Source: an uncultured Candidatus Saccharibacteria bacterium
GTDB lineage: Bacteria; Patescibacteriota; Saccharimonadia; Saccharimonadales; Saccharimonadaceae
Direction of reading: 5' to 3'
Assembly (NCBI GenBank): GCA_946638615.1
Contig: CAMPBO010000001.1
Span: 1-64,000 of the forward strand
DNA: 64,000 nucleotides
In this document: positions 1-64,000 of the stretch, piece after piece
Layout: the number at the start of each line of letters is the position of its first letter
Numbering within the stretch: position 1 is the first letter of the stretch
Notes under the pieces: generated by a model
Told to the model about the DNA's origin: nothing
The model's database searches: none
The model's input: only the letters and a program-made list of their open reading frames with translations
Made by a program: the position numbers and the translations under genes

Positions 1-615
1 AGAACTGGTACTACAACTGACCAATATCCTACGGCAAGAATCACCACCTTCACCACCGCCAATAACTACTCTATCCCAAATATGATTAGTAGTGGCACCT
101 GTTATAATACTTCCTGTGCTAATGACCCCACTACTGGTAACTGGACCAAAGACAGTGTAGTAGGAGCTATAGCAAACAGCAAAGGCTACAACAAAATAGG
201 TATCTATTATAACTACTGTGCTGCTAGCGCTGGTACTTACTGCTGGGGGAATGGTACAAGTTATACTGGTAGTCCAACTACTGATCCTTATACCAACGAA
301 CTTATGGACGTATCTGAAGATATCTGCCCACTGGGTTGGAGAATGCCCACCAGCAATAATGGTGGTGAATACCGAGCTCTTTACTTAGCCTATTCTAGTA
401 ATTACACTGACTTCCGCAGAGCCTTATCTACCCCTCTCTCAGGAAGCTACTACAGTGGTTCGGCTCACTATCAGAGTGGAAGCGGCTACTTTTGGTCCTC
501 TACTTGGATCAGTACCTACGACATGAGGCACCTCAGCATGAATACTAGTAATATCTACCCTAGCAGCACCGACCGCCGGTACTACGGATTTAGTGTACGT
601 TGTATGGTTAAGTAG
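1..615 (+). CDS. C-terminal part of a surface protein with a FISUMP-like (Fib_succ_major) domain; 5' partial
   Basis: The frame of ORF 82..615 is open back to base 1. Motifs CPLGWRMPT, GYFWSST and the terminal YGFSVRCMVK resemble FISUMP domains. Confidence 0.7.
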   Translation, partial: RTGTTTDQYPTARITTFTTANNYSIPNMISSGTCYNTSCANDPTTGNWTKDSVVGAIANSKGYNKIGIYYNYCAASAGTYCWGNGTSYTGSPTTDPYTNELMDVSEDICPLGWRMPTSNNGGEYRALYLAYSSNYTDFRRALSTPLSGSYYSGSAHYQSGSGYFWSSTWISTYDMRHLSMNTSNIYPSSTDRRYYGFSVRCMVK

Positions 616-674
616 TTCCTTATTCTTCCTTGCATGGTGATATTTTTACCACTGGATAAAGTCTAAGAAAATAA

Positions 675-2609
675 CTATAATAGTGACGGTGGATCAAGCA
701 CGATTTTAAAACTTTTATCTAAACTCTCACACATTTCAGTTAAAGCTTTCCGCGATTTGCTACGTATTACAATTTGCCAAGTGTAGCCTTTATTTGTCCG
801 CTCGTGAAAAGCTGGGCAAGGCGGGGAAATTTTTAATTTCTTGTCGCTAGCTAATTGCCTTGTCAATCCGCGAATTTTCTTTAACACTAAAGCCTCAGTT
901 TTTAGGGTGACTTCTAGTCGGAGAATAAAGCTAAACGGCGGAAATCCTGATCGTCCTCGCTGCTTTATTGTATATTCATAGAATCCCAAGTAGTCTTCGT
1001 CTAGGGCAAATTTTATCGCTGGATGTTCTGGCTGAAAAGTCTGAATAAATACCGACGTATCAGCAATATGCCCTCGCCCCACTCGTCCAATCACTTGAGT
1101 TAGGAGTTGGAAGGTCCTCTCTTCGGCCGAAAAATCCGGCAAAGACAGTCCAGCATCTGCCTGTACTACTCCCACCGTTGCTAATTTTGGTAAATCCAAC
1201 CCCTTCGCGATAGTTTGAGTCCCTATTAAAATATCCACTTTACCAGTCTTTATCTCCTCATAGATTGCCTCCACTCCTTCACCTTTTTTGTTGTCAGCAT
1301 CAAATCTTCGCACCCTAGCTTTAGGAAATAACTTACGTAGCTCCGATTCCAACAACTTCGTTCCAAAGCCTTTGTGTACCATCTCTGGATGTCCGCATTT
1401 TGGGCAACAGCTCGGAACTTTCTCCGAAAAACCACACGTATGACATTGTAGCGTATATTCGTCAGCGTGTAAGGTTAGAGGCAAAAAACAACTCGGGCAC
1501 AAAATTTCTTCTCCGCAATTCTCGCAAATCGTTAGCGGCGCCGACCCTCTGCGGTTGTGAAAAATTAGCGTCTGCCTTCCACTCTCTAAATTTTTTGCTA
1601 TCGCGACAAGTAGGGAATTAGAAAAATACCGATTTCGTGAAAAATTTCCCCGTTCCTTAAAATCGATAACCTGGATATCTGGTCTCACCGCTTCTTTGAT
1701 GGCTTTTTGGTCTAGTTTTACTACCGAATTATGAGTTTCTGCCAGATAAAAATCTTCTATTGTCGGCGTGGCAGAACCTAGAATCAGAGGGATTCCCAAT
1801 TTCTTAGCTATAAAACTCGCTACCCGAATCGCCGAATATCTTGGTGGATTCTCTTGGTAATAAGCCCCATCATGCTCCTCGTCAATTACAATTAGTCCTA
1901 GGTCGCTGATTGGCGCAAATAGTGCCGACCTCGGCCCAATTATGATTTTTGGCCGATTCGTCTCAAGTAAGGCATTAAAAATCAAATGTCTTTCCGCTTC
2001 AGTCTGTTTAGAATGGATCAGCACGATATTTTCACCAAAAACCTCCTGAAAAACCCGAACAAGTTGACTAGTTAAAGCAATTTCTGGCACTAAAAGGATG
2101 CTGGATTTTTGTTGTTTAAACGCGTCTAGAGCCATTTTAAGATAGATATTAGTTTTACCGCTTCCAGTCACACCATAAAGCAGTTTCGTGCCGTCTGGGG
2201 CTTTCTGGAGGCTTTGTAGGGCATTTTTTTGAGCAGTATTAAGCCGAATTTGTGACAAGTTGGTATTATGTTCGGTTTTTGCACAATTACCGAACATTTG
2301 TTCGGTCTTTCGACGCTTTTTCTCTACCCCTTTTGGCAGGATTAACGACACCCCTGCCCCTGATGGTGCTAAGTAATACTCGTGCAAAAAGCTCACCACA
2401 TCTAAAAGATGTCTCGGCAAAGGTTTTGAATACAAAACTTTCAAAATTGATTTTGTTTTAAAATCTGGTTGTGCAACTTTTTTAATTATTACACCCGGCA
2501 ATTGTCTTTTTCCGACCAGCACTAATACAATCTGTCCAGGCAAAAGGGAATCACCATAATCATATATCAGCCCCTCGGTCCTTCCCGCAGGTATCACCTC
2601 ATAAAACAT
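675..2609 (-). CDS. priA: Primosomal protein N' (PriA helicase)
   Basis: Walker A GVTGSGKT, DEEHD, Zn-binding cysteine cluster (CENCGEEILCPSC..CHTCGF), GTQTIAKGLDLP. ATG at 2609 preferred over the TTG-initiated extension to 2627, which reads through the -10 element. Confidence 0.93.
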   Translation of the reverse strand: MFYEVIPAGRTEGLIYDYGDSLLPGQIVLVLVGKRQLPGVIIKKVAQPDFKTKSILKVLYSKPLPRHLLDVVSFLHEYYLAPSGAGVSLILPKGVEKKRRKTEQMFGNCAKTEHNTNLSQIRLNTAQKNALQSLQKAPDGTKLLYGVTGSGKTNIYLKMALDAFKQQKSSILLVPEIALTSQLVRVFQEVFGENIVLIHSKQTEAERHLIFNALLETNRPKIIIGPRSALFAPISDLGLIVIDEEHDGAYYQENPPRYSAIRVASFIAKKLGIPLILGSATPTIEDFYLAETHNSVVKLDQKAIKEAVRPDIQVIDFKERGNFSRNRYFSNSLLVAIAKNLESGRQTLIFHNRRGSAPLTICENCGEEILCPSCFLPLTLHADEYTLQCHTCGFSEKVPSCCPKCGHPEMVHKGFGTKLLESELRKLFPKARVRRFDADNKKGEGVEAIYEEIKTGKVDILIGTQTIAKGLDLPKLATVGVVQADAGLSLPDFSAEERTFQLLTQVIGRVGRGHIADTSVFIQTFQPEHPAIKFALDEDYLGFYEYTIKQRGRSGFPPFSFILRLEVTLKTEALVLKKIRGLTRQLASDKKLKISPPCPAFHERTNKGYTWQIVIRSKSRKALTEMCESLDKSFKIVLDPPSLL

Positions 2610-2625
2610 ATTTTTATTATAGTAC

Positions 2626-2657
2626 AAAGGCCACGGAAAATCTATCCGTGGCCTTTT
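2626..2657 (-). terminator. Intrinsic terminator hairpin downstream of the 2667-3365 gene
   Basis: AAAGGCCACGG...CCGTGGCCTTTT inverted repeat. Confidence 0.75.
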
Positions 2658-2666
2658 AGGGGGGGG

Positions 2667-3365
2667 TTAATCGTGTGTGATGTTTCTCATGGCGTTTTTT
2701 GCCGCCGCGAGAACTATTGATTGGAGCTCGTAGGTATTATGATGGGAAACATAAAACCTCTGTTCAGCGGGGTCACATTTGCGTCTCGCGCGCAAAAACT
2801 CGTCCAGTGCCGCCTCGTATTTTTTGTAGGCAATATCGAGTCTCTTCCTTAAGAGACGAAAATCCTTCGGACACCGACGCATGAGCTCGCGCTCTTTCGC
2901 CTCAGCGTCTCTTTTGGCGTTTTTGATAGAGCGAATGAGAGTACTACATTTTTTATCGAGATTATCTCTCAATTCTTTATGCTTTTCATATCGCTTTGTT
3001 AGGGCGGTAACATAGTTCGTGCCGCCATCGCAACATTTTAGACTTATTTTCGCCTGGAGATCGTCCAAAATCAAATTTTCCGTAAGAATTTTGGGCCGAA
3101 GCGCCGCTAGGACTTTTGTTGCTTTGGCCTTAATCCTATCATAACGCTTCCAGATCTTTCTGATCGCGAGACCAGCATCCACGGTCTTGCCTACCACATA
3201 TTTTCTCATCTTTTGTTCGATCTCTTGGCAATCGCTTGCAGCATCGCAAATCGCCTTTAATGCGTCATCAACAGGTTGTCTAAAGGCGGTATACTCTTCC
3301 CAGCAGCGTATCTCTTCCTCAATTCGTTTTTGAAATGTTCTAGATAAATCATTAAATGGGTACAT
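2667..3365 (-). CDS. Hypothetical coiled-coil, charged protein
   Basis: 232-aa ORF, heptad-like charged sequence, terminator downstream. Confidence 0.6.
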   Translation of the reverse strand: MYPFNDLSRTFQKRIEEEIRCWEEYTAFRQPVDDALKAICDAASDCQEIEQKMRKYVVGKTVDAGLAIRKIWKRYDRIKAKATKVLAALRPKILTENLILDDLQAKISLKCCDGGTNYVTALTKRYEKHKELRDNLDKKCSTLIRSIKNAKRDAEAKERELMRRCPKDFRLLRKRLDIAYKKYEAALDEFLRARRKCDPAEQRFYVSHHNTYELQSIVLAAAKNAMRNITHD

Positions 3366-3556
3366 AACGTAACACCCCTCTAAAATAAAAAGTACAATTG
3401 GGCGCTTTTAAAAAACGCGCCAAACGTCTCCCTTAATTATATCACAAAAAGCAACAAAAAGCAATAGCCCTATCTAAGGGGTAGCCTAGCTAAGCAGAAA
3501 ATGTTGTAATTTTTACAGAATCCATGCTATAATAAAGACAGTTAAAGCGAGGGAAT

Positions 3557-3847
3557 ATGTTAGATATATTTGTGACTTCTCGGGTGCGCCGAAAAATCAT
3601 TGTAGTCTTTGCCAAATATCCAGACTTCAAAACTCACGTTAGGGGCTTGGCTAAGTTAATTAAAGAAGACCCCGGTAATATCCAAAGGGAATTAAACCGC
3701 ATGGCTGATGGCAAATTCTTAATTGTCACCAAAAGAGGCAAGACCAAAATTTATCAAACCAATAAACAATATCCCATTTTAAAAGAACTCCAAAGTATTG
3801 TTATTAAAAGCCAAAAGGGAAATAAACCCTCCAAAACAATCGGATAA
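3557..3847 (+). CDS. Winged-helix transcriptional regulator-like protein
   Basis: SRVRRKIIVVFAKYPDFKTHVRGLAKLIKEDPGNIQRELNRMADGKFLIVTKRGKTKIYQ; TATAAT upstream (~3529-3535). Confidence 0.65.
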   Translation: MLDIFVTSRVRRKIIVVFAKYPDFKTHVRGLAKLIKEDPGNIQRELNRMADGKFLIVTKRGKTKIYQTNKQYPILKELQSIVIKSQKGNKPSKTIG

Positions 3848-3859
3848 CAGGGGTATAAG

Positions 3860-5473
3860 TTGAACAAATTATTTATACGATTACTCAAAGCCCGTAACCT
3901 TGTACCTTCTTTTTTAAGTCCAAAATACGAAGGTTTAGAAGACCCTTTTAGCTTGGAAGATATGAGGAAAGCTACCGACCGCATCAAAATCGCAATTAAA
4001 AACCACGAAAAAATCTTAATCTATGGTGATTATGATGTTGATGGCGTTACTGCAAGTATCGTTATGGAACAAACTTTAATTTTAGCGGGCGTCAAACCAA
4101 CCAACCTCGAAATTATGCTTCCAGATCGCTTTGCTGACGGCTATGGTATGAGCCCAAAGCTCATAAAAAGAGCTCAAGATACTAAGGCTGCTCTTGTGAT
4201 TACGGTCGATTGTGGTTCGCGTAATCACGAAATCATCAACGAATTAAATGCGTTAAAAATCGACAGTATTATTACCGACCATCACGAAACTGATGATGAG
4301 ATACCTGAGGCTCTTGCCGTTATTAATCCGCATCGTAAAGATGCTCCAACCAAAACTCTTCAAAATCTTGCTGGTGTCGGGGTGGCTTTTAAATTGGCCG
4401 AGGCTCTTGTACAAAAAAAATTCATCAAATCTGGCCAAGAAAAATGGCTTCTCGATCTCGTTCTTATTGGCACTATTTGTGATAATATGACTTTAACGGG
4501 CGAAAACCGTATCCTCGGCCACTATGGTATCAAAGTTATCGCCAAAACTCGTCGCCCAGGCCTAAAAGAGCTCATCCGAATTGCTGGGGTCAAAAAATTC
4601 ACCTCCGAATCAATTGGTTTTCAGATTGGCCCACGTCTTAACGCTGCTGGTCGTCTTGACACTGCTGATATCGCCCTTAATTTGTTGCGATCAAAATCCG
4701 CCTCCGAAGCGGCCAATCTTGCCACAAAGCTCGAAGACTTGAACAAAAAAAGAAAAACTGAACAAATTTCTGCTACTCGCGAAATCGCAAAACGTGGCGT
4801 AGGCAGCGATCCAGTTATTATCGAGACTGGTAATTGGCACGAGGGGATTCTTGGTATTATTGCTGGCCGTCTCGTTGACGAATATCATAAACCTGCCTTT
4901 GTACTTACTAATACTACGGATGGACTTTATAAGGGTTCAGGGCGTAGTTTTGGCGATTTCAATCTTGCCGATGCACTAAATTACGCCAAAAATTCCATCA
5001 TTAGCGGTGGTGGGCATGCCGCTGCGGCTGGAGTTAAAGTTCATCAAAAAAATCTCTATCAATTTCGTGAACAAATCAACGAATATTACAAAAGCCTTAA
5101 ACTTACCAATCAGGAACGCTTTTTAAAATCAAAACCTGATCTTGAAGTCGAAGACTTAGCCGATTTTTCACTTGAACTTATCGACGATTTAAAATCTCTT
5201 GAGCCGTACGGGCCAGGGAACGAAGAGCCAATTTTTCTTCTTAGAAATGTCGAAGTTCTAGAGAGCCGCAAAATGGGCTCCGAAAGCCAGCATCTTCGTC
5301 TCGATGTCAGAGGTAAAGACGGTAAAATCTTAAAGCTCGTTGCTTTCTTTGCTCCCGAATCATGGCTCAAAATCGAGCCCGGCGAGACCCTAGATATTAT
5401 GATTAAACTTGCCGAAAACGAATGGAACGGCACTCGCTCTGTTGAAGGCTACATTGTGGATGTTATGCTATAA
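3860..5473 (+). CDS. recJ: Single-stranded-DNA-specific exonuclease RecJ
   Basis: DHH-family motifs DYDVDGVTAS, VTVDCGS, ITDHHE; GGGHAAAAG in the DHHA1 domain. Confidence 0.92.
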   Translation: MNKLFIRLLKARNLVPSFLSPKYEGLEDPFSLEDMRKATDRIKIAIKNHEKILIYGDYDVDGVTASIVMEQTLILAGVKPTNLEIMLPDRFADGYGMSPKLIKRAQDTKAALVITVDCGSRNHEIINELNALKIDSIITDHHETDDEIPEALAVINPHRKDAPTKTLQNLAGVGVAFKLAEALVQKKFIKSGQEKWLLDLVLIGTICDNMTLTGENRILGHYGIKVIAKTRRPGLKELIRIAGVKKFTSESIGFQIGPRLNAAGRLDTADIALNLLRSKSASEAANLATKLEDLNKKRKTEQISATREIAKRGVGSDPVIIETGNWHEGILGIIAGRLVDEYHKPAFVLTNTTDGLYKGSGRSFGDFNLADALNYAKNSIISGGGHAAAAGVKVHQKNLYQFREQINEYYKSLKLTNQERFLKSKPDLEVEDLADFSLELIDDLKSLEPYGPGNEEPIFLLRNVEVLESRKMGSESQHLRLDVRGKDGKILKLVAFFAPESWLKIEPGETLDIMIKLAENEWNGTRSVEGYIVDVML

Positions 5474-5480
5474 TAAAAAT

Positions 5481-6011
5481 ATGAAAAAAGTGATTTTGAA
5501 AGTCAAACTATCTTCTCGAGAGTCATTTGAAAATAAACTTTCTGACATCGATTTAGATTTTTCTCAAATCTATTGGCAACACGATAGGATATATATCCCG
5601 CGTAATTATAAAAAGAATTCTAATTATCCTCGTCTTATTATGCGCACCGAGATGTATGCAGTAGATAAACCAGCCAAATATAAGCTTATTTTGCGTCGAC
5701 ACATTGAAGATTCGGGTATAGACATTGTCGAGGAAACCACGATTAAAGACTACAAAGACACTGTCAATATTATTTTGCAGTTAGGCTTCAAGCCAAGCGC
5801 AGAGATTTCTCGTCGCCGCCAAGACATTATTATGGATGAAAATAATGTCATTTATCTTGACAAAATCGAAAATCTTCCAGGTTACTATGCCAAAATCGAG
5901 TCTAATCTTGCACCAGATGAATCTGTCGTTGAAGCTCGCCTTGATCTTGAGCGTACATTCAAAACCCTCGGCGAATCAAACTTTATAAATTCACCTTACG
6001 CTGAGTTATAA
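5481..6011 (+). CDS. CYTH-domain (class IV adenylate cyclase/ThTPase-like) protein
   Basis: KYKLILRRHIED..VEETTIKDYKDTVNIILQLGFKPSAEISRRRQD..YLDKIENLPGYYAKIE. ATG at 5481 sits 6 nt after TATAAT. Confidence 0.7.
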   Translation: MKKVILKVKLSSRESFENKLSDIDLDFSQIYWQHDRIYIPRNYKKNSNYPRLIMRTEMYAVDKPAKYKLILRRHIEDSGIDIVEETTIKDYKDTVNIILQLGFKPSAEISRRRQDIIMDENNVIYLDKIENLPGYYAKIESNLAPDESVVEARLDLERTFKTLGESNFINSPYAEL

Positions 6012-6027
6012 TTTCTTATTTGCTTAC

Positions 6028-7038
6028 CTAGCCTCTCGGTGGCTCGCCATCAGGCTCACCGAGTAATTTCTTAGACTTTATCTCGTAGCGCCGCCCATTC
6101 ACTGGCGACACATAATAATCTTCATTCAAAAGATTTACAAACATGGTCAAATCTTTATCATCCATAATAATAATTGAACCATCATCATCAGTCATCAGCT
6201 CAAGTTGCATTTCATCAGCATAATCAAGTAGTTTATCTTGAGGCATCTCTTCAGCAATATCCATCGCCTGTACTTTTTTTAGAATCGGTTTCTTATCCGC
6301 AAGAAGGGAATCAAGTGTTAAACCTTCCGCAAACGACAGTTTATATTTTTCGGTCAATTCTTTCGCCTTTGCCTCAGCAATCACCTGTGACTTATAGTCG
6401 TACTGGAACAAATTTTCAAACTTTGCCTGGTTAAATACAATAATCGTACCGTCCACAATCGCTACTTGATTATCTTCAGGCATCTTGAGCGCAATTTCTG
6501 CCGAAAACGGCTCAAAACTCTCACCATTAATCTCCCAAGATGTCGCACCTTTAAGCGCCGACGAAGCTGGTAAAATCTTTGCGATATAAAAAGTTTTCAT
6601 CCCGGTCTCACCTGGGTAAGTAAACTTTGCAATAATGCCTTTTACTTTTTTAAAGTCATATTCATTTTCTGAAAAATAATCGATATCTTTATATTCATTT
6701 TCAATTAAATGGATCAAAGTTTCTGCCCGCCCGACTTTGGAAAGGGAAGTGCGATATACAACTTTCTCCTCGCCGTCGGCTTTTTCATAATCGCGAACTT
6801 CCAAGCCCTTATCGGCTTCTTCAATAATATAATGTACCGCCTCTTGCATAAACATGGACTTCACCGCGCCAGTCAATTTATCCGAATACTTTATTTTATA
6901 GGGTGTGTAATTTTTGTTAAAGAGAAACAATTCCGCCGAAACATTGTTTTTTATCTCATCAATCTCATTTGCCCAGAGAAAGACATCAAATGGCTCATTT
7001 GTCATGACATCCCCACCCGATTTTTCAGAATTTTCCAT
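6028..7038 (-). CDS. DUF4868/KwaB-like protein
   Basis: 336 aa; overall layout and C-terminal IIMDDKDLTMFVNLLNEDYYVSPVNGRRYEIKSKKLL resemble DUF4868 (KwaB of Kiwa). Confidence 0.5.
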   Translation of the reverse strand: MENSEKSGGDVMTNEPFDVFLWANEIDEIKNNVSAELFLFNKNYTPYKIKYSDKLTGAVKSMFMQEAVHYIIEEADKGLEVRDYEKADGEEKVVYRTSLSKVGRAETLIHLIENEYKDIDYFSENEYDFKKVKGIIAKFTYPGETGMKTFYIAKILPASSALKGATSWEINGESFEPFSAEIALKMPEDNQVAIVDGTIIVFNQAKFENLFQYDYKSQVIAEAKAKELTEKYKLSFAEGLTLDSLLADKKPILKKVQAMDIAEEMPQDKLLDYADEMQLELMTDDDGSIIIMDDKDLTMFVNLLNEDYYVSPVNGRRYEIKSKKLLGEPDGEPPRG

Positions 7039-7679
7039 ATTTACCTCAACTTATTTTCCTCATTATATCATAAGTTTTAAGCGAAGCTGAATTTTATCTA
7101 AAATTCAGGCATGAAAAATCGCCGACAGACGACGAATTACCTTCTAATTATATCACAACAATAATAAAAAGTCAAGCAAACAGGGAAAACCCAAAACCAA
7201 AACAGGGAATGTTCGGTTATTACATCACAAAAACAGTAAAAATACAATCGAGTTTGTTCGGTAAAATAACAGGGGAGTTTTCCACAATGGTGCAAAACAC
7301 GGTCAAAAAACGTTTTAAAAAAGTCCAAAAAAGCTCTTGCTTTTTGTTTCAAAATATACTAAACTGAAATCAGCGAACAATAAACAAAAACGCTAAACAA
7401 AATTGCACATTAAAAATGTTTGAGATCGACCATCTAGGAGCTTCGCACGCATTAAATTTAGCGAGATGCGAAAAAACAATCGTGCGCTCTTTCCTTAAAA
7501 CACACCTCCCAATTAAAACTCTAATGGTTAACACAATAAGTCTCTCAACGGCTGCGATATATGATTAGCTTCGCGCTGGTAAATCGTGGTGGATTATATT
7601 GTGAGCAAACAAAAATCGAACAAAAACAAAACTGACGAAGTTTCTAGTTGAACGGTCTCAAACGATGTATAATATAGAT

Positions 7680-8552
7680 ATGGAGAAACTGCATACCCCA
7701 GTATTATTATCGGAAGTGCTAGCCAGTCTAAAACCGCATCCCGGAGAGAAATATTTAGATTTAACTGCCGGCTACGGAGGCCATGCTAGAAAAATTTTGG
7801 ATGTAACACGACAATATAAAGGTTCAGTTTTAGTTGATCGTGACGAATTCGCCATTAATTACTTAAAAAACGAATTCCCCTCAACTGTCGAACTAAAACA
7901 TACAGACTTTTATAATGCGGTGCTACAGTTAACCGAGTGTGGAAAGACTTTCGATTTAATACTCGCGGATTTTGGAGTTTCTTCTCCGCAACTAGATATG
8001 GAAGAGCGTGGGTTTTCATTTAAACACGATGCCCCACTTGATATGCGGATGGATAGACGGCAAACCTTAACCGCGAAAGATGTTATCAATAAACACAACG
8101 AAAGGGAGCTAGCAGAGATTTTTGTAAAATATGGCGAAGAAAAGCCAGGACGCGCTAAATTGCTAGCAAGAGAAATTGTACATCATCGCCCAGTCCAAAC
8201 AACTAAAGAATTGGCCGAGATTATCGCGAGCAAATCACGATATTCTAAAACCCACCCCGCTACCAAAGTTTTCCAGGCAGTTAGAATTGTAGTAAACAGC
8301 GAGCTTGAGCAAATCGAAAAAACACTCCCGCTGCTACCTAAATTACTTAATAAAAATGGCCGCCTTGGAATTATCACTTTCCATAGTTTAGAAGACCGAT
8401 TAGTTAAAGATTTTTTCAAAGAGGCAGAAAGCCACGGCGAAGAATCTGAATTGACCGTTATCACTAGAAAGCCAATTGTTGCGGAAAAAGTGGAGTTAGT
8501 TATCAACCCGCGAGCCAGAAGCGCCAAACTGCGAGTGGCAACGCGGAATTGA
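7680..8552 (+). CDS. rsmH: 16S rRNA (cytosine1402-N4)-methyltransferase RsmH/MraW
   Basis: HTPVLLSEVLASL, LDLTAGYGGHA, DFGVSSPQLD, RGFSF..PLDMRMD, ITFHSLEDR. ATG at 7680 preferred over 7665. Confidence 0.95.
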   Translation: MEKLHTPVLLSEVLASLKPHPGEKYLDLTAGYGGHARKILDVTRQYKGSVLVDRDEFAINYLKNEFPSTVELKHTDFYNAVLQLTECGKTFDLILADFGVSSPQLDMEERGFSFKHDAPLDMRMDRRQTLTAKDVINKHNERELAEIFVKYGEEKPGRAKLLAREIVHHRPVQTTKELAEIIASKSRYSKTHPATKVFQAVRIVVNSELEQIEKTLPLLPKLLNKNGRLGIITFHSLEDRLVKDFFKEAESHGEESELTVITRKPIVAEKVELVINPRARSAKLRVATRN

Positions 8553-8585
8553 TAAAACAAAAACAATAAACAAAAAGGAGGCAAT

Positions 8586-8651
8586 ATGCCAAAACAAATA
8601 TTAGTTGCGAACAAATCTCGCAAGCAAACCGTCAAGGTTAATTTTCGCTAA
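8586..8651 (+). CDS. Candidate 21-aa leader peptide MPKQILVANKSRKQTVKVNFR
   Basis: Strong Shine-Dalgarno AAAAAGGAGGCAAT-ATG; in-frame TAA directly before a structured RNA segment. Confidence 0.5.
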   Translation: MPKQILVANKSRKQTVKVNFR

Positions 8652-8653
8652 AA

Positions 8654-8794
8654 CCGGGCGGCTCTGCCGCCTGACATGGACCAGAGTGTGGTCCGCCAAA
8701 AACCAAAAGAGTTCACACGGAGAGTGTGAAAATGTATGACCTACCGGGAGAGCCTCTTTAGCTTACTTATAGCTCTGGCTAAAGAGGTCCCCGG
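8654..8794 (+). ncRNA. Candidate structured RNA element between rsmH and ftsL-like gene
   Basis: Perfect hairpins GGCGGC-TCT-GCCGCC (8657-8671), GGACCA/TGGTCC (8678-8694), TTCACAC/GTGTGAA (8712-8730), CCTCTTTAGC/GCTAAAGAGG (8753-8787) enclosed by CCGGG/CCCGG (8744-8794). Confidence 0.65.
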
Positions 8795-8836
8795 ACTAAG
8801 AAAAACAAAAACAAATAAGTATCAAGCGAGGAAAAA

Positions 8837-9190
8837 ATGATCAATCAAACTACCTACGTCACGAGACGAGAAGCATTCGGAGGAAATAGTTTTGCTCGTA
8901 ATCGTAACACTGTCCGTCACACTAAGAAGAGTCTTGGCTCAATTTCTCAAATCGTTATTGTAAGTATGCTTACTTTAGTTTTTGGTTTAATTTATGTTGC
9001 TGAGGGGACCAAAGCTACTGGTTTTGATTATGAATTATCAAGTGTCGAATCTGAAATTTCAGAAATGAGTGCCAAAAAAGATGACCTTGCTGTCGAGAAA
9101 GCTCGTCTCACCTCTGTTGCTGCTGCCAAGAATAGTACGGTTGCCGCTGTCATGGAAGACGCTACGGTTACTGGCTATGTTGCAGAATAA
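8837..9190 (+). CDS. FtsL-like cell division protein (single TM plus coiled coil)
   Basis: Position between rsmH and ftsI; one TM segment followed by a short coiled coil. Confidence 0.6.
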   Translation: MINQTTYVTRREAFGGNSFARNRNTVRHTKKSLGSISQIVIVSMLTLVFGLIYVAEGTKATGFDYELSSVESEISEMSAKKDDLAVEKARLTSVAAAKNSTVAAVMEDATVTGYVAE

Positions 9191-10928
9191 AATTGAAAAT
9201 CATCGTTTCAAAATTTTAAGAGGAGTTATTTTTGCCACACTAGCTATTATTCTAGTGCGGCTATTTTTTATTCAAATTATTGAACACGGTGATTGGGTAT
9301 CAAAGGCCGAAAAACAACATACTTTGCTAGAAACAATTACCGCAAAGCGTGGCGAAATTTACATGATGGATCATGGCGAACCTGTTGCTGTTGTTTTAAA
9401 CCAAACTACTTACCAAGTCATAATCGATCCAACTGTTACTAAAAAAGAAGACGTCGAAAAAGTTATAAATACATTTGTGAAAGATTATGTTGTTGTAGAC
9501 CTTGATGAGGTTTACAAAAAAGAGGGGCTCAGATACTCAATCGTTGCCAGAAACGTGCCTCATTCTGTTGCCGAGGAAATTGTTAAAGCTGAAGTGCCAG
9601 CTATTTGGCTCAAAAAAACCAATCAGCGCGTGTACCCCGAAAGTGAACTTGCCGCAAATGCTCTCGGTTTTGTTAACGCTGATGGTATTGGTCAATATGG
9701 TATCGAAGGGGCATTGAACGATATTTTGTCAGGTAAAGATGGGCTCTTAAAAACCACCGCTGATATTAATAAAGTCGCTCTCTCTATTGGGAACGATAAT
9801 ATTAAAATTCCTGCTGAAGATGGAAAAAACATCGTTCTTTCTATTGATCGCGGTTTTGAGCGTGGCATTGAAGAGATTACTAGCGCCGCTTTGGCGGAAA
9901 GCGCAGCTACTAATGCCGCTGTCCTCGCTATGAATCCAAATACTGGTGAAATTCTGGCTATGGCTAATCTTCCTAGTTACAACCCAGGTAATTATGGTAA
10001 CGTAAAAGACGCCTCGGCTTATATTAATTACACTACTGAAGTTCCTTATGAACCAGCTTCAGTTTGTAAAAGTTTTACATTTTCTGCCGCCATCAACGAA
10101 GGCAAAATGACACCAGACACCACCTACACTAATCGTGGCTATGAAATTATCGACAACAAACCTATCAATAACGCCGAAAAAAGAGCCTCTTTGAACGGCA
10201 CTATTGATATGCGCACTGCTCTTTATTGGTCGCTCAATACTGGCTCAATTCATGCTCTCAAACTACTTGGTGATAGTACTAATGAAATTACCGTCTCCGC
10301 TCGCGAAAAGCTCTATGACTATTATTATAATAAATTTCGACTCGGTCAATCCACGGGAATTGAGTTATATGAATCTAAAGGATTTATCTGGGAGCCAAAC
10401 GCAGAAACTTACGGTCTTAATGCTGCTTATGCTAATATGACTTTTGGTCAAAATCTAAATCTCACCATGGTACAGGTCGCTTCCGCTTTTTCCGCCGTGG
10501 TTAACGGCGGTACCTATCATAATCCTACGATAGTGAAAGGCGCTCTCGAAGGAAATAAAATTACACCTCTATCAACAGAATCTGTAGCAGATAAAATTCT
10601 TACAGATGAAACCAGTGCTACTATGCGTGATCTCTTAGTTAACAATCGCAAGAACAAGGTTCTTCGAGGGATTGACCGTTCTGGTTATTCCATTGGTGGC
10701 AAAACTGGTACTGCTCAAGCTATCAAAGACGGGGCTTACACTATGAACGAGTTTATTGGTTCGTATGCTGGGTTCGTAGGGACTGCGGGGGAGTTGCCAA
10801 AAATTGTAATAATGGTTAAAATGTGGGGAGAGGGACAACATATTGAAGGGAACAAGGACCCAATGTCTCTGTTTGATTCGCTTTCAAATTATGCAATCGA
10901 CTATTTTAAAATTAAACCAGGAGTTTAA
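9177..10928 (+). CDS. ftsI: Penicillin-binding protein 2/FtsI transpeptidase
   Basis: Dimerisation domain and transpeptidase motifs (SVCKSF, SLN, GGKTGTAQ). ATG at 9177 (MLQNKIENHRFKILRG) overlaps the ftsL-like gene by 14 nt. Confidence 0.9.
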   Translation: MLQNKIENHRFKILRGVIFATLAIILVRLFFIQIIEHGDWVSKAEKQHTLLETITAKRGEIYMMDHGEPVAVVLNQTTYQVIIDPTVTKKEDVEKVINTFVKDYVVVDLDEVYKKEGLRYSIVARNVPHSVAEEIVKAEVPAIWLKKTNQRVYPESELAANALGFVNADGIGQYGIEGALNDILSGKDGLLKTTADINKVALSIGNDNIKIPAEDGKNIVLSIDRGFERGIEEITSAALAESAATNAAVLAMNPNTGEILAMANLPSYNPGNYGNVKDASAYINYTTEVPYEPASVCKSFTFSAAINEGKMTPDTTYTNRGYEIIDNKPINNAEKRASLNGTIDMRTALYWSLNTGSIHALKLLGDSTNEITVSAREKLYDYYYNKFRLGQSTGIELYESKGFIWEPNAETYGLNAAYANMTFGQNLNLTMVQVASAFSAVVNGGTYHNPTIVKGALEGNKITPLSTESVADKILTDETSATMRDLLVNNRKNKVLRGIDRSGYSIGGKTGTAQAIKDGAYTMNEFIGSYAGFVGTAGELPKIVIMVKMWGEGQHIEGNKDPMSLFDSLSNYAIDYFKIKPGV

Positions 10929-10933
10929 AATTA

Positions 10934-11956
10934 ATGAGCATTAACGACGAAATTTTTTATGGATTATTACTAGCTTTAGCTGGGTTCCTTTTTTCGATGG
11001 CTTTAACGCCATTTTATACACATTTTGCTTATAAATATAAGTTTTGGAAAAAACAGAAGAAAACTACTGTAGACGGTAAAGCGCTCCCTATCATGTCAAA
11101 ACTTCATGCACATAAATTCAAACATGTTTTTCCAACCATGGCTGGGCTTATTGGAGTTATTGCCGTCACGGCTGTTACCTGGATCTTTAATTTGGATCGT
11201 GGCCAAACTTGGCTACCACTTGTCGGTTTTCTTGGTGGCGCCCTGGTGGGCGTGATCGATGATGTTATCAATATATTTGGCTCAGGCCGAGGTGCAGCAG
11301 GGCTTCGAGGTCCAGTTAAATTTTTTCTAATCACCGTTGTGGGCGTAGCTTTAGGATGGTTTTTTGCCGTTAAACTTGGCTGGACTAGCATCCTTGTTCC
11401 ATTTTTTGGTAATTTCGAGATTGGCATAGTCGCTATGATTATTATTTTTGCCTTTGCAGTTGTTGCAACTTCTAATGCGGTTAATATTACCGATGGTCTT
11501 GATGGGCTCTCTGGGGGGCTTTCGATTATGGCTTATGGTGCTTTTGGTGTTATCGCGCTTTTTCAGGGCAATATGTTGCTGTTTGGATTTTGTATGACGG
11601 TAATTGGTTGGCTCCTATCATACGTTTGGTTCAATGTCCCGCCTGCTCGTTTTATGATGGGGGATACTGGCTCTTTTGCTCTTGGTGCTGGGCTTGGCGT
11701 AGTAGCTATGATGACAAACTCATTTCTCTTGCTTCCAATTATTTGTCTCCCAGCGGTTATTGAGACAGGCTCTAGTCTTATTCAGCTAATTTCTAAAAAA
11801 TTCTTTCACAAAAAAGTTTTTATTTCGGCTCCACTACATCATCATCTTGAGGCTTTAGGTTGGGGAGAAGCTAAAGTTGTTATGAGATTTTGGATTATTG
11901 CTGGTGTTTGCGCTATTGTAGGTGTCTTTATTGCTGCTACTGGAGGCGCAATCTAA
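10934..11956 (+). CDS. mraY: Phospho-N-acetylmuramoyl-pentapeptide transferase MraY
   Basis: TMAGLIGV, GVIDDVINIF, NAVNITDGLDGLSGG, MGDTGSFALGA, HHHLEALGW. Confidence 0.93.
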   Translation: MSINDEIFYGLLLALAGFLFSMALTPFYTHFAYKYKFWKKQKKTTVDGKALPIMSKLHAHKFKHVFPTMAGLIGVIAVTAVTWIFNLDRGQTWLPLVGFLGGALVGVIDDVINIFGSGRGAAGLRGPVKFFLITVVGVALGWFFAVKLGWTSILVPFFGNFEIGIVAMIIIFAFAVVATSNAVNITDGLDGLSGGLSIMAYGAFGVIALFQGNMLLFGFCMTVIGWLLSYVWFNVPPARFMMGDTGSFALGAGLGVVAMMTNSFLLLPIICLPAVIETGSSLIQLISKKFFHKKVFISAPLHHHLEALGWGEAKVVMRFWIIAGVCAIVGVFIAATGGAI

Positions 11957-13189
11957 ATGGCTACTCGTAAACATAAGTCAGATTTGGTGATTCTGTTCTC
12001 AACACTCGGTCTTATGGCACTGGGCCTTATCGTGATTTATGCGATTGGGCCAATGCGTGCAAATGTCTTAAATAATACTTATGGCGCTAGTTATGACTCG
12101 AATTACTTTTTTTTAAATCAACTACGTTCGGTGGCTTTATCCTTGATTGTTTTTTTTGCCGCTTTCAAGTGGATTCCATACAAATATATTAAAAAATTTG
12201 CTAAGCCTATTATGATCGCCGCACTCATTATGTCAGCCTTACTTTGGGTGCTGGCTTTAGCGGGTTCTAGTTTAGCTAAATGTGAACTTGGTGAATGTCG
12301 ATGGTTCAACTTTGGACCTGTCAGTTTTCAACCAGCCGAATTCTTGAAACTTGCTCTAGTCGTTTATCTTGCTGATTTTCTTGCTCGTAAAAAAGAGGAA
12401 GGGAATATTGGAAAATGGAAAGAATTTTGGTTGCCGTTGCTTGTTGTTTGCGGCTTGTCGTTATTTTTAGTGGTCATTGCTCAGGGCGATCTCGGTACTG
12501 GTGTTGCGCTTATTGCAATTATTTTTAGTACTCTATTTGTTGTTGGTGTCCCCACCAAACAATACCTTATTATGTTGGCTTTAGTCTTAACAGTTGCTAC
12601 TCTGGCGGTTATTACTTCCAGTCATCGAATGGAACGTGTCGATGCTTGGCTTACTACGCTTTCAGGAGGCGAAAGTACAGACTCTACTTATCATATTGAT
12701 AATGCCATGCTTGCAATTGGTGTTGGGGGATTTTTCGGTGTTGGTATAGGTAATTCTGTTCAAGCAACTGGTTATTTGCCAGAATCAATCAATGATTCTG
12801 TCTTTGCTATCATGGGTGAAACATTTGGGTTTGTTGGTCTTTTTTTGGTTATTTTGGTGTTTGGCGCGCTTCTCGTACGTATTCTTAAGACTGCCGAAAG
12901 AACTCCTGAACTTCAAGAGCGTTTATTTGTAGGCGGAGTTTTTGCGTGGACTCTTGCTCAAGTAGTAGTTAATATCATGGCTATGACTAGTCTTGTGCCA
13001 GTCACAGGGATTACTTTACCGCTCCTTTCTTATGGTGGTACAAGTATGATCTTTTTAGCTTTTGCTATGGGCTTAGTTTTGCAACTTTCGTGTTATACTA
13101 GTAGAGAGGTAGATATAGAAAATGAAAATACTAGTAGTCGGCGGGGGGTCAGGAGGACACATTACTCCAGCCGTCGCCGTCGTTCGTGA
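11957..13189 (+). CDS. ftsW: Lipid II polymerase/flippase-family protein FtsW (SEDS)
   Basis: SEDS multi-TM; FNFGPVSFQPAEFLKLALV, QGDLGTG, LPLLSYGGTSM. Confidence 0.93.
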   Translation: MATRKHKSDLVILFSTLGLMALGLIVIYAIGPMRANVLNNTYGASYDSNYFFLNQLRSVALSLIVFFAAFKWIPYKYIKKFAKPIMIAALIMSALLWVLALAGSSLAKCELGECRWFNFGPVSFQPAEFLKLALVVYLADFLARKKEEGNIGKWKEFWLPLLVVCGLSLFLVVIAQGDLGTGVALIAIIFSTLFVVGVPTKQYLIMLALVLTVATLAVITSSHRMERVDAWLTTLSGGESTDSTYHIDNAMLAIGVGGFFGVGIGNSVQATGYLPESINDSVFAIMGETFGFVGLFLVILVFGALLVRILKTAERTPELQERLFVGGVFAWTLAQVVVNIMAMTSLVPVTGITLPLLSYGGTSMIFLAFAMGLVLQLSCYTSREVDIENENTSSRRGVRRTHYSSRRRRS

Positions 13190-14345
13190 AATTCTAAAAG
13201 AGAAGCCCCGTACTGGGATAGAATTTTGGACCGACTTTAAATATTACAAGAACGTTACTAAACTTACAACCGAAATAGGTGTTGCATGGGGTGAAAAAGC
13301 TTTTCGGAAAACTCCATACATTCGTGTTCGTCGATTACCGGCTGGTAAATTTCATCGTTACGCGAACTGGACTTTCAAGGATTATTTTGTTAATTTTGAC
13401 ACAACTCTAAAAGATCTTATTTTTGGTAATATTTTTGGCTTTTTTGGCTTTTTTGCGGGGATTTTTACTAGCTTTTTCCGTTTATTATCTAAAAGCACTC
13501 GCCCAAATGTTATTTTCTTGAAGGGGGGCTATGTTTGTCTGCCAGTTGGGCTTATTGCTCGTTTTTTTAAAATTCCTTATATAATTCACGAATCTGATGC
13601 TATTGCTGGCCTTGCTAATCGGATTTTAATGAGCAAAGCACGCAAAGTTGCTTTCGGTATGCCTCTTTCCGATGATGTCACTACTGCTCATCCAAATTAT
13701 GTTTGGACTGGTATACCGGTCAGCCCCGAATTTAAAGAGGTGACGCCTACTCGTCAGCTCTCTCTTAAAAAAGCTTTTTCTTTTAATCCTGAAAAACCTT
13801 TGGTCGTTATAACTGGAGGCTCTCAAGGTTCCAAGAATCTCAATGAGGCCATTCGCACAATTCTTCCAGAACTAATTAAATTCACATCCGTAGGTTTAGT
13901 TGCTGGGCGTAAACATTATGAAGATATGGTAGATCTTAAGAAGTATGAAAATTGGGATAAAGCTAGTCTTGATTCTAATTTCCGTATGTGGGAATTTAAC
14001 ACTACAATGGATGAACTTCTTGGTGCTGCAGATGTAATCGTTTCGCGTGCTGGTGCTACTACAATCGCCGAAATGGCCGCCCTCAAAAAGGCTACGATTC
14101 TTGTTCCGTTCGAACGTTTGCCTGGTGGACATCAGGTCAAAAACGCCGAACGGCTCGAAGCCGCCCATGCCGCAGTGGTTATTAAAGATTCCGAAATGAT
14201 GAAAGAACCTAGTAAACTTTTAGAAGCCATTCGTCACTTAGTAAAAAGCTCCCGTGAACGCGCCAATATGGCCGATCGTCTGCACGATGAGGCTCGTGCT
14301 GACGCAGCAAAACGTCTTGCAGATATTATTTTAGAGGAGGCATGA
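13122..14345 (+). CDS. murG: UDP-GlcNAc transferase MurG
   Basis: MKILVVGGGSGGHITPAVAV; ITGGSQGSKNLNE; SRAGATTIAEM; GGHQVKNA. 68-nt overlap with ftsW. Confidence 0.93.
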   Translation: MKILVVGGGSGGHITPAVAVVREILKEKPRTGIEFWTDFKYYKNVTKLTTEIGVAWGEKAFRKTPYIRVRRLPAGKFHRYANWTFKDYFVNFDTTLKDLIFGNIFGFFGFFAGIFTSFFRLLSKSTRPNVIFLKGGYVCLPVGLIARFFKIPYIIHESDAIAGLANRILMSKARKVAFGMPLSDDVTTAHPNYVWTGIPVSPEFKEVTPTRQLSLKKAFSFNPEKPLVVITGGSQGSKNLNEAIRTILPELIKFTSVGLVAGRKHYEDMVDLKKYENWDKASLDSNFRMWEFNTTMDELLGAADVIVSRAGATTIAEMAALKKATILVPFERLPGGHQVKNAERLEAAHAAVVIKDSEMMKEPSKLLEAIRHLVKSSRERANMADRLHDEARADAAKRLADIILEEA

Positions 14346-14346
14346 G

Positions 14347-15015
14347 ATGATAAAACGTGGGCGGGTAACAGCTTCAAATAAAGCTTTCTATAAAAAGCCA
14401 AGTGACGAAAATGGGGTTGGCACTATTCGTCCAGAATTAGTTCGTCGCAAGCTTAATCGTAAATCGCCCCTCAAAACTGGTCGTACTATTGCCGAAAAAA
14501 GGGAACATCTCGAAACTGCTAATGAACGTGCCGCTGCTCGTAGTAAGGACAAACGAAGGAGAGCCTACCGTATTATTTTTACAATTATGGGTTTTGTTCT
14601 TATTGTCGTAATTTTGTTAGGGCTCTATTTTACTTTTCGTAATGCCGAGCTCGAACTTGCTGTTATAAACTCTGGGGATCAGTCTTCAAGACCTACCATT
14701 GAAATTATCGACGAAGAATCTACTTCAATCGGAGGTCATCTTAGTGCGCGGATGGTTGAATTTATCAATCAATTGTCAGATGGCCTTCGCGAATTTGGTC
14801 TAGTTCCAGTTAAAGCCGTTATTCCAGCCACCTCGATTCGCCAAGTCAACTTTTATCTCGATGGTTATACTGGATTTATCAAAACTACCATTGATCGCGG
14901 GGCTGGTGTAACCGCTGAAGATATAAAACGATTGCTTAGCTATCTTGAAGAGCAGGGGATTATTGATTTTGAATATCTCGATGTTCGTCTTGATGGTAAG
15001 GCTTATTATAAATAA
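14347..15015 (+). CDS. FtsQ/DivIB-like cell division protein
   Basis: Basic N-terminus, single TM, extracytoplasmic domain; end of dcw cluster. Confidence 0.5.
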   Translation: MIKRGRVTASNKAFYKKPSDENGVGTIRPELVRRKLNRKSPLKTGRTIAEKREHLETANERAAARSKDKRRRAYRIIFTIMGFVLIVVILLGLYFTFRNAELELAVINSGDQSSRPTIEIIDEESTSIGGHLSARMVEFINQLSDGLREFGLVPVKAVIPATSIRQVNFYLDGYTGFIKTTIDRGAGVTAEDIKRLLSYLEEQGIIDFEYLDVRLDGKAYYK

Positions 15016-15607
15016 TCAGTAAATAAGAGGGAATCGGATGAAAATAAGGAACTTCCCAGCTTTTTATAATGCTAATTCTCTTCTCTTCTGTTCGGTTTTT
15101 GTTCTATAAAAAATAAGTTTCGTAAATATAAAATCGCGTAAATTTTTTTAAAACACAGAGAAAAACTTTAAAAAGGGAAATAAAAACGGGGAAATGTCAA
15201 ATTTATAAAAATCTCCAAAATCCGAAATTTAGCAAAATTAATGAAATTAGGGTTCGATGAGGATTAACTTAAAAAGTAATTTCATCAGGCGTTTCTATGA
15301 ATGTTAATTATTAGACTTCTGGGTATCATTCATATATGTAGTAATTTTGCGAACCGAGGGATTGGTGCGACGACGCTACTCCTCCTTAAAATCGAACGCT
15401 ACTTCTTTAGAATCAATTACTGGGGTTTTACGGTAAGAGTAAGAATATAATACATCATTATAGTCATTTTCCAGGTTTATAGCATTATTCTATCCTAGAA
15501 TACGATAACTTAAGCGTCTTAGATCTAAAGTGATTATGTCTTAAAATCTATATTGTGCGACATTAAACTTATGTTTGGGCTTGGACCAATTTGTCCTCGT
15601 TTTATTA

Positions 15608-15634
15608 AAAAGTCGGACTTTTGATCCGACTTTT
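15608..15634 (-). terminator. Intrinsic terminator of the 15656-18595 gene
   Basis: AAAAGTCGGACTTTTGATCCGACTTTT. Confidence 0.75.
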
Positions 15635-15655
15635 GGGAGGTTTCATTTTTCTCTT

Positions 15656-18595
15656 TTAACGTTTTATTGTTAAGATTCCATCTACTGAATTGTCCTTGGC
15701 CACATATTCATCAGGATTTTTGATTGGTTCCGACAAAGAAATTGGCTTATTCGATGGTTGTATCTGTGCAACAGATTTTTCTTGATATTCCACCTCTGGC
15801 CTAACAGGGGTAGAATTTACTACATTCTTTTGAGTGGTAATAGATGGTGCTACAGGGGTAGCAGTATTTAAAGGAGATCGTTTTCCCCTGTTTTTTGCCT
15901 TATTATTCTTGGGTTTTTTGATTTTCCCTTCCTTTTCGTTTTTAGGTTTATTTTCTATTTTTACGATTCGGGCTAAGTCTTTTAGGCCTAATCTTTCTTT
16001 GCCTTCAGCTTCATTGGGGCTAAGATTTTGTCTACGGAAATCCATTTGTGGGGTAGGGGTTTTGAAGTTCGGTTTTTGTTCGGGCAAAATTGGACGAAAA
16101 ACAGGTTTTTCAGAACTATTAATCACTAGTTTTGGCTCGTTTTGTCGACCTGAATCTGACAGCTCTTTTTTATACTTTTCAGACTGTTCAATTGTGGCTC
16201 TAATTTCTTGCTCTACTTCCATTCGTGAACGAGCGTAATATTCACGCGAATGGGCAATAATGGCATCCATATTGTCTTTAGGCGAATCTGGAATCGAAAG
16301 AGTTGTAGCGGAGAAAGCTGGAACCTTCTCGCCGTTTATGATCATTGATATTACAAAATGGCGGTTGCTGAGTTGAATAATGTCGGATTCTCCAAAGGTC
16401 GGCTCAAATTGTTTTATAAGCACAGGGGCGTCATCGGCTGAGACGCGAAAAGAAATAGTTGTACCAACGTTGCCAAACACCGCATCGCGTACAGAATCAG
16501 TCATTTGCGCCACGTATTGGTTTGCTACGGTCAAATTTAGTCCATACTTACGAGCTTCCGAAAGAATTACCGCAAACGAATCAGTTGCAAAATTTTGGAA
16601 CTCATCTACGTATAGATAGAACGGTCGTCTATTTGCCACATCGGGAATATCAGAGCGTGACATTGCTGCGAGCTGAACTTTGGTGACAAGGAATGCACCA
16701 AGAATCGCGGCATTATCTTCGCCGATTAGCCCCTTTGACAAATTAACTACCAAAATCTTTCCTTCATCCATAATTTTTCGAATATCAAAAGATGATTTTT
16801 CTTGACCGATAATGTTACGAATGATTGGATTAGCTGTAAAAGCCCCTACCTTGTTTAGTACTGGCGCAATAGACTCATTTACTTGTTTTTCATTCCACTG
16901 GCCAAATTCATGTTTCCAGAATTGGAGTACCGTAACGTCTTTACAATAATCCAAAGTTTCTTTTCTGAAATCTTTATCCGTTAGTAGACGTGAAATATCT
17001 AGCAAAGTCGTAGATGGTCTATCGAGTAGCGCCAGCAGGGTGTAACGGAGAATATGTTCTAGTCTTGGACCCCAAGAATCTCCGAACATTCGCTTTAGCA
17101 CTCCAATTACTTCTGAGCAGATATTCGGCTTTTTGGCTGGGTCGGAAACTTCAAGCGGGTTGAATGCTACCGGGAAAGCTGTATCTGCAGGATTAAAATA
17201 TACTACATCTTTTATCCGCGATTCAGGGATAAAACGTAAATTATCAATCGCAAAATCCCCGTGAGGATCAATTATACAATATCCCTGGTTATAAAAGATG
17301 TCTGAAAGCGCCAAAAGTTCAAGCATTCCGCTTTTTCCTGCCCCAGTTTGACCAATAATATAAACATGACGCGAACGATCGCGGCGCAATAATCCAAATT
17401 GATGATTAATTCCTCGGAAGTTGGTTAAACCAAAAGCTGAAATATTTTCATCAATTGAAACATCTCCAGTTAATACAGGCAACTTTGCTGGCGGTTCAGC
17501 GGTTTTGGAAGAAGCCCAAACAATATTTGGAGTTTCTACGGACGTATGTGGTAAATGATAGACTGATGCTAGCTCGGAAATATTTAAAATGAAGCCACGA
17601 TTAGAAAATTGCCTCATTTTATAGGCATCTAAGTCTGCTGCATTAAAACTCCCCCCTAGTTGCTTAAAGCCGTTTAGATTTGTCGAATTGTATTGTTTGA
17701 ATGTTCCGACCAAAGCCTGCATATTAAGTTTAGCGTCGGTTTCGTCTTGGCCTAAATAAGCTAAGCGTATTTTTACTTCATAACCGAGTTTTGTAGCTTT
17801 TTCTTCGGCTTTTGCGATTCTGGTCTTATCTCTTTCGGATAGTTCGATTTTGGTTTCAGAAGTGCTTCCGCCAGCTGGTGGCCTAAAAAGTGCCCCAATA
17901 GCCTCAACTATCCAAGTCCAATCAAAACCAGTTCCGCCAAAAATTGAATGTTTGCCAGATTTAACTTTTTGGACCCACTTATCGGTCGTTTCTTTGTGCC
18001 AATCATCTGGGATTGGTCGTGCTAGAATTTGAATCCAAAGTTCCTCAGTGTTATCGGGGTTCAACTTAGCTAGAGTACCAGTAATACCAGCCAGTGGATC
18101 TACTTCAAAATTGTCAAAAGTTTTGATCGGTAAAGCTTCATCATCGACCAGCCCAAGTTCAGCCGAGTAATTTATAGGATATTTATTTCGATTATCCACA
18201 TAATCTTCTTTCATCTTGTAAATTTGTACTGTTGGATATTGCGAATAGATTTGTCCTTCCACAAAACTTTGTAAAACTTTTGGAACCCACACATAGAATC
18301 TGATTTGTCCAGCAGTAGATACAATTTCGAAAGATAAATGTTCTTGTACTCCACCAGAGTTTTTTAACTCTTGCTTGTCTCTCAGAATTCCATGTAAGGA
18401 TGCAAACAATTGCTCGGCCGCAAGCTCTTTCTTGTCGTTCTCGCGCGGAATTTCAAGCATCAAAAGTACTGAATCAACATTTAGAATCTTTAATTTGTTC
18501 AGCTTTTTATAATTACGATAAGTTAAAAATGCCAAAATCACCACTACTGGTATCCAGAATATCGGCATTAAAACAAAATGTATGACAGTATCCAT
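15656..18595 (-). CDS. TraG/VirD4-type T4SS coupling-protein-like membrane ATPase
   Basis: N-terminal TM, GQTGAGKS Walker A, IIDPHGDFA, YVDEFQNFATDSF Walker B-like motif, long charged C-terminal tail. Confidence 0.75.
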   Translation of the reverse strand: MDTVIHFVLMPIFWIPVVVILAFLTYRNYKKLNKLKILNVDSVLLMLEIPRENDKKELAAEQLFASLHGILRDKQELKNSGGVQEHLSFEIVSTAGQIRFYVWVPKVLQSFVEGQIYSQYPTVQIYKMKEDYVDNRNKYPINYSAELGLVDDEALPIKTFDNFEVDPLAGITGTLAKLNPDNTEELWIQILARPIPDDWHKETTDKWVQKVKSGKHSIFGGTGFDWTWIVEAIGALFRPPAGGSTSETKIELSERDKTRIAKAEEKATKLGYEVKIRLAYLGQDETDAKLNMQALVGTFKQYNSTNLNGFKQLGGSFNAADLDAYKMRQFSNRGFILNISELASVYHLPHTSVETPNIVWASSKTAEPPAKLPVLTGDVSIDENISAFGLTNFRGINHQFGLLRRDRSRHVYIIGQTGAGKSGMLELLALSDIFYNQGYCIIDPHGDFAIDNLRFIPESRIKDVVYFNPADTAFPVAFNPLEVSDPAKKPNICSEVIGVLKRMFGDSWGPRLEHILRYTLLALLDRPSTTLLDISRLLTDKDFRKETLDYCKDVTVLQFWKHEFGQWNEKQVNESIAPVLNKVGAFTANPIIRNIIGQEKSSFDIRKIMDEGKILVVNLSKGLIGEDNAAILGAFLVTKVQLAAMSRSDIPDVANRRPFYLYVDEFQNFATDSFAVILSEARKYGLNLTVANQYVAQMTDSVRDAVFGNVGTTISFRVSADDAPVLIKQFEPTFGESDIIQLSNRHFVISMIINGEKVPAFSATTLSIPDSPKDNMDAIIAHSREYYARSRMEVEQEIRATIEQSEKYKKELSDSGRQNEPKLVINSSEKPVFRPILPEQKPNFKTPTPQMDFRRQNLSPNEAEGKERLGLKDLARIVKIENKPKNEKEGKIKKPKNNKAKNRGKRSPLNTATPVAPSITTQKNVVNSTPVRPEVEYQEKSVAQIQPSNKPISLSEPIKNPDEYVAKDNSVDGILTIKR

Positions 18596-18625
18596 ATATA
18601 AAGTATAACACGTATATGTTAGTTT

Positions 18626-19675
18626 TTAAGCTAATGTATATAAATTTTTATCGACTTTCTTGAAAAGATTTTTATTTTGTAAATTAAGCAAAATGGTCGT
18701 TTCTTTAACTTTGCGTACTTTGAGGACTTGTTTTACAACTTCTTCGCGCGTCATAGGGGTTGAGGATTTTTCGAGAATTGATTTTATGATTTCAGAAATA
18801 GTTCCTTTTTTGTATCCCCATGAATTAAGAGCATAGATACCTCGCCCGATTAAAACAAAACGAGAGTCTTTAATTAATTCATTATGAATTGCTTGTATGG
18901 TTACATTTTTGCGTTTGAAATTTGATTCTTTTATTTCGTTTGCGATGTCTGAAAAATGCATTGGCTCTTTTTTGGATTCAAGAATTACGAAAATCTTGTC
19001 TCGGATATTCTTTGGGTTTACTGCTGGCCACTTAGCTAATCCCCAAAGACCATTTAAGGTAGCAAGTAACTTAGAAATTGACGCTACTGCTTTTATATGG
19101 TCAGGGTGCTCATAATCTAGCTTACTGTCAAGCTCATCGATGGTCATAGGTGCTTTATTTTCTTTTATGATTTTCACAATTTCGTCAACTCGTCCACGAA
19201 TTACTCGACTGTCGCCATATTCTGCGATCCCCACCGCCGCATTATAACTATCGTTCTCTTCTACAACAGTTAAACCTTTCGAAAAAGTAGCAATAAAATA
19301 AATGCCAGTTTTTTCAGATGCAGTTGTGATTTTTCCATATACTTTATCGGCCAAATCCGAAAGTTTTGCTACTCGCCCCATTTCAGTCAGGTTGCGAATC
19401 AATATTTTTTCAGCAGCAGCAAGTTCGGGTATTTGATTTTCTTCTGCGGAAATCTGAAGGCGAATCAAAATGGCTTTTTCGAGTTGTCTTACTCGTTCCC
19501 TGGTAATAGATAACATTTCGCCAATTTGCTCAAGTGTTTCTTTGTTGCCTCCCAAACCGAAACGCCGCGAAATAATTTCGCGTTCACGCTCTTGTTCGAT
19601 AATTTTCAGGCTGCCGGATATTGCATTTTTTAGGATTTCCGCATTTTGGTCCATCAATTTTTCCTCGTTCCACAC
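18626..19675 (-). CDS. Sigma-70 region-4-like plus HARE-HTH domain protein
   Basis: EREREIISRRFGLGGNKETLEQIGEMLSITRERVRQLEKAIL is sigma-70 region 4; C-terminal repeats resemble HARE-HTH (EPMHFSDIANEI..AIHNELIKDSRFVLIGRGIYAL). Start may be internal (MDQNAEIL). Confidence 0.75.
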   Translation of the reverse strand: MWNEEKLMDQNAEILKNAISGSLKIIEQEREREIISRRFGLGGNKETLEQIGEMLSITRERVRQLEKAILIRLQISAEENQIPELAAAEKILIRNLTEMGRVAKLSDLADKVYGKITTASEKTGIYFIATFSKGLTVVEENDSYNAAVGIAEYGDSRVIRGRVDEIVKIIKENKAPMTIDELDSKLDYEHPDHIKAVASISKLLATLNGLWGLAKWPAVNPKNIRDKIFVILESKKEPMHFSDIANEIKESNFKRKNVTIQAIHNELIKDSRFVLIGRGIYALNSWGYKKGTISEIIKSILEKSSTPMTREEVVKQVLKVRKVKETTILLNLQNKNLFKKVDKNLYTLA

Positions 19676-19867
19676 CCCTGTTAGTAATATTAATTTATAC
19701 TATAATATCATAAGTTTGGCGCTATGTCAACTATGAAATTATCAACTTTACAAACCTATTGTAACACACTTTTTACAAAGTCTGAAAAAAATTATAAAAA
19801 CAAAATATTATCAAGACAGTTACAATATTTTGCTTGAACTATTTTTTGACCAAAATAAGCGTAGAAG

Positions 19868-22318
19868 CTATTTCTTAGTAGTGCTTTTTCGTCCGCCTCT
19901 TACTCCCCGTCGAGTTTTTGTGGTCTTACGCGGAGCTTTAGGCTTGTTTTTGAGCATTTCTTCTGCTTGTTCACGGGTGATTGACTTAGGATCGATATCC
20001 TTTGGTATTTTTACATTATTGCGACGGCCTGGTCCTTTTACGTATGGTCCATATGCTCCATTGATAATTTGAATTTCGCCCCAATCTGCAATCATTGAAT
20101 CAATTTTTTTTTGGTAAAGTGATAATACATCCTCTAAAGATACAGTATATGGATCAAATTCTTTCATCGGGATATTATACTTACCCCCCTTTAAATATGG
20201 CCCAAATGGTCCACTAGCTGCAATTAATTCTGTACCATCAGGGGCCTTACCAAGCGTACGCGGCAAAGCCGGTAAAGTTAATTGCTTTAATGCTTGTTCT
20301 AGAGTTATTGTTTTTACAGATTTTCTTTTTGGCAAAGGCGCAAAACGTGGTTTTTCTTTAGTCTCTTTTTCATTGTCTCCCAATTGAATAAAACCACCGC
20401 TTTTGCCAACTTTGGCATAAATCGGCTTACCAGTTTCAGGGTCATGCCCCAATAAGCGAGCGTTATTATATCTTTCTACACCGTTCGCTACTAATACTGT
20501 GTCTCGAAATGGCCCATAAAAATCTTTTAGCATTTTGACTCGCTCTAATTTTGCATCAGCTACCAAGTCTAAATCTTTTTCAATATTTGCAGTGAATTTA
20601 TAATCCACGATATTTTTAAAGTTATCTGTCAAAAATCCAGCCACCAGCTCACCAATCGGAGTTGGGATTAATTTTCCTTTGTTTGCTCCGAATTTTTCCT
20701 TGATGAGAATTCTCTCGATAGGTTTTGCTGGCCCTTCTTCCTCTCCGAAAGTTTTATTTTGTAAAATATTTTGGGTATTTTCTTCAGAGTCGTTATTTGT
20801 TGGTGTAACTTTCAGTTCGATAACTTCGCGCTCTTCTCCCTCAGATTCGCCTTTTATGACGTAATTTCGTGCCTGGATCGCTGACATGATTGAGGCATAG
20901 GTGGATGGTCTCCCAATACCGAGCTCTTCTAATTTTTTAACCAAAGACCCTTCGGTATAACGAGCTGGTGGCTTAGCAAAAGTTTGTTTTGCTGTAAGGC
21001 CTAGGCACTCCATCTTGTCACCTTTTTTGACTTTCGGAAGTTCCAAATCTTTGCTCTTGCCATAAACTTTCAAAAATCCGTCAAAAATTACTACTTCGCC
21101 TTTAGCTGTAAATTTGGGGCGAATAATGTTACTGGAAGAGGCTTCCCACGAGGATTGAGTAGGAGAGGAAGCGGTGACGGGTTTTACCCCATTTGTCGTT
21201 AATGAAATAGTAGTTTTGGCAACTTTAGCATTTGCCATTTGGGTGGCTAGCGTCCTTGCCCAAATTAATTGGTAAAGTCGTTTTTCGTAAGGGTTTTTCC
21301 CTGCGTTTGTGACTGCGATATTGGTTGGCCGGATTGCCTCATGTGCTTCTTGTGCCGAAGCGTCCTTTGTTTTAAAATGTCGCACTTTGAGATAATTTAC
21401 TCCAAAATTCGTTTTGATGTAGCCAGAAATCGCTGTAATAGCCTGGGCGGAAAGATTTAAAGAGTCAGTTCGGTGGTAAGTAATAAGCCCAGCTTGATAA
21501 AGTCCCTGTGCGGCGCTCATAGTGGTTCGTGAAGAAAACCCAAGCTTGCTGTTTGCTTCGATCTGTAAAGCCGCCGTTGTAAAAGGCACCGGATTGGCTT
21601 TTATTCCTTCTGCCTCTTCAACATCCTCAACAACAAAATTCGACCGCGAAAGTTGTTCCAATAATTTGGCGGCAGATTCTTCATCCTCAGGAGCATTGCC
21701 ATCATATGTCGCAGTGAATGATGAATGAGGTGTATCTTTTAAAATAAAATTGCCAGCAATTTTAAAAGTGAATTTGCTATCAAATTTCTCGATTTCTTTT
21801 TCGCGTTCTACTACTAGACGTAGAGCTGGTGATTGTACTCGTCCTGCCGAAATTGCTCCAGGCACTTTCTTTCGCACAATATCCGACAAATCGTACCCCA
21901 CTAGCATATCAAGTGTCTGGCGTGCTTGTTGTGACGCTACCATGTCCATATCGACGGTTCGCGGATTTTTGATGGCATTTTCGAGTGCTAGTTTGGTGAT
22001 CTCATGAAAAGTAATTCTAGCCGTATCTTTCGGCAATTTCAATACTTCGCACAAATGCCATGAAATCGATTCACCTTCACGGTCTTCATCGGTTGCAAGC
22101 CAGATTTTTTCTGCTGTTTTGGCTTCTTTTTTGAGTTCAGTGATAATAGGTTTATGTCCTGGGTCTATCTCATAAGTCACGTCGAAAGTGTTTTTATCAA
22201 CTTTCGTATCCTTGCGAATGTGTCCTACGCTCGCAAGCACCTTAAAATCCTTACCAAGATATTTTTCGATCGTGTGCGCTTTTGCTGGGCTCTCTACTAT
22301 CACTAAATTTTTTGCCAT
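19868..22318 (-). CDS. topA: DNA topoisomerase I
   Basis: KNLVIVESPAKAHTIEKYLG, LATDEDREGESISWHL, GLITYHRTDS, ARYTEGSLVKKLEELGIGRPSTYASI; basic C-terminal tail. Confidence 0.95.
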   Translation of the reverse strand: MAKNLVIVESPAKAHTIEKYLGKDFKVLASVGHIRKDTKVDKNTFDVTYEIDPGHKPIITELKKEAKTAEKIWLATDEDREGESISWHLCEVLKLPKDTARITFHEITKLALENAIKNPRTVDMDMVASQQARQTLDMLVGYDLSDIVRKKVPGAISAGRVQSPALRLVVEREKEIEKFDSKFTFKIAGNFILKDTPHSSFTATYDGNAPEDEESAAKLLEQLSRSNFVVEDVEEAEGIKANPVPFTTAALQIEANSKLGFSSRTTMSAAQGLYQAGLITYHRTDSLNLSAQAITAISGYIKTNFGVNYLKVRHFKTKDASAQEAHEAIRPTNIAVTNAGKNPYEKRLYQLIWARTLATQMANAKVAKTTISLTTNGVKPVTASSPTQSSWEASSSNIIRPKFTAKGEVVIFDGFLKVYGKSKDLELPKVKKGDKMECLGLTAKQTFAKPPARYTEGSLVKKLEELGIGRPSTYASIMSAIQARNYVIKGESEGEEREVIELKVTPTNNDSEENTQNILQNKTFGEEEGPAKPIERILIKEKFGANKGKLIPTPIGELVAGFLTDNFKNIVDYKFTANIEKDLDLVADAKLERVKMLKDFYGPFRDTVLVANGVERYNNARLLGHDPETGKPIYAKVGKSGGFIQLGDNEKETKEKPRFAPLPKRKSVKTITLEQALKQLTLPALPRTLGKAPDGTELIAASGPFGPYLKGGKYNIPMKEFDPYTVSLEDVLSLYQKKIDSMIADWGEIQIINGAYGPYVKGPGRRNNVKIPKDIDPKSITREQAEEMLKNKPKAPRKTTKTRRGVRGGRKSTTKK

Positions 22319-22352
22319 ATAACTATGATATCATAGCTCGTCAAGCACAAAC

Positions 22353-22610
22353 AAAAAAGCCTCAGGTAAGGGTGGGCATCACCTGAGGCTATTTTGGCCC
22401 TCTAACGCTTCTCTATGATACCGGGAGAACCCCGGAAGCGTAACCCACCTCACACAAATTGGGGCCCGCCGGTTAGAGGGATTGCTAAGCTTTCGAAAGT
22501 ATCCTTTCAAAAGTGGAGGTAATACTTATTAGTCTTTAAACCTTTGAAGAAATTTAAAGCCCGAAAGGGTTTCAAAAGCTCGCAATTTCTGCTACACTAG
22601 GAGTAGTATA
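22353..22610 (-). ncRNA. Candidate structured ncRNA, family unrecognised
   Basis: Minus-strand TATAAT at 22622-22617, extensive nested stems, intrinsic terminator GCCTCAGGT...ACCTGAGGC-TTTTTT (22389-22353), no ORF. Confidence 0.65.
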
Positions 22611-22691
22611 GCTGAAATTATAACTTATTTAGGTGCGGTGTGGCACATTTTTTCGTGCCAACTGTGCTAATTATATCACGGGAGAAAAAAT

Positions 22692-23726
22692 ATGTCAACA
22701 CTTTTTTCACACTTTTTTGAAAAAATCAACCAAATTTCACCCCTAGAACAAGATTTTACAGAGGTGTTAATGTCTATTGCGCTTAAGCCTAAGATATTAT
22801 ATTTTTATGGCAAAATACCCGAAAATATGGTCAAAAATAATAAACCTATGCGCCCTAAAACCGTGGCGATTGTTGGTTCGCGTCATAATACTAAATATGG
22901 CGAAGAGGTTGCTTATGAATTAGCTTATCAACTCGCTAAGCATGGTGTAATTATTGTTTCTGGACTGGCCTATGGTATTGATTCTATTGCTCACCGAGGC
23001 TGCCTTGACGCTGGCGGTATCACCCTGGCTGTTTTAGGCACGAGGATAGATAATATCTATCCCAAAAATCACCAGTCGCTTGCTACAGAAATCTTAGAAA
23101 AAAACGGGGCAATTATCAGCGAGTATTCGCCATCTAATTTGCAAGACGCTCCTTTGGCTCCAGGCGAAGCTGGTTGGGACGGTTTAAACTGGGTAAGTTT
23201 TGATAAAAATAACGAATCTTTATTAAATAATCGTTTCCAGCGTCGTCGGATTGATCCTAAACTATCCTTTCTTTTTCGGAATCGGTTAATTGCTGGACTT
23301 TCTGATGCGGTAGTCGTAATAGAAGCAGCTGAGCAATCTGGTTCTCTTAATACTGCCACGCACGCTTTAAATCAAGGTAAAGAGGTGTTTGCTGTCCCAG
23401 GAAATATCACTAATCCTTATTCTCGGGGTTGTAATAAGCTAATTAAGCAAGGAGCTATTCCTTATACCGAGCCCAAAGACATTCTTGAACTCTTTTTCCC
23501 TGAAGAATATCTCAAAAAACATCAAAAACTTCATCAGGCCAAACTCTTTGGTGATACCGATGTTGAGACCTTGATTTTGCAGGTCTTAGCCAGTGGCGTT
23601 CGTTCGGGTGAAGAAGTTATGGTGAAAACTCATCTGCCACCAGAGGTTTTTAACCAGACTATTGCTCTTCTTGAGATCAAATCTCGTGTTCGTGCTTTAG
23701 GCGCAAACAAATGGGTTATTTTATAA
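22692..23726 (+). CDS. dprA: DNA processing protein DprA
   Basis: VAIVGSRHNTKYGEE, IIVSGLAYGIDSIAHRGCLDAGG, VFAVPGNITNPYSRGCNKLIKQGA. Confidence 0.93.
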   Translation: MSTLFSHFFEKINQISPLEQDFTEVLMSIALKPKILYFYGKIPENMVKNNKPMRPKTVAIVGSRHNTKYGEEVAYELAYQLAKHGVIIVSGLAYGIDSIAHRGCLDAGGITLAVLGTRIDNIYPKNHQSLATEILEKNGAIISEYSPSNLQDAPLAPGEAGWDGLNWVSFDKNNESLLNNRFQRRRIDPKLSFLFRNRLIAGLSDAVVVIEAAEQSGSLNTATHALNQGKEVFAVPGNITNPYSRGCNKLIKQGAIPYTEPKDILELFFPEEYLKKHQKLHQAKLFGDTDVETLILQVLASGVRSGEEVMVKTHLPPEVFNQTIALLEIKSRVRALGANKWVIL

Positions 23727-24237
23727 AATTATCAATTTTTTCAGCTACCGCAGATAAAACTTCTGGCAACTGAGCTTTTTCTTCAGGGGTAAACCGTGAC
23801 AAAACGAAATCAATATCGCTCATTTTACGCCTCAACTCGTCGTTTCTTGTTCCGATCCGAATCCGTGCATAATCAGGAGTACCAAGTGCTGAGTCAATCG
23901 ATTTTAGCCCGTTATTTCCGCTAGCTACTCCTGTAGAACGAAAACGAATTTTGCCAAATTCAAGGTCAAAATTATCGCAGATTATTAAAATGTCAGAGGT
24001 AGAGATTTTGTAATATCTCATATATTCATACACTACTTTACCAGTCTCATTGTAAAATTCTTGTGGTTTAATAAATAAAACATCACCTATACGGCCACAC
24101 AAAGCCCCTAGGCGAGGTTTATCCCCCCAACTCGCCTGATACCGCTTAAAATAAAAATCCAACGCCAAAAAGCCCGAATTATGCCTCGTAAAGTTATATT
24201 TATCACCTGGATTCCCAAGTCCAACGACTAGTTTCAT
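23716..24237 (-). CDS. pth: Peptidyl-tRNA hydrolase
   Basis: MKLVVGLGNPGDKYNFTRHNSGF; FIKPQEFYNETG; SGNNGLKSID. ATG at 24237 preferred over 24390. Confidence 0.93.
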   Translation of the reverse strand: MKLVVGLGNPGDKYNFTRHNSGFLALDFYFKRYQASWGDKPRLGALCGRIGDVLFIKPQEFYNETGKVVYEYMRYYKISTSDILIICDNFDLEFGKIRFRSTGVASGNNGLKSIDSALGTPDYARIRIGTRNDELRRKMSDIDFVLSRFTPEEKAQLPEVLSAVAEKIDNFIK

Positions 24238-24271
24238 GCCCCTATTATAGCAAAAATCAAAACAATGTATA

Positions 24272-24301
24272 AAAAATGCCCCGCCTATAAATAAGCGGGG
24301 C
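24272..24301 (-). terminator. Intrinsic terminator downstream of the PhoH-like gene
   Basis: GCCCCGC...GCGGGGC followed by T-tract on the minus strand. Confidence 0.75.
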
Positions 24302-24307
24302 AAACAG

Positions 24308-25792
24308 TTAGGTATGTATAAAATTATGACTCGAAAGCTTTTTTGCGATATGTTTTGCGGCATCAGATCGTACGATTTCGCTGGATTCATTAAATGAAAC
24401 TACAGCCACCAGCGGATCTCCAGCTAATTTGCTTGCTGAGTAGCTGAGTCCGTTACTGGTTTTGTTCAAATGTGGGTTGGTCGTTTGGCTAGGATCACCA
24501 AGAATTACAATTTTACTACCATTCCCGATTCGAGAAAGTAAAGCCCTTGCCTGTCCGCGTTCCATATCCTGAAATTCATCAAAAATCATAAACGAATTCT
24601 CAATCGAACGACCGCCCATATAAATTACAGGTTCAAATTCAAAATAACGTTTACGATATTCTTCTACAGTGGCTTTAATAGATGCAAAATCAGGTGTTCC
24701 GCTATTCCTTTTTCCTCTTTTGGATTCACATTCATCAATAAAGTAGGATTTTGCTCCGATATTCATCAATCGCACCACTGATTCAAGATTATCCAAAATC
24801 GGTGCAGCTTGAGGAAGGATTTTTTCAATTTTGTCGCCTTTTAGAAAACCAATTTCTCGTCCTAATGCTCCATCGCGTGGGCAAACAAAAATTCGATCAT
24901 ATTGTTTGTCAAGTACTTGGGCTAGTGCTGCTGCCACGGCACAGAAAGTTTTGCCAGTTCCAAAAGTGCCAGACGCAATTACGATAGGTAGTTCGTCCAC
25001 TGGGGCGAGTAATGCATCAAATAACATTGCTTGCCCAGGAGTCTTAGGATAAAATTTGCTAAAAGCTGGGTGGTTGATCTTTGTGAATCTAAGCGGGACT
25101 ATTGCTTCCCCATTAAATCTTCCAATATTTTGGTAAGAGCTATCAATTTGACCACAAGGGTTAAACAATAATTCTACGTATTGGTTTACAACTAAGGATC
25201 GATTGGGAAAAAGTTCATCCCAAATTTGTTTAGGAATAGAGCGGTTTGTCCACCAATAGCTAGCGTAATCGTCCGGGAATGATACTTGAATTCTGCCAGT
25301 ATAGACCTCGGGATTTATTCTTGCGACATCGATTCTATTGAACGTCGCGAGTGTTGCGAGCTGGTCACTCCCAGTCATAATCGCCACACTGTCTTTGTCT
25401 AAATCTCTCTGCAAGGTTTTTGCTATTGCAATTGCATGAAATTTTGAACTAGTGTATTTTTCTTCTGAGCTGTGCGGGATACCTCTAAAAAATGGATTTT
25501 CCGGGAAATCTCTAAATTTCATCGTCATCCCATTCTCAAAAGTATATATGTCGCTACCACTCCTATTCATTTCTTCCGTGATTGTTCCGAAGATCGCAGT
25601 TAGTTCACGACAGGCCTCTCCGCGGCTAGTCTGTTCATTAAAAAAATCCAACACGCGGTAGATATAAAACGATGGAATATAGAGAATATCAGCCTTCTTC
25701 TTAGTGCCTCTATTCGGGGTCAAAAAACTTGGGTCTCCGATTAAGACATCTAATCCAGGCACGACGCAGCTATGAAAGCTACCTTGGCCCAT
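24308..25792 (-). CDS. PIN-PhoH family ATPase/ribonuclease-like protein
   Basis: N-terminal PIN-like domain; PhoH ATPase with GTFGTGKTF and SFMIFDEFQDMERGQ..GDPSQTTNP; RBS GGAGG upstream. Confidence 0.85.
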   Translation of the reverse strand: MGQGSFHSCVVPGLDVLIGDPSFLTPNRGTKKKADILYIPSFYIYRVLDFFNEQTSRGEACRELTAIFGTITEEMNRSGSDIYTFENGMTMKFRDFPENPFFRGIPHSSEEKYTSSKFHAIAIAKTLQRDLDKDSVAIMTGSDQLATLATFNRIDVARINPEVYTGRIQVSFPDDYASYWWTNRSIPKQIWDELFPNRSLVVNQYVELLFNPCGQIDSSYQNIGRFNGEAIVPLRFTKINHPAFSKFYPKTPGQAMLFDALLAPVDELPIVIASGTFGTGKTFCAVAAALAQVLDKQYDRIFVCPRDGALGREIGFLKGDKIEKILPQAAPILDNLESVVRLMNIGAKSYFIDECESKRGKRNSGTPDFASIKATVEEYRKRYFEFEPVIYMGGRSIENSFMIFDEFQDMERGQARALLSRIGNGSKIVILGDPSQTTNPHLNKTSNGLSYSASKLAGDPLVAVVSFNESSEIVRSDAAKHIAKKLSSHNFIHT

Positions 25793-25893
25793 AAAAACAC
25801 CTCCTGTTTTTTAAATAGCTCTACAACTAAAAATGCCACCGACTGAATATCGTGGCCCACCAAGTTGCAGATAATATCAGTATAGCACGTTTG

Positions 25894-27276
25894 CTAATCG
25901 TTTTTGAAAGAAAATTTAATTGGAGTCCCAATGAAGGGATATTTTTCGCGAATTTTACGCTCCAAGAACCTCTTCCACGACCAATGTAGAAGTTCAAGGT
26001 CATGCCCGTGCACGACGAACCAAGGTGGGCAGGTATCTGTTTGAACGATATATTTCGGTTTTGGGCGAGTGTTTTTAAGCCCGGCTGGCGCATGTTCAAC
26101 GATTGCTGTCGCAAGAATCTTATTGAGCTCTGAAGTCTTAATTTCGGTATGCCTTGCCGCATCAATCTCGAGCGTGAGCTCAAAAATCCGGGTGGCATTC
26201 TGCCCAGTCTCCGAGCTAGTGAGAACTACTGGCGCATATGGCAAGAAATTGTAATCTTTTTCCAGTGCATCTAATAAAAAGTCCGCCGCGGTGCGATTTT
26301 TGATGTTTTCTTCACCGTAAAAATTCGTCGGTTCGGCGTTTTCGAGTAAATCGGATTTTGTTACCACCATAATAATTCCCTTGCCAGCCTCGACGATTTG
26401 CCCCGCAAGTGACTGATCTAGTTTGGAATGCGGCTCGGTAGAATCAACGAGGAGACAGCAAATATCCGCCTCTTCGATCGCGGCGAGTGTACGAATGGCT
26501 GAAAATTTTTCAATCCCCACCTCGCGTTTTCCAGGCTTGCGTAAACCTGCGGTATCCAAAATCTCAATCTCGCGCCCCTTGTATTTAATCTGAACACGAT
26601 TCACATCGCGCGTCGTCCCCTGGCGGCTCGAAACCACCGCCTGCTGCTTCTTGCCGAGCGTGTTAAAAAGACTAGATTTTCCCACGTTCGGCCGCCCAAT
26701 AAGTGCAACTTTAAGGGCGGGGGTGGCCGAAACCTGTTTTTGCGGGACCATAAGCTCGGCCGAACGGCCTTGAGTGTGTCCCGCAAAAATAGGTTCGGCC
26801 AGGACTCCCTCTTTCAACTTTGCAATTCCCTGGCCAGTCGTAGCGGAAACATAAAATGTATTTTCTGGTGCAACGCCAAGCGCCCGGAACTCAGTCAAAG
26901 GCAAAGATTCGCCGAGGTCGCACTTATTCAAGACTAGATACACTGGCTTTTTCGAACGGAGGGCATCTTTAGCGATTTTTGCATCACGATGGTCAAAATA
27001 CTTGCTCGAGTCGAGCGTCACCAAAATCACATCTGCTGCCTCGATCGCATCTTGAATTTGATCCTGAATCGAAGCCTCAAAATCATCGGTTGGATCTTTC
27101 AGGCCGGCCGTATCAATTAAAATAAAAGAATTATCAATCGTGGTCATCACATTGTCGCGCGTCGTGCCCTCTTCGCGGGCTACGATCGCGATATTTTTTC
27201 GCGCCATGCGATTCAAAATAGACGACTTCCCCGCGTTCGTCTGACCAATCAAAGCTACAATCGGCAGTTTACTCAT
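25894..27276 (-). CDS. der: Ribosome biogenesis GTPase Der (EngA)
   Basis: Two G domains (GQTNAGKSS.., GRPNVGKSS..) plus KH-like C-terminus. ATG at 27276 preferred over 27294. Confidence 0.93.
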   Translation of the reverse strand: MSKLPIVALIGQTNAGKSSILNRMARKNIAIVAREEGTTRDNVMTTIDNSFILIDTAGLKDPTDDFEASIQDQIQDAIEAADVILVTLDSSKYFDHRDAKIAKDALRSKKPVYLVLNKCDLGESLPLTEFRALGVAPENTFYVSATTGQGIAKLKEGVLAEPIFAGHTQGRSAELMVPQKQVSATPALKVALIGRPNVGKSSLFNTLGKKQQAVVSSRQGTTRDVNRVQIKYKGREIEILDTAGLRKPGKREVGIEKFSAIRTLAAIEEADICCLLVDSTEPHSKLDQSLAGQIVEAGKGIIMVVTKSDLLENAEPTNFYGEENIKNRTAADFLLDALEKDYNFLPYAPVVLTSSETGQNATRIFELTLEIDAARHTEIKTSELNKILATAIVEHAPAGLKNTRPKPKYIVQTDTCPPWFVVHGHDLELLHWSWKRFLERKIREKYPFIGTPIKFSFKND

Positions 27277-27357
27277 ATCTTTATTATAACACAAAAAACA
27301 CCCTCCGAAAAGGGCTTATACTATAATTATAGCACACTTTAGCTAAAAAGTCAAGAT

Positions 27358-27378
27358 ATGGTGACCTCGGCGGGAGTT
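27358..27378 (-). repeat. att-like direct repeat copy 1 (displaced tRNA-Glu 3' end)
   Basis: ATGGTGACCTCGGCGGGAGTT identical to 29105-29125. Confidence 0.85.
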
Positions 27379-27565
27379 TGTTTTTGCGTAAAACGCAAAA
27401 AAGCTCCTATGGAGCCTACAATAATAATGGTATAAAAGCCTACAGTGCACACCTTATAATCTAATACTATCATTTACAATATATAAATAAAATGTTATAA
27501 TGTAAAAAGGTATTCAGTTGTAAAACTTATCGTACTTTACTATTTTTGAAAGGTTGGTGGTATGA

Positions 27566-28705
27566 ATGTCAAGAAACTACGAATTGGATTTATTAAAATC
27601 CAGAGAACAAGACGCATTTCAGCGTAAGCAAGCAGCATTCCAGCGCTACAAGGAAGCGAGAGATCGTACCAGTGACATCCATGACGAAATGGAATCTGCA
27701 TGGCAAGAACGTTCTTCCGCTAGAGAAGAAATGAATCGCGAATACGAAGAGATGCGAAGGAACAGTGAGCACTATCGTGAAGTTTGGGACGAATATGGTC
27801 GCATCCGCGACGATAACAATTCTCGCATCGAATCCTTAAAATTGGAAGCCGATCGCGAACACCAGGAAATGATCAGCTGTTTTGACCAGGCTAGCTCCGA
27901 GTATGAATACGGAGACAAGTCAATGGCTCCAGTTTATTCTCAGGAAGGACACGAGCATAAAGAACGCAGAGACGAGCTTAACGCAGAAATCAGCGAACTT
28001 GCTCGAGAAGTCAAAGAAGCTAGACAGAATGCTGAGCGGCGCGCACCGAAAACCGATTCATCCGCATTCCACAGAGCAAAAGAAGCTTTTGAACGAGCAA
28101 AATCTCGCCATGAATCCATTCAAGCAGAGTTTAAACGCGCAAAAGCTGAACGCGATCGTCTTAAGGCTGAATTTGATTCTCTTCACGAGGAACATCTTCG
28201 CTTGAAGGAAGAATTCCAGAGAAAACTCGAAGAAATTAAATCAGCCAGTAAACGCGAACGCGACAGAACCCTCGATAGGGCTAATATTGGTTGGAGTGAA
28301 CGTTCTACGGCAAAAATCGTAAAAAAGGCTGATGGAACTGTACAGATTTATCATGGTGGCATTGGTGGCGGAGATGGTTATGGTCATGGTCATACCGTGC
28401 TCGATCAGTTTGGCAACAAAACCTATGATAGGGATGCATTTGGGGCTCACGGATCTCAAAATTATGCAGATTCCTCGCTTCGCAACGGAACCTATCGTGG
28501 CACCTTCGATGGTCGTCCAGCCGTAATCAAGGTTAGCGATTCTGGAAATTCTGACCAGATTCAGATTTTCTACGGAGGAAAAGGTTCTCCGGATGGCCCT
28601 GGGCATAACCATGTCAATTACGTAAATGGTAAACTCCAGTTTTGGCGCGAGCATGGCGAAACTCTTTATCAGGATGATAAGAAAAACCAGATAAACAACC
28701 TCTAA
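27566..28705 (+). CDS. Orphan protein: long coiled coil plus two C-terminal YxGGxGxxDGxGHxH-type repeats
   Basis: Coiled coil over roughly the first 235 aa; repeats VQIYHGGIGGGDGYGHGH and IQIFYGGKGSPDGPGHNH. Confidence 0.75.
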   Translation: MSRNYELDLLKSREQDAFQRKQAAFQRYKEARDRTSDIHDEMESAWQERSSAREEMNREYEEMRRNSEHYREVWDEYGRIRDDNNSRIESLKLEADREHQEMISCFDQASSEYEYGDKSMAPVYSQEGHEHKERRDELNAEISELAREVKEARQNAERRAPKTDSSAFHRAKEAFERAKSRHESIQAEFKRAKAERDRLKAEFDSLHEEHLRLKEEFQRKLEEIKSASKRERDRTLDRANIGWSERSTAKIVKKADGTVQIYHGGIGGGDGYGHGHTVLDQFGNKTYDRDAFGAHGSQNYADSSLRNGTYRGTFDGRPAVIKVSDSGNSDQIQIFYGGKGSPDGPGHNHVNYVNGKLQFWREHGETLYQDDKKNQINNL

Positions 28706-28710
28706 TTCGA

Positions 28711-28738
28711 AAGGATAGCGACGAAAGTTGCTATCCTT
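28711..28738 (+). terminator. Putative terminator hairpin of the coiled-coil gene
   Basis: AAGGATAGC-gacgaaagtt-GCTATCCTT followed by an AT-rich stretch. Confidence 0.55.
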
Positions 28739-28762
28739 ATTTAATTGTTATATAATATAGAT

Positions 28763-29077
28763 ATGAAAATCCTATCAAAAGAAGAAGTTGAAAAAATCGC
28801 AAGCTCATTTGATTTTGATGGCAAACTAACTTTTACCGATATGATTGACTTTGAACCAGATTGCAAAATTTATAAATTGGACAACGAAACTGAGGATAAT
28901 TTTATTCTCATATGTCGCGACTATCAATTTGATGACACAGATGCCGAGGGGAGAATTCTTAATAATGAACTAGGGATCGCTATTCTTGATAGGCTAAAAT
29001 GTAATAATAGTTATTTCTTAAGAACTAATGAATTTGATAGATTTGAATATGTATTTTCATTGGCTCGAATCGCTTAA
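28763..29077 (+). CDS. Small acidic orphan protein, candidate immunity/partner protein
   Basis: ~104 aa, Asp/Glu-rich; own TATAAT 6 nt before ATG. Confidence 0.65.
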   Translation: MKILSKEEVEKIASSFDFDGKLTFTDMIDFEPDCKIYKLDNETEDNFILICRDYQFDDTDAEGRILNNELGIAILDRLKCNNSYFLRTNEFDRFEYVFSLARIA

Positions 29078-29104
29078 TAAAAAGAATCTCTAAGTCTGAA
29101 AATG

Positions 29105-29125
29105 ATGGTGACCTCGGCGGGAGTT
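29105..29125 (-). repeat. att-like direct repeat copy 2 (3' end of intact tRNA-Glu)
   Basis: Exact match to 27358-27378. Confidence 0.85.
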
Positions 29126-29181
29126 GAACCCGCGATTTTCTGGATGAGAACCAGACGTCCTAACCACTAGACGACGAGGCC
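29106..29181 (-). tRNA. tRNA-Glu(CTC), CCA encoded
   Basis: GGCCTCG TC GTCTAGTGGTTAGGAC G TCTGG TTCTCAT CCAGA AAATC GCGGG TTCAACT CCCGC CGAGGTC A CCA folds as a cloverleaf; anticodon CTC. Confidence 0.93.
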
Positions 29182-29208
29182 AATGAAGTTATTTTAGCAT
29201 AATTCTTG

Positions 29209-30420
29209 CTAATATTCAACACCACCATAATTCGGTATAGCCGAAACGAAAGTTTGTCCTGGCGCGAGTTTTATTTCGTTTCCTACGTTGTCAAAAAATT
29301 TGATCTGATCATTTCTAGAAGTTTTATTCCAGGTGCCTTTGACAGCTGCTCCATTCTGAAAAATATAAACATCTCCAGAGCCGACAGCTTGTATATCCTC
29401 ATGATAATTATCAGCAGCTTTCTTTTCTGATACAACCATTGCTATCACAACTTTCGGGTTCATTTGAACTAGCGAGCAAACATCTTCGGGATTACGCTCT
29501 CCTAAATTTTCAGTTGGACAAGCATAAATTTCGTGTGCTTTTCCATTCCCGTAGCTGCGTTTGTAAGAATTTGTCGCAATATCATACATATATCTTACGT
29601 TATAGGCTGGTACATTCCCGAAACGTAAGTTGATTTCTGAAGTTTGAGGGGCTAGCTCGGAAGTGTTTACTTTTGTTGGTACAGTAATTACGAGGCTTTC
29701 TTTAGCTAGTTTATTTATACGATCACGCGAAGCTTCTTCTGGTGTCATTCTAATAAAACCATTTACATTAGAAGTGGCATATCCCCTATCGGCACTAAAT
29801 TGTCGCAGATATGTAGCGGTAGTAAATAAGTTATTCCAAAGTCTTCCAGAATAGGTCCCACGATACATATAAGAATAATTCTCGGTTAAATCTTTATACC
29901 CACCAGTTCGTATAGCTGCCAAGGCATCATCGGCTCCACCCGCATGAACGATTGTACAATCAAAAGGCGTATCCCACTCAAGATAATAAAGTCTAAGCGA
30001 ACGAATAGGCCCAATTACAGCCGATTGAGGATTTTGATAAATCGCCGCAAAGCGTGTAATTCCTGCTTCGGCAATTGCTTCAAATATCACCCCGGCTTCA
30101 TTCAATCCAGCTTGTGGTCTAGCTCCGTCGGTTCCGTTAGGCGTCTGGATGCAATATGTTGGAGCAGTCAATAAATTAGCGTTAGCTAAAGGCTCACCCG
30201 TCAACGCACTATAAGAAGCCTCGGTTTTAATACTCGAAGGGATGTCTGGAAAAACCAATCCAGCCAGCTTTTTTTGAGGCATTAATATTCCGCCCAAAAT
30301 TAAACCAAAACCAATTAATAAACTGGCTGTTCCACAAATTAGACAGATAAGCCATTTTTTGCTGGTTAATGGACGAGTTTTTTCTTCGTCATTTAAATTT
30401 ATTATAATTTTTTCGTCCAT
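29209..30420 (-). CDS. DUF3048 (YerB-like) membrane-anchored protein
   Basis: N-terminal TM; ARPQAGLNEAGVIFEAIAEAGITRFAAIYQ...GPIRSLRLYYLEW; VHAGGADDAL. Confidence 0.8.
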   Translation of the reverse strand: MDEKIIINLNDEEKTRPLTSKKWLICLICGTASLLIGFGLILGGILMPQKKLAGLVFPDIPSSIKTEASYSALTGEPLANANLLTAPTYCIQTPNGTDGARPQAGLNEAGVIFEAIAEAGITRFAAIYQNPQSAVIGPIRSLRLYYLEWDTPFDCTIVHAGGADDALAAIRTGGYKDLTENYSYMYRGTYSGRLWNNLFTTATYLRQFSADRGYATSNVNGFIRMTPEEASRDRINKLAKESLVITVPTKVNTSELAPQTSEINLRFGNVPAYNVRYMYDIATNSYKRSYGNGKAHEIYACPTENLGERNPEDVCSLVQMNPKVVIAMVVSEKKAADNYHEDIQAVGSGDVYIFQNGAAVKGTWNKTSRNDQIKFFDNVGNEIKLAPGQTFVSAIPNYGGVEY

Positions 30421-30525
30421 TTTTTGCGCTCCTTTTGGGTATTAACGTTTTAAACATGAAACTTTTTCCACAACTTTTATTAAATTTTAACACAAAACTA
30501 AAATGGTTGTGTTATAATTCTAATT

Positions 30526-31440
30526 ATGGAAAACAGAAAGGTCATACAAAAAGTTTTCTATGTTGTCACTTTTGTCGCGGTTCTAATGTTGATGCCGCAG
30601 ATTAAGGTCTCAGCAGATGAAAATACAACATTTAATGTCAACGTTGAAGAATCTCTGTCGGTGTCTGTTGCCACCCCTACCACATGGGCCAGTGGAGGCA
30701 TTGACACTTTCTTGAGGAATAAGGTCAGTGTTAGCGTTACCTCTAATAATTTAGCTGGGTTCACCGCTTCTATGACTACCAAGACAGCCGACACTTCACT
30801 TGTCAATACTTCAAAAAACTCAGCTACAATACCAACTTTAAATACTACTACCTATCCATCTGGTGTCGCAAAAAGTTCTTTCCCGGCCAATTATTGGGGA
30901 TATTCTTTAGATGACACAGATAGCGGAAATAATTCTAGTACTTATAATGCTTTAGTGGGAGCTAGCTCTACTCCAATCACTATTTTATCGAGTAACACTG
31001 CGACTACAGGTAACAAAGATTTTTATTTTGGGGCTAAAGCTGATATTACGCAGGCTTCAGGTACATACGTGGGGACTGTAGTAATTAGCGTAGTTTCTGG
31101 TGTGGTTGATAATTCCACTAATCCAATTACGCCTACCAACCCAGTTACACCTGGAGGAGACCAAGTGGCTTCTTATGATGGTGGCAGAGATGTCACATCA
31201 TATACTTATTCGTCTACTAATACCAGCACAGGAACTAGATCGACCACGACCCAAATCAGTAGTGGGAATAATCAAAGTGCCTATAATGGATACATTCCTC
31301 CACAAGGCGTAATACACGATGCTCAAAACGGAAAAACAAATAACACTACTCTTGTTGCGGGTCTTGGTATTGCCGCCGCAGTTGCAGCAACTTCAGGATT
31401 CTTCTTCTTGGCTGCCGCTCGTCGAGATGACGAAGAATAA
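30526..31440 (+). CDS. Secreted Ser/Thr-rich surface protein with C-terminal TM anchor
   Basis: Signal peptide, Ser/Thr/Asn-rich body, C-terminal TM and charged tail (AARRDDEE). No LPXTG seen. Confidence 0.65.
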   Translation: MENRKVIQKVFYVVTFVAVLMLMPQIKVSADENTTFNVNVEESLSVSVATPTTWASGGIDTFLRNKVSVSVTSNNLAGFTASMTTKTADTSLVNTSKNSATIPTLNTTTYPSGVAKSSFPANYWGYSLDDTDSGNNSSTYNALVGASSTPITILSSNTATTGNKDFYFGAKADITQASGTYVGTVVISVVSGVVDNSTNPITPTNPVTPGGDQVASYDGGRDVTSYTYSSTNTSTGTRSTTTQISSGNNQSAYNGYIPPQGVIHDAQNGKTNNTTLVAGLGIAAAVAATSGFFFLAAARRDDEE

Positions 31441-31472
31441 TAATAATTACAGATTGTGATATAATATACTGC

Positions 31473-32912
31473 ATGAAAGTAGTTACACGGTTTGCACCTA
31501 GTCCAACTGGATATATCCACATTGGTAATGTTCGCTCAGCAATCTATCCTTATCTTTTAGCTCGTCAAAATGATGGGAAGATGATTCTTCGAATCGAAGA
31601 CACCGATCGGGGCCGTTTTGTTGAGGGCGCTACCGAGCTAATTGAAGACACTCTAGAATGGTTAGGGCTTGAGTGGGACGAAGGTCCGATTGTTGGTGGG
31701 CCTCACGCTCCATATTTTCAAAGCGAAAGAAAAGCCCTCTACCATGAATGGGCTCGCAAATTGATTTCTCTCGGTCGTGCTTATGCCGATTCGACCCCCC
31801 CAGAAATAATTGAGGGGTATCGTAAGGAATGTAATGAAAAGAAAATTCCATTTCTCTATCGTAATTTTCGTCCCGAAAATCCTCCAGAATGGGAACCAGG
31901 AATCCCTCTAAGATTTAAAGCGGAGCCAAAAAATTATGATTGGATTGACGAAGTTATGGGCGAAATGCACACGGGCCCAGAAGTTTTAGACGATATTATT
32001 TTAATTAAAAAAGATGGTTATCCTACCTATAATTTTGCACATATTGTTGATGATGCCGAAATGGGTGTTACCCATGTAATGCGAGGCGTTGAATATCTTT
32101 CTAGCACGCCTAATTACTTAGCTATTTATGAGGCTTTAGGGCTTTCGAGGCCTAAACTAGTTTCTTTGCCTCACATTTTGGCACCTCAAGGCAATAAGAA
32201 GCTTGGCAAACGTGATGGAGCTAAGTCCGTCACTGAATATCGCGCAGATGGAGTTTTGCCCGAAACGATGCTTAATTATTTAGCTTGTCTCGGTTGGAAC
32301 GATGGTACCGAACAAGAAATCTATACCAAACAAGAACTTGTCGATAAATTTTCTTTGAATCGTATTCAAAACTCTGGAGCTCGTTATGACGAGACCAAAC
32401 TACTTTGGCTTAATGGGCAATGGATCCGTAAAATTTTTAATGAACAAGGGGCTAGAGCTCTTTATGATCGTACGCTTGAGTTTTGGCCACAACCAGCTAT
32501 GGCTTACTCAGAAGATTATAGAATTTCAGTTCTTGCGATTATTTATGATCGTCTAAAATCTCTGTCTGATCTTCGCACTATGACGACTTATTTCTTTGAG
32601 GATCCCAAAATTGACCTTGATATGCTGACAAAAAATAAATTTCTTCAAAAGATGTCTGAATCCGAGCTCGAAGATTTGCTTAAGTTATCCATAACTAGGC
32701 TATCTAGCCTTAAAACTTGGTCTGCGGAGTCACTGCAGGATTGTCTCAATTCTTTGCTTGCTGAATCGAATAAAAAACCCGCCGAGCTCTTCAGTCTTAT
32801 TCGAATTGCTTTAAGTTTTGCGCCATTCAGTCCTGCTCTTAATTTAACTCTTGATGTCCTTGGAAGAGAAGCATCTTTAGCCAGGCTTAATGCTGTGGCC
32901 AGGGCGATATAA
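31473..32912 (+). CDS. gltX: Glutamyl-tRNA synthetase
   Basis: RFAPSPTGYIHIGNVRSA, RIEDTDRGRFVEGA, KKLGKRDGAKSV. Confidence 0.93.
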   Translation: MKVVTRFAPSPTGYIHIGNVRSAIYPYLLARQNDGKMILRIEDTDRGRFVEGATELIEDTLEWLGLEWDEGPIVGGPHAPYFQSERKALYHEWARKLISLGRAYADSTPPEIIEGYRKECNEKKIPFLYRNFRPENPPEWEPGIPLRFKAEPKNYDWIDEVMGEMHTGPEVLDDIILIKKDGYPTYNFAHIVDDAEMGVTHVMRGVEYLSSTPNYLAIYEALGLSRPKLVSLPHILAPQGNKKLGKRDGAKSVTEYRADGVLPETMLNYLACLGWNDGTEQEIYTKQELVDKFSLNRIQNSGARYDETKLLWLNGQWIRKIFNEQGARALYDRTLEFWPQPAMAYSEDYRISVLAIIYDRLKSLSDLRTMTTYFFEDPKIDLDMLTKNKFLQKMSESELEDLLKLSITRLSSLKTWSAESLQDCLNSLLAESNKKPAELFSLIRIALSFAPFSPALNLTLDVLGREASLARLNAVARAI

Positions 32913-32919
32913 TAGGTTT

Positions 32920-33780
32920 TTATAAAGAAGATGCAATAGATTTAATTTGTTTTTTAGTTAAGTCTCCAGAAGCAACTTTTATTGTATAGAGAACTCCTCC
33001 ATTTACCCAAGCCGCATCATTATCATTTACATAAATAGTAAGGCCTTGTTCTTTAATAACAGAATAATTTTCCCCGTAAGAAACTTTTATGTAATTATTC
33101 AACAGCGCGTCAGAATCCCAAGCAGATTTTTCTTCGGTAAGAGAAAACGTCGTCTTGTTTGATTGATTTTTGAAATTTAATGTTACTCGTCCCTCTTCGG
33201 ATGTGATACCAGATAACGTGTAATCGCGTGGTACATATCCTGGATACGATGCATCAAAACCAGTTTGTAGGGCGGCTACTTTTAAAGAAATATCAGGCAT
33301 ATTTAGGTTAACAAAATAAACAATCGCTAACAATGCTGCAACTGTGCAAGACAGTGCCAAGGCTATTCTTGGAAAACCAAAGTGAAGTTTAATATGCTTA
33401 GTTTTTTCGTTTGTTCTTTGAGACTGATTTGCTTCAGAAAGGGCTTTTTTAATGGCACGATCTTTTAGTTCTTTGGCAGAGAGTTTGTTTGCAGGTTGGG
33501 CAGTAGTCTGCATTTGCCGCATTTTCAATCTAGTATTCGTCATTTTTTGTAGAGGATGCGGAGAGACTTCGGCGGCCATCTTTTCGCTGTCGTTTTTCGG
33601 GATTACATCAGAAACTTGCTGTACAGCAAAATGCTTCACCTTGGAGCTTTTTTTGACAAGTAAAACATCTTCTGTATACATTTTTTCGGGTCGCCTTACG
33701 TATCGCCGATTTAGTGTGGTAGATGCTTTTACTCTTCGATGGGCATTAGTAGCCAGCTGGTCGCTATGTGATTTCTGCAT
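32920..33780 (-). CDS. Hypothetical single-TM protein with DUF4367-like extracytoplasmic domain
   Basis: TM LALSCTVAALLAIVYFV followed by YPGYVPRDYTLSGITSEEGRVTLNFKN... Confidence 0.5.
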   Translation of the reverse strand: MQKSHSDQLATNAHRRVKASTTLNRRYVRRPEKMYTEDVLLVKKSSKVKHFAVQQVSDVIPKNDSEKMAAEVSPHPLQKMTNTRLKMRQMQTTAQPANKLSAKELKDRAIKKALSEANQSQRTNEKTKHIKLHFGFPRIALALSCTVAALLAIVYFVNLNMPDISLKVAALQTGFDASYPGYVPRDYTLSGITSEEGRVTLNFKNQSNKTTFSLTEEKSAWDSDALLNNYIKVSYGENYSVIKEQGLTIYVNDNDAAWVNGGVLYTIKVASGDLTKKQIKSIASSL

Positions 33781-33877
33781 TTTTACCTCGCTTATCCTTA
33801 ATTACATAATACTACCCATGGAATTAAAACGCAAGAGTTAAAATAAAGGTTTTTTTATGTTATAATATACTTCAGCT

Positions 33878-35296
33878 ATGGACTTAGAACGAACTAAGCG
33901 GCACCAAAGCCTAAAAGTCATTATATCTGAGGCCGTCATGGTAATTTCGGTTATTTTAATGGTCACCATACTCGCTTTTGTTGTTTCGGGTTACTGGGTT
34001 AGTTCCGATTTTAAAATAGAGCGTCAAGGGCTATTACAGATTTCCTCTTTTCCGACTGGAGCCGACGTAAAGATCGACGGAGCTTCATCTTGGCTTCAAA
34101 GAACCAATACTTCTAAAGTGCTATCAAGTGGTGAACATAGTATTGTTTTGTCTAAGGAGAATTATGATACTTGGGAAAAAACCATCAATATTGCTGAAGG
34201 GTTGTTGTACCGCTTAAATTATCCACGTTTGTTTTTAAATAATCGTCAATCTGAAAATGTTTTTAAAATAACTGGTGTTACTGCAGCTTCAATATCTCAC
34301 AATCGTGAAATTATGTTGCTTTTAAATGATACCACTGAGTGGACATTAATAAATCTAAATAGTGATCTAATAGAAGCTAAAAAATTTGATGTCTCAAAGA
34401 TTTTCTCTACTGTCAGTTTAGCTAGCGAAGCCAAGGTCGGTTTATTCACGGGTAAGGTTTTACAGATGGATTGGGATAAAGATAATACGCATATATTGTT
34501 TAAAATCGACTCTGGCACGGGCTTTGAGTGGGTGTTAGTTGATATAAAAAATCCTTCAAATAGTATTAACCTAACTAGAAGCTTTGGTTATGATTTTGAT
34601 ACAGTAAAAATTATCAGCAACTCTTCGAGCACTCTTCTAGCAACTCAAAATGGTAATCTTCATAAAATTGACGCGTCAAATAAGTCTATATCTTCGGTTT
34701 TAGTAGAAGGCATTATTGATTTTTGGCAATACGATAGGGATATTGTAATATCTGCCATCAATGACGACGATACTATGACTGACGAGCTTTATTATATTGG
34801 TTCATTAAATCTCAACGATAACCAAATAATAAAATTAGCCTCTTCATCTATTCCCGCTAAAGTGGCTTTAGGTAGATTCTATGACAACAAATACATTGTA
34901 GTTCTTGCTGGCGATAAAGTAACAATCTATCAAAAAGATGATTTTATCGAGATGATTTCGTTTGAATTAGGTTTTGACCCAATATCCATTAAAATTGGTC
35001 AAGGCGGTGAATTCATTGTGCTTTCTCTTGATAACAAAGTCGCATCTATCGATATGGAGTCTCTCAAACTTTCAGAATGGCAAATCGAAGGTAACGCTCA
35101 ATTTGGTTGGCTTGACGGATATATGGTTTATTCTGTAGTTGATGGAAAATTAATAGTTTATGACTATGACGGGCTTAATCGCAGAATCCTTTCTAGCAAT
35201 GTTTCAGCTAGATTCCCGATAACTATTACAAATAATAAATGGCTATATTATTGCAGTGATGACAATTTAACTAGAGAATGGTTAATTCCCCGTTAG
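33878..35296 (+). CDS. PEGA-domain membrane protein with beta-propeller-like extracytoplasmic region
   Basis: N-terminal TM; QISSFPTGADVKIDG...SSGEHSIVLSKENYDTWEKTINI is PEGA-like. Confidence 0.65.
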   Translation: MDLERTKRHQSLKVIISEAVMVISVILMVTILAFVVSGYWVSSDFKIERQGLLQISSFPTGADVKIDGASSWLQRTNTSKVLSSGEHSIVLSKENYDTWEKTINIAEGLLYRLNYPRLFLNNRQSENVFKITGVTAASISHNREIMLLLNDTTEWTLINLNSDLIEAKKFDVSKIFSTVSLASEAKVGLFTGKVLQMDWDKDNTHILFKIDSGTGFEWVLVDIKNPSNSINLTRSFGYDFDTVKIISNSSSTLLATQNGNLHKIDASNKSISSVLVEGIIDFWQYDRDIVISAINDDDTMTDELYYIGSLNLNDNQIIKLASSSIPAKVALGRFYDNKYIVVLAGDKVTIYQKDDFIEMISFELGFDPISIKIGQGGEFIVLSLDNKVASIDMESLKLSEWQIEGNAQFGWLDGYMVYSVVDGKLIVYDYDGLNRRILSSNVSARFPITITNNKWLYYCSDDNLTREWLIPR

Positions 35297-36499
35297 GAAA
35301 TTCCAAATTTTTTCAAAGAAAGAAGGTTCATTTGCAGGCAAATTCACTTCTTCATTTTGATCAATTGTAGGTAAATTTTCAGATCCAGAAGCGCCCTCAT
35401 AGCTTGGTGAAATTTGTTCTGCTGTCACAAGTAATCGGTATCTTGAAGTTCCAAGTGGCGTACAAGTTACGAGCGTGAGCAGGGGTTTATTTGTATCAAC
35501 AACAAGAGCTGCTACGTTTGAAGGGTCAACCACTTCTTTTCCAATTACGCGATAAGTGTACCTTACAGAGTTATAGTTTATATAAATTAAATCTCCATTT
35601 TCCAATCGTTCTAGTCCCGAAAAAATATATTTATAAGGGTTTGAGCTATAAATATCACCAGCAGAATGACCAGTAATTACTAGATTCCCGATTTCTCCTG
35701 GGTAGGCACTAGCTCCAGCAATACGATAATGCGCTACGCCACTGTTCATTGCTGACATTACATCTGCGAGAGAAATCCCAAACTTGATTGGTACATCTAC
35801 GTTTAATTTTGGAATAATTAATCGCGGGTCAGGTGAAACTGTCTGGGTGATAGTGGGATCAATCGCTTCGATTTCTGAAGCGGGGGCATTTCCTGGCGAA
35901 ACATAGGCCATGATTGGCGCAAAAATCAATCTATTATATTGCAAGAATAATATAATAAGTACTACAGCTACGCCAGCCAAAATTGGAATTAAATGTCGTT
36001 TGCGATGGGATTTCTTAGCATTTTCAGTAGCTTTTTTGCGAATTTTTCTTCTTAAATTTTCGCGAATTCCTCCATCGTTTTCGGAAGAATCATGCGCGCC
36101 TGTTTCAAATTTTACCCCTGTTTTGAGTGATAAACCAGTCTTTTTCTCAGTTTTTATGCTTGAGCTTGCTAGTGAATTCAAAATCTCTTCTTCTTCAGCT
36201 TTTTCTCTTGCGTCTTTTAAGCGTTCTTTTTCGATATAGTTCCTAGCTGCCTTTGAATAATATTCACTGTAGTATCTTTGGTAATAATCTTGCCAAGCTG
36301 AATGGTATTTTTTCCAAGATTCTGAACTGATTTTTTGGGTAATGGGTTCATCTTTTAATCTAGCATTGTTTTCGTTTTCAATGCGGGCATTTTTTTTGGC
36401 CGACTCAGCATAAGCAGCTAAGACTTTTTGCCTGGCTAATGCCGCCGCTGCTTGTCTTTGTAAATTGTTTGAAGATTGCCCACCATTTATTGAATCCAT
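35282..36499 (-). CDS. Sortase, class E-like
   Basis: IPKLNVDVPIKFG, LVITGHSA (His), LTLVTCTPLGTSRYRLLV (Cys/Arg); TM. ATG at 36499 preferred over the TTG at 36505. Confidence 0.85.
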   Translation of the reverse strand: MDSINGGQSSNNLQRQAAAALARQKVLAAYAESAKKNARIENENNARLKDEPITQKISSESWKKYHSAWQDYYQRYYSEYYSKAARNYIEKERLKDAREKAEEEEILNSLASSSIKTEKKTGLSLKTGVKFETGAHDSSENDGGIRENLRRKIRKKATENAKKSHRKRHLIPILAGVAVVLIILFLQYNRLIFAPIMAYVSPGNAPASEIEAIDPTITQTVSPDPRLIIPKLNVDVPIKFGISLADVMSAMNSGVAHYRIAGASAYPGEIGNLVITGHSAGDIYSSNPYKYIFSGLERLENGDLIYINYNSVRYTYRVIGKEVVDPSNVAALVVDTNKPLLTLVTCTPLGTSRYRLLVTAEQISPSYEGASGSENLPTIDQNEEVNLPANEPSFFEKIWNFLTGN

Positions 36500-36624
36500 A
36501 GACAAATTATAGCATGTTTGTTAGTTTTGTGATAAAATATACATGACATAAACGGGGATGTCGTTCTAGTTGTTTCTCATTGATATATGTAGAAAGTATA
36601 GCGACAGAAGCTGTTTAGGATTTC

Positions 36625-36711
36625 GGGCGAGTGGCGGAACTGGTAGACGCGCTAGACTCAAAATCTGGTGACCGCAAGGTCGTGAGGGTTCGATTCCCTC
36701 CCCGCCCACCA
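36625..36711 (+). tRNA. tRNA-Leu(CAA), CCA encoded
   Basis: Long variable arm TGACCGCAAGGTCGT, anticodon loop CTCAAAA, T arm GAGGGTTCGATTCCCTC, acceptor GGGCGAG/CCCGCCC. Confidence 0.93.
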
Positions 36712-36742
36712 GAAATAAAAAAAGAGCCAGAGGCTCTTTATT

Positions 36743-37705
36743 TTATTTGTCCCAGTCAAATCCTTCACCGTAATGCCCGTAACGAGCGGTGGCTTCATAA
36801 ATTGGGCGTTTCAAATCCAAGAATTTAATGATTCCATTTGGTGTTAAGTCATAACCTTCGATTTCTTCAGCAACACCGTCAATGATTACAGTCTTTTCTA
36901 GAGGCTCAGCATAACCAATTGCGTAAGCTAGGCGCACCAATACTTCATGCGCATGGCGTTTACGGAGGTAGTCTACTGCGATGCGACGTGCCATGTATGC
37001 CGCTGAGCGATCCACCTTAGAAGGGTCTTTACCAGAATAGCAACCGCCACCAATTGCTACGCGTGGTCCATAATTATCTACAATAAGTTTGCGTCCAGTT
37101 AGACCGGTGTCGGCATCGAATCCGCCTTGGTTCCAGTCTCCAGCTGGATTGATATGGAGTTCTAATTTTCCAGTAAGGTTGTTCTTCTCAGCGAACTCTT
37201 GCACGAGCTTTTCAAGTTCATCATGCGGAACGTTTTGAAAACTTGCCACGATGGAGTCAATTGAGCCGTCTGGAGCAATCGTTATTTGTGTTTTACCATC
37301 ATAAGGATATTTTTCGTAAATAAATTGATTAAGTCTTCGTGCTAAAACCACTTCGCGCGGTAGCATTTCTGGTGTTTCGTCGCAGGCATATCCAATCATG
37401 ATTCCCTGGTCTCCCGCACCACCAGTGTCTACGCCAGCTGCAATTTCTGGTGATTGTTTAACAATTTTAGTGTGCACCTCAATATCGTCACCAGCAATAC
37501 GCTTAACTATTGCTGGGATATCAACATCGGCTGTGGATGTAATTTCACCAGTCACAAAAACCACGCCGTGCCCGCCACAGGTCTCGGCCGCTACGCGTGC
37601 ATTCGGATCTTTGGCAAAATATGCATCCAAAATAGCGTCGCTAATCTGGTCACAAAGTTTGTCTGGGTGTTTTGGAGAAACACTCTCCGCTGTTCTATAG
37701 AACAT
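36743..37705 (-). CDS. metK: S-adenosylmethionine synthetase, compact
   Basis: HPDKLCDQISDAILD, GAGDQGIMIGYACDE, GGGCYSGKDPSKVDRSAAY, YGHYGEGFDWDK. Confidence 0.93.
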   Translation of the reverse strand: MFYRTAESVSPKHPDKLCDQISDAILDAYFAKDPNARVAAETCGGHGVVFVTGEITSTADVDIPAIVKRIAGDDIEVHTKIVKQSPEIAAGVDTGGAGDQGIMIGYACDETPEMLPREVVLARRLNQFIYEKYPYDGKTQITIAPDGSIDSIVASFQNVPHDELEKLVQEFAEKNNLTGKLELHINPAGDWNQGGFDADTGLTGRKLIVDNYGPRVAIGGGCYSGKDPSKVDRSAAYMARRIAVDYLRKRHAHEVLVRLAYAIGYAEPLEKTVIIDGVAEEIEGYDLTPNGIIKFLDLKRPIYEATARYGHYGEGFDWDK

Positions 37706-37794
37706 ATCTTTCCTTTCTGGTCGGATTTACCACCTTACTTTAAAAGCAGGTTGGCAGGAGGTCTTAGGGCCGCTCCCTCGCTCCTTCTTGATAT
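37704..37794 (-). promoter_or_regulatory. SAM-I (S-box)-like riboswitch upstream of metK
   Basis: Minus strand ATATCAAGAAGGAGCGAGGGAGCGGCCCTAAGACCTCCTGCCAACCTGCTTTTAAAGTAAGGTGGTAAATCCGACCAGAAAGGAAAGATAT matches S-box core signatures (TATCAAGA, GAGGGA-GGCCC, TGCCAACC, AAGGTGGTAAATCC); located directly upstream of metK. Confidence 0.75.
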
Positions 37795-37812
37795 TTGTGT
37801 TACTATTATAAC

Positions 37813-39042
37813 ATGAAAGTTGCATTTTTTTCGGATTGCTATTTGGATCTAACTGGTGGCATAGTAAGCTCCATTAACGCTCAAAAGACTGCTCTTGAAG
37901 AGCTTGGTCATACTGTTTATGTTTTTAGCACTGGTTACCCAAAGTCGAAAAAAGATCTCCAAAAACTCGCTCAAAAAAATATCTTTCAAGTTCCCAGCTG
38001 TAAGTTATTTTTCTATAAATTAGCTCCAATTTCAAGACGTCCCAGAATTGTTGAAAGATGGCTTCTAAAAAAACATCCCGAAATTAAAGATTTTGATATT
38101 TTTTATATTCATTATGAGTCAGGGTGCTCAATTGCTGGGCTTCGGCTTGGTAAACAACTTAAGATTCCGATCGTTCAAGTAATGCACGGACGTGAAGATA
38201 TCGGAGAAACCAACATTATACCTTTTGGTTTTCGCACAGTAGTTGCTAAAGCTTTGAACTTGTTTCATTCTTTGTATCTTCCGCATACGATTAAGATTAA
38301 ACGGGACAATTATCTCGCAAACTCTTTAGCCAAAGCTGAGATGTGGACTCTTATGATTAATCACGCTAATTATGCCGACTTAGTCATTACCCCATCTAAG
38401 CATTTTCGTGATAAATTAGTTCATTATGGCGTCACCAAAAAAATTCAAGTTTTCCCTAATGGTTTTCCAGACGACAAGTTTCCGCTAAATCCTCCGACCA
38501 AAGAGTTGGGCCAAGATGAAATACTGAAAATTATTTGGCATTCTCGTGTTTCTGCCGAAAAACGCATGATGCCTTTTCTCCAAGCTCTCACTAAGGTTGA
38601 CAATAGATATCGTTTAGATGTTTATGGTGGTGGGGGTGATTTTTCCCGCGCCAAACGTTTTTCAAGAAAACATGATCTAAATGTTGTATTTCATGGGAAT
38701 ATTAAATTTAGTAGTCTTGCGCACGTTATTGCTAAGTCACATTTGGATGTCTTAGTTTCTTATAATTTTGACACTTTTGGCATGACTTTAATTGAAGCCG
38801 AAGCATATGGTGTGCCTGTCTTCTTTTGTGATCCTGATATGCAGGAAGTTGTTCCAAAAGGCAGTTTTATTATGAGTATAGATCCATCTCCCGATAAAAT
38901 GGCCGAAGCCTTAAATGATCTACTTGATCATCCTGAAAAAATTAAACAAATGTCTGAGGTGATGCTAAAAAATCGAGAAAGAGTCCTAATTAGCCACCGT
39001 ATTAAAGTTTTGATACAATACTTCCATGAGATACTTAGCTGA
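37813..39042 (+). CDS. Glycosyltransferase family 4
   Basis: N-terminal Rossmann with GG motif; IIWHSRVSAEKRM, DVLVSYNFDTFGMTLIEAEAYGVPVF. ATG at 37813 preferred over 37795. Confidence 0.85.
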   Translation: MKVAFFSDCYLDLTGGIVSSINAQKTALEELGHTVYVFSTGYPKSKKDLQKLAQKNIFQVPSCKLFFYKLAPISRRPRIVERWLLKKHPEIKDFDIFYIHYESGCSIAGLRLGKQLKIPIVQVMHGREDIGETNIIPFGFRTVVAKALNLFHSLYLPHTIKIKRDNYLANSLAKAEMWTLMINHANYADLVITPSKHFRDKLVHYGVTKKIQVFPNGFPDDKFPLNPPTKELGQDEILKIIWHSRVSAEKRMMPFLQALTKVDNRYRLDVYGGGGDFSRAKRFSRKHDLNVVFHGNIKFSSLAHVIAKSHLDVLVSYNFDTFGMTLIEAEAYGVPVFFCDPDMQEVVPKGSFIMSIDPSPDKMAEALNDLLDHPEKIKQMSEVMLKNRERVLISHRIKVLIQYFHEILS

Positions 39043-39676
39043 TATTTTGACTTTATCTAGATTGCTTTTAGCAATCGTTTTATTATTTATAACTGGGCTC
39101 AATGGTTCACCTGAAGCCGCTTTTATTGTTTTTATCGTAGCAGAACTCACTGACATTTTTGATGGGACTTGCGCATATAAGTGGCCGTTTCCCAAAGAAA
39201 AGACCCCAAAATATCGTAAATACGCTGCTAAATTTGATATGTTTTCTGACGGGTTGCTTGCTGCCGCTCAAGTACTTTATCTAGCAATTAGAATAAATCC
39301 TATCATTGGTAGTCTTATTATTGTTTATTATCTAGTTACTTCTGGAATTGGTGATTTAATTATTTATGGTAAAATTCTTGGTCACCCCGATAATTGTACG
39401 AAGAGTTCACTTATTTATAAAAATTTCTCATTAGCTAAAAAAATTATTCTTATTCGCCGTCATCTATATACTATTTGCTTAGGAATTATTAGTATTTTAA
39501 TTCTTTTTGCAACTAGTTGGCCAGACTTAGTAAAATATGGATTCATTATTTTGGGCTGTGTGATTTTTGTTTTTGCTTGGATCTATTTAAACCAACGTCG
39601 TCATAATATTTCACGCGATGCACTTGAAATTGAGAAGAAACTTACTAAAAAATCGCAGCGACAGTCGCGGAAATAA
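39026..39676 (+). CDS. CDP-alcohol phosphatidyltransferase family protein
   Basis: TM protein with ELTDIFDGTCAYKWP...AAKFDMFSDG, the CDP-OH-P transferase signature. Confidence 0.75.
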   Translation: MRYLADILTLSRLLLAIVLLFITGLNGSPEAAFIVFIVAELTDIFDGTCAYKWPFPKEKTPKYRKYAAKFDMFSDGLLAAAQVLYLAIRINPIIGSLIIVYYLVTSGIGDLIIYGKILGHPDNCTKSSLIYKNFSLAKKIILIRRHLYTICLGIISILILFATSWPDLVKYGFIILGCVIFVFAWIYLNQRRHNISRDALEIEKKLTKKSQRQSRK

Positions 39677-40424
39677 AGTTGTCGGGATTATATAAATTCA
39701 TTGCTGCAATTTTAGCAGCTAATTCGCCTTGCCAAAGCATAATTGGTGTATAGTTAGAGCTTTCTGATGGCACGGATTTTATAATACCATTTTTTGCTAT
39801 TATTATTTGATTATTGTGAAGTGTAATGATGGAGACAGGATAGCTTAAAGTAAATTTATGCAAAGTTTCAATTACTTGGATTAATGATTGTGACAGGAAC
39901 AACATTTTAGGATAATAAATTGATCGAAAGAGTTTTTGGAGCTGTGCCATTGAGGCGAACAATATAATTTTGTCATTCATCAATAACTTTTCAGGCCTAT
40001 TACTAGTCACAATATCTACGGTATCACGAGTGAGCAGTAAAGGCTTTTCGGAATAACAACATGCGCTCCCCACAATTTTAGCGGTAATTGTGTTCTTAGA
40101 CAAATCACCTAGCATTAAGTTGTAATCGGCTGAATTTAGAACCTTTATCAGTTCGGTTTCGTTCGCAAAAGATCCAAAATCAGTAGAGCTAAGAAAGACA
40201 AAAATTGGTAGTTGTGGCAATTGTGTTTTCAAAACGTTTGGCAAAATAGTTTTTACTTCTTGTAGGGGGTATTTTTTGATTAAGAATTCTGAAATTTTAA
40301 TTTCAGTTTTAAAAGATTGGCCATTCCCGCCAATTACGTTAATCAAGCCTTGTTTTCTTTCTGGGATATTCCAGGTTAAATCTTCAATAGGCTTTTTCTC
40401 AATTTTTTCAAAATAATCCATCAA
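39645..40424 (-). CDS. Hypothetical protein, weakly NAD(P)HX dehydratase (ribokinase-like)-like
   Basis: INVIGGNGQSFKTEIKISEFL and LLLTRDTVDIVTS layout; catalytic motifs not clearly present. Confidence 0.35.
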   Translation of the reverse strand: MMDYFEKIEKKPIEDLTWNIPERKQGLINVIGGNGQSFKTEIKISEFLIKKYPLQEVKTILPNVLKTQLPQLPIFVFLSSTDFGSFANETELIKVLNSADYNLMLGDLSKNTITAKIVGSACCYSEKPLLLTRDTVDIVTSNRPEKLLMNDKIILFASMAQLQKLFRSIYYPKMLFLSQSLIQVIETLHKFTLSYPVSIITLHNNQIIIAKNGIIKSVPSESSNYTPIMLWQGELAAKIAAMNLYNPDNFISATVAAIF

Positions 40425-41206
40425 AACTCCAATTCAATTGAAATCGGACAATGGTCAGATCCTAAGTAATTTTCATAAATTTCTGCTGATTTTAAATTAT
40501 CTTTCAAAAGACGAGAAATAAAGAAATAATCGATTCTCCAACCTACATTGTTTTCGCGAGCGTGCCCCCAATGGCTCCACCAGGTATAACGTATCTCGTT
40601 GGGATATAAAGCTCGAAAGGTATCGATGAACCCAGCTTTAATGTAATTTGTGATTCCTTGTCGTTCTTCGTCAGTAAAACCTGCGGAGTGATGGTTAGTC
40701 TTGGGTCTTGCGATATCAATTTCTTCGTGTGCCGCATTAAAGTCTCCACATACTACCACGGGTTTATTTTTTTCAAGCGCTTTTAAATATTTTAAGAATC
40801 CTGGATCCCACATTTTTTTACGAAGGGCCAATCGTCCCAACCCGTTTTTAGAATTCGGTGTATATACATTTACTAGATAAAATTTTTCAAACTCCGCCGT
40901 TAAAACTCGCCCCTCAGTTAGAGGATCACCAAATTGGTCGACAAAATCTTGTTGGGTTGGTAAGTTATTTCGCACCGAAAGTGGTTTAATTTTTGTAAAA
41001 ATCGCTGTTCCTGCATAGCCTGGTCTAGTAGCGGAGTTCCAAAGCTCTTCATATTCTGGCAAATCTATTTCTGCTTGTCCTTGTTTTGCTTTTGTTTCTT
41101 GTAAGCACAAAATAGTGGGTTTTTGTTCATTGATTAATTTTTGTAAGGCGCCTTTATTTATTATAGATCTTAATCCATTAACGTTCCAAGAAAAAATTCT
41201 ATACAT
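40421..41206 (-). CDS. xthA: Exodeoxyribonuclease III
   Basis: MYRIFSWNVNGLRSI, LCLQETKA, GDFNAAHEEID, WRIDYFFISRLL, SDHCPISIEL. Confidence 0.92.
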   Translation of the reverse strand: MYRIFSWNVNGLRSIINKGALQKLINEQKPTILCLQETKAKQGQAEIDLPEYEELWNSATRPGYAGTAIFTKIKPLSVRNNLPTQQDFVDQFGDPLTEGRVLTAEFEKFYLVNVYTPNSKNGLGRLALRKKMWDPGFLKYLKALEKNKPVVVCGDFNAAHEEIDIARPKTNHHSAGFTDEERQGITNYIKAGFIDTFRALYPNEIRYTWWSHWGHARENNVGWRIDYFFISRLLKDNLKSAEIYENYLGSDHCPISIELEF

Positions 41207-41615
41207 ATCTTCCTCTCTCAATATCACGTTTCTTAATGGTCTCACGTTTGTCGTATTTTTTCTTACCCTTACCGACTGCTATTACTAATTTGATATAGCG
41301 TGAGCCACCAAGTAATTTTATAGGAACAATCGTTGAGCCGGCTACTTTTTCTCGTACTAAAGCTACAATTTGTTTGCGAGTTGCAAGTAGCTTGATATTT
41401 CTAGCAGTATCAGCCCCAAGGGTCAGATTATTTAGCCAAAGTTCATTGTTTCGAATTGTCACAAAAGATCCTCTAAGCTGTACATGATGGTCACGAATTA
41501 AACGTACTTCTGGACCTGTCAGCTTCATTCCTACAGTTAGTTCATCATTCAAAAAATAATCAAACTTTGCTTGACGATTGATAATTATCATCTCTCCAGT
41601 CGTGTTCTTCTTCAT
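41199..41615 (-). CDS. smpB: SsrA-binding protein SmpB
   Basis: RQAKFDYFLNDELTVGMKLTGPEVRLIRD..QLRGSFV; KKYDKRETIKKRDIERG. Confidence 0.93.
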   Translation of the reverse strand: MKKNTTGEMIIINRQAKFDYFLNDELTVGMKLTGPEVRLIRDHHVQLRGSFVTIRNNELWLNNLTLGADTARNIKLLATRKQIVALVREKVAGSTIVPIKLLGGSRYIKLVIAVGKGKKKYDKRETIKKRDIERGRYV

Positions 41616-41632
41616 AGTTAAATTATATCACT

Positions 41633-44600
41633 CTACTTAGTCTTTACTTTATCTTCTCCAGCTAGATCTTTTAGTTTGGAAAGTAGTTCGTCGCAGATTT
41701 CTACTTTAAACGGCATTTTTAAGGGGCGTTTTGTTTCTCCGTCTTTTAGTACCAAGACTACTTCTTGAACTCCCAAGTAGATATCAGCTAATCTTCGGAT
41801 TGCGGTTAATAATTCGGTATTATTAATATCTTCTATTAATATGTATAATCTCTCCTTACGGGGGTCCTTTGGTGGCTCTTTCAATATGCGTGGAGAATCT
41901 TCGTTCGGAATATTATTAGGCGCTCCTCTTCCACTACCATTATAAACTTTTTCGGTCGAAACTTTTCCACGTCGCCCTCGACCGTTCTCAGGAGCTTTCA
42001 CGGGTGCCGCTAATTTATTGCCAGTAGATTTGTAATTTTCTAATATGTCATCAGAAATTAATTCAATGCTTTCGGCTAATAATTTAACGTCCGAAGTTAT
42101 GTTTCCGTCTTTATCGCGAGCATTTATTTTTCCTTTTACACGCACCACATTGTCAACGATTAGTTTTGCACCATACTCCGCGAAGACCGACGGGAATACA
42201 AGAAATTCTACTTCATCGGTCTTATTCTCAATTTTTACAAATGCCATTTTTTCGCCTTTTTTGGTCAAAATCGTTCGCACTGCTGTAATAATTCCGCCGA
42301 TTATAGCTATCTTATTGTCGTTTTCTGCTGAAACTATTGATATTGGGTGGGTTTGTTCTTCAAAATAAATATCATATTTATCTAAGGGGTGTGCCGATAA
42401 ATATAATCCCATTAAATCACGTTCCCACAAGAGCTGTTCTTTGTCTGGATGCTGTACGGGGGCGGATTTGATCTCGACCTCTGGTATAGCTCCAGCTTCA
42501 CCCATCATACCAAATAGATCCGTTTGCCCAGCCCCGACGTCTTTTTGGATTTTAGCTCCGTAGGCTTGTACTGCTTCAAGGTTGAATAGAAGATCTGAAC
42601 GTGAAAATCCAAAGCGGTCGAAAGAGCCTGTTTTTATGGCAGCCTCCCAAGATTTTTTATTAAATTTAGTTGAATCTACTCTTTTTGCAAAGTCGCAAAT
42701 GGATTTAAAAGGACCATTTTTATCTCTTTCAGGGATAACTATTTCTTCAACGAGTGATTTACCCATATTCTTAATACCAGAAAGGCCAAATCGAATAGTT
42801 TTCTCGCCTCCCACAATACCAAAATCACCGTATGATTGATTGATATCAGGTCCGAGGACTTTGAGCCCCATTTTTTTGCATTCTGCGATTTCGATTGCAA
42901 GACGATCGGTCCAACGCATGTCGGCCGTCATCAGAGCGGCCATAAAAGCGTCAGGATAGTGTGCTTTTAGATATGCCGTCCAATAAGCAATCAGCGCATA
43001 ACAAGCAGCATGAGACTTATTAAAACAATAATTTGCAAACTCTAACAATTGATTCCAGAAGGTTTCCGCAATCTCTTCGGTTGCTCCACCAATTTTAACT
43101 GCCCCTTCAATAAATTCGGGTTTAACCTTTTTCATTAAATCGATCTTTTTCTTGCCGACAGCTTTACGTAAAGTGTCAGCTTGGCCGCCAGTAAAACCAC
43201 ACCATTCTTTTGAAATCTGCATGAATTGTTCTTGATAAATCATAATACCATAAGTATTTTTTAAAGAATTCTCCAGCCCTGGATGCAAATACGTAATTGG
43301 TTCTTCGCCATGTTTTCGTCGAATAAAAGAATCAATAAACTGCATTGGGCCTGGACGGTACAGTGCCACCATAGCGATAATATCCTCAAAGGTTGATGCT
43401 TTAAGGTCGCGTAAATATCTTTTCATCCCAGCCGATTCTAATTGAAAAACACCAGTTGTTTCGGCTCGTTGTAAAAGAGCGTAAGTTTTAGGGTCATCTA
43501 AAGGCAAAGCGGATAGATCAATATCATTATTGTATACTTTGCGAATCATTCGCAAAGCGTTATTAATTACTGATAAATTAGAAAGTCCCAAAAAATCCAT
43601 CTTGAGTAGACCAAGTTCTTCAACTTGTCCCATTGGAAATTGTGCGGCAATTGGCCCTTTTGCTGAAACTTCAAGTGGTAAAAATTTCACCAAATCATCC
43701 GGAGCGATAATTACGCCACAAGCATGTACCCCATGATTACGAATTGTACCCTCAAGTCTTGAGGCAAAATCAATTACTTCCTTAGCGGTGGGGTTAGTTT
43801 CGTACTCTTGTTTTAAATCAGGCACCTCTTTGATGGCGTTAGCAAGCTTAACATGATGCCCTTGCACGGGATCTGGCACCATTTTAGCCAGCCTGTCGGC
43901 CTCAGCGTAAGGGACTTCAAGTACTCTCGCCACATCACGCACGGCGTTTTTTGCCATCATTTTACCAAAAGTCGCGATATTAGACACTCGTTCAAATCCA
44001 TATTTATCTGAACAGTATTGAATCACTTCGTCACGTCGAGTATCTTGGATATCGGTGTCAATATCTGGCATACTAATACGGTCTGGGTTCAAAAATCTTT
44101 CAAAAAGCAAATCATACTTGAGAGGATCAAGTTCTGTGATGCGTAGAGCATATGCTAAAATTGAGCCTGCTGCTGAGCCACGCCCAGGTCCATAAACAAT
44201 ACGTTGGGACTTTCCCCAGTTAATGAAATCCTGCACAATCAAAAAGTAGCCGTTATACCCCATTTTGTCTACAACCGAAAGCTCATAATCTATGCGGGTC
44301 AAAATTTTGTGTGCCTCATCACGTTCTTTATCGATCTCTTCTAAGATTTTTCGGCACTCTGTCACAGATAAATCGATAGTTTCTTCTAATTTTTTGCCAC
44401 CATAACGGTAGACTAATCCTTGAAAAACTAATTTATCCAAATAAGTTTTTTCATCCTCTCCTTCGGGCACAGGAAATTTTGGAATTAAAATTCGTCCTAG
44501 TTGTAAATCTACATTACATCTATCAGCAATCGCTTTAGTGTTTAGTACCGCTTCGGGACAAAGGTTTTCCCACCGTGAAATGATTTCCTCAGCGGGAATC

Positions 44601-45364
44601 ACGTGGAGATCGTAATCCTTTAAAGTCATTCGATTAGTGTCGGATAAATTTGCTGCCGTGCCAATACAAAGAAGTACTTCGTGTGCATCTTGATCTTCAT
44701 GATTTAAATAATGGGCGTCACATGTCACCACTAAAGGAAGCTTAAGGTCTTTAGCATGAGACATGTGCCAATCGTTTATTTTTTTCTGTTCCGCAGAATG
44801 AGTTGAAGAGTCTGGGTGTCCGTGATCTTGCATCTCCAAATAAAAACGGTCCTTAAACACATTGCGATACCAATCAATTAGTTCAAGAGCCCTTTTATCG
44901 TCGTCAGCTCTGATAGCCTCGGAAATTTCCGATCCCATACATCCAGAAAGGCAAATAATTCCTTCATTGTATTTTTCAAGATCTTCATGATCGGTGCGAG
45001 GCTTATAATATTTACCATATTCCTCTGCTCGGCTCATAATCCTACACAAGTTTTCAAAACCTTTGTTGTTCATTGCGAGTAAGGTGATATGAAAACGCTG
45101 TTTGTCATGGGCGGGATCTTTATCGGTCATTTTACGTGCTGCTACATAAGATTCAAGGCCGAGGATTGGCTTAATCCCTGCTGCATTGCATTCCTTATAT
45201 AATTCGACTAATCCTGACATTGTGCCATGATCAGTTACGGCCACAGCTTCCATTCCATCTTTCTTGACAAAATCAACAAGCTCGGGTATTTTCGTTAAAC
45301 CATCAAGAAGAGAATAATGAGTATGGTTATGAAGATGAACAAAATCGCTAGACTTTAACTTCAT
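41633..45364 (-). CDS. dnaE: DNA polymerase III alpha subunit
   Basis: PHP domain FVHLHNHTHYSLLDG; GPGRGSAAGSILAYAL; PDIDTDIQDTRRDEVI; OB fold and C-terminal region. Confidence 0.95.
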   Translation of the reverse strand: MKLKSSDFVHLHNHTHYSLLDGLTKIPELVDFVKKDGMEAVAVTDHGTMSGLVELYKECNAAGIKPILGLESYVAARKMTDKDPAHDKQRFHITLLAMNNKGFENLCRIMSRAEEYGKYYKPRTDHEDLEKYNEGIICLSGCMGSEISEAIRADDDKRALELIDWYRNVFKDRFYLEMQDHGHPDSSTHSAEQKKINDWHMSHAKDLKLPLVVTCDAHYLNHEDQDAHEVLLCIGTAANLSDTNRMTLKDYDLHVIPAEEIISRWENLCPEAVLNTKAIADRCNVDLQLGRILIPKFPVPEGEDEKTYLDKLVFQGLVYRYGGKKLEETIDLSVTECRKILEEIDKERDEAHKILTRIDYELSVVDKMGYNGYFLIVQDFINWGKSQRIVYGPGRGSAAGSILAYALRITELDPLKYDLLFERFLNPDRISMPDIDTDIQDTRRDEVIQYCSDKYGFERVSNIATFGKMMAKNAVRDVARVLEVPYAEADRLAKMVPDPVQGHHVKLANAIKEVPDLKQEYETNPTAKEVIDFASRLEGTIRNHGVHACGVIIAPDDLVKFLPLEVSAKGPIAAQFPMGQVEELGLLKMDFLGLSNLSVINNALRMIRKVYNNDIDLSALPLDDPKTYALLQRAETTGVFQLESAGMKRYLRDLKASTFEDIIAMVALYRPGPMQFIDSFIRRKHGEEPITYLHPGLENSLKNTYGIMIYQEQFMQISKEWCGFTGGQADTLRKAVGKKKIDLMKKVKPEFIEGAVKIGGATEEIAETFWNQLLEFANYCFNKSHAACYALIAYWTAYLKAHYPDAFMAALMTADMRWTDRLAIEIAECKKMGLKVLGPDINQSYGDFGIVGGEKTIRFGLSGIKNMGKSLVEEIVIPERDKNGPFKSICDFAKRVDSTKFNKKSWEAAIKTGSFDRFGFSRSDLLFNLEAVQAYGAKIQKDVGAGQTDLFGMMGEAGAIPEVEIKSAPVQHPDKEQLLWERDLMGLYLSAHPLDKYDIYFEEQTHPISIVSAENDNKIAIIGGIITAVRTILTKKGEKMAFVKIENKTDEVEFLVFPSVFAEYGAKLIVDNVVRVKGKINARDKDGNITSDVKLLAESIELISDDILENYKSTGNKLAAPVKAPENGRGRRGKVSTEKVYNGSGRGAPNNIPNEDSPRILKEPPKDPRKERLYILIEDINNTELLTAIRRLADIYLGVQEVVLVLKDGETKRPLKMPFKVEICDELLSKLKDLAGEDKVKTK

Positions 45365-45594
45365 TATTTCTTAGGAGTTTTCTCAGCTGACTTTTTAGAA
45401 ATTTCTTTTTTTATGGCTTGTTTGTTTTCTTCTTGTTTGTTGTGGCATTCGCATTCGTCACCACAGTTACATTCTTTTGATTCCTCTTCGTTTTTAGCCG
45501 TGATAAATCTACCCGCGATGGCTCCAGCAATGCTTCCCAATATTGCCCCCAAAAAGAATTTTCCTGTTCCACTTTTTTTAGATTTTCCTGCCAT
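45364..45594 (-). CDS. YtxH-like small membrane protein with Cys/His/Glu-rich tail
   Basis: GKFFLGAILGSIAGAIAGRFITA; CNCGDECECH. Confidence 0.6.
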   Translation of the reverse strand: MAGKSKKSGTGKFFLGAILGSIAGAIAGRFITAKNEEESKECNCGDECECHNKQEENKQAIKKEISKKSAEKTPKK

Positions 45595-45595
45595 T

Positions 45596-45874
45596 TTACT
45601 TCTCCTTTTCTTTACTTTCTTTAATCTTTTCTTTTAATTTGGGATTAATATATTTGTTGACAAACATCTCTACTGCTCCACCAATTGAAGTCATGCCCTT
45701 GATATTATTTACGATCCCATTAGTACTTTCGGCTATGTCTTGACCTTTTTCTACTATTTTTTGAGCTTCCTTAGTTAGTCCTATCAATTTTATAATCAGA
45801 ATGATACCTACGATTAGAAAGACTAAAAGCGTAAGGCTTAGTATTACTACTAGTATCCACTCAGCTACATTCAT
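45596..45874 (-). CDS. DUF948-like small membrane protein
   Basis: N-terminal TM then amphipathic helix; AGGAGG RBS. Confidence 0.55.
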   Translation of the reverse strand: MNVAEWILVVILSLTLLVFLIVGIILIIKLIGLTKEAQKIVEKGQDIAESTNGIVNNIKGMTSIGGAVEMFVNKYINPKLKEKIKESKEKEK

Positions 45875-45902
45875 TGTTCCTCCTTTTTGCTATTATAGCA
45901 TA

Positions 45903-46778
45903 TTAATGTTTGGCAACAAACTTGCGTACATCATCTGCATAATCGGTATTAGAAAGTACATATTCAAGATGTGCCATAAAATAGTTTTTTGGATCGCCTG
46001 TAGTAATCCACTTGCCTTTGCTTTTTGCTACAATTACATCACCATTTTCTGCAAGTTTCGTGATAGCATCCACAGTCCATAATTCACCGTCTAATCCAGT
46101 ATTTGATGGCACTAGGTAGTCAAAAACTTCTGGAGTTAACAAATAGCGTCCATAGCTAGTCAAATTGCTGGGCGATAAATCTGGTGTTTTTGGTTTTTCG
46201 ACAATATGTGACAAGGTTCCATTTTCTTTTAGTGCAATCATGCCATATTTATTCCAAACTTCCTTCGGCATTTCTTGGCTAGTGATAATTGCCTTTGCGT
46301 TGGGATTTTTGTCGTATTCGGCAATTAAAGTCGCTACGTCACCTTGTCCTAAAATTAGATCATCACTATAAAGCACCACGAAAGCTTTTTCATCTTTGAC
46401 GTATTCTTTCGCCGAAACGATTGGTGAACCGTTACCATATGGTAAAGTCGTATCTTGTTCGATTACCGTAATCTTTGGGAAATTCAAAACCTCTTCCACT
46501 GATTTAAATCTGTCCATCTTTCCCTGTTTTTCGAGCAAGGCTTTTACATTATTGGCTTTATTATGAAAATAATCTTCATAGATTTCTTTTGATTTTGAAT
46601 TAGGTGTTGCAACGATGACGATTTCTTCAATTCCAGCCTCCATGCATTCTTCGACGCAAAGTTGCATCACAGGCTTACTGCCAATCGGAATCATTGCCTT
46701 AGGAATTGTTTTGGTGATTGGTAAATAACGACTGGCAAAACCAGCATCTGTAATAATAGCTTTTTTTACTAATGACAT
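45903..46778 (-). CDS. galU: UTP-glucose-1-phosphate uridylyltransferase
   Basis: KAIITDAGFASRYLPITKTIPKAMIPIGSKPVMQL..VEECMEAGIEEIVIV. Confidence 0.88.
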   Translation of the reverse strand: MSLVKKAIITDAGFASRYLPITKTIPKAMIPIGSKPVMQLCVEECMEAGIEEIVIVATPNSKSKEIYEDYFHNKANNVKALLEKQGKMDRFKSVEEVLNFPKITVIEQDTTLPYGNGSPIVSAKEYVKDEKAFVVLYSDDLILGQGDVATLIAEYDKNPNAKAIITSQEMPKEVWNKYGMIALKENGTLSHIVEKPKTPDLSPSNLTSYGRYLLTPEVFDYLVPSNTGLDGELWTVDAITKLAENGDVIVAKSKGKWITTGDPKNYFMAHLEYVLSNTDYADDVRKFVAKH

Positions 46779-46828
46779 AAAAGTTCTCCTTGAGATTTTA
46801 TTATATCATCAAAGAGCTCAAAATGCAC

Positions 46829-47467
46829 TTATTTACGTTTTTTAGTCGTCTTTTTATTAGCAACTTTCTTTACCTGCTTGGCAGTATTCTTACGGGATTC
46901 TTTTCTTGCTATGCTATCTTCAATTTCTTGGTTGCGATTATGTGCTCCATAAATCAAGCTTGTTGTGCCTACTATTATTAAATAAGCCCCAAAGAAACGG
47001 ATGAAGGTCATAATTTCAAAACTTCCAGCGTTTATTATTACTGCGCCCATTACGCATCCACAAATACCAGTGAGCACACGAATGAAACGATCGGTTGGAT
47101 CCACAGTTGACAAAAAACCGTGAAACACATCAATAAGCCCAGACACTATCGTGTAAATAGAAATCACTACTAAACTAAAAACGAGATCTCCTTTTGCAAA
47201 AAATAGCAAAATGATAGCGGCCAGTACATCTACGGCAGCATCAATAATTGAATTTATCCAGCCCCGTTTTTTAGTTGAACTATATAACGCACTCACAGAG
47301 TCGACGATCCCAATCAAAAGCAAAAAAACGCTTATGATTGCAATCATAAGTTCGACATTGGAAATTCCACCAAATAATAAAAAGAACCCAAATATACCTG
47401 CAAATAGCCCCCTAACTATAAATACAGTCCAATGTTTGTCTATATATTTTCGATTAATATGCGCCAT
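46829..47467 (-). CDS. HdeD/DUF308-like multi-TM membrane protein
   Basis: Six hydrophobic segments, HdeD-type spacing, basic C-terminus. Confidence 0.65.
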   Translation of the reverse strand: MAHINRKYIDKHWTVFIVRGLFAGIFGFFLLFGGISNVELMIAIISVFLLLIGIVDSVSALYSSTKKRGWINSIIDAAVDVLAAIILLFFAKGDLVFSLVVISIYTIVSGLIDVFHGFLSTVDPTDRFIRVLTGICGCVMGAVIINAGSFEIMTFIRFFGAYLIIVGTTSLIYGAHNRNQEIEDSIARKESRKNTAKQVKKVANKKTTKKRK

Positions 47468-47564
47468 AGTTTTCCTTTATTACTTATGCTTATTTTATCA
47501 CCTATTGACAAAAAATGCAAAGCATGCTATAATAACAAGATATAATCTAGTTCATTCCGCATAT

Positions 47565-48584
47565 TTATACGTGGCGGATTTTTTTACGGGCCATTTCTAT
47601 GAGTTGGGTTTTTTTGTAGGATAAAGGCTTTAAGATTAAATCGTGCGCTGGGGTGTACCGTAACTCTTCGCAACCGAAAGATCGCTTAAACTCTGAAACC
47701 CCATAAAATCGATGATTTTTTTCATTCGGTTCCACTATCCCCCATAAATTATAACGAATACACCCTCGTTTTCTAGCCTCTCGCATCGCTTCTATGTGTA
47801 AAAGCGGGGCTGCTGAATATTTGGTCCCGAGTTCTGAAGACACTCCGTAATGGTAACTAGCTTCGGGGCCATAAAAAATCATAAAATTCATAGCCAATAT
47901 TTCGCCATCTTTTCTGGCAACGTAAATTAAAACTTCATTATTTTGTCGGAAAGCCTCAAATTGTTTAGTGAGAAAGCTCTCAGAAAAGGCCACATATTCT
48001 TGTCTTTTGGCATGTAGTTTTTCTAGCTGGCAAAAATTATAAATAGCCTGATCGCTCGTTTCAGCAGATATTTCGACATCAGCTTTTTCGGCTTTACGGA
48101 GCTTTCGTCTAAAACCTTGTGAAGCCCCAGTTAAAATTTCTTCTTCTGATTTTTCTAAATTTAATATTCCAGCATATTCAACCGATAAGTACATTGGAGC
48201 TTTTTTGAGGCCTAATTTTCGCATTAGAGAAAGAGATTTTTCAGAGAGCTCAAGTTGCGGGCGAACTCTTATAAAGTCGCAATTAAACCCTTTGCCAGCT
48301 TTTTTAATATCATCAAAAATCGCGTTTATTATTTTGGTATTTTTCCAATCCATAATTGGACCACCAGCGATTGCTAGATATTTACCGCGTTTTGCCGTTT
48401 CGACAACTCCAGCGTAAGCTGCTATGATCTTATTGTTTTCATCTATCATAGCCCTTCGTACAATCTGATTCCCACGGCTTTTATGAAATTCATAAAAATC
48501 CCAAGATTGTAAAAAGTTCGCTTCGCTATGGTTGGTAATAAAATTATCCCATTCAGTTTGTTTTTTGATATCTATTATGTTCAT
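47565..48584 (-). CDS. FemAB-family peptidoglycan bridge aminoacyltransferase (copy 1)
   Basis: NFLQSWDFYEF, KYLAIAGGPIMDWKN, YHYGVSSELG..YNLWGI. Confidence 0.85.
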   Translation of the reverse strand: MNIIDIKKQTEWDNFITNHSEANFLQSWDFYEFHKSRGNQIVRRAMIDENNKIIAAYAGVVETAKRGKYLAIAGGPIMDWKNTKIINAIFDDIKKAGKGFNCDFIRVRPQLELSEKSLSLMRKLGLKKAPMYLSVEYAGILNLEKSEEEILTGASQGFRRKLRKAEKADVEISAETSDQAIYNFCQLEKLHAKRQEYVAFSESFLTKQFEAFRQNNEVLIYVARKDGEILAMNFMIFYGPEASYHYGVSSELGTKYSAAPLLHIEAMREARKRGCIRYNLWGIVEPNEKNHRFYGVSEFKRSFGCEELRYTPAHDLILKPLSYKKTQLIEMARKKIRHV

Positions 48585-49564
48585 AAACGTCTCTTTTTCT
48601 TCCTCATCGTTTCGACAAGTAAATTTTTTAGATATTTAGTTTTACTAATAATTAAATCATGGGCGGGGACATATTCAAGTATTTTTCCGCCAAAGCCAGT
48701 TTTAAAGGTAGTAACTCCAGCATAGCGATGGTTGGGTTGTCCAGCTGGTGCAATTCCCCAAAGGTTAAATCTAGAGTAACCTTCTTCTTTCAAGTCCTTA
48801 ATTGCTTGCCAAAGTAAAGCATAAGCTCCTGGTAATTTATGATTAAGTAGAGTTGAAGCAGCTTCGTAATAATCTCCTTCTAATCCATTTTTTATAATTA
48901 GACCATAAGCAATCGGTTTTTTGTCTTCGGTTTCAGAGATATAAATAGTAGCTTTATCAAGAAACGCTTCGCGTTCAGCGAGTAGAGTTTTTAAATCTGG
49001 CGGAATAAACCCCTGTCGCTCTGCGGTTTCGACTTGGATTTTGTGAAATTCTCTAAAAGCCTCTATGGAATTAGTTTTTGTTACTTTTATTCCGAGCTTA
49101 CCCGCTCGACGGATATCGTAACGAGTTTGTCGACGCATTTCAGCTAGCAATTCTTCTTCGGATTTGGTTAGATCAATCATTACTGTATGCTCGGCCGCTA
49201 GGTGCATAGGTGATTTTTTTAGTCCATATTTTTCAAGGAGATTGATATTTTGCTTACTTGCCTCTAATTGAGGTCGAACCCTTACAAATACACACTTCTC
49301 TCTTACGGCTACTAAATGAATCTTTTTAAACACTTCGTCCACTAGCTGTTTATTTTGCCAATCGATCAATGGTCCACAAGGAATCTCCAAATATCTTCCA
49401 CGCTTAGCATTTTTTACAATCATTTGCGCAAGGCCCTCTTTACCATTTTTACCGTAACTGTCAACGATCACTTTATTGCCGAGTAATTCTTGCATTTTGC
49501 CGTAGTCTGGCGATTGTAAGAAATTTGCTTCCGGAAATTTTTTTGTTATTTCTTGCCAATCCAT
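48581..49564 (-). CDS. FemAB-family peptidoglycan bridge aminoacyltransferase (copy 2)
   Basis: NFLQSPDYGKMQ, RYLEIPCGPLIDWQN, FNLWGIAP; paralogue of the adjacent gene. Confidence 0.85.
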   Translation of the reverse strand: MDWQEITKKFPEANFLQSPDYGKMQELLGNKVIVDSYGKNGKEGLAQMIVKNAKRGRYLEIPCGPLIDWQNKQLVDEVFKKIHLVAVREKCVFVRVRPQLEASKQNINLLEKYGLKKSPMHLAAEHTVMIDLTKSEEELLAEMRRQTRYDIRRAGKLGIKVTKTNSIEAFREFHKIQVETAERQGFIPPDLKTLLAEREAFLDKATIYISETEDKKPIAYGLIIKNGLEGDYYEAASTLLNHKLPGAYALLWQAIKDLKEEGYSRFNLWGIAPAGQPNHRYAGVTTFKTGFGGKILEYVPAHDLIISKTKYLKNLLVETMRKKKRRL

Positions 49565-50685
49565 TATTTTATCTCCAAGTAGTCTTTAATTATATGTCGA
49601 GCCAATTCAAGTTCATTTTTTTTGTAATGGGTCGGAAAATTAATAATTTTTTGGCTCACTTCAACCGCTATTGGGCATTTTTCTTCTGGAAAATGCACTT
49701 TTTTATAATATCTTTCTGGAGAAACTGGACGTTCGTACCAAAAACCATCGAAAAAATAACCCGCTTTTTTTAATTTTTGTAACACTGTATCACGTTCTTT
49801 TACTAAATAAAATTCTCTAATTGGTGCATGATTATTTTTTTGTCTATTTTTAAGTTGGACCAAAGCCATTTTTGCCTGAAAATTACTTAAAGTCTTGTTT
49901 TTATAATCTATTTTGGCGTCAGCAGATTTAACAACCCATTTTAATTTGAGCATTAGCCCCATAAAAAGACTATTTAGTTTTATGTATGACAAAATTCGAT
50001 AAATGTTCCCGATTGTGGGATACATTCGTATTTGGAATTTTTCCCAACTCGAAAGCTGTTTTTGGGGAGTTAAGACGGGTGGAAATTTACTGTCACGAAA
50101 AACTACCGCTCCCCCACTAACAACATCAATTGTTTTTTCTTTCCCAAAAGAAAAAACGGTCAAATCACCAACTTTGCCAGCCTCTTTGCCATTTGTATAT
50201 AATCTTCCAGTACAATGAGCTAAATCTTCGATCAATACAAGCCCGTGTTTCTTGCAAAAATTTTTAATTTCTTGAATATTTACCATATTCCCAAGCGTAT
50301 TTTGTACGATCAAAGCTCGAGTTTTGGGCGTTAAAGCCTTAGTAAGTGTTTCTAACGTAAAATTTAAAGTTTTTTTGTTGATGTCTGCGAAAATTGGTGT
50401 AAATCCTGCTGCCTTAACTCCTTGTACTACAGCATAACAAGTGAAACCATTAATTATTACTTCGCCCTCTTTTATTCCTAAATAGTCTTGTAAATAATAT
50501 TTAAGTCCCGCAGTAATGGCGGACCGGCCATTTATTGTTACTATTACTTGTCCGCCGTTATATTCGTCGTGTAAAAAATTATATAAATTTGTCAAATCTT
50601 GATGTTTGCCGTGGCCTCTCCGCATAAAAACGCGATCTTTTTTGGTAAATCTTGCCGCTGTCCCTAAAAAATAATGTTTTTTCAT
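49564..50685 (-). CDS. DegT/DnrJ/EryC1-family PLP-dependent aminotransferase
   Basis: NGRSAITAGLKYYL, IEDLAHCTG, VFSFGKEKTIDVVSGGA. Confidence 0.82.
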   Translation of the reverse strand: MKKHYFLGTAARFTKKDRVFMRRGHGKHQDLTNLYNFLHDEYNGGQVIVTINGRSAITAGLKYYLQDYLGIKEGEVIINGFTCYAVVQGVKAAGFTPIFADINKKTLNFTLETLTKALTPKTRALIVQNTLGNMVNIQEIKNFCKKHGLVLIEDLAHCTGRLYTNGKEAGKVGDLTVFSFGKEKTIDVVSGGAVVFRDSKFPPVLTPQKQLSSWEKFQIRMYPTIGNIYRILSYIKLNSLFMGLMLKLKWVVKSADAKIDYKNKTLSNFQAKMALVQLKNRQKNNHAPIREFYLVKERDTVLQKLKKAGYFFDGFWYERPVSPERYYKKVHFPEEKCPIAVEVSQKIINFPTHYKKNELELARHIIKDYLEIK

Positions 50686-51362
50686 TGCCGAATCCTTTTT
50701 AATAGATTGGTAATTGCATTAGCGAGTTCATCGGGGTTAGAAATATATGGTGCATGCGTCCAGTTTGCATAGAATTTTAATTCCGCTTGAGGTAATTTTT
50801 CATACATTAATGTAGCTTGTCTGGGAGGAGTGGTAGTATCTTTCTTCCCCCACAGTATAAAGGTTTTAGTTTTAATCTTGCTCCAGTCAAGTGTTTTGTC
50901 AGACTCAAGCATGTTGGCTAAAGTTTTTTTCATATTTTCGGGGGCGCGTGAATAATCCGTTGAGCCAGTAATTTTATGAAAAATCTTATTAATTAGAGAG
51001 ATTTGTTTAAACGGCTTACCAATTTTTGCTACTTTTTCGACGATTTTTTTTCTTAGAGAAGGTTCATATATGCCAGCAGAATCAAGTAAAATTAGGTATT
51101 TCAATTTTTCAGGTTTTTGGGCGCATAAATTTAGCAAAATTCTGCCACCGTTAGAATGTCCTAGAGCGATCGCATTGTCAGGTATGTTTTGATCGGCCCA
51201 TTTTGCATAGTCATCGACTGTGAAGATTTTTTTTGATTCCTCTGTGAGACCAGGCACACGTAGTATTTTTACGCTGATCCCATTTTTTCTCAATATTTCT
51301 AAGGTTTTTCTCCAGGGTTCTATCGTGTAAGTCCAACCATGTATAATATATAAATCCGCCAT
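50682..51362 (-). CDS. Alpha/beta hydrolase
   Basis: DLYIIHGWT, ALGHSNGGRI, LWGKKDTTTPP, ATG at 51362. Confidence 0.8.
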   Translation of the reverse strand: MADLYIIHGWTYTIEPWRKTLEILRKNGISVKILRVPGLTEESKKIFTVDDYAKWADQNIPDNAIALGHSNGGRILLNLCAQKPEKLKYLILLDSAGIYEPSLRKKIVEKVAKIGKPFKQISLINKIFHKITGSTDYSRAPENMKKTLANMLESDKTLDWSKIKTKTFILWGKKDTTTPPRQATLMYEKLPQAELKFYANWTHAPYISNPDELANAITNLLKRIRQ

Positions 51363-51396
51363 TAATCTACCTCTTTTTCGTATTTTAACATAAGTA

Positions 51397-52668
51397 TCAC
51401 GAATCAAGCCCCCAATTTTTCCGACGATTTACTGCGGCTTTTTCGCGACGACAAAGATTTTTAGCATCAGCAGGATTGGCTAACAGTTTCTCAATAATCC
51501 ATTCAAGATACTGACTACCTTTAAATATTAGAGTCTCTTCACCTCGGATGTGTTTTTCAATATATTCCAAGGCTTTTTTGGGATCAAGAGTTGCTACTGC
51601 CGATATGCCTAACCTTTTTAATTCAGGCGCGGTATATTTTTTGGTTCTTTTTCCAACTAAGATAACTTTCTGCGGATTTACTTCCGCAATTAATTTGGCT
51701 AATTCGGTATGCTCAGTTTGTTCTAAAGAACCTTGATCTACTATATCGCCAATTATGAGCCATTTTCTTTCAGCATGCATTCGTTTTGCCATATCTAAAA
51801 CCGATGTCATCGAAATCATGTGTGCATTATAACTACTATCTATGATACTGGTATTTTTAATTCCTTTGAAATAGGAACTCCTACCAGGTGCCACTTTTAT
51901 ACCTGAAAAATCAGGATTAAATTTTAGCTTCAAATAGCTCATTAAATCGCGAATCACAAACAAATTAAAGGCAATATCTCGTGGCTCTGGATGATTAAAA
52001 TGAAAAGTCGTATCACCATAGGTAAAATCGGTCGAATCTGGATAGACAACATACTTTTTGAGTTCAGATTTTTTGATTGGAATAACTTTAGCTTTGATTT
52101 TTGCAGTTGCCTCTACCATTAATTTTGATTCAGCATCAATATATACGCGTTTTGTTGTGTTTTGTGGTAGATTTGCGAATTCCGCCGTAATCGCTTCACT
52201 CAGATTTTTATAATTGCCGTTTTCGACTTCTTTTTCAAACTGAGCCGCATGCGACAGACCAATCGATACCCAAATTGTCACTTCAGGTTTAAGCCATTTA
52301 GCCAAGAATTCTGTTTCATGAGGTCTTTCTCCATCGATTTCTACTATATAAAATTCTTCTTTGTGTCGATAAAATAGTCCCCTAAATGGTGCAGCTATAA
52401 TTAACCACGCCCATTTTAATTTTGAACCATGAATACCTTTAAGTCCAAGCATATCGAAAGGTATGCCAAAAGCCGAATTAGCATCATGCGAATAATGCGC
52501 TCTCTTTCCTATCTCGTGCTCTAGCATCGCCATCATAGTGGTTTTGCCAGCAGAACCAGTAATTGCAATAACACGAGGGCTCCACTTTTTAAAAGCGCGA
52601 TTTGCAAAATAACGAAAATAATTTGCCACCTTAAAATAAAAACGCTTTTTTAGTCTAGCGAAACTCAT
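51397..52668 (-). CDS. Mur ligase family protein (MurF-like)
   Basis: VIAITGSAGKTTMMAMLEHEI ATP motif; IIDSSYNAHMISMTSVLDMAK; central and C-terminal Mur ligase layout. Confidence 0.8.
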   Translation of the reverse strand: MSFARLKKRFYFKVANYFRYFANRAFKKWSPRVIAITGSAGKTTMMAMLEHEIGKRAHYSHDANSAFGIPFDMLGLKGIHGSKLKWAWLIIAAPFRGLFYRHKEEFYIVEIDGERPHETEFLAKWLKPEVTIWVSIGLSHAAQFEKEVENGNYKNLSEAITAEFANLPQNTTKRVYIDAESKLMVEATAKIKAKVIPIKKSELKKYVVYPDSTDFTYGDTTFHFNHPEPRDIAFNLFVIRDLMSYLKLKFNPDFSGIKVAPGRSSYFKGIKNTSIIDSSYNAHMISMTSVLDMAKRMHAERKWLIIGDIVDQGSLEQTEHTELAKLIAEVNPQKVILVGKRTKKYTAPELKRLGISAVATLDPKKALEYIEKHIRGEETLIFKGSQYLEWIIEKLLANPADAKNLCRREKAAVNRRKNWGLDS

Positions 52669-52718
52669 AAGAATATTATATCAGAAAACCCCAGAATTGG
52701 GGGATTTTGTTACCTCAA

Positions 52719-52746
52719 AAAAGCCGAGTCTCTAGACTCGGCTTTT
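52719..52746 (-). terminator. Intrinsic terminator downstream of rpsJ
   Basis: AAAAGCCGAGTC-TCTA-GACTCGGCTTTT. Confidence 0.8.
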
Positions 52747-52778
52747 AGCGCTCAGATTAAAGAGTCTTTTTATTTAAG

Positions 52779-53105
52779 TTACATCTTAATTTCAGCGTCG
52801 ACGCCAGCTGGGAGTGAAAGATTTTGCAAACTTTCAATCGTTTTTGGTGTAGCGTTTGAAATATCAATGAGGCGCTTGTGTACTTTCATCTCGAAAGCTT
52901 CGCCACCAGTCTTATAAACGTGTGGGGATTTTACGACGGTGAAAGTTGAACGTTTAGTTGGCAAAGGGATTGGCCCCGATACGCTTGCTCCAGTGCGAAT
53001 TGCGGTGTCTACAATTTGTTTCGCGCTTTGATCAATCACGCGATGATCATAAGCTTTTAATCGGATGCGGATTTTAAGTCCTTCATCTTTTTTGGCTTCT
53101 GCCAT
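52779..53105 (-). CDS. rpsJ: 30S ribosomal protein S10
   Basis: [37 protein letters not shown]. Confidence 0.95.
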
Positions 53106-53242
53106 GTTTTCCTTTCTTGCTCGATAACCTCGAAAGAATGGAGTTGTTCGAGCTTGATATTAATTAATATATAACTTAATTATAACACATTATTGGTAAT
53201 TTGAAAATACTAATTTTTGAAACGCATAAAAATATTCATATA

Positions 53243-53311
53243 AAAATACAGCATCCCAGGTTCTTAAAGAAACTATAATTTTCTAAGAAAACCAGATGAA
53301 TGCTGTATTTT
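53243..53311 (-). other. Long intergenic hairpin between tuf and rpsJ
   Basis: AAAATACAGCAT (53243-53254) pairs with ATGCTGTATTTT (53300-53311); inner GGTT..CTTA/TAAG..AACC. Confidence 0.65.
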
Positions 53312-53350
53312 ATATTCTAGTGTAATTTATCGTTAAAAACGAAATCTAAA

Positions 53351-54535
53351 TTACTTAATAACCTTGGTGATAACACCAGAGCCAACGGTCTTGCCACCTT
53401 CACGGATGGCGAAACGATCCTGGTCGTTCATAGCCACAGGAGCTAAGAGTTTAACCTTGAAGGTTACCTGATCGCCAGGCATGACGATTTCTTTATCAGC
53501 TGGAAGTTCAACTTCACCAGTAACATCCGTAGTACGGAAGTAGAACTGTGGTTTGTAGCCCTTTGAAAATGGAGTGTGGCGACCGCCTTCCTCTTTCTTA
53601 AGGATATAAACCTGAGCTTCAAATTCGGTATGTGGAGTGATAGAACCTGGTTTGGCAATAACCTGACCACGCTCAATCTGATCGCGCTCAATACCGCGAA
53701 GAAGAAGACCTGCGTTATCGCCAGCTTGACCCTGATCGAGAGTCTTATGGAAAGCTTCAATACCAGTAACAACCGACTTCTGGGTGTCACGAAGACCAAC
53801 GATTTCAACTTCGTCGTTAAGTTTTACGATACCCTGTTCAATACGACCAGTAGCAACGGTACCACGACCCTTAATTGAGAAAACGTCCTCAATTGGCATC
53901 AAGAATGGCTTGTCAAGATCGTGCTCAGGGATGTCAAAATATTCATCCATAGCGTGGACGAGTTCCATGATAGCATCTTCAGCTTCTTTGTCACCTTCGA
54001 GAGCCTTAGTAGCAGAACCCTTGATGATTGGAGCATTGTCGCCATCGAAACCGTACTTGTTGAGAAGATCACGAACATCCATCTCAACGAGCTCAACGAG
54101 CTCTGGATCAGCGAGGTCCATCTTGTTGAGGAAGACGATGATCTTTGGTACGTTCACCTGGTGAGCGAGAAGTACGTGCTCACGAGTCTGTGGGAGTGGA
54201 CCATCGTTCGCAGCAACTACGAGGATAGCACCATCAACCTGTGCAGCACCAGTAATCATGTTCTTAATGTAATCTGCGTGGCCTGGCATATCTACGTGTG
54301 CGTAGTGGCGCTTCTCAGATTCGTACTCCTGGTGAGAAGTAGCGATGGTAATACCACGAGCTTTTTCCTCTGGAGCATTATCGATTTGATCATAAGCAAC
54401 TGCCTTGTTGACATCCGAAGGAAGTCTTTTTGCAAGCACGTTAGTGATTGCAGCAGTCAAAGTAGTTTTACCATGGTCGACGTGACCCATGGTACCCACA
54501 TTAATGTGTGGCTTGGAACGGTCAAAATTTGCCAT
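53351..54535 (-). CDS. tuf: Elongation factor Tu
   Basis: [44 protein letters not shown]. Confidence 0.97.
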
Positions 54536-54736
54536 TCATTCTCCTTATTATTTATTAATGTTTGGAGCGCTAATAAAAACCAGCTCCAAAACTCTACCCT
54601 ACTATTTTAGACTATTTTTGTAGAATTGTAAAGGCTAAAATCTGTCAAAGGTATTTAATTATTGACAAAAAATTCAAAAAATGATATACTAAAAATGACA
54701 GTGCTACTTTTTATTATTATAAAGGGGGAAAATAAA

Positions 54737-55342
54737 ATGGCAGAGAACCTTACGATTCAGAGGACAACAGCGATAAATGACGTCGCTTCTGTGGCGTCGC
54801 CTTCTGGTGAAATCAATAAGCAATATCCTGGTGGGAAAATTTCACTCAATGGTCATTACGAGGTGAATTTTAAGGGGACAATAACACCTGTACACGGACG
54901 TCCTTATGGTGGAGAAGTTTGCCTTCTCATACCAAGAGAGACACTTTCTTGGCCATTCAAGGATTTTTTCTCTATGCCTTCTACGGATGAAAAAATAAGA
55001 GAAGTGATAGGGATATCCATGTATGAAAGAATTGTTAAGCTGGTTTTTGGTGGAGAAGCATTCTCGAAAAAATATGGATTCTTCCCATGTACGTTCTGCT
55101 ACAAAAAAGGAACTCTTATATTGGATTCACGGAACGTTAACGAACCCACAACGCTAGGCTTTTATTCTTCGACTAGCGTCAGCTCTTTTGCTGGAATGCA
55201 TCAACTTAATTCCTGCAAGATCAGGGCTGATGGGCGCAATGAATGCCATTGCGTATTAATACCGTATTCATTATTGGGGGCACTATTTAATTGCTCCAAT
55301 AGTAGAATACGGGAGCTTATTTACTCTAAAACCCCCCGATAA
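54737..55342 (+). CDS. Orphan hypothetical protein
   Basis: ORF with RBS AAAGGGGGAAAATAAA-ATG and downstream terminator. Confidence 0.6.
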   Translation: MAENLTIQRTTAINDVASVASPSGEINKQYPGGKISLNGHYEVNFKGTITPVHGRPYGGEVCLLIPRETLSWPFKDFFSMPSTDEKIREVIGISMYERIVKLVFGGEAFSKKYGFFPCTFCYKKGTLILDSRNVNEPTTLGFYSSTSVSSFAGMHQLNSCKIRADGRNECHCVLIPYSLLGALFNCSNSRIRELIYSKTPR

Positions 55343-55360
55343 TCGGGGGGTTTAGTTTTT
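55329..55360 (+). terminator. Intrinsic terminator of the orphan gene
   Basis: AACCCCCCGATAATCGGGGGGTTTAGTTTTT. Confidence 0.85.
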
Positions 55361-55363
55361 TGG

Positions 55364-57463
55364 TTATTTATTATTTCGTTTTTCAATGATTTCCATCGCT
55401 ACATTAGGTGGAACTTCCTCATAGGCGTAAAGTTCCATTGAGGAAGCTGCACGTCCCTGAGTCATACCGCGAAGGTCGCCTGTGTAACCAAATAGATTAG
55501 CAAGTGGGCAGAAGGCCTTAATGAGTTTAGCGCCACCATTTAAATCTTCCATTTCGTCAATACGTCCACGACGAGAATTGATATCACCAATTACATCACC
55601 CATGAAATCTTCTGGAGTGGTGATTTCGAGTTTCATTACAGGCTCAAGTAATACTGGGTTTGCTTTCTTGATACCTTCACGGGTTGCGAGCGCACCAGCA
55701 AGTGTAAAGGCAAGTTCAGAAGAGTCTACGTCGTGATAGGAACCATCATAAAGTGTTGCCTTGATATCTACAACTGGATAGCCAGCAATTACGCCACCAG
55801 CAAGAGTATCTTCAATACCTTTTTGTACTGGCTTACGATATTCCTGAGGGACTACACCGCCTTTGATTTGATCGATAAATTCAAAGCCCTTCCCTGGTTC
55901 GTTTGGCTCAAACTTAATCCAGACGTCACCATACTGACCACGACCACCAGACTGCTTAATGTGCTTACCTTGAGCTTCAGCAGTACCACGGATGGTTTCA
56001 CGATAAGCTACCTGAGGAGCGCCAGTGTTGGCTTCTACGCCATGTTCGCGTTTCAAACGATCGATGATGATTTCAAGATGTAACTCACCCATACCAGAGA
56101 TGATGGTTTGGCCAGTTTCTTCATCAGTATGCACACGGAAAGTTGGATCTTCTTCTGCTAGTTTTGAGAGACCGATACCCATTTTTTCCTGATCAGCTTT
56201 AGTTTTTGGCTCTACAGCGATCGATACTGGGGGATCTGGAAAATCAATTGATTCCAAAAGAATTGGATGCGCTGGTGAGCAGATTGTAGTACCAGTGGTA
56301 CAGTTCTTTAGTCCTACTACAGCGGCGATATCTCCTGCTCTAATCTCTGAGATTTCATTACGATCATTTGCAAACATTCGTACAAGTCGCCCAATTCTTT
56401 CTTTGTCGCCAGTTGATGCATTAAGTACTGTGTCGCCCGATTTTAGAGTTCCTGCATAGACGCGAATAAAAATCAATTTCCCTACAAATGGATCAGTTGC
56501 GATTTTGAATGCTAAAGCCGTAAGGGGTTCTGAATTCTCGGCTTTACGAATAATTTGATCACCAGTTTTTGGATCGGTACCAACGGTTTGGCCTTGGTCA
56601 CGATCAAGTGGTGATGGAAGATAATCGGTCATTAAGTCCAAAACTTTCTCAACGATTACACCTCGGCCATCTCCGCCAGTTACAAGGAAGAAATCGCCAT
56701 CAAGCACACGTTTTCTAAGAGCTGCCTTGAGCTCGATTTCAGTAATTGCTTCTTCGCCTTGTGAGAAATACTTTTCCATCAAAGCTTCATCAGCCTGAAC
56801 AGCTTCTTCGATTAACATCGAACGAGCATTTTTGGCTTTTTCAAGCATATCGGCTGGAATTTCACCTACGGTTAATTCATGGTCGGTATAATCCTTGTAA
56901 GTGTAAGCTTTCATGTCGATTAGATCGACCACCCCGCAAATATCTTTTTCAAAACCAATAGGAAGATGGACTGCGACTGCATTTTTTGATAAGCGTTTAT
57001 GGATTGAATCTAGAGATTTATAAAAATCGCCACCAATTTGATTAATTTTATTTACAAAACAAATACGTGGAATACCATATTTGGTCGCTTGACGCCATAC
57101 AGTTTCTGATTGTGCTTCAACACCCATTTTACCGTCGAATACTACTACGGCGCCATCAAGCACACGTAGAGATCGCTCCACCTCAGCGGTGAAGTCAATG
57201 TGGCCTGGAGTGTCGATGATGTTTATTTGGTGGTTCTTCCAATAAACTGTTACTGCAGCAGACGTAATTGTGATACCGCGTTCCTTCTCCTGTTCCATCC
57301 AGTCAGTTTCAGCGCCACCTGTACCGCCTTTTACAAGGTCAATTTTATGTTTTAGACCAGTACGATAAAGAATCGCTTCTGAGGTCGTTGTTTTGCCAGC
57401 ATCAATATGGGCGATAATCCCGATATTTCGAAGCTTAGTTAAATCCTTAATTTCAGTAGCCAT
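55364..57463 (-). CDS. fusA: Elongation factor G
   Basis: [55 protein letters not shown]. Confidence 0.97.
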
Positions 57464-57638
57464 ACGCTCCTTTTATTTATTATTATTTTCTGCTCCAAAG
57501 AGTTCCACACTCAAAAACAAGACAGATTTTTAGTAATTATATCACATTTCTTATTTTTTTAAAAAATATCACAAATATGATACAATCAAATAGCAAAGTT
57601 CTTGGCTTTGCTATTTATTTTTTAGGAGGGTGTACTTT

Positions 57639-58184
57639 ATGAGAACGACAGTAGAAAAAGTGTATGTTGAAACCATTGATGATGATGGCAGGATCGGTTT
57701 AGCATCGTATCCAATTCGGACAGAAGAAGGAAGATTGATGATAAATCGTCTGAAAAGATTACTAAAAATCGACATTCAACAAGTCAATGGACCATGGCGG
57801 GATCCTCATGGTAACGAAAGCGACAGCGCGCACATAGTTTTTTTAGATGAGCCTCATTATATAGGCTTAGTCTGGAAAAGACCATGTCAACTATTGGATG
57901 AGATTATCCAGGCTCGAATTGATTTGCAAAACGAATTGTTTCGCTTGGAAGGAGAAAGTGATCTAACTAGCGCTAATTCTGAGGCCGTAGCGTTGTGCAA
58001 TTTGCCGAATGTCGAAGTATCAAAAATGATTTTACAGGAGCTTGAGCTTTATAAAAAAATCAGAAGTAGAATTCGGACACTTGATAACACAAAAGACGAA
58101 CAACGAAAGCTCAAAATTTGCGAATCTGAAACTGAAAATGTTGCAGGACGAGTTGGAGTTATTCCCGCACCATACACTTGGTGA
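57639..58184 (+). CDS. Orphan hypothetical protein
   Basis: RBS TTAGGAGGG then ATG at 57639 (ORF track used the upstream GTG); terminator downstream. Confidence 0.6.
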   Translation: MRTTVEKVYVETIDDDGRIGLASYPIRTEEGRLMINRLKRLLKIDIQQVNGPWRDPHGNESDSAHIVFLDEPHYIGLVWKRPCQLLDEIIQARIDLQNELFRLEGESDLTSANSEAVALCNLPNVEVSKMILQELELYKKIRSRIRTLDNTKDEQRKLKICESETENVAGRVGVIPAPYTW

Positions 58185-58199
58185 TTAAATGTCGTTTAG

Positions 58200-58221
58200 C
58201 CCCCCTCTTTTAAGAGGGGGG
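58200..58221 (+). terminator. Intrinsic terminator
   Basis: CCCCCCTCTTTTAAGAGGGGGG then TATTTTG. Confidence 0.75.
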
Positions 58222-58234
58222 TATTTTGTGTCAG

Positions 58235-59650
58235 TTATTTTACCAACTTATTTCTTAAGATTTGTTGTACCGTAGACGGATTGGCTTTACCATGAGATTC
58301 TTTCATGACTTGACCCACTAAAAAGCCAATAACTTTTTCTTCTCCAGCTCGAAAATCAGCCTGCGCTTTGGCTGTTGCTGGCTTAGCAAGCACTATGTCC
58401 ACAATCGCCTCAAGTGCACTAAGGTCATTTTCTTGGATAACCCCAAGTTCTTTTGCAATATTGCGGGCTCCGCGACCTTTCATTTGGGGATCGAATAGTT
58501 TTAAAAATACTTCTTTTGTGGCAGTAGATGATAATTCTTTTTCAGCGTTCATTTTGGCGAGCTCTTTCAGCTCTTCCCCACTAGGCAAGTCGTTTAAATA
58601 TTCTGCCGATTTTTCTTCTGCCAGTAGCACAGATGCAAACAAATTAGACAAAAATTTTGCATTATCTTGTCCCACTTCATTTAATTTTTCCATTAATTCT
58701 GGATAATCAAGCAAAACTTCAAGCGTATCTTTAATAATTGTCTTATCAAACATATCACGATAGTTAGACGGCATTAAGGGTAACTTAGCAGTCTCAGCTT
58801 CGATGAATTCAACAGATAAATTGATTGGAGGTAAATCAGGCTCTGGCATATAACGATAATCTTTGGCTTCTTCTTTGGAGCGTTGTCCAGTAGTCTTACC
58901 AGTCGCATCGTTCCAACCACGAGTCTCCTGGACCACCTTTTCTCCGGCCTCAAGAAGCTTGGTCTGTCTAGCGATTTCATATTCTACTGCTCGTTCTACA
59001 GATCGGAACGAATTTAGGTTTTTGATTTCCGCCCTGGTTCCGAGCTGATCGGATCCTTCTGGTGCTACTGAAACATTTATATCAAAACGCATGTTACCAT
59101 TATATAAATCACCATAAGTTACTTTAGCGTAGCGCATCAGACGCCAAAGCTCTTTACAATAGTCATGGGCATCTTTAGCTGAGTGAATATCTGGCATTGA
59201 AACAATTTCGATTAAAGGTGTGTCTACTCTATTTAAGTCAACCAATGAATAAGTATCAAAATGAGTAAGCTTGCCAGCGTCTCCTTCAAGATGGGCATGT
59301 TCAATTCGAATTCGTGTTCCTGAAGGCAATTCTACGTATCCTGCCCCAATAATAGGTTGATAAAACTGAGTAATCTGATAGCCTTTTGGTGAATCTGGAT
59401 AAAAATAATGTTTGCGGTCGAACCTTGATTTAGGATTGATTTCACAATTCATTGCTTTGCCTGCCCGAATTGCAAATTTGACAGCTTCACCATTTAGTCG
59501 TGGTAGCATACCAGGCAAGGCATAATCAACTGGTGACACACAAGAATTTGGCTCTTTTCCTCTTGCATCATTATCTACTTCAGAGAACAATTTAGTTTTT
59601 GTCGATAATTGTACGTGGCACTCAATGCCGATGGTCGGAATATATTTCAT
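58235..59650 (-). CDS. gatB: Asp-tRNA(Asn)/Glu-tRNA(Gln) amidotransferase subunit B
   Basis: PTIGIECHVQLSTKTKLF, SCVSPVDYALPGMLPRLN, RKHYFYPDSPKGYQITQ. Confidence 0.95.
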   Translation of the reverse strand: MKYIPTIGIECHVQLSTKTKLFSEVDNDARGKEPNSCVSPVDYALPGMLPRLNGEAVKFAIRAGKAMNCEINPKSRFDRKHYFYPDSPKGYQITQFYQPIIGAGYVELPSGTRIRIEHAHLEGDAGKLTHFDTYSLVDLNRVDTPLIEIVSMPDIHSAKDAHDYCKELWRLMRYAKVTYGDLYNGNMRFDINVSVAPEGSDQLGTRAEIKNLNSFRSVERAVEYEIARQTKLLEAGEKVVQETRGWNDATGKTTGQRSKEEAKDYRYMPEPDLPPINLSVEFIEAETAKLPLMPSNYRDMFDKTIIKDTLEVLLDYPELMEKLNEVGQDNAKFLSNLFASVLLAEEKSAEYLNDLPSGEELKELAKMNAEKELSSTATKEVFLKLFDPQMKGRGARNIAKELGVIQENDLSALEAIVDIVLAKPATAKAQADFRAGEEKVIGFLVGQVMKESHGKANPSTVQQILRNKLVK

Positions 59651-60069
59651 TAGATTGCTCCTAAATCTTTTAAGGCTTGTTTGTATATCGTCAAAGCATT
59701 TAAAGCCTGTCGGTAACTTATTTCGATATCGGGTTCGTGAGCTATTGCATTACGAAGTTTATGAGCTCGCCAAACACTATTCAAATTTGAGAATTTTCCT
59801 CCAATTTTTTTTAAACGATCCCCCATTGTTTTTCCAGAAACCCCCATCTCTATCATGGCTTTATCGAGTAATTTATCTGCTTCAATAATAGTAGTCATAA
59901 AACTGGCGGGGTTGTCTTGTTTTAATTTATTTTCAATTTCCAAAAATTTAGCCTGGTAATTTGCCATGTTAAAATGATGCCCACGTTTGCCAGTTAATAA
60001 AATAGAGATAAACACCAAAATTGCCACGATTAAAATTGCTACGATAAAAGTCACTACGCCACCATCCAT
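59650..60069 (-). CDS. Membrane-anchored protein with HEPN-like Rx4H motif
   Basis: N-terminal TM VVTFIVAILIVAILVFISILL; soluble helical domain with HKLRNAIAHEPD. Abuts/overlaps gatA and gatB by 1 nt each. Confidence 0.6.
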   Translation of the reverse strand: MDGGVVTFIVAILIVAILVFISILLTGKRGHHFNMANYQAKFLEIENKLKQDNPASFMTTIIEADKLLDKAMIEMGVSGKTMGDRLKKIGGKFSNLNSVWRAHKLRNAIAHEPDIEISYRQALNALTIYKQALKDLGAI

Positions 60070-61439
60070 TAGATTAGCTCCTTTGCAAATTCAATTAATT
60101 TTTTATCGCTACATTTTGGCCCAACTAGTTGCAAACCAATAGGTAAACCAGCCTTTGTTGTTCCAGCAGGAATGGCAAGACCTGGCACTCCAGCGAGATT
60201 TAAAGATACGCTCATCATATCTTCGAGATACATGGCGATCGGATCATTGATTTTTTCGCCAAGTTTAAAGGCGGGGTTTGGTGAAACTGGTGTTAGGATA
60301 TAATCTACTTGCGAGAAAGCTTTATTGTACTCTTCAACAATTAAAGTTCTAGCTTTGGCTGCCTTCAAGAAATATGCATCATAAAAACCAGATGAAAGCA
60401 CGAAATTTCCAATCATAATCCGACGTTTATTTTCTGGCATAAATCCTTCACTGCGAGTGTTGGTATATAATTCTTCTAGAGACGTAGATTTGTCCGATCT
60501 AAAACCATAGCGTATCCCATCATAACGCGATAAATTAGAAGCAACTTCTGCAGGCACGATAATATAGTATACCGCTAACGCATATTTTAAGGTTGGCATT
60601 TCAATTTCTGTAATTTCATAACCTTTAGAACTTAGAAGATCACATTTCTTTTTTAGCGCTTCACGGATTTCATCGTTCACTACGTCGTTGTCGAAATCTT
60701 TGATAATGCCGATTTTTTTGATATTTTGCTCTGAGCCTTTGTCGTAATAATTCGGCAAAGTTGTCATATCTTTTTCATCTTGGCCAGACGTAATTGACAT
60801 TAAAATATCCATATCGTCAGGACTTTTAGTGAAAAAACCAACACAATCGGTTGATGAAGCCATCGCGACCACGCCATAACGAGAAATACAGCCGTAAGTT
60901 GGCTTAAATCCATAAATTCCGTTAAACGATGCGGGCTGTCTGATTGAGCCTCCAGTATCTGTACCAGTTGCAAATTCTACAATATCAAGTGCTACTGCGA
61001 CAGCTGATCCTCCAGAAGAGCCACCAGCTACGCGTTCCTTGTCAAAGGCATTTAAAGTTGGTCCAAAATATGAATTTTCCGTAGAAGAACCATGGGCAAA
61101 AGCATCAAGATTGGTGCGTCCAATCATAATGGCGCCTTCTTCCTCTAATTTTTGGACTGCCGTAGCCGTGATCGGTGAAACGAAACCTTCCAAAATGTGT
61201 GCTGAAGCTGTTGTCTGCCCTTCCGGACTCAAAAAATTATCTTTTAAAGCATACGGTACGCCAGCTAATCGACCAACTTTTTCACCATTAGCAATCTTGC
61301 GATCGATTTCGCGAGCTTTTTCTATCGCAACAGCTTCGTTTAAATATGTAAAGATATGATAATCGGCAAAATATTTTGCTTTTTCTAAAGCGTCCCTCAC
61401 CAATCTTTCTGCAGAAACGGTTTTGTTTGCTATTTTCAT
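60069..61439 (-). CDS. gatA: Asp-tRNA(Asn)/Glu-tRNA(Gln) amidotransferase subunit A
   Basis: Amidase signature GGSSGGSAVAVALDIVEFATGTDTGGSIRQPASF. Confidence 0.95.
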   Translation of the reverse strand: MKIANKTVSAERLVRDALEKAKYFADYHIFTYLNEAVAIEKAREIDRKIANGEKVGRLAGVPYALKDNFLSPEGQTTASAHILEGFVSPITATAVQKLEEEGAIMIGRTNLDAFAHGSSTENSYFGPTLNAFDKERVAGGSSGGSAVAVALDIVEFATGTDTGGSIRQPASFNGIYGFKPTYGCISRYGVVAMASSTDCVGFFTKSPDDMDILMSITSGQDEKDMTTLPNYYDKGSEQNIKKIGIIKDFDNDVVNDEIREALKKKCDLLSSKGYEITEIEMPTLKYALAVYYIIVPAEVASNLSRYDGIRYGFRSDKSTSLEELYTNTRSEGFMPENKRRIMIGNFVLSSGFYDAYFLKAAKARTLIVEEYNKAFSQVDYILTPVSPNPAFKLGEKINDPIAMYLEDMMSVSLNLAGVPGLAIPAGTTKAGLPIGLQLVGPKCSDKKLIEFAKELI

Positions 61440-61727
61440 TTATAGTACCTTTGGAACTTTAATTTGATAATCTTTTTCATTCTTTGTCAAAGCGAGCAAT
61501 TGTTCTCTACTTGCATCTTGTTCTTTAACTGTGTCATCTCGCCAAATATTTTCCATTTCAAAAACTTGGTAAGTTGGCTGTATGTTATCGGTATCAAGTT
61601 TGTCTAGTTGTGAAATATAGTTAATGATGTTTTTTAGGTCTTTACCTAGGGTTTCAATTTCAGCTTCTGATAATGAAAAATCAGAAAGCTCGGCTAAATG
61701 AATTATATCCTCGCGTTTTACGTCCAT
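61440..61727 (-). CDS. gatC: Asp-tRNA(Asn)/Glu-tRNA(Gln) amidotransferase subunit C
   Basis: IIHLAELSDFSLSEAEIETLGKDLKNIINYISQLDKLDT; adjacent to gatA. Confidence 0.92.
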   Translation of the reverse strand: MDVKREDIIHLAELSDFSLSEAEIETLGKDLKNIINYISQLDKLDTDNIQPTYQVFEMENIWRDDTVKEQDASREQLLALTKNEKDYQIKVPKVL

Positions 61728-61793
61728 ATATTATATTATAACACATAATTCATATGTGCTGTGATCACTTAGGAAAGAGTTTTATTTCGGTGA

Positions 61794-63434
61794 TTATTTA
61801 ACGTTTTTAAATAAAATCTTTTTTACGTATTTTAAAATTGGCGCAGCTTCTTTTAAATCCAAAAAATAGCTTGCAATTAAATAGGCTGCTGCCGAAATAG
61901 TTGCAATTAATAGAAATTTTGGCACTGTTATTACTAATGAGTTGTCGGTAGCCATCAGAGGGATAAACTTTGTCATTGAAAACGCCACGCAGCCAGTTAT
62001 AATGGTCGCAAAAATCATCCTGAGTGAAGCCTTGAAAAAGGCACGGTCAAACAATGCTCCTGAAGTGCGTTTTTGTAAAATAAACAACAAAATAATAATT
62101 TCAATGATTGCCCCAATGGACTGAGCGGCGCCTAGTCCATCTACTCCCCAACCCAACAAATAAAACCATACCGATAGTAGCATAGTTAGCCCAACTGCGA
62201 TAATCGACACGATGAAGGGGGTTTTAGTATCCTGGAATGCATAAAAACCTCTTGACGCAATGTGAAAAACCGACCGCGCAAAGATTGCAATTACGAGTGT
62301 TCCCAAGATTGAAGCGATCGTCCAGTTGCTGTCATTGTTGCCGATATTGGAAATAAAACTTACAACGTAGCCTCTAGTAAAGAAAGTAATAATCGCTACT
62401 GGTAACGAAATCCAAACAATTGTTCTAAGCGCTTGGCGAAAAGTGTCGTAGAACTCTTTTTTATCTCCACTGCCAAGCTGCTCGGTCAGTTTTGGGAAAA
62501 AAGCAGTCGAAATAGCTACGCCAATTAAATTAATAGGCATTTGATGAAGCGAGGTTGCCTGGTTAAAAGATCTTACCGCTCCTGCTCCCATTCGTGAAGA
62601 TAGGTTCGTATTGACAATACCATTTATATAATCGATTCCTTGGTCTAAAGAACGTGCGGGCAACAATTTAAGGATTGAACGAAAACCTTGATTCCGCCAA
62701 TAAATCTTAAATTCATAATCCATACCAAGACCAAATAGTCCGATTAATGCTACAACAAGCTGCATCACGGCCCCAAGAATCACGCCAAGCGCTACCCCCA
62801 TAATTCCCCCTTCAAATAATTGTACACCGAACAAATTTATTCCTCCGGTGAACCAAGTAATACCAATAATAATGCCTATATTATATATAGCGGGGGCAAA
62901 AGCATAAAATACAAAACGGCCTACTGCTTGTTGTACTGAGGTTAGAACCGTAGCTATACTAAAGAGGAACGGATTCATGGCGATAACCCGTGTCATATTG
63001 ATAGCAAGTACCATTCCGCTTTCATCAAGCCCTGGGCTTACAATATAACGAATTAACGGATCAGCAAAAATCATAATTAGAATACTAGTGATCAGCGTTA
63101 AGATTGCAAATAAATTAAGTAAGCTCGACGAAAGCTCCCAGGCAGATTTTTTATTGCCAGTTGCTAAACGCTGGTTAAAAACTGGGATAAATGAGACTGC
63201 AAGAGCTCCAGATGTTAAGATGAAAAACATGAAATCTGGTATAGTGAATGCTGCTGTATAGGCATCGATTCCAGTTGGATAAGTCCCTAAATAATATGAG
63301 TTCAAAAGACGATCACGAAAAAGCCCAAGAAGCGCCGAAATCAAAGTCGACGACGCCAACACAATTGCGGCCGATTTAACCGACAATTTCATATTGGCTA
63401 ATTGTACTACAGACTTAAATTTGAAGCGTCGCAT
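61794..63434 (-). CDS. murJ: Lipid II flippase MurJ/MviN family
   Basis: MOP-superfamily multi-TM protein; FRDRLLNSYYLG..DAYTAAFTIPDFMFFILTSGALAVSFIPVF. ATG at 63434 preferred over 63455. Confidence 0.88.
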   Translation of the reverse strand: MRRFKFKSVVQLANMKLSVKSAAIVLASSTLISALLGLFRDRLLNSYYLGTYPTGIDAYTAAFTIPDFMFFILTSGALAVSFIPVFNQRLATGNKKSAWELSSSLLNLFAILTLITSILIMIFADPLIRYIVSPGLDESGMVLAINMTRVIAMNPFLFSIATVLTSVQQAVGRFVFYAFAPAIYNIGIIIGITWFTGGINLFGVQLFEGGIMGVALGVILGAVMQLVVALIGLFGLGMDYEFKIYWRNQGFRSILKLLPARSLDQGIDYINGIVNTNLSSRMGAGAVRSFNQATSLHQMPINLIGVAISTAFFPKLTEQLGSGDKKEFYDTFRQALRTIVWISLPVAIITFFTRGYVVSFISNIGNNDSNWTIASILGTLVIAIFARSVFHIASRGFYAFQDTKTPFIVSIIAVGLTMLLSVWFYLLGWGVDGLGAAQSIGAIIEIIILLFILQKRTSGALFDRAFFKASLRMIFATIITGCVAFSMTKFIPLMATDNSLVITVPKFLLIATISAAAYLIASYFLDLKEAAPILKYVKKILFKNVK

Positions 63435-63550
63435 ATATATTATATTGTAGCACATATTGTGCTTTAGCTCATTTTTACGTTTTATATATTTTTATAACAA
63501 AACAAAAAGTAAATTTCCCATTCTAAAACATAAATGCTATAATATACTTC

Positions 63551-64000
63551 ATGAAGAAGAAAAAAACCGAAGCTATTTTGCCGTTAAAAAAAACAGAAAC
63601 GGCTAAGTCTTCGCAAAAAACTGCGAAAAAATCTGCTAAGCTCTACTCTAGCCTGATCTATAAACGTCGAGCTAAGAAAGAGGCAAATGCTCGTCGGCGT
63701 GCGGAAGAATTAGCTAAATTGCCAAAAGAGCCCATAAAACGATTTTTTGCGCGCCTTCATCCAAAGCGGGTATTTAAATGGTGGTTTTCTTGGCGTGGCC
63801 AAAAGGCAATTTTAAAGTTTTTTGCAGCCTGTATATTAATTGGTATTATTTTTATTGGTGGCCTCTTCCTTTACTACAAGAAAGATCTTGACCAAATCCG
63901 TCTTGACGAAATGTCCATATCCGAAACAGTCAATACTTACCTTGATCGTAACGGGGTAGTTTTGTGGCGTGACACTGGGACTGAAGATTATCGTTTAGTT
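63551..64000 (+). CDS. N-terminal part of a PBP1A-like bifunctional penicillin-binding protein; 3' partial
   Basis: MKKKKTEAILPLKK... basic tail, TM, then ISETVNTYLDRNGVVLWRDTG. The frame stays open to the window end. Confidence 0.7.
   Translation, partial: MKKKKTEAILPLKKTETAKSSQKTAKKSAKLYSSLIYKRRAKKEANARRRAEELAKLPKEPIKRFFARLHPKRVFKWWFSWRGQKAILKFFAACILIGIIFIGGLFLYYKKDLDQIRLDEMSISETVNTYLDRNGVVLWRDTGTEDYRLV

Follow-up and report, generated by a model that had tools for sequence, protein, structure and literature searches.

We identified a small two-gene cassette at the 3' end of the tRNA-Glu(CTC) gene of an uncultured Candidatus Saccharibacteria bacterium, within a contiguous stretch of 64,000 nucleotides that was analysed as a whole (hereafter, the window). 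The interval is best explained as a cassette inserted at the tRNA 3' end, composed of a polymorphic effector gene and a cognate immunity-type gene, and we assign this reading a probability of about two in three. The cassette is carried by a tiny gut bacterium that probably lives on other bacteria.

Insertion at the 3' end of tRNA-Glu(CTC)

The cassette lies downstream of the tRNA 3' end, between two exact copies of a 21-bp sequence that have the same orientation and are offset by 1,747 bp (Table 1). Given the position and strand of the tRNA gene, the proximal copy corresponds to the 3' end of the tRNA, including the CCA, plus one base. The 1,726 bp between the copies contain tandem ORFs of 379 aa (P0001) and 104 aa (P0002). 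P0001 combines a coiled coil with two modules that carry GHGH/GHNH cores, and P0002 is acidic, with 23 D/E against 13 K/R residues. The island contains these two genes only and has no integrase gene; its base composition gives no foreign signal (GC 0.402, compared to 0.394), and the only matches in the Rfam search were to tRNA. A preliminary description of this DNA had reported a 21-bp duplication at the tRNA-Glu(CTC) 3' end, enclosing a coiled-coil protein with two such repeats and a small acidic protein with its own promoter, with no integrase visible; both copies, their coordinates and orientation, the gene content (with a promoter-like site for the second gene) and the lack of an integrase were all borne out.

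Table 1. Features of the tRNA-Glu(CTC)/der locus, in window coordinates. Promoter-like sites are consensus matches only, of which 10 were found against an average of 5.5 in shuffled sequences.
Feature	Position	Strand	Evidence or remark
der, ribosome biogenesis GTPase, flanking core gene	25894..27276	-	NCBIfam TIGR03594, E 5e-115; conserved tRNA-Glu neighbour in relatives
der promoter region	27277..27357	-	Alignment with L074, L087, L101 and L081; -35/-10 site at 27354-27326
tRNA-Glu 3' end, distal copy (21 bp)	27358..27378	-	Exact match; 18/18 identity, 82 bp away from der
Element end not included in the conserved body; inverted repeat TTTTTGCGTTTTACGCAAAAA	27379..27411	.	Identity to G259 starts at 27412
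Mobile cassette body	27412..29086	+	blastn against L033 (G259), 95.5% nucleotide identity
Promoter-like site, effector gene	27473..27501	+	TTTACA-17-TATAAT, 11/12 consensus
Effector-type gene P0001, 379 aa: coiled-coil N-domain, GHGH modules 1 and 2	27566..28705	+	ORF
DUF1771 match in the N-domain, aa 91-141	27836..27988	+	Pfam, E 3e-9
GHGH module 1, about aa 249-297	28310..28456	+	Alignment; present in every long member, across tail classes
GHGH module 2, about aa 308-379; class A variable tail, putative toxin	28487..28702	+	Alignments
Terminator-like hairpin in the effector/partner gap	28711..28738	+	12 pairs
Promoter-like site, partner gene; overlaps the hairpin	28728..28756	+	TTGCTA-17-TATAAT, 10/12 consensus
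Partner/immunity-type gene P0002, 104 aa, ATG at 28763	28763..29077	+	ORF
Proximal 21-mer, 3' end of the tRNA gene	29105..29125	-	Sequence match
Intact tRNA-Glu(CTC), docking site	29106..29181	-	ARAGORN; Rfam RF00005, 65.3 bits
DUF3048 (YerB-like) flanking core gene	29209..30420	-	PF11258 and PF17479; synteny in relatives

We compared this locus with the corresponding region in relatives. The gene order DUF3048 gene, tRNA-Glu(CTC), der is kept within the genus, and in eight relatives with an empty site (L074, L081, L087, L092, L093, L097, L099 and L101) der is found 38-81 bp behind the tRNA. In two of these, L074 and L087, the CCA is followed immediately by the der promoter (TTGACTTTTT..TATAAT), and in the window the alignable der promoter abuts the distal 21-mer, not the tRNA. 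The distal copy lies 82 bp from der, compared to 81 bp (L074) and 80 bp (L087) for the tRNA ends, indicating that it occupies the position of the tRNA end in the empty relatives; at this distance from the der start it scores 18/18, against a maximum of 12 for shuffled sequences. The locus thus has the anatomy of a tRNA island, with a displaced 3' tRNA fragment in the correct orientation at the far end, and an empty site in relatives.

The two cassette genes were absent from this site in the loci of 29 relatives (a few of them cut by contig ends), and no relative examined carries both genes here. The 21-mer occurs twice in the window, even with up to three mismatches allowed (0.00 copies expected from shuffles), and the same two copies are the only ones in the entire 541,377-bp assembly at this tolerance. 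A coincidental second copy, or a dispersed repeat with no insertion at all, would have to produce this pair in 541 kb against 0.00 expected, and to place one member exactly where the empty relatives have their tRNA end; the empty-site comparison refutes this explanation, and its probability is negligible. We are therefore highly confident that the cassette was inserted at the tRNA-Glu(CTC) 3' end, in a clean and probably recent event. The distal 21-mer is either the end of the original tRNA gene, now displaced, or what remains of an att site.

The tRNA-Glu/der site is a variable locus. Relatives have unrelated inserts in this interval, mostly without a distal copy. At loci L169-L180 the interval between tRNA-Glu(CTC) and der contains large surface-type proteins, a cation-efflux-like protein and small coiled-coil proteins, with no integrase seen among these inserts.

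Tails and partners of the effector family

The long protein had been called an orphan, which can no longer be upheld: we identified relatives of P0001 in 99 of the 394 genomes of the bacterial family, distributed over 18 of 61 genera. Their first 230-300 residues are common to all and include DUF1771, which scores 37.5 bits in P0001 (Pfam cut-off 28.7), 41.8-45.8 bits in four relatives of the same genus, and below the cut-off in four more distant relatives. The tails resolve into class A, the GHGH module as found in the window; class B, with the pattern HNHYGP..YTGPG; class C, with HWT..GHPDxHxxPxD; and further, rarer classes. Proteins with different tails can have closely similar N-termini: N-terminal identity is 84% between L047 (class A) and L046 (class C), against 25% for their tails, and the corresponding values for L051 (class B) and L054 (class A) are 84% and 23%. 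Tails have thus been exchanged among N-termini, and the family shows the conserved N-terminus with diverse, exchangeable C-terminal domains that is characteristic of polymorphic toxins. GHGH module 1 is constant in class B and C proteins too, so that a GHGH module need not be toxic.

We additionally identified stand-alone GHGH tails, as ORFs of 79-86 aa beside P0002-type partners (L116, L119, L120, L123 and L125), and, in the closest relative (G259), a second and different immunity-type gene behind the first; stand-alone tips and extra immunity genes are thus both present in the family. Tail-less coiled-coil proteins with weak similarity to the N-domain were found at 2667-3365 (-) of the window (232 aa; E 3e-5) and at L148 (3565-4146, +; 193 aa; E 1e-7), and similar N-domain-only proteins occur in several relatives. 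An incomplete-looking ORF at the start of the window (82-615) is like paralogous surface-domain proteins that recur in the genus.

Tails and neighbouring small proteins were clustered independently, yielding 4 tail clusters and 10 partner clusters. The partner cluster predicts the tail class in 51/51 loci, a count that includes related genomes, and none of 20,000 shuffles gave an association as strong; the match holds in 36/36 loci after dropping partners that were more than 60% identical. The association used 62-aa tails, since tails of 100 aa still included part of the shared module and formed a single cluster, and in three class B loci, where the partner is convergent and not co-directional, it was assigned by proximity. 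The cluster of P0002 (cluster 0) pairs with class A tails only. The adjacent partner is thus, by sequence association, specific to the C-terminal domain, and it is very likely that P0001 and P0002 form a matched pair of a polymorphic effector and its partner. The earlier suggestion of an effector/immunity-type pair gains support from this family-wide matching and from the tail swapping.

Putative roles of the pair and relation to known toxins

Searches of P0001 and P0002 against Pfam, PHROGs, NCBIfam and PADLOC identified DUF1771 and generic coiled-coil matches only, those in PADLOC being weak and SMC-like. No tail matched a known toxin domain in the libraries searched, a GHGH profile had no match in the PDB or Pfam, and P0002 found nothing specific among PDB sequences. 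The model of the GHGH module is all-beta and of low confidence (pLDDT 66.9), with no recognised active site, and the GHGH/C-terminal model had no PDB relative in the fold search. P0002 was modelled well, as a small alpha/beta protein (pLDDT 89.6); its best match in the fold search, to kinase-like proteins (E 0.019), was not significant. In the putative trafficking part of P0001 only DUF1771 and the coiled coil were recognised, no export signal was identified in the effector family, and no secretion system was linked to it.

The anatomy of the pair makes toxin and immunity roles reasonably likely. GHGH module 2 would be the toxin, probably acting against competitors or against the bacterial host of the epibiont; the coiled-coil/DUF1771 N-terminus would serve as the trafficking part; and P0002, expressed from its own promoter, would protect the producer and its sister cells. 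For export, the conserved type IV secretion system (T4SS) of Patescibacteria is homologous to the monoderm conjugation machinery (PMC12102498) and thus is a natural candidate, although its use here is a guess to which we give less than an even chance.

Two other accounts of the pair were weighed. The family might consist of coiled-coil proteins that have structural or surface-related functions and rapidly evolving tails, with the partner serving each tail as a chaperone or binding protein and not as an immunity protein. Such non-toxic roles would agree with the tail-less relatives (window 2667-3365 and L148), with the want of a recognised toxin domain, and with an all-beta GHGH model that has no recognised active site. 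A chaperone is hard to reconcile, however, with one-to-one matching of tails and partners, with stand-alone tails, and with an extra immunity-type gene, and we consider this account quite unlikely. It is improbable, too, that the cassette encodes a toxin-antitoxin or anti-phage module of the ordinary two-gene kind, working within the producing cell and with the coiled coil as a sensor or scaffold: trafficking toxins, and not the usual toxin-antitoxin systems, combine a long conserved N-domain with C-terminal tips that are swapped, and the PADLOC matches were only those to SMC-like coiled coils, even if two genes with separate promoter-like sites in a hot spot of mobile DNA, and with no secretion signal seen, are what such a module would present.

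The preferred reading, of an effector with its immunity protein, places the pair close to polymorphic toxin systems. As laid out in the portion of Zhang et al. (2012; PMC3482391) considered here, polymorphic toxin loci have a constant N-terminus, an exchangeable tip, a tip-specific neighbour, stand-alone tips and extra immunity genes, and all these features of layout also occur in the window family. The family differs in its components, as the DUF1771 coiled-coil N-domain, the GHGH, B and C tips, and the partners match no described family in the libraries searched; neither TM7 nor DUF1771 occurs in that portion of the paper. Within the Saccharibacteria, a possible Rhs-type polymorphic toxin with a neighbouring immunity gene is known from Candidatus T. 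rhizospherense (PMC6031116), and resembles the window pair in having an immunity gene next to a possible toxin gene. That toxin is a 2,487-aa Rhs/YD-repeat protein, for which no relation to the coiled-coil family is stated. A cluster of putative T4SS effectors in TM7x comprises proposed Saccharibacteria effectors with a diverse repertoire (PMC10768705, PMC12592800); the likeness to the window family lies in this diversity, and, unlike the window family, the TM7x effectors are encoded beside the T4SS. Neither the effector family nor the tRNA-end repeats described below appeared in the papers searched, few of which were subscription papers.

The family with swappable tips bears on competition among Saccharibacteria and on the manipulation of their bacterial hosts, and provides about 50 candidate effector-immunity pairs for tests of toxicity and rescue and of T4SS export. 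That the cassettes sit at tRNA ends points to a way for genomes of well under or near one megabase to exchange such genes with no integrase in each cassette.

Other tRNA genes and a putative recombinase

The same cassette was found at a different tRNA gene in another species, further supporting insertion at a tRNA 3' end. In the closest relative (G259; locus L033), the cassette body is downstream of tRNA-Arg(CCT), between perfect 52-bp direct repeats that are 2,814 bp apart, and the tRNA-Glu/der interval of this genome, of about 2.9 kb, contains neither cassette gene. In G220, a related gene pair is bracketed by two 18-bp copies of the tRNA-Gln(TTG) 3' end. Comparison of these loci indicates that the cassette moves between tRNA genes. 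Across 51 effector cassettes, the tRNA genes within 300 bp face the cassette by the 3' end in 12 cases and by the 5' end in none, compared to an expectation of 0.9 facing by the 3' end (at 45 tRNA genes per 750 kb); some of the 12 loci are related, and six independent cases would still give P of about 0.0004. Within 1.5 kb, cassettes are no closer to tRNA genes than tRNA density predicts, indicating that only the tight, 3'-facing proximity is in excess.

We identified copies of tRNA 3' ends well beyond the effector cassettes. In this assembly 7 of 34 tRNA genes, and in G163 13 of 41, are followed downstream by a copy of their own 3' end (at least 13 nt, CCA included); none was found upstream or on the opposite strand in either. 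Under a stricter 14-nt search of all loci, 43/140 tRNA genes had such a copy, although this 30% is not an unbiased rate, because the loci were partly chosen for tRNA-linked inserts. The copies lie mostly 58-87 and 119-188 bp away, and occur in tandem at four loci (L150, L156, L166 and L057). Copies of this kind were seen behind tRNA genes of G000 (L135-L147), of G163 (L149-L168) and of other relatives. At 13 of 41 copies there is a dyad with a perfect stem of at least 6, the right arm of which extends over the first part of the copy, the T-arm strand of the tRNA concerned; by analogy, this arrangement resembles a tyrosine-recombinase core. No such left dyad arm was seen at the distal copy in the window. 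Behind tRNA-Gln(CTG) at L144 (G000:C15) there is a perfect inverted repeat (15-bp arms, 4-nt loop), the right arm of which extends into the copy of the tRNA-Gln 3' end.

The assembly, which is 71% complete, has a single PF00589 gene (C3:45163). No integrase using the tRNA-Glu(CTC) end was found among the integrase-bearing loci inspected in relatives, where accessory integrases were located in prophage-like or other regions, and no helper or excised form of the cassette was found. Most likely, the cassette was inserted by a recombinase that acted in trans and site-specifically on the T-arm/acceptor end of tRNA genes; recombination between tRNA ends without a dedicated integrase is possible. The element may, as the preliminary description proposed, be satellite-like or degraded and be mobilised in trans.

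Alternatively, tRNA 3' ends could be permissive hot spots, at which accessory genes of any kind land once DNA has been taken up and one repeated tRNA end recombines homologously with another; the cassette itself would then not be a mobile element, and the pair would still be a polymorphic effector with its immunity gene. The unrelated inserts at tRNA-Glu/der, mostly lacking a distal copy, the many tRNA genes with 3'-end copies and no cargo, and the one PF00589 gene in the assembly are all compatible with such a hot spot. We hold it to be somewhat unlikely in view of the defined element ends implied by exact bracketing, over 18-21 bp in the window and G220 and over 52 bp in G259, and of the enrichment of the effector family at 3'-facing tRNA genes.

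A broader and speculative view can also be taken, which we think unlikely as a whole: many tRNA 3' ends of Saccharibacteria could constitute a genome-wide docking system, integron-like but without a platform. A shared recombinase, acting in trans, would insert, stack and exchange short units and gene cassettes there, and the new coiled-coil polymorphic effector-immunity family would be among the main cargo in these ultrasmall epibionts. Each unit or cassette would repeat the 3' end of the local tRNA at its terminus, often together with a hairpin.

Partly similar arrangements are known elsewhere. In Escherichia coli, the 178-bp repeats of tyrT, with the rtT RNA, are tandem units behind a tRNA gene, each with a copy of its 3' end; this is one locus, whereas in Saccharibacteria many tRNA genes per genome are involved, with units of 58-188 bp and sometimes gene cassettes. 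Tycheposons of Prochlorococcus, a bacterium with a streamlined genome, likewise bring small cargo to several of its tRNA genes, and usually encode a tyrosine recombinase. The window cassette is like them in being small cargo at tRNA genes, and unlike them in its smaller size and in having no tyrosine recombinase. The term tycheposon occurs in PMC10872708. The tRNA islands catalogued by Islander (PMC4383910) are inserted at tRNA 3' ends, with a regenerated tRNA and a displaced 3' fragment at their ends, as here; Islander requires an integrase gene, and the window cassette, of 1.7 kb and two genes, has none. As it has no known trafficking domain and no integrase, and as we infer its toxicity only, we do not class the cassette as a full polymorphic toxin system or as a full tRNA island, although it works like both; among polymorphic effector/immunity cassettes, we regard it as a new variant, as yet without a name, that is docked at tRNA ends and has a putative toxin as its effector.

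Searches of plasmid and phage collections by tblastn, and of viral contigs with a degenerate DNA pattern, gave no matches. In two IMG/VR contigs (L189 and L190), a class A effector and its partner have two large serine recombinases and a DUF4314 gene as neighbours, and in L190 the pair is located just behind two tRNA-Glu genes. This element looks like an integrative element of Firmicutes type, and given this context the effector family may travel between phyla. A contig of G384 (L052, G384:C6) is near-identical to the L189/L190 type; this genome has 7% contamination, and the contig may be foreign to it. At a further locus, L184 (G355:C19), an integrase gene and a large serine recombinase (7577-9055) adjoin tRNA-Lys(CTT), with a copy of the tRNA 3' end 184 bp downstream.
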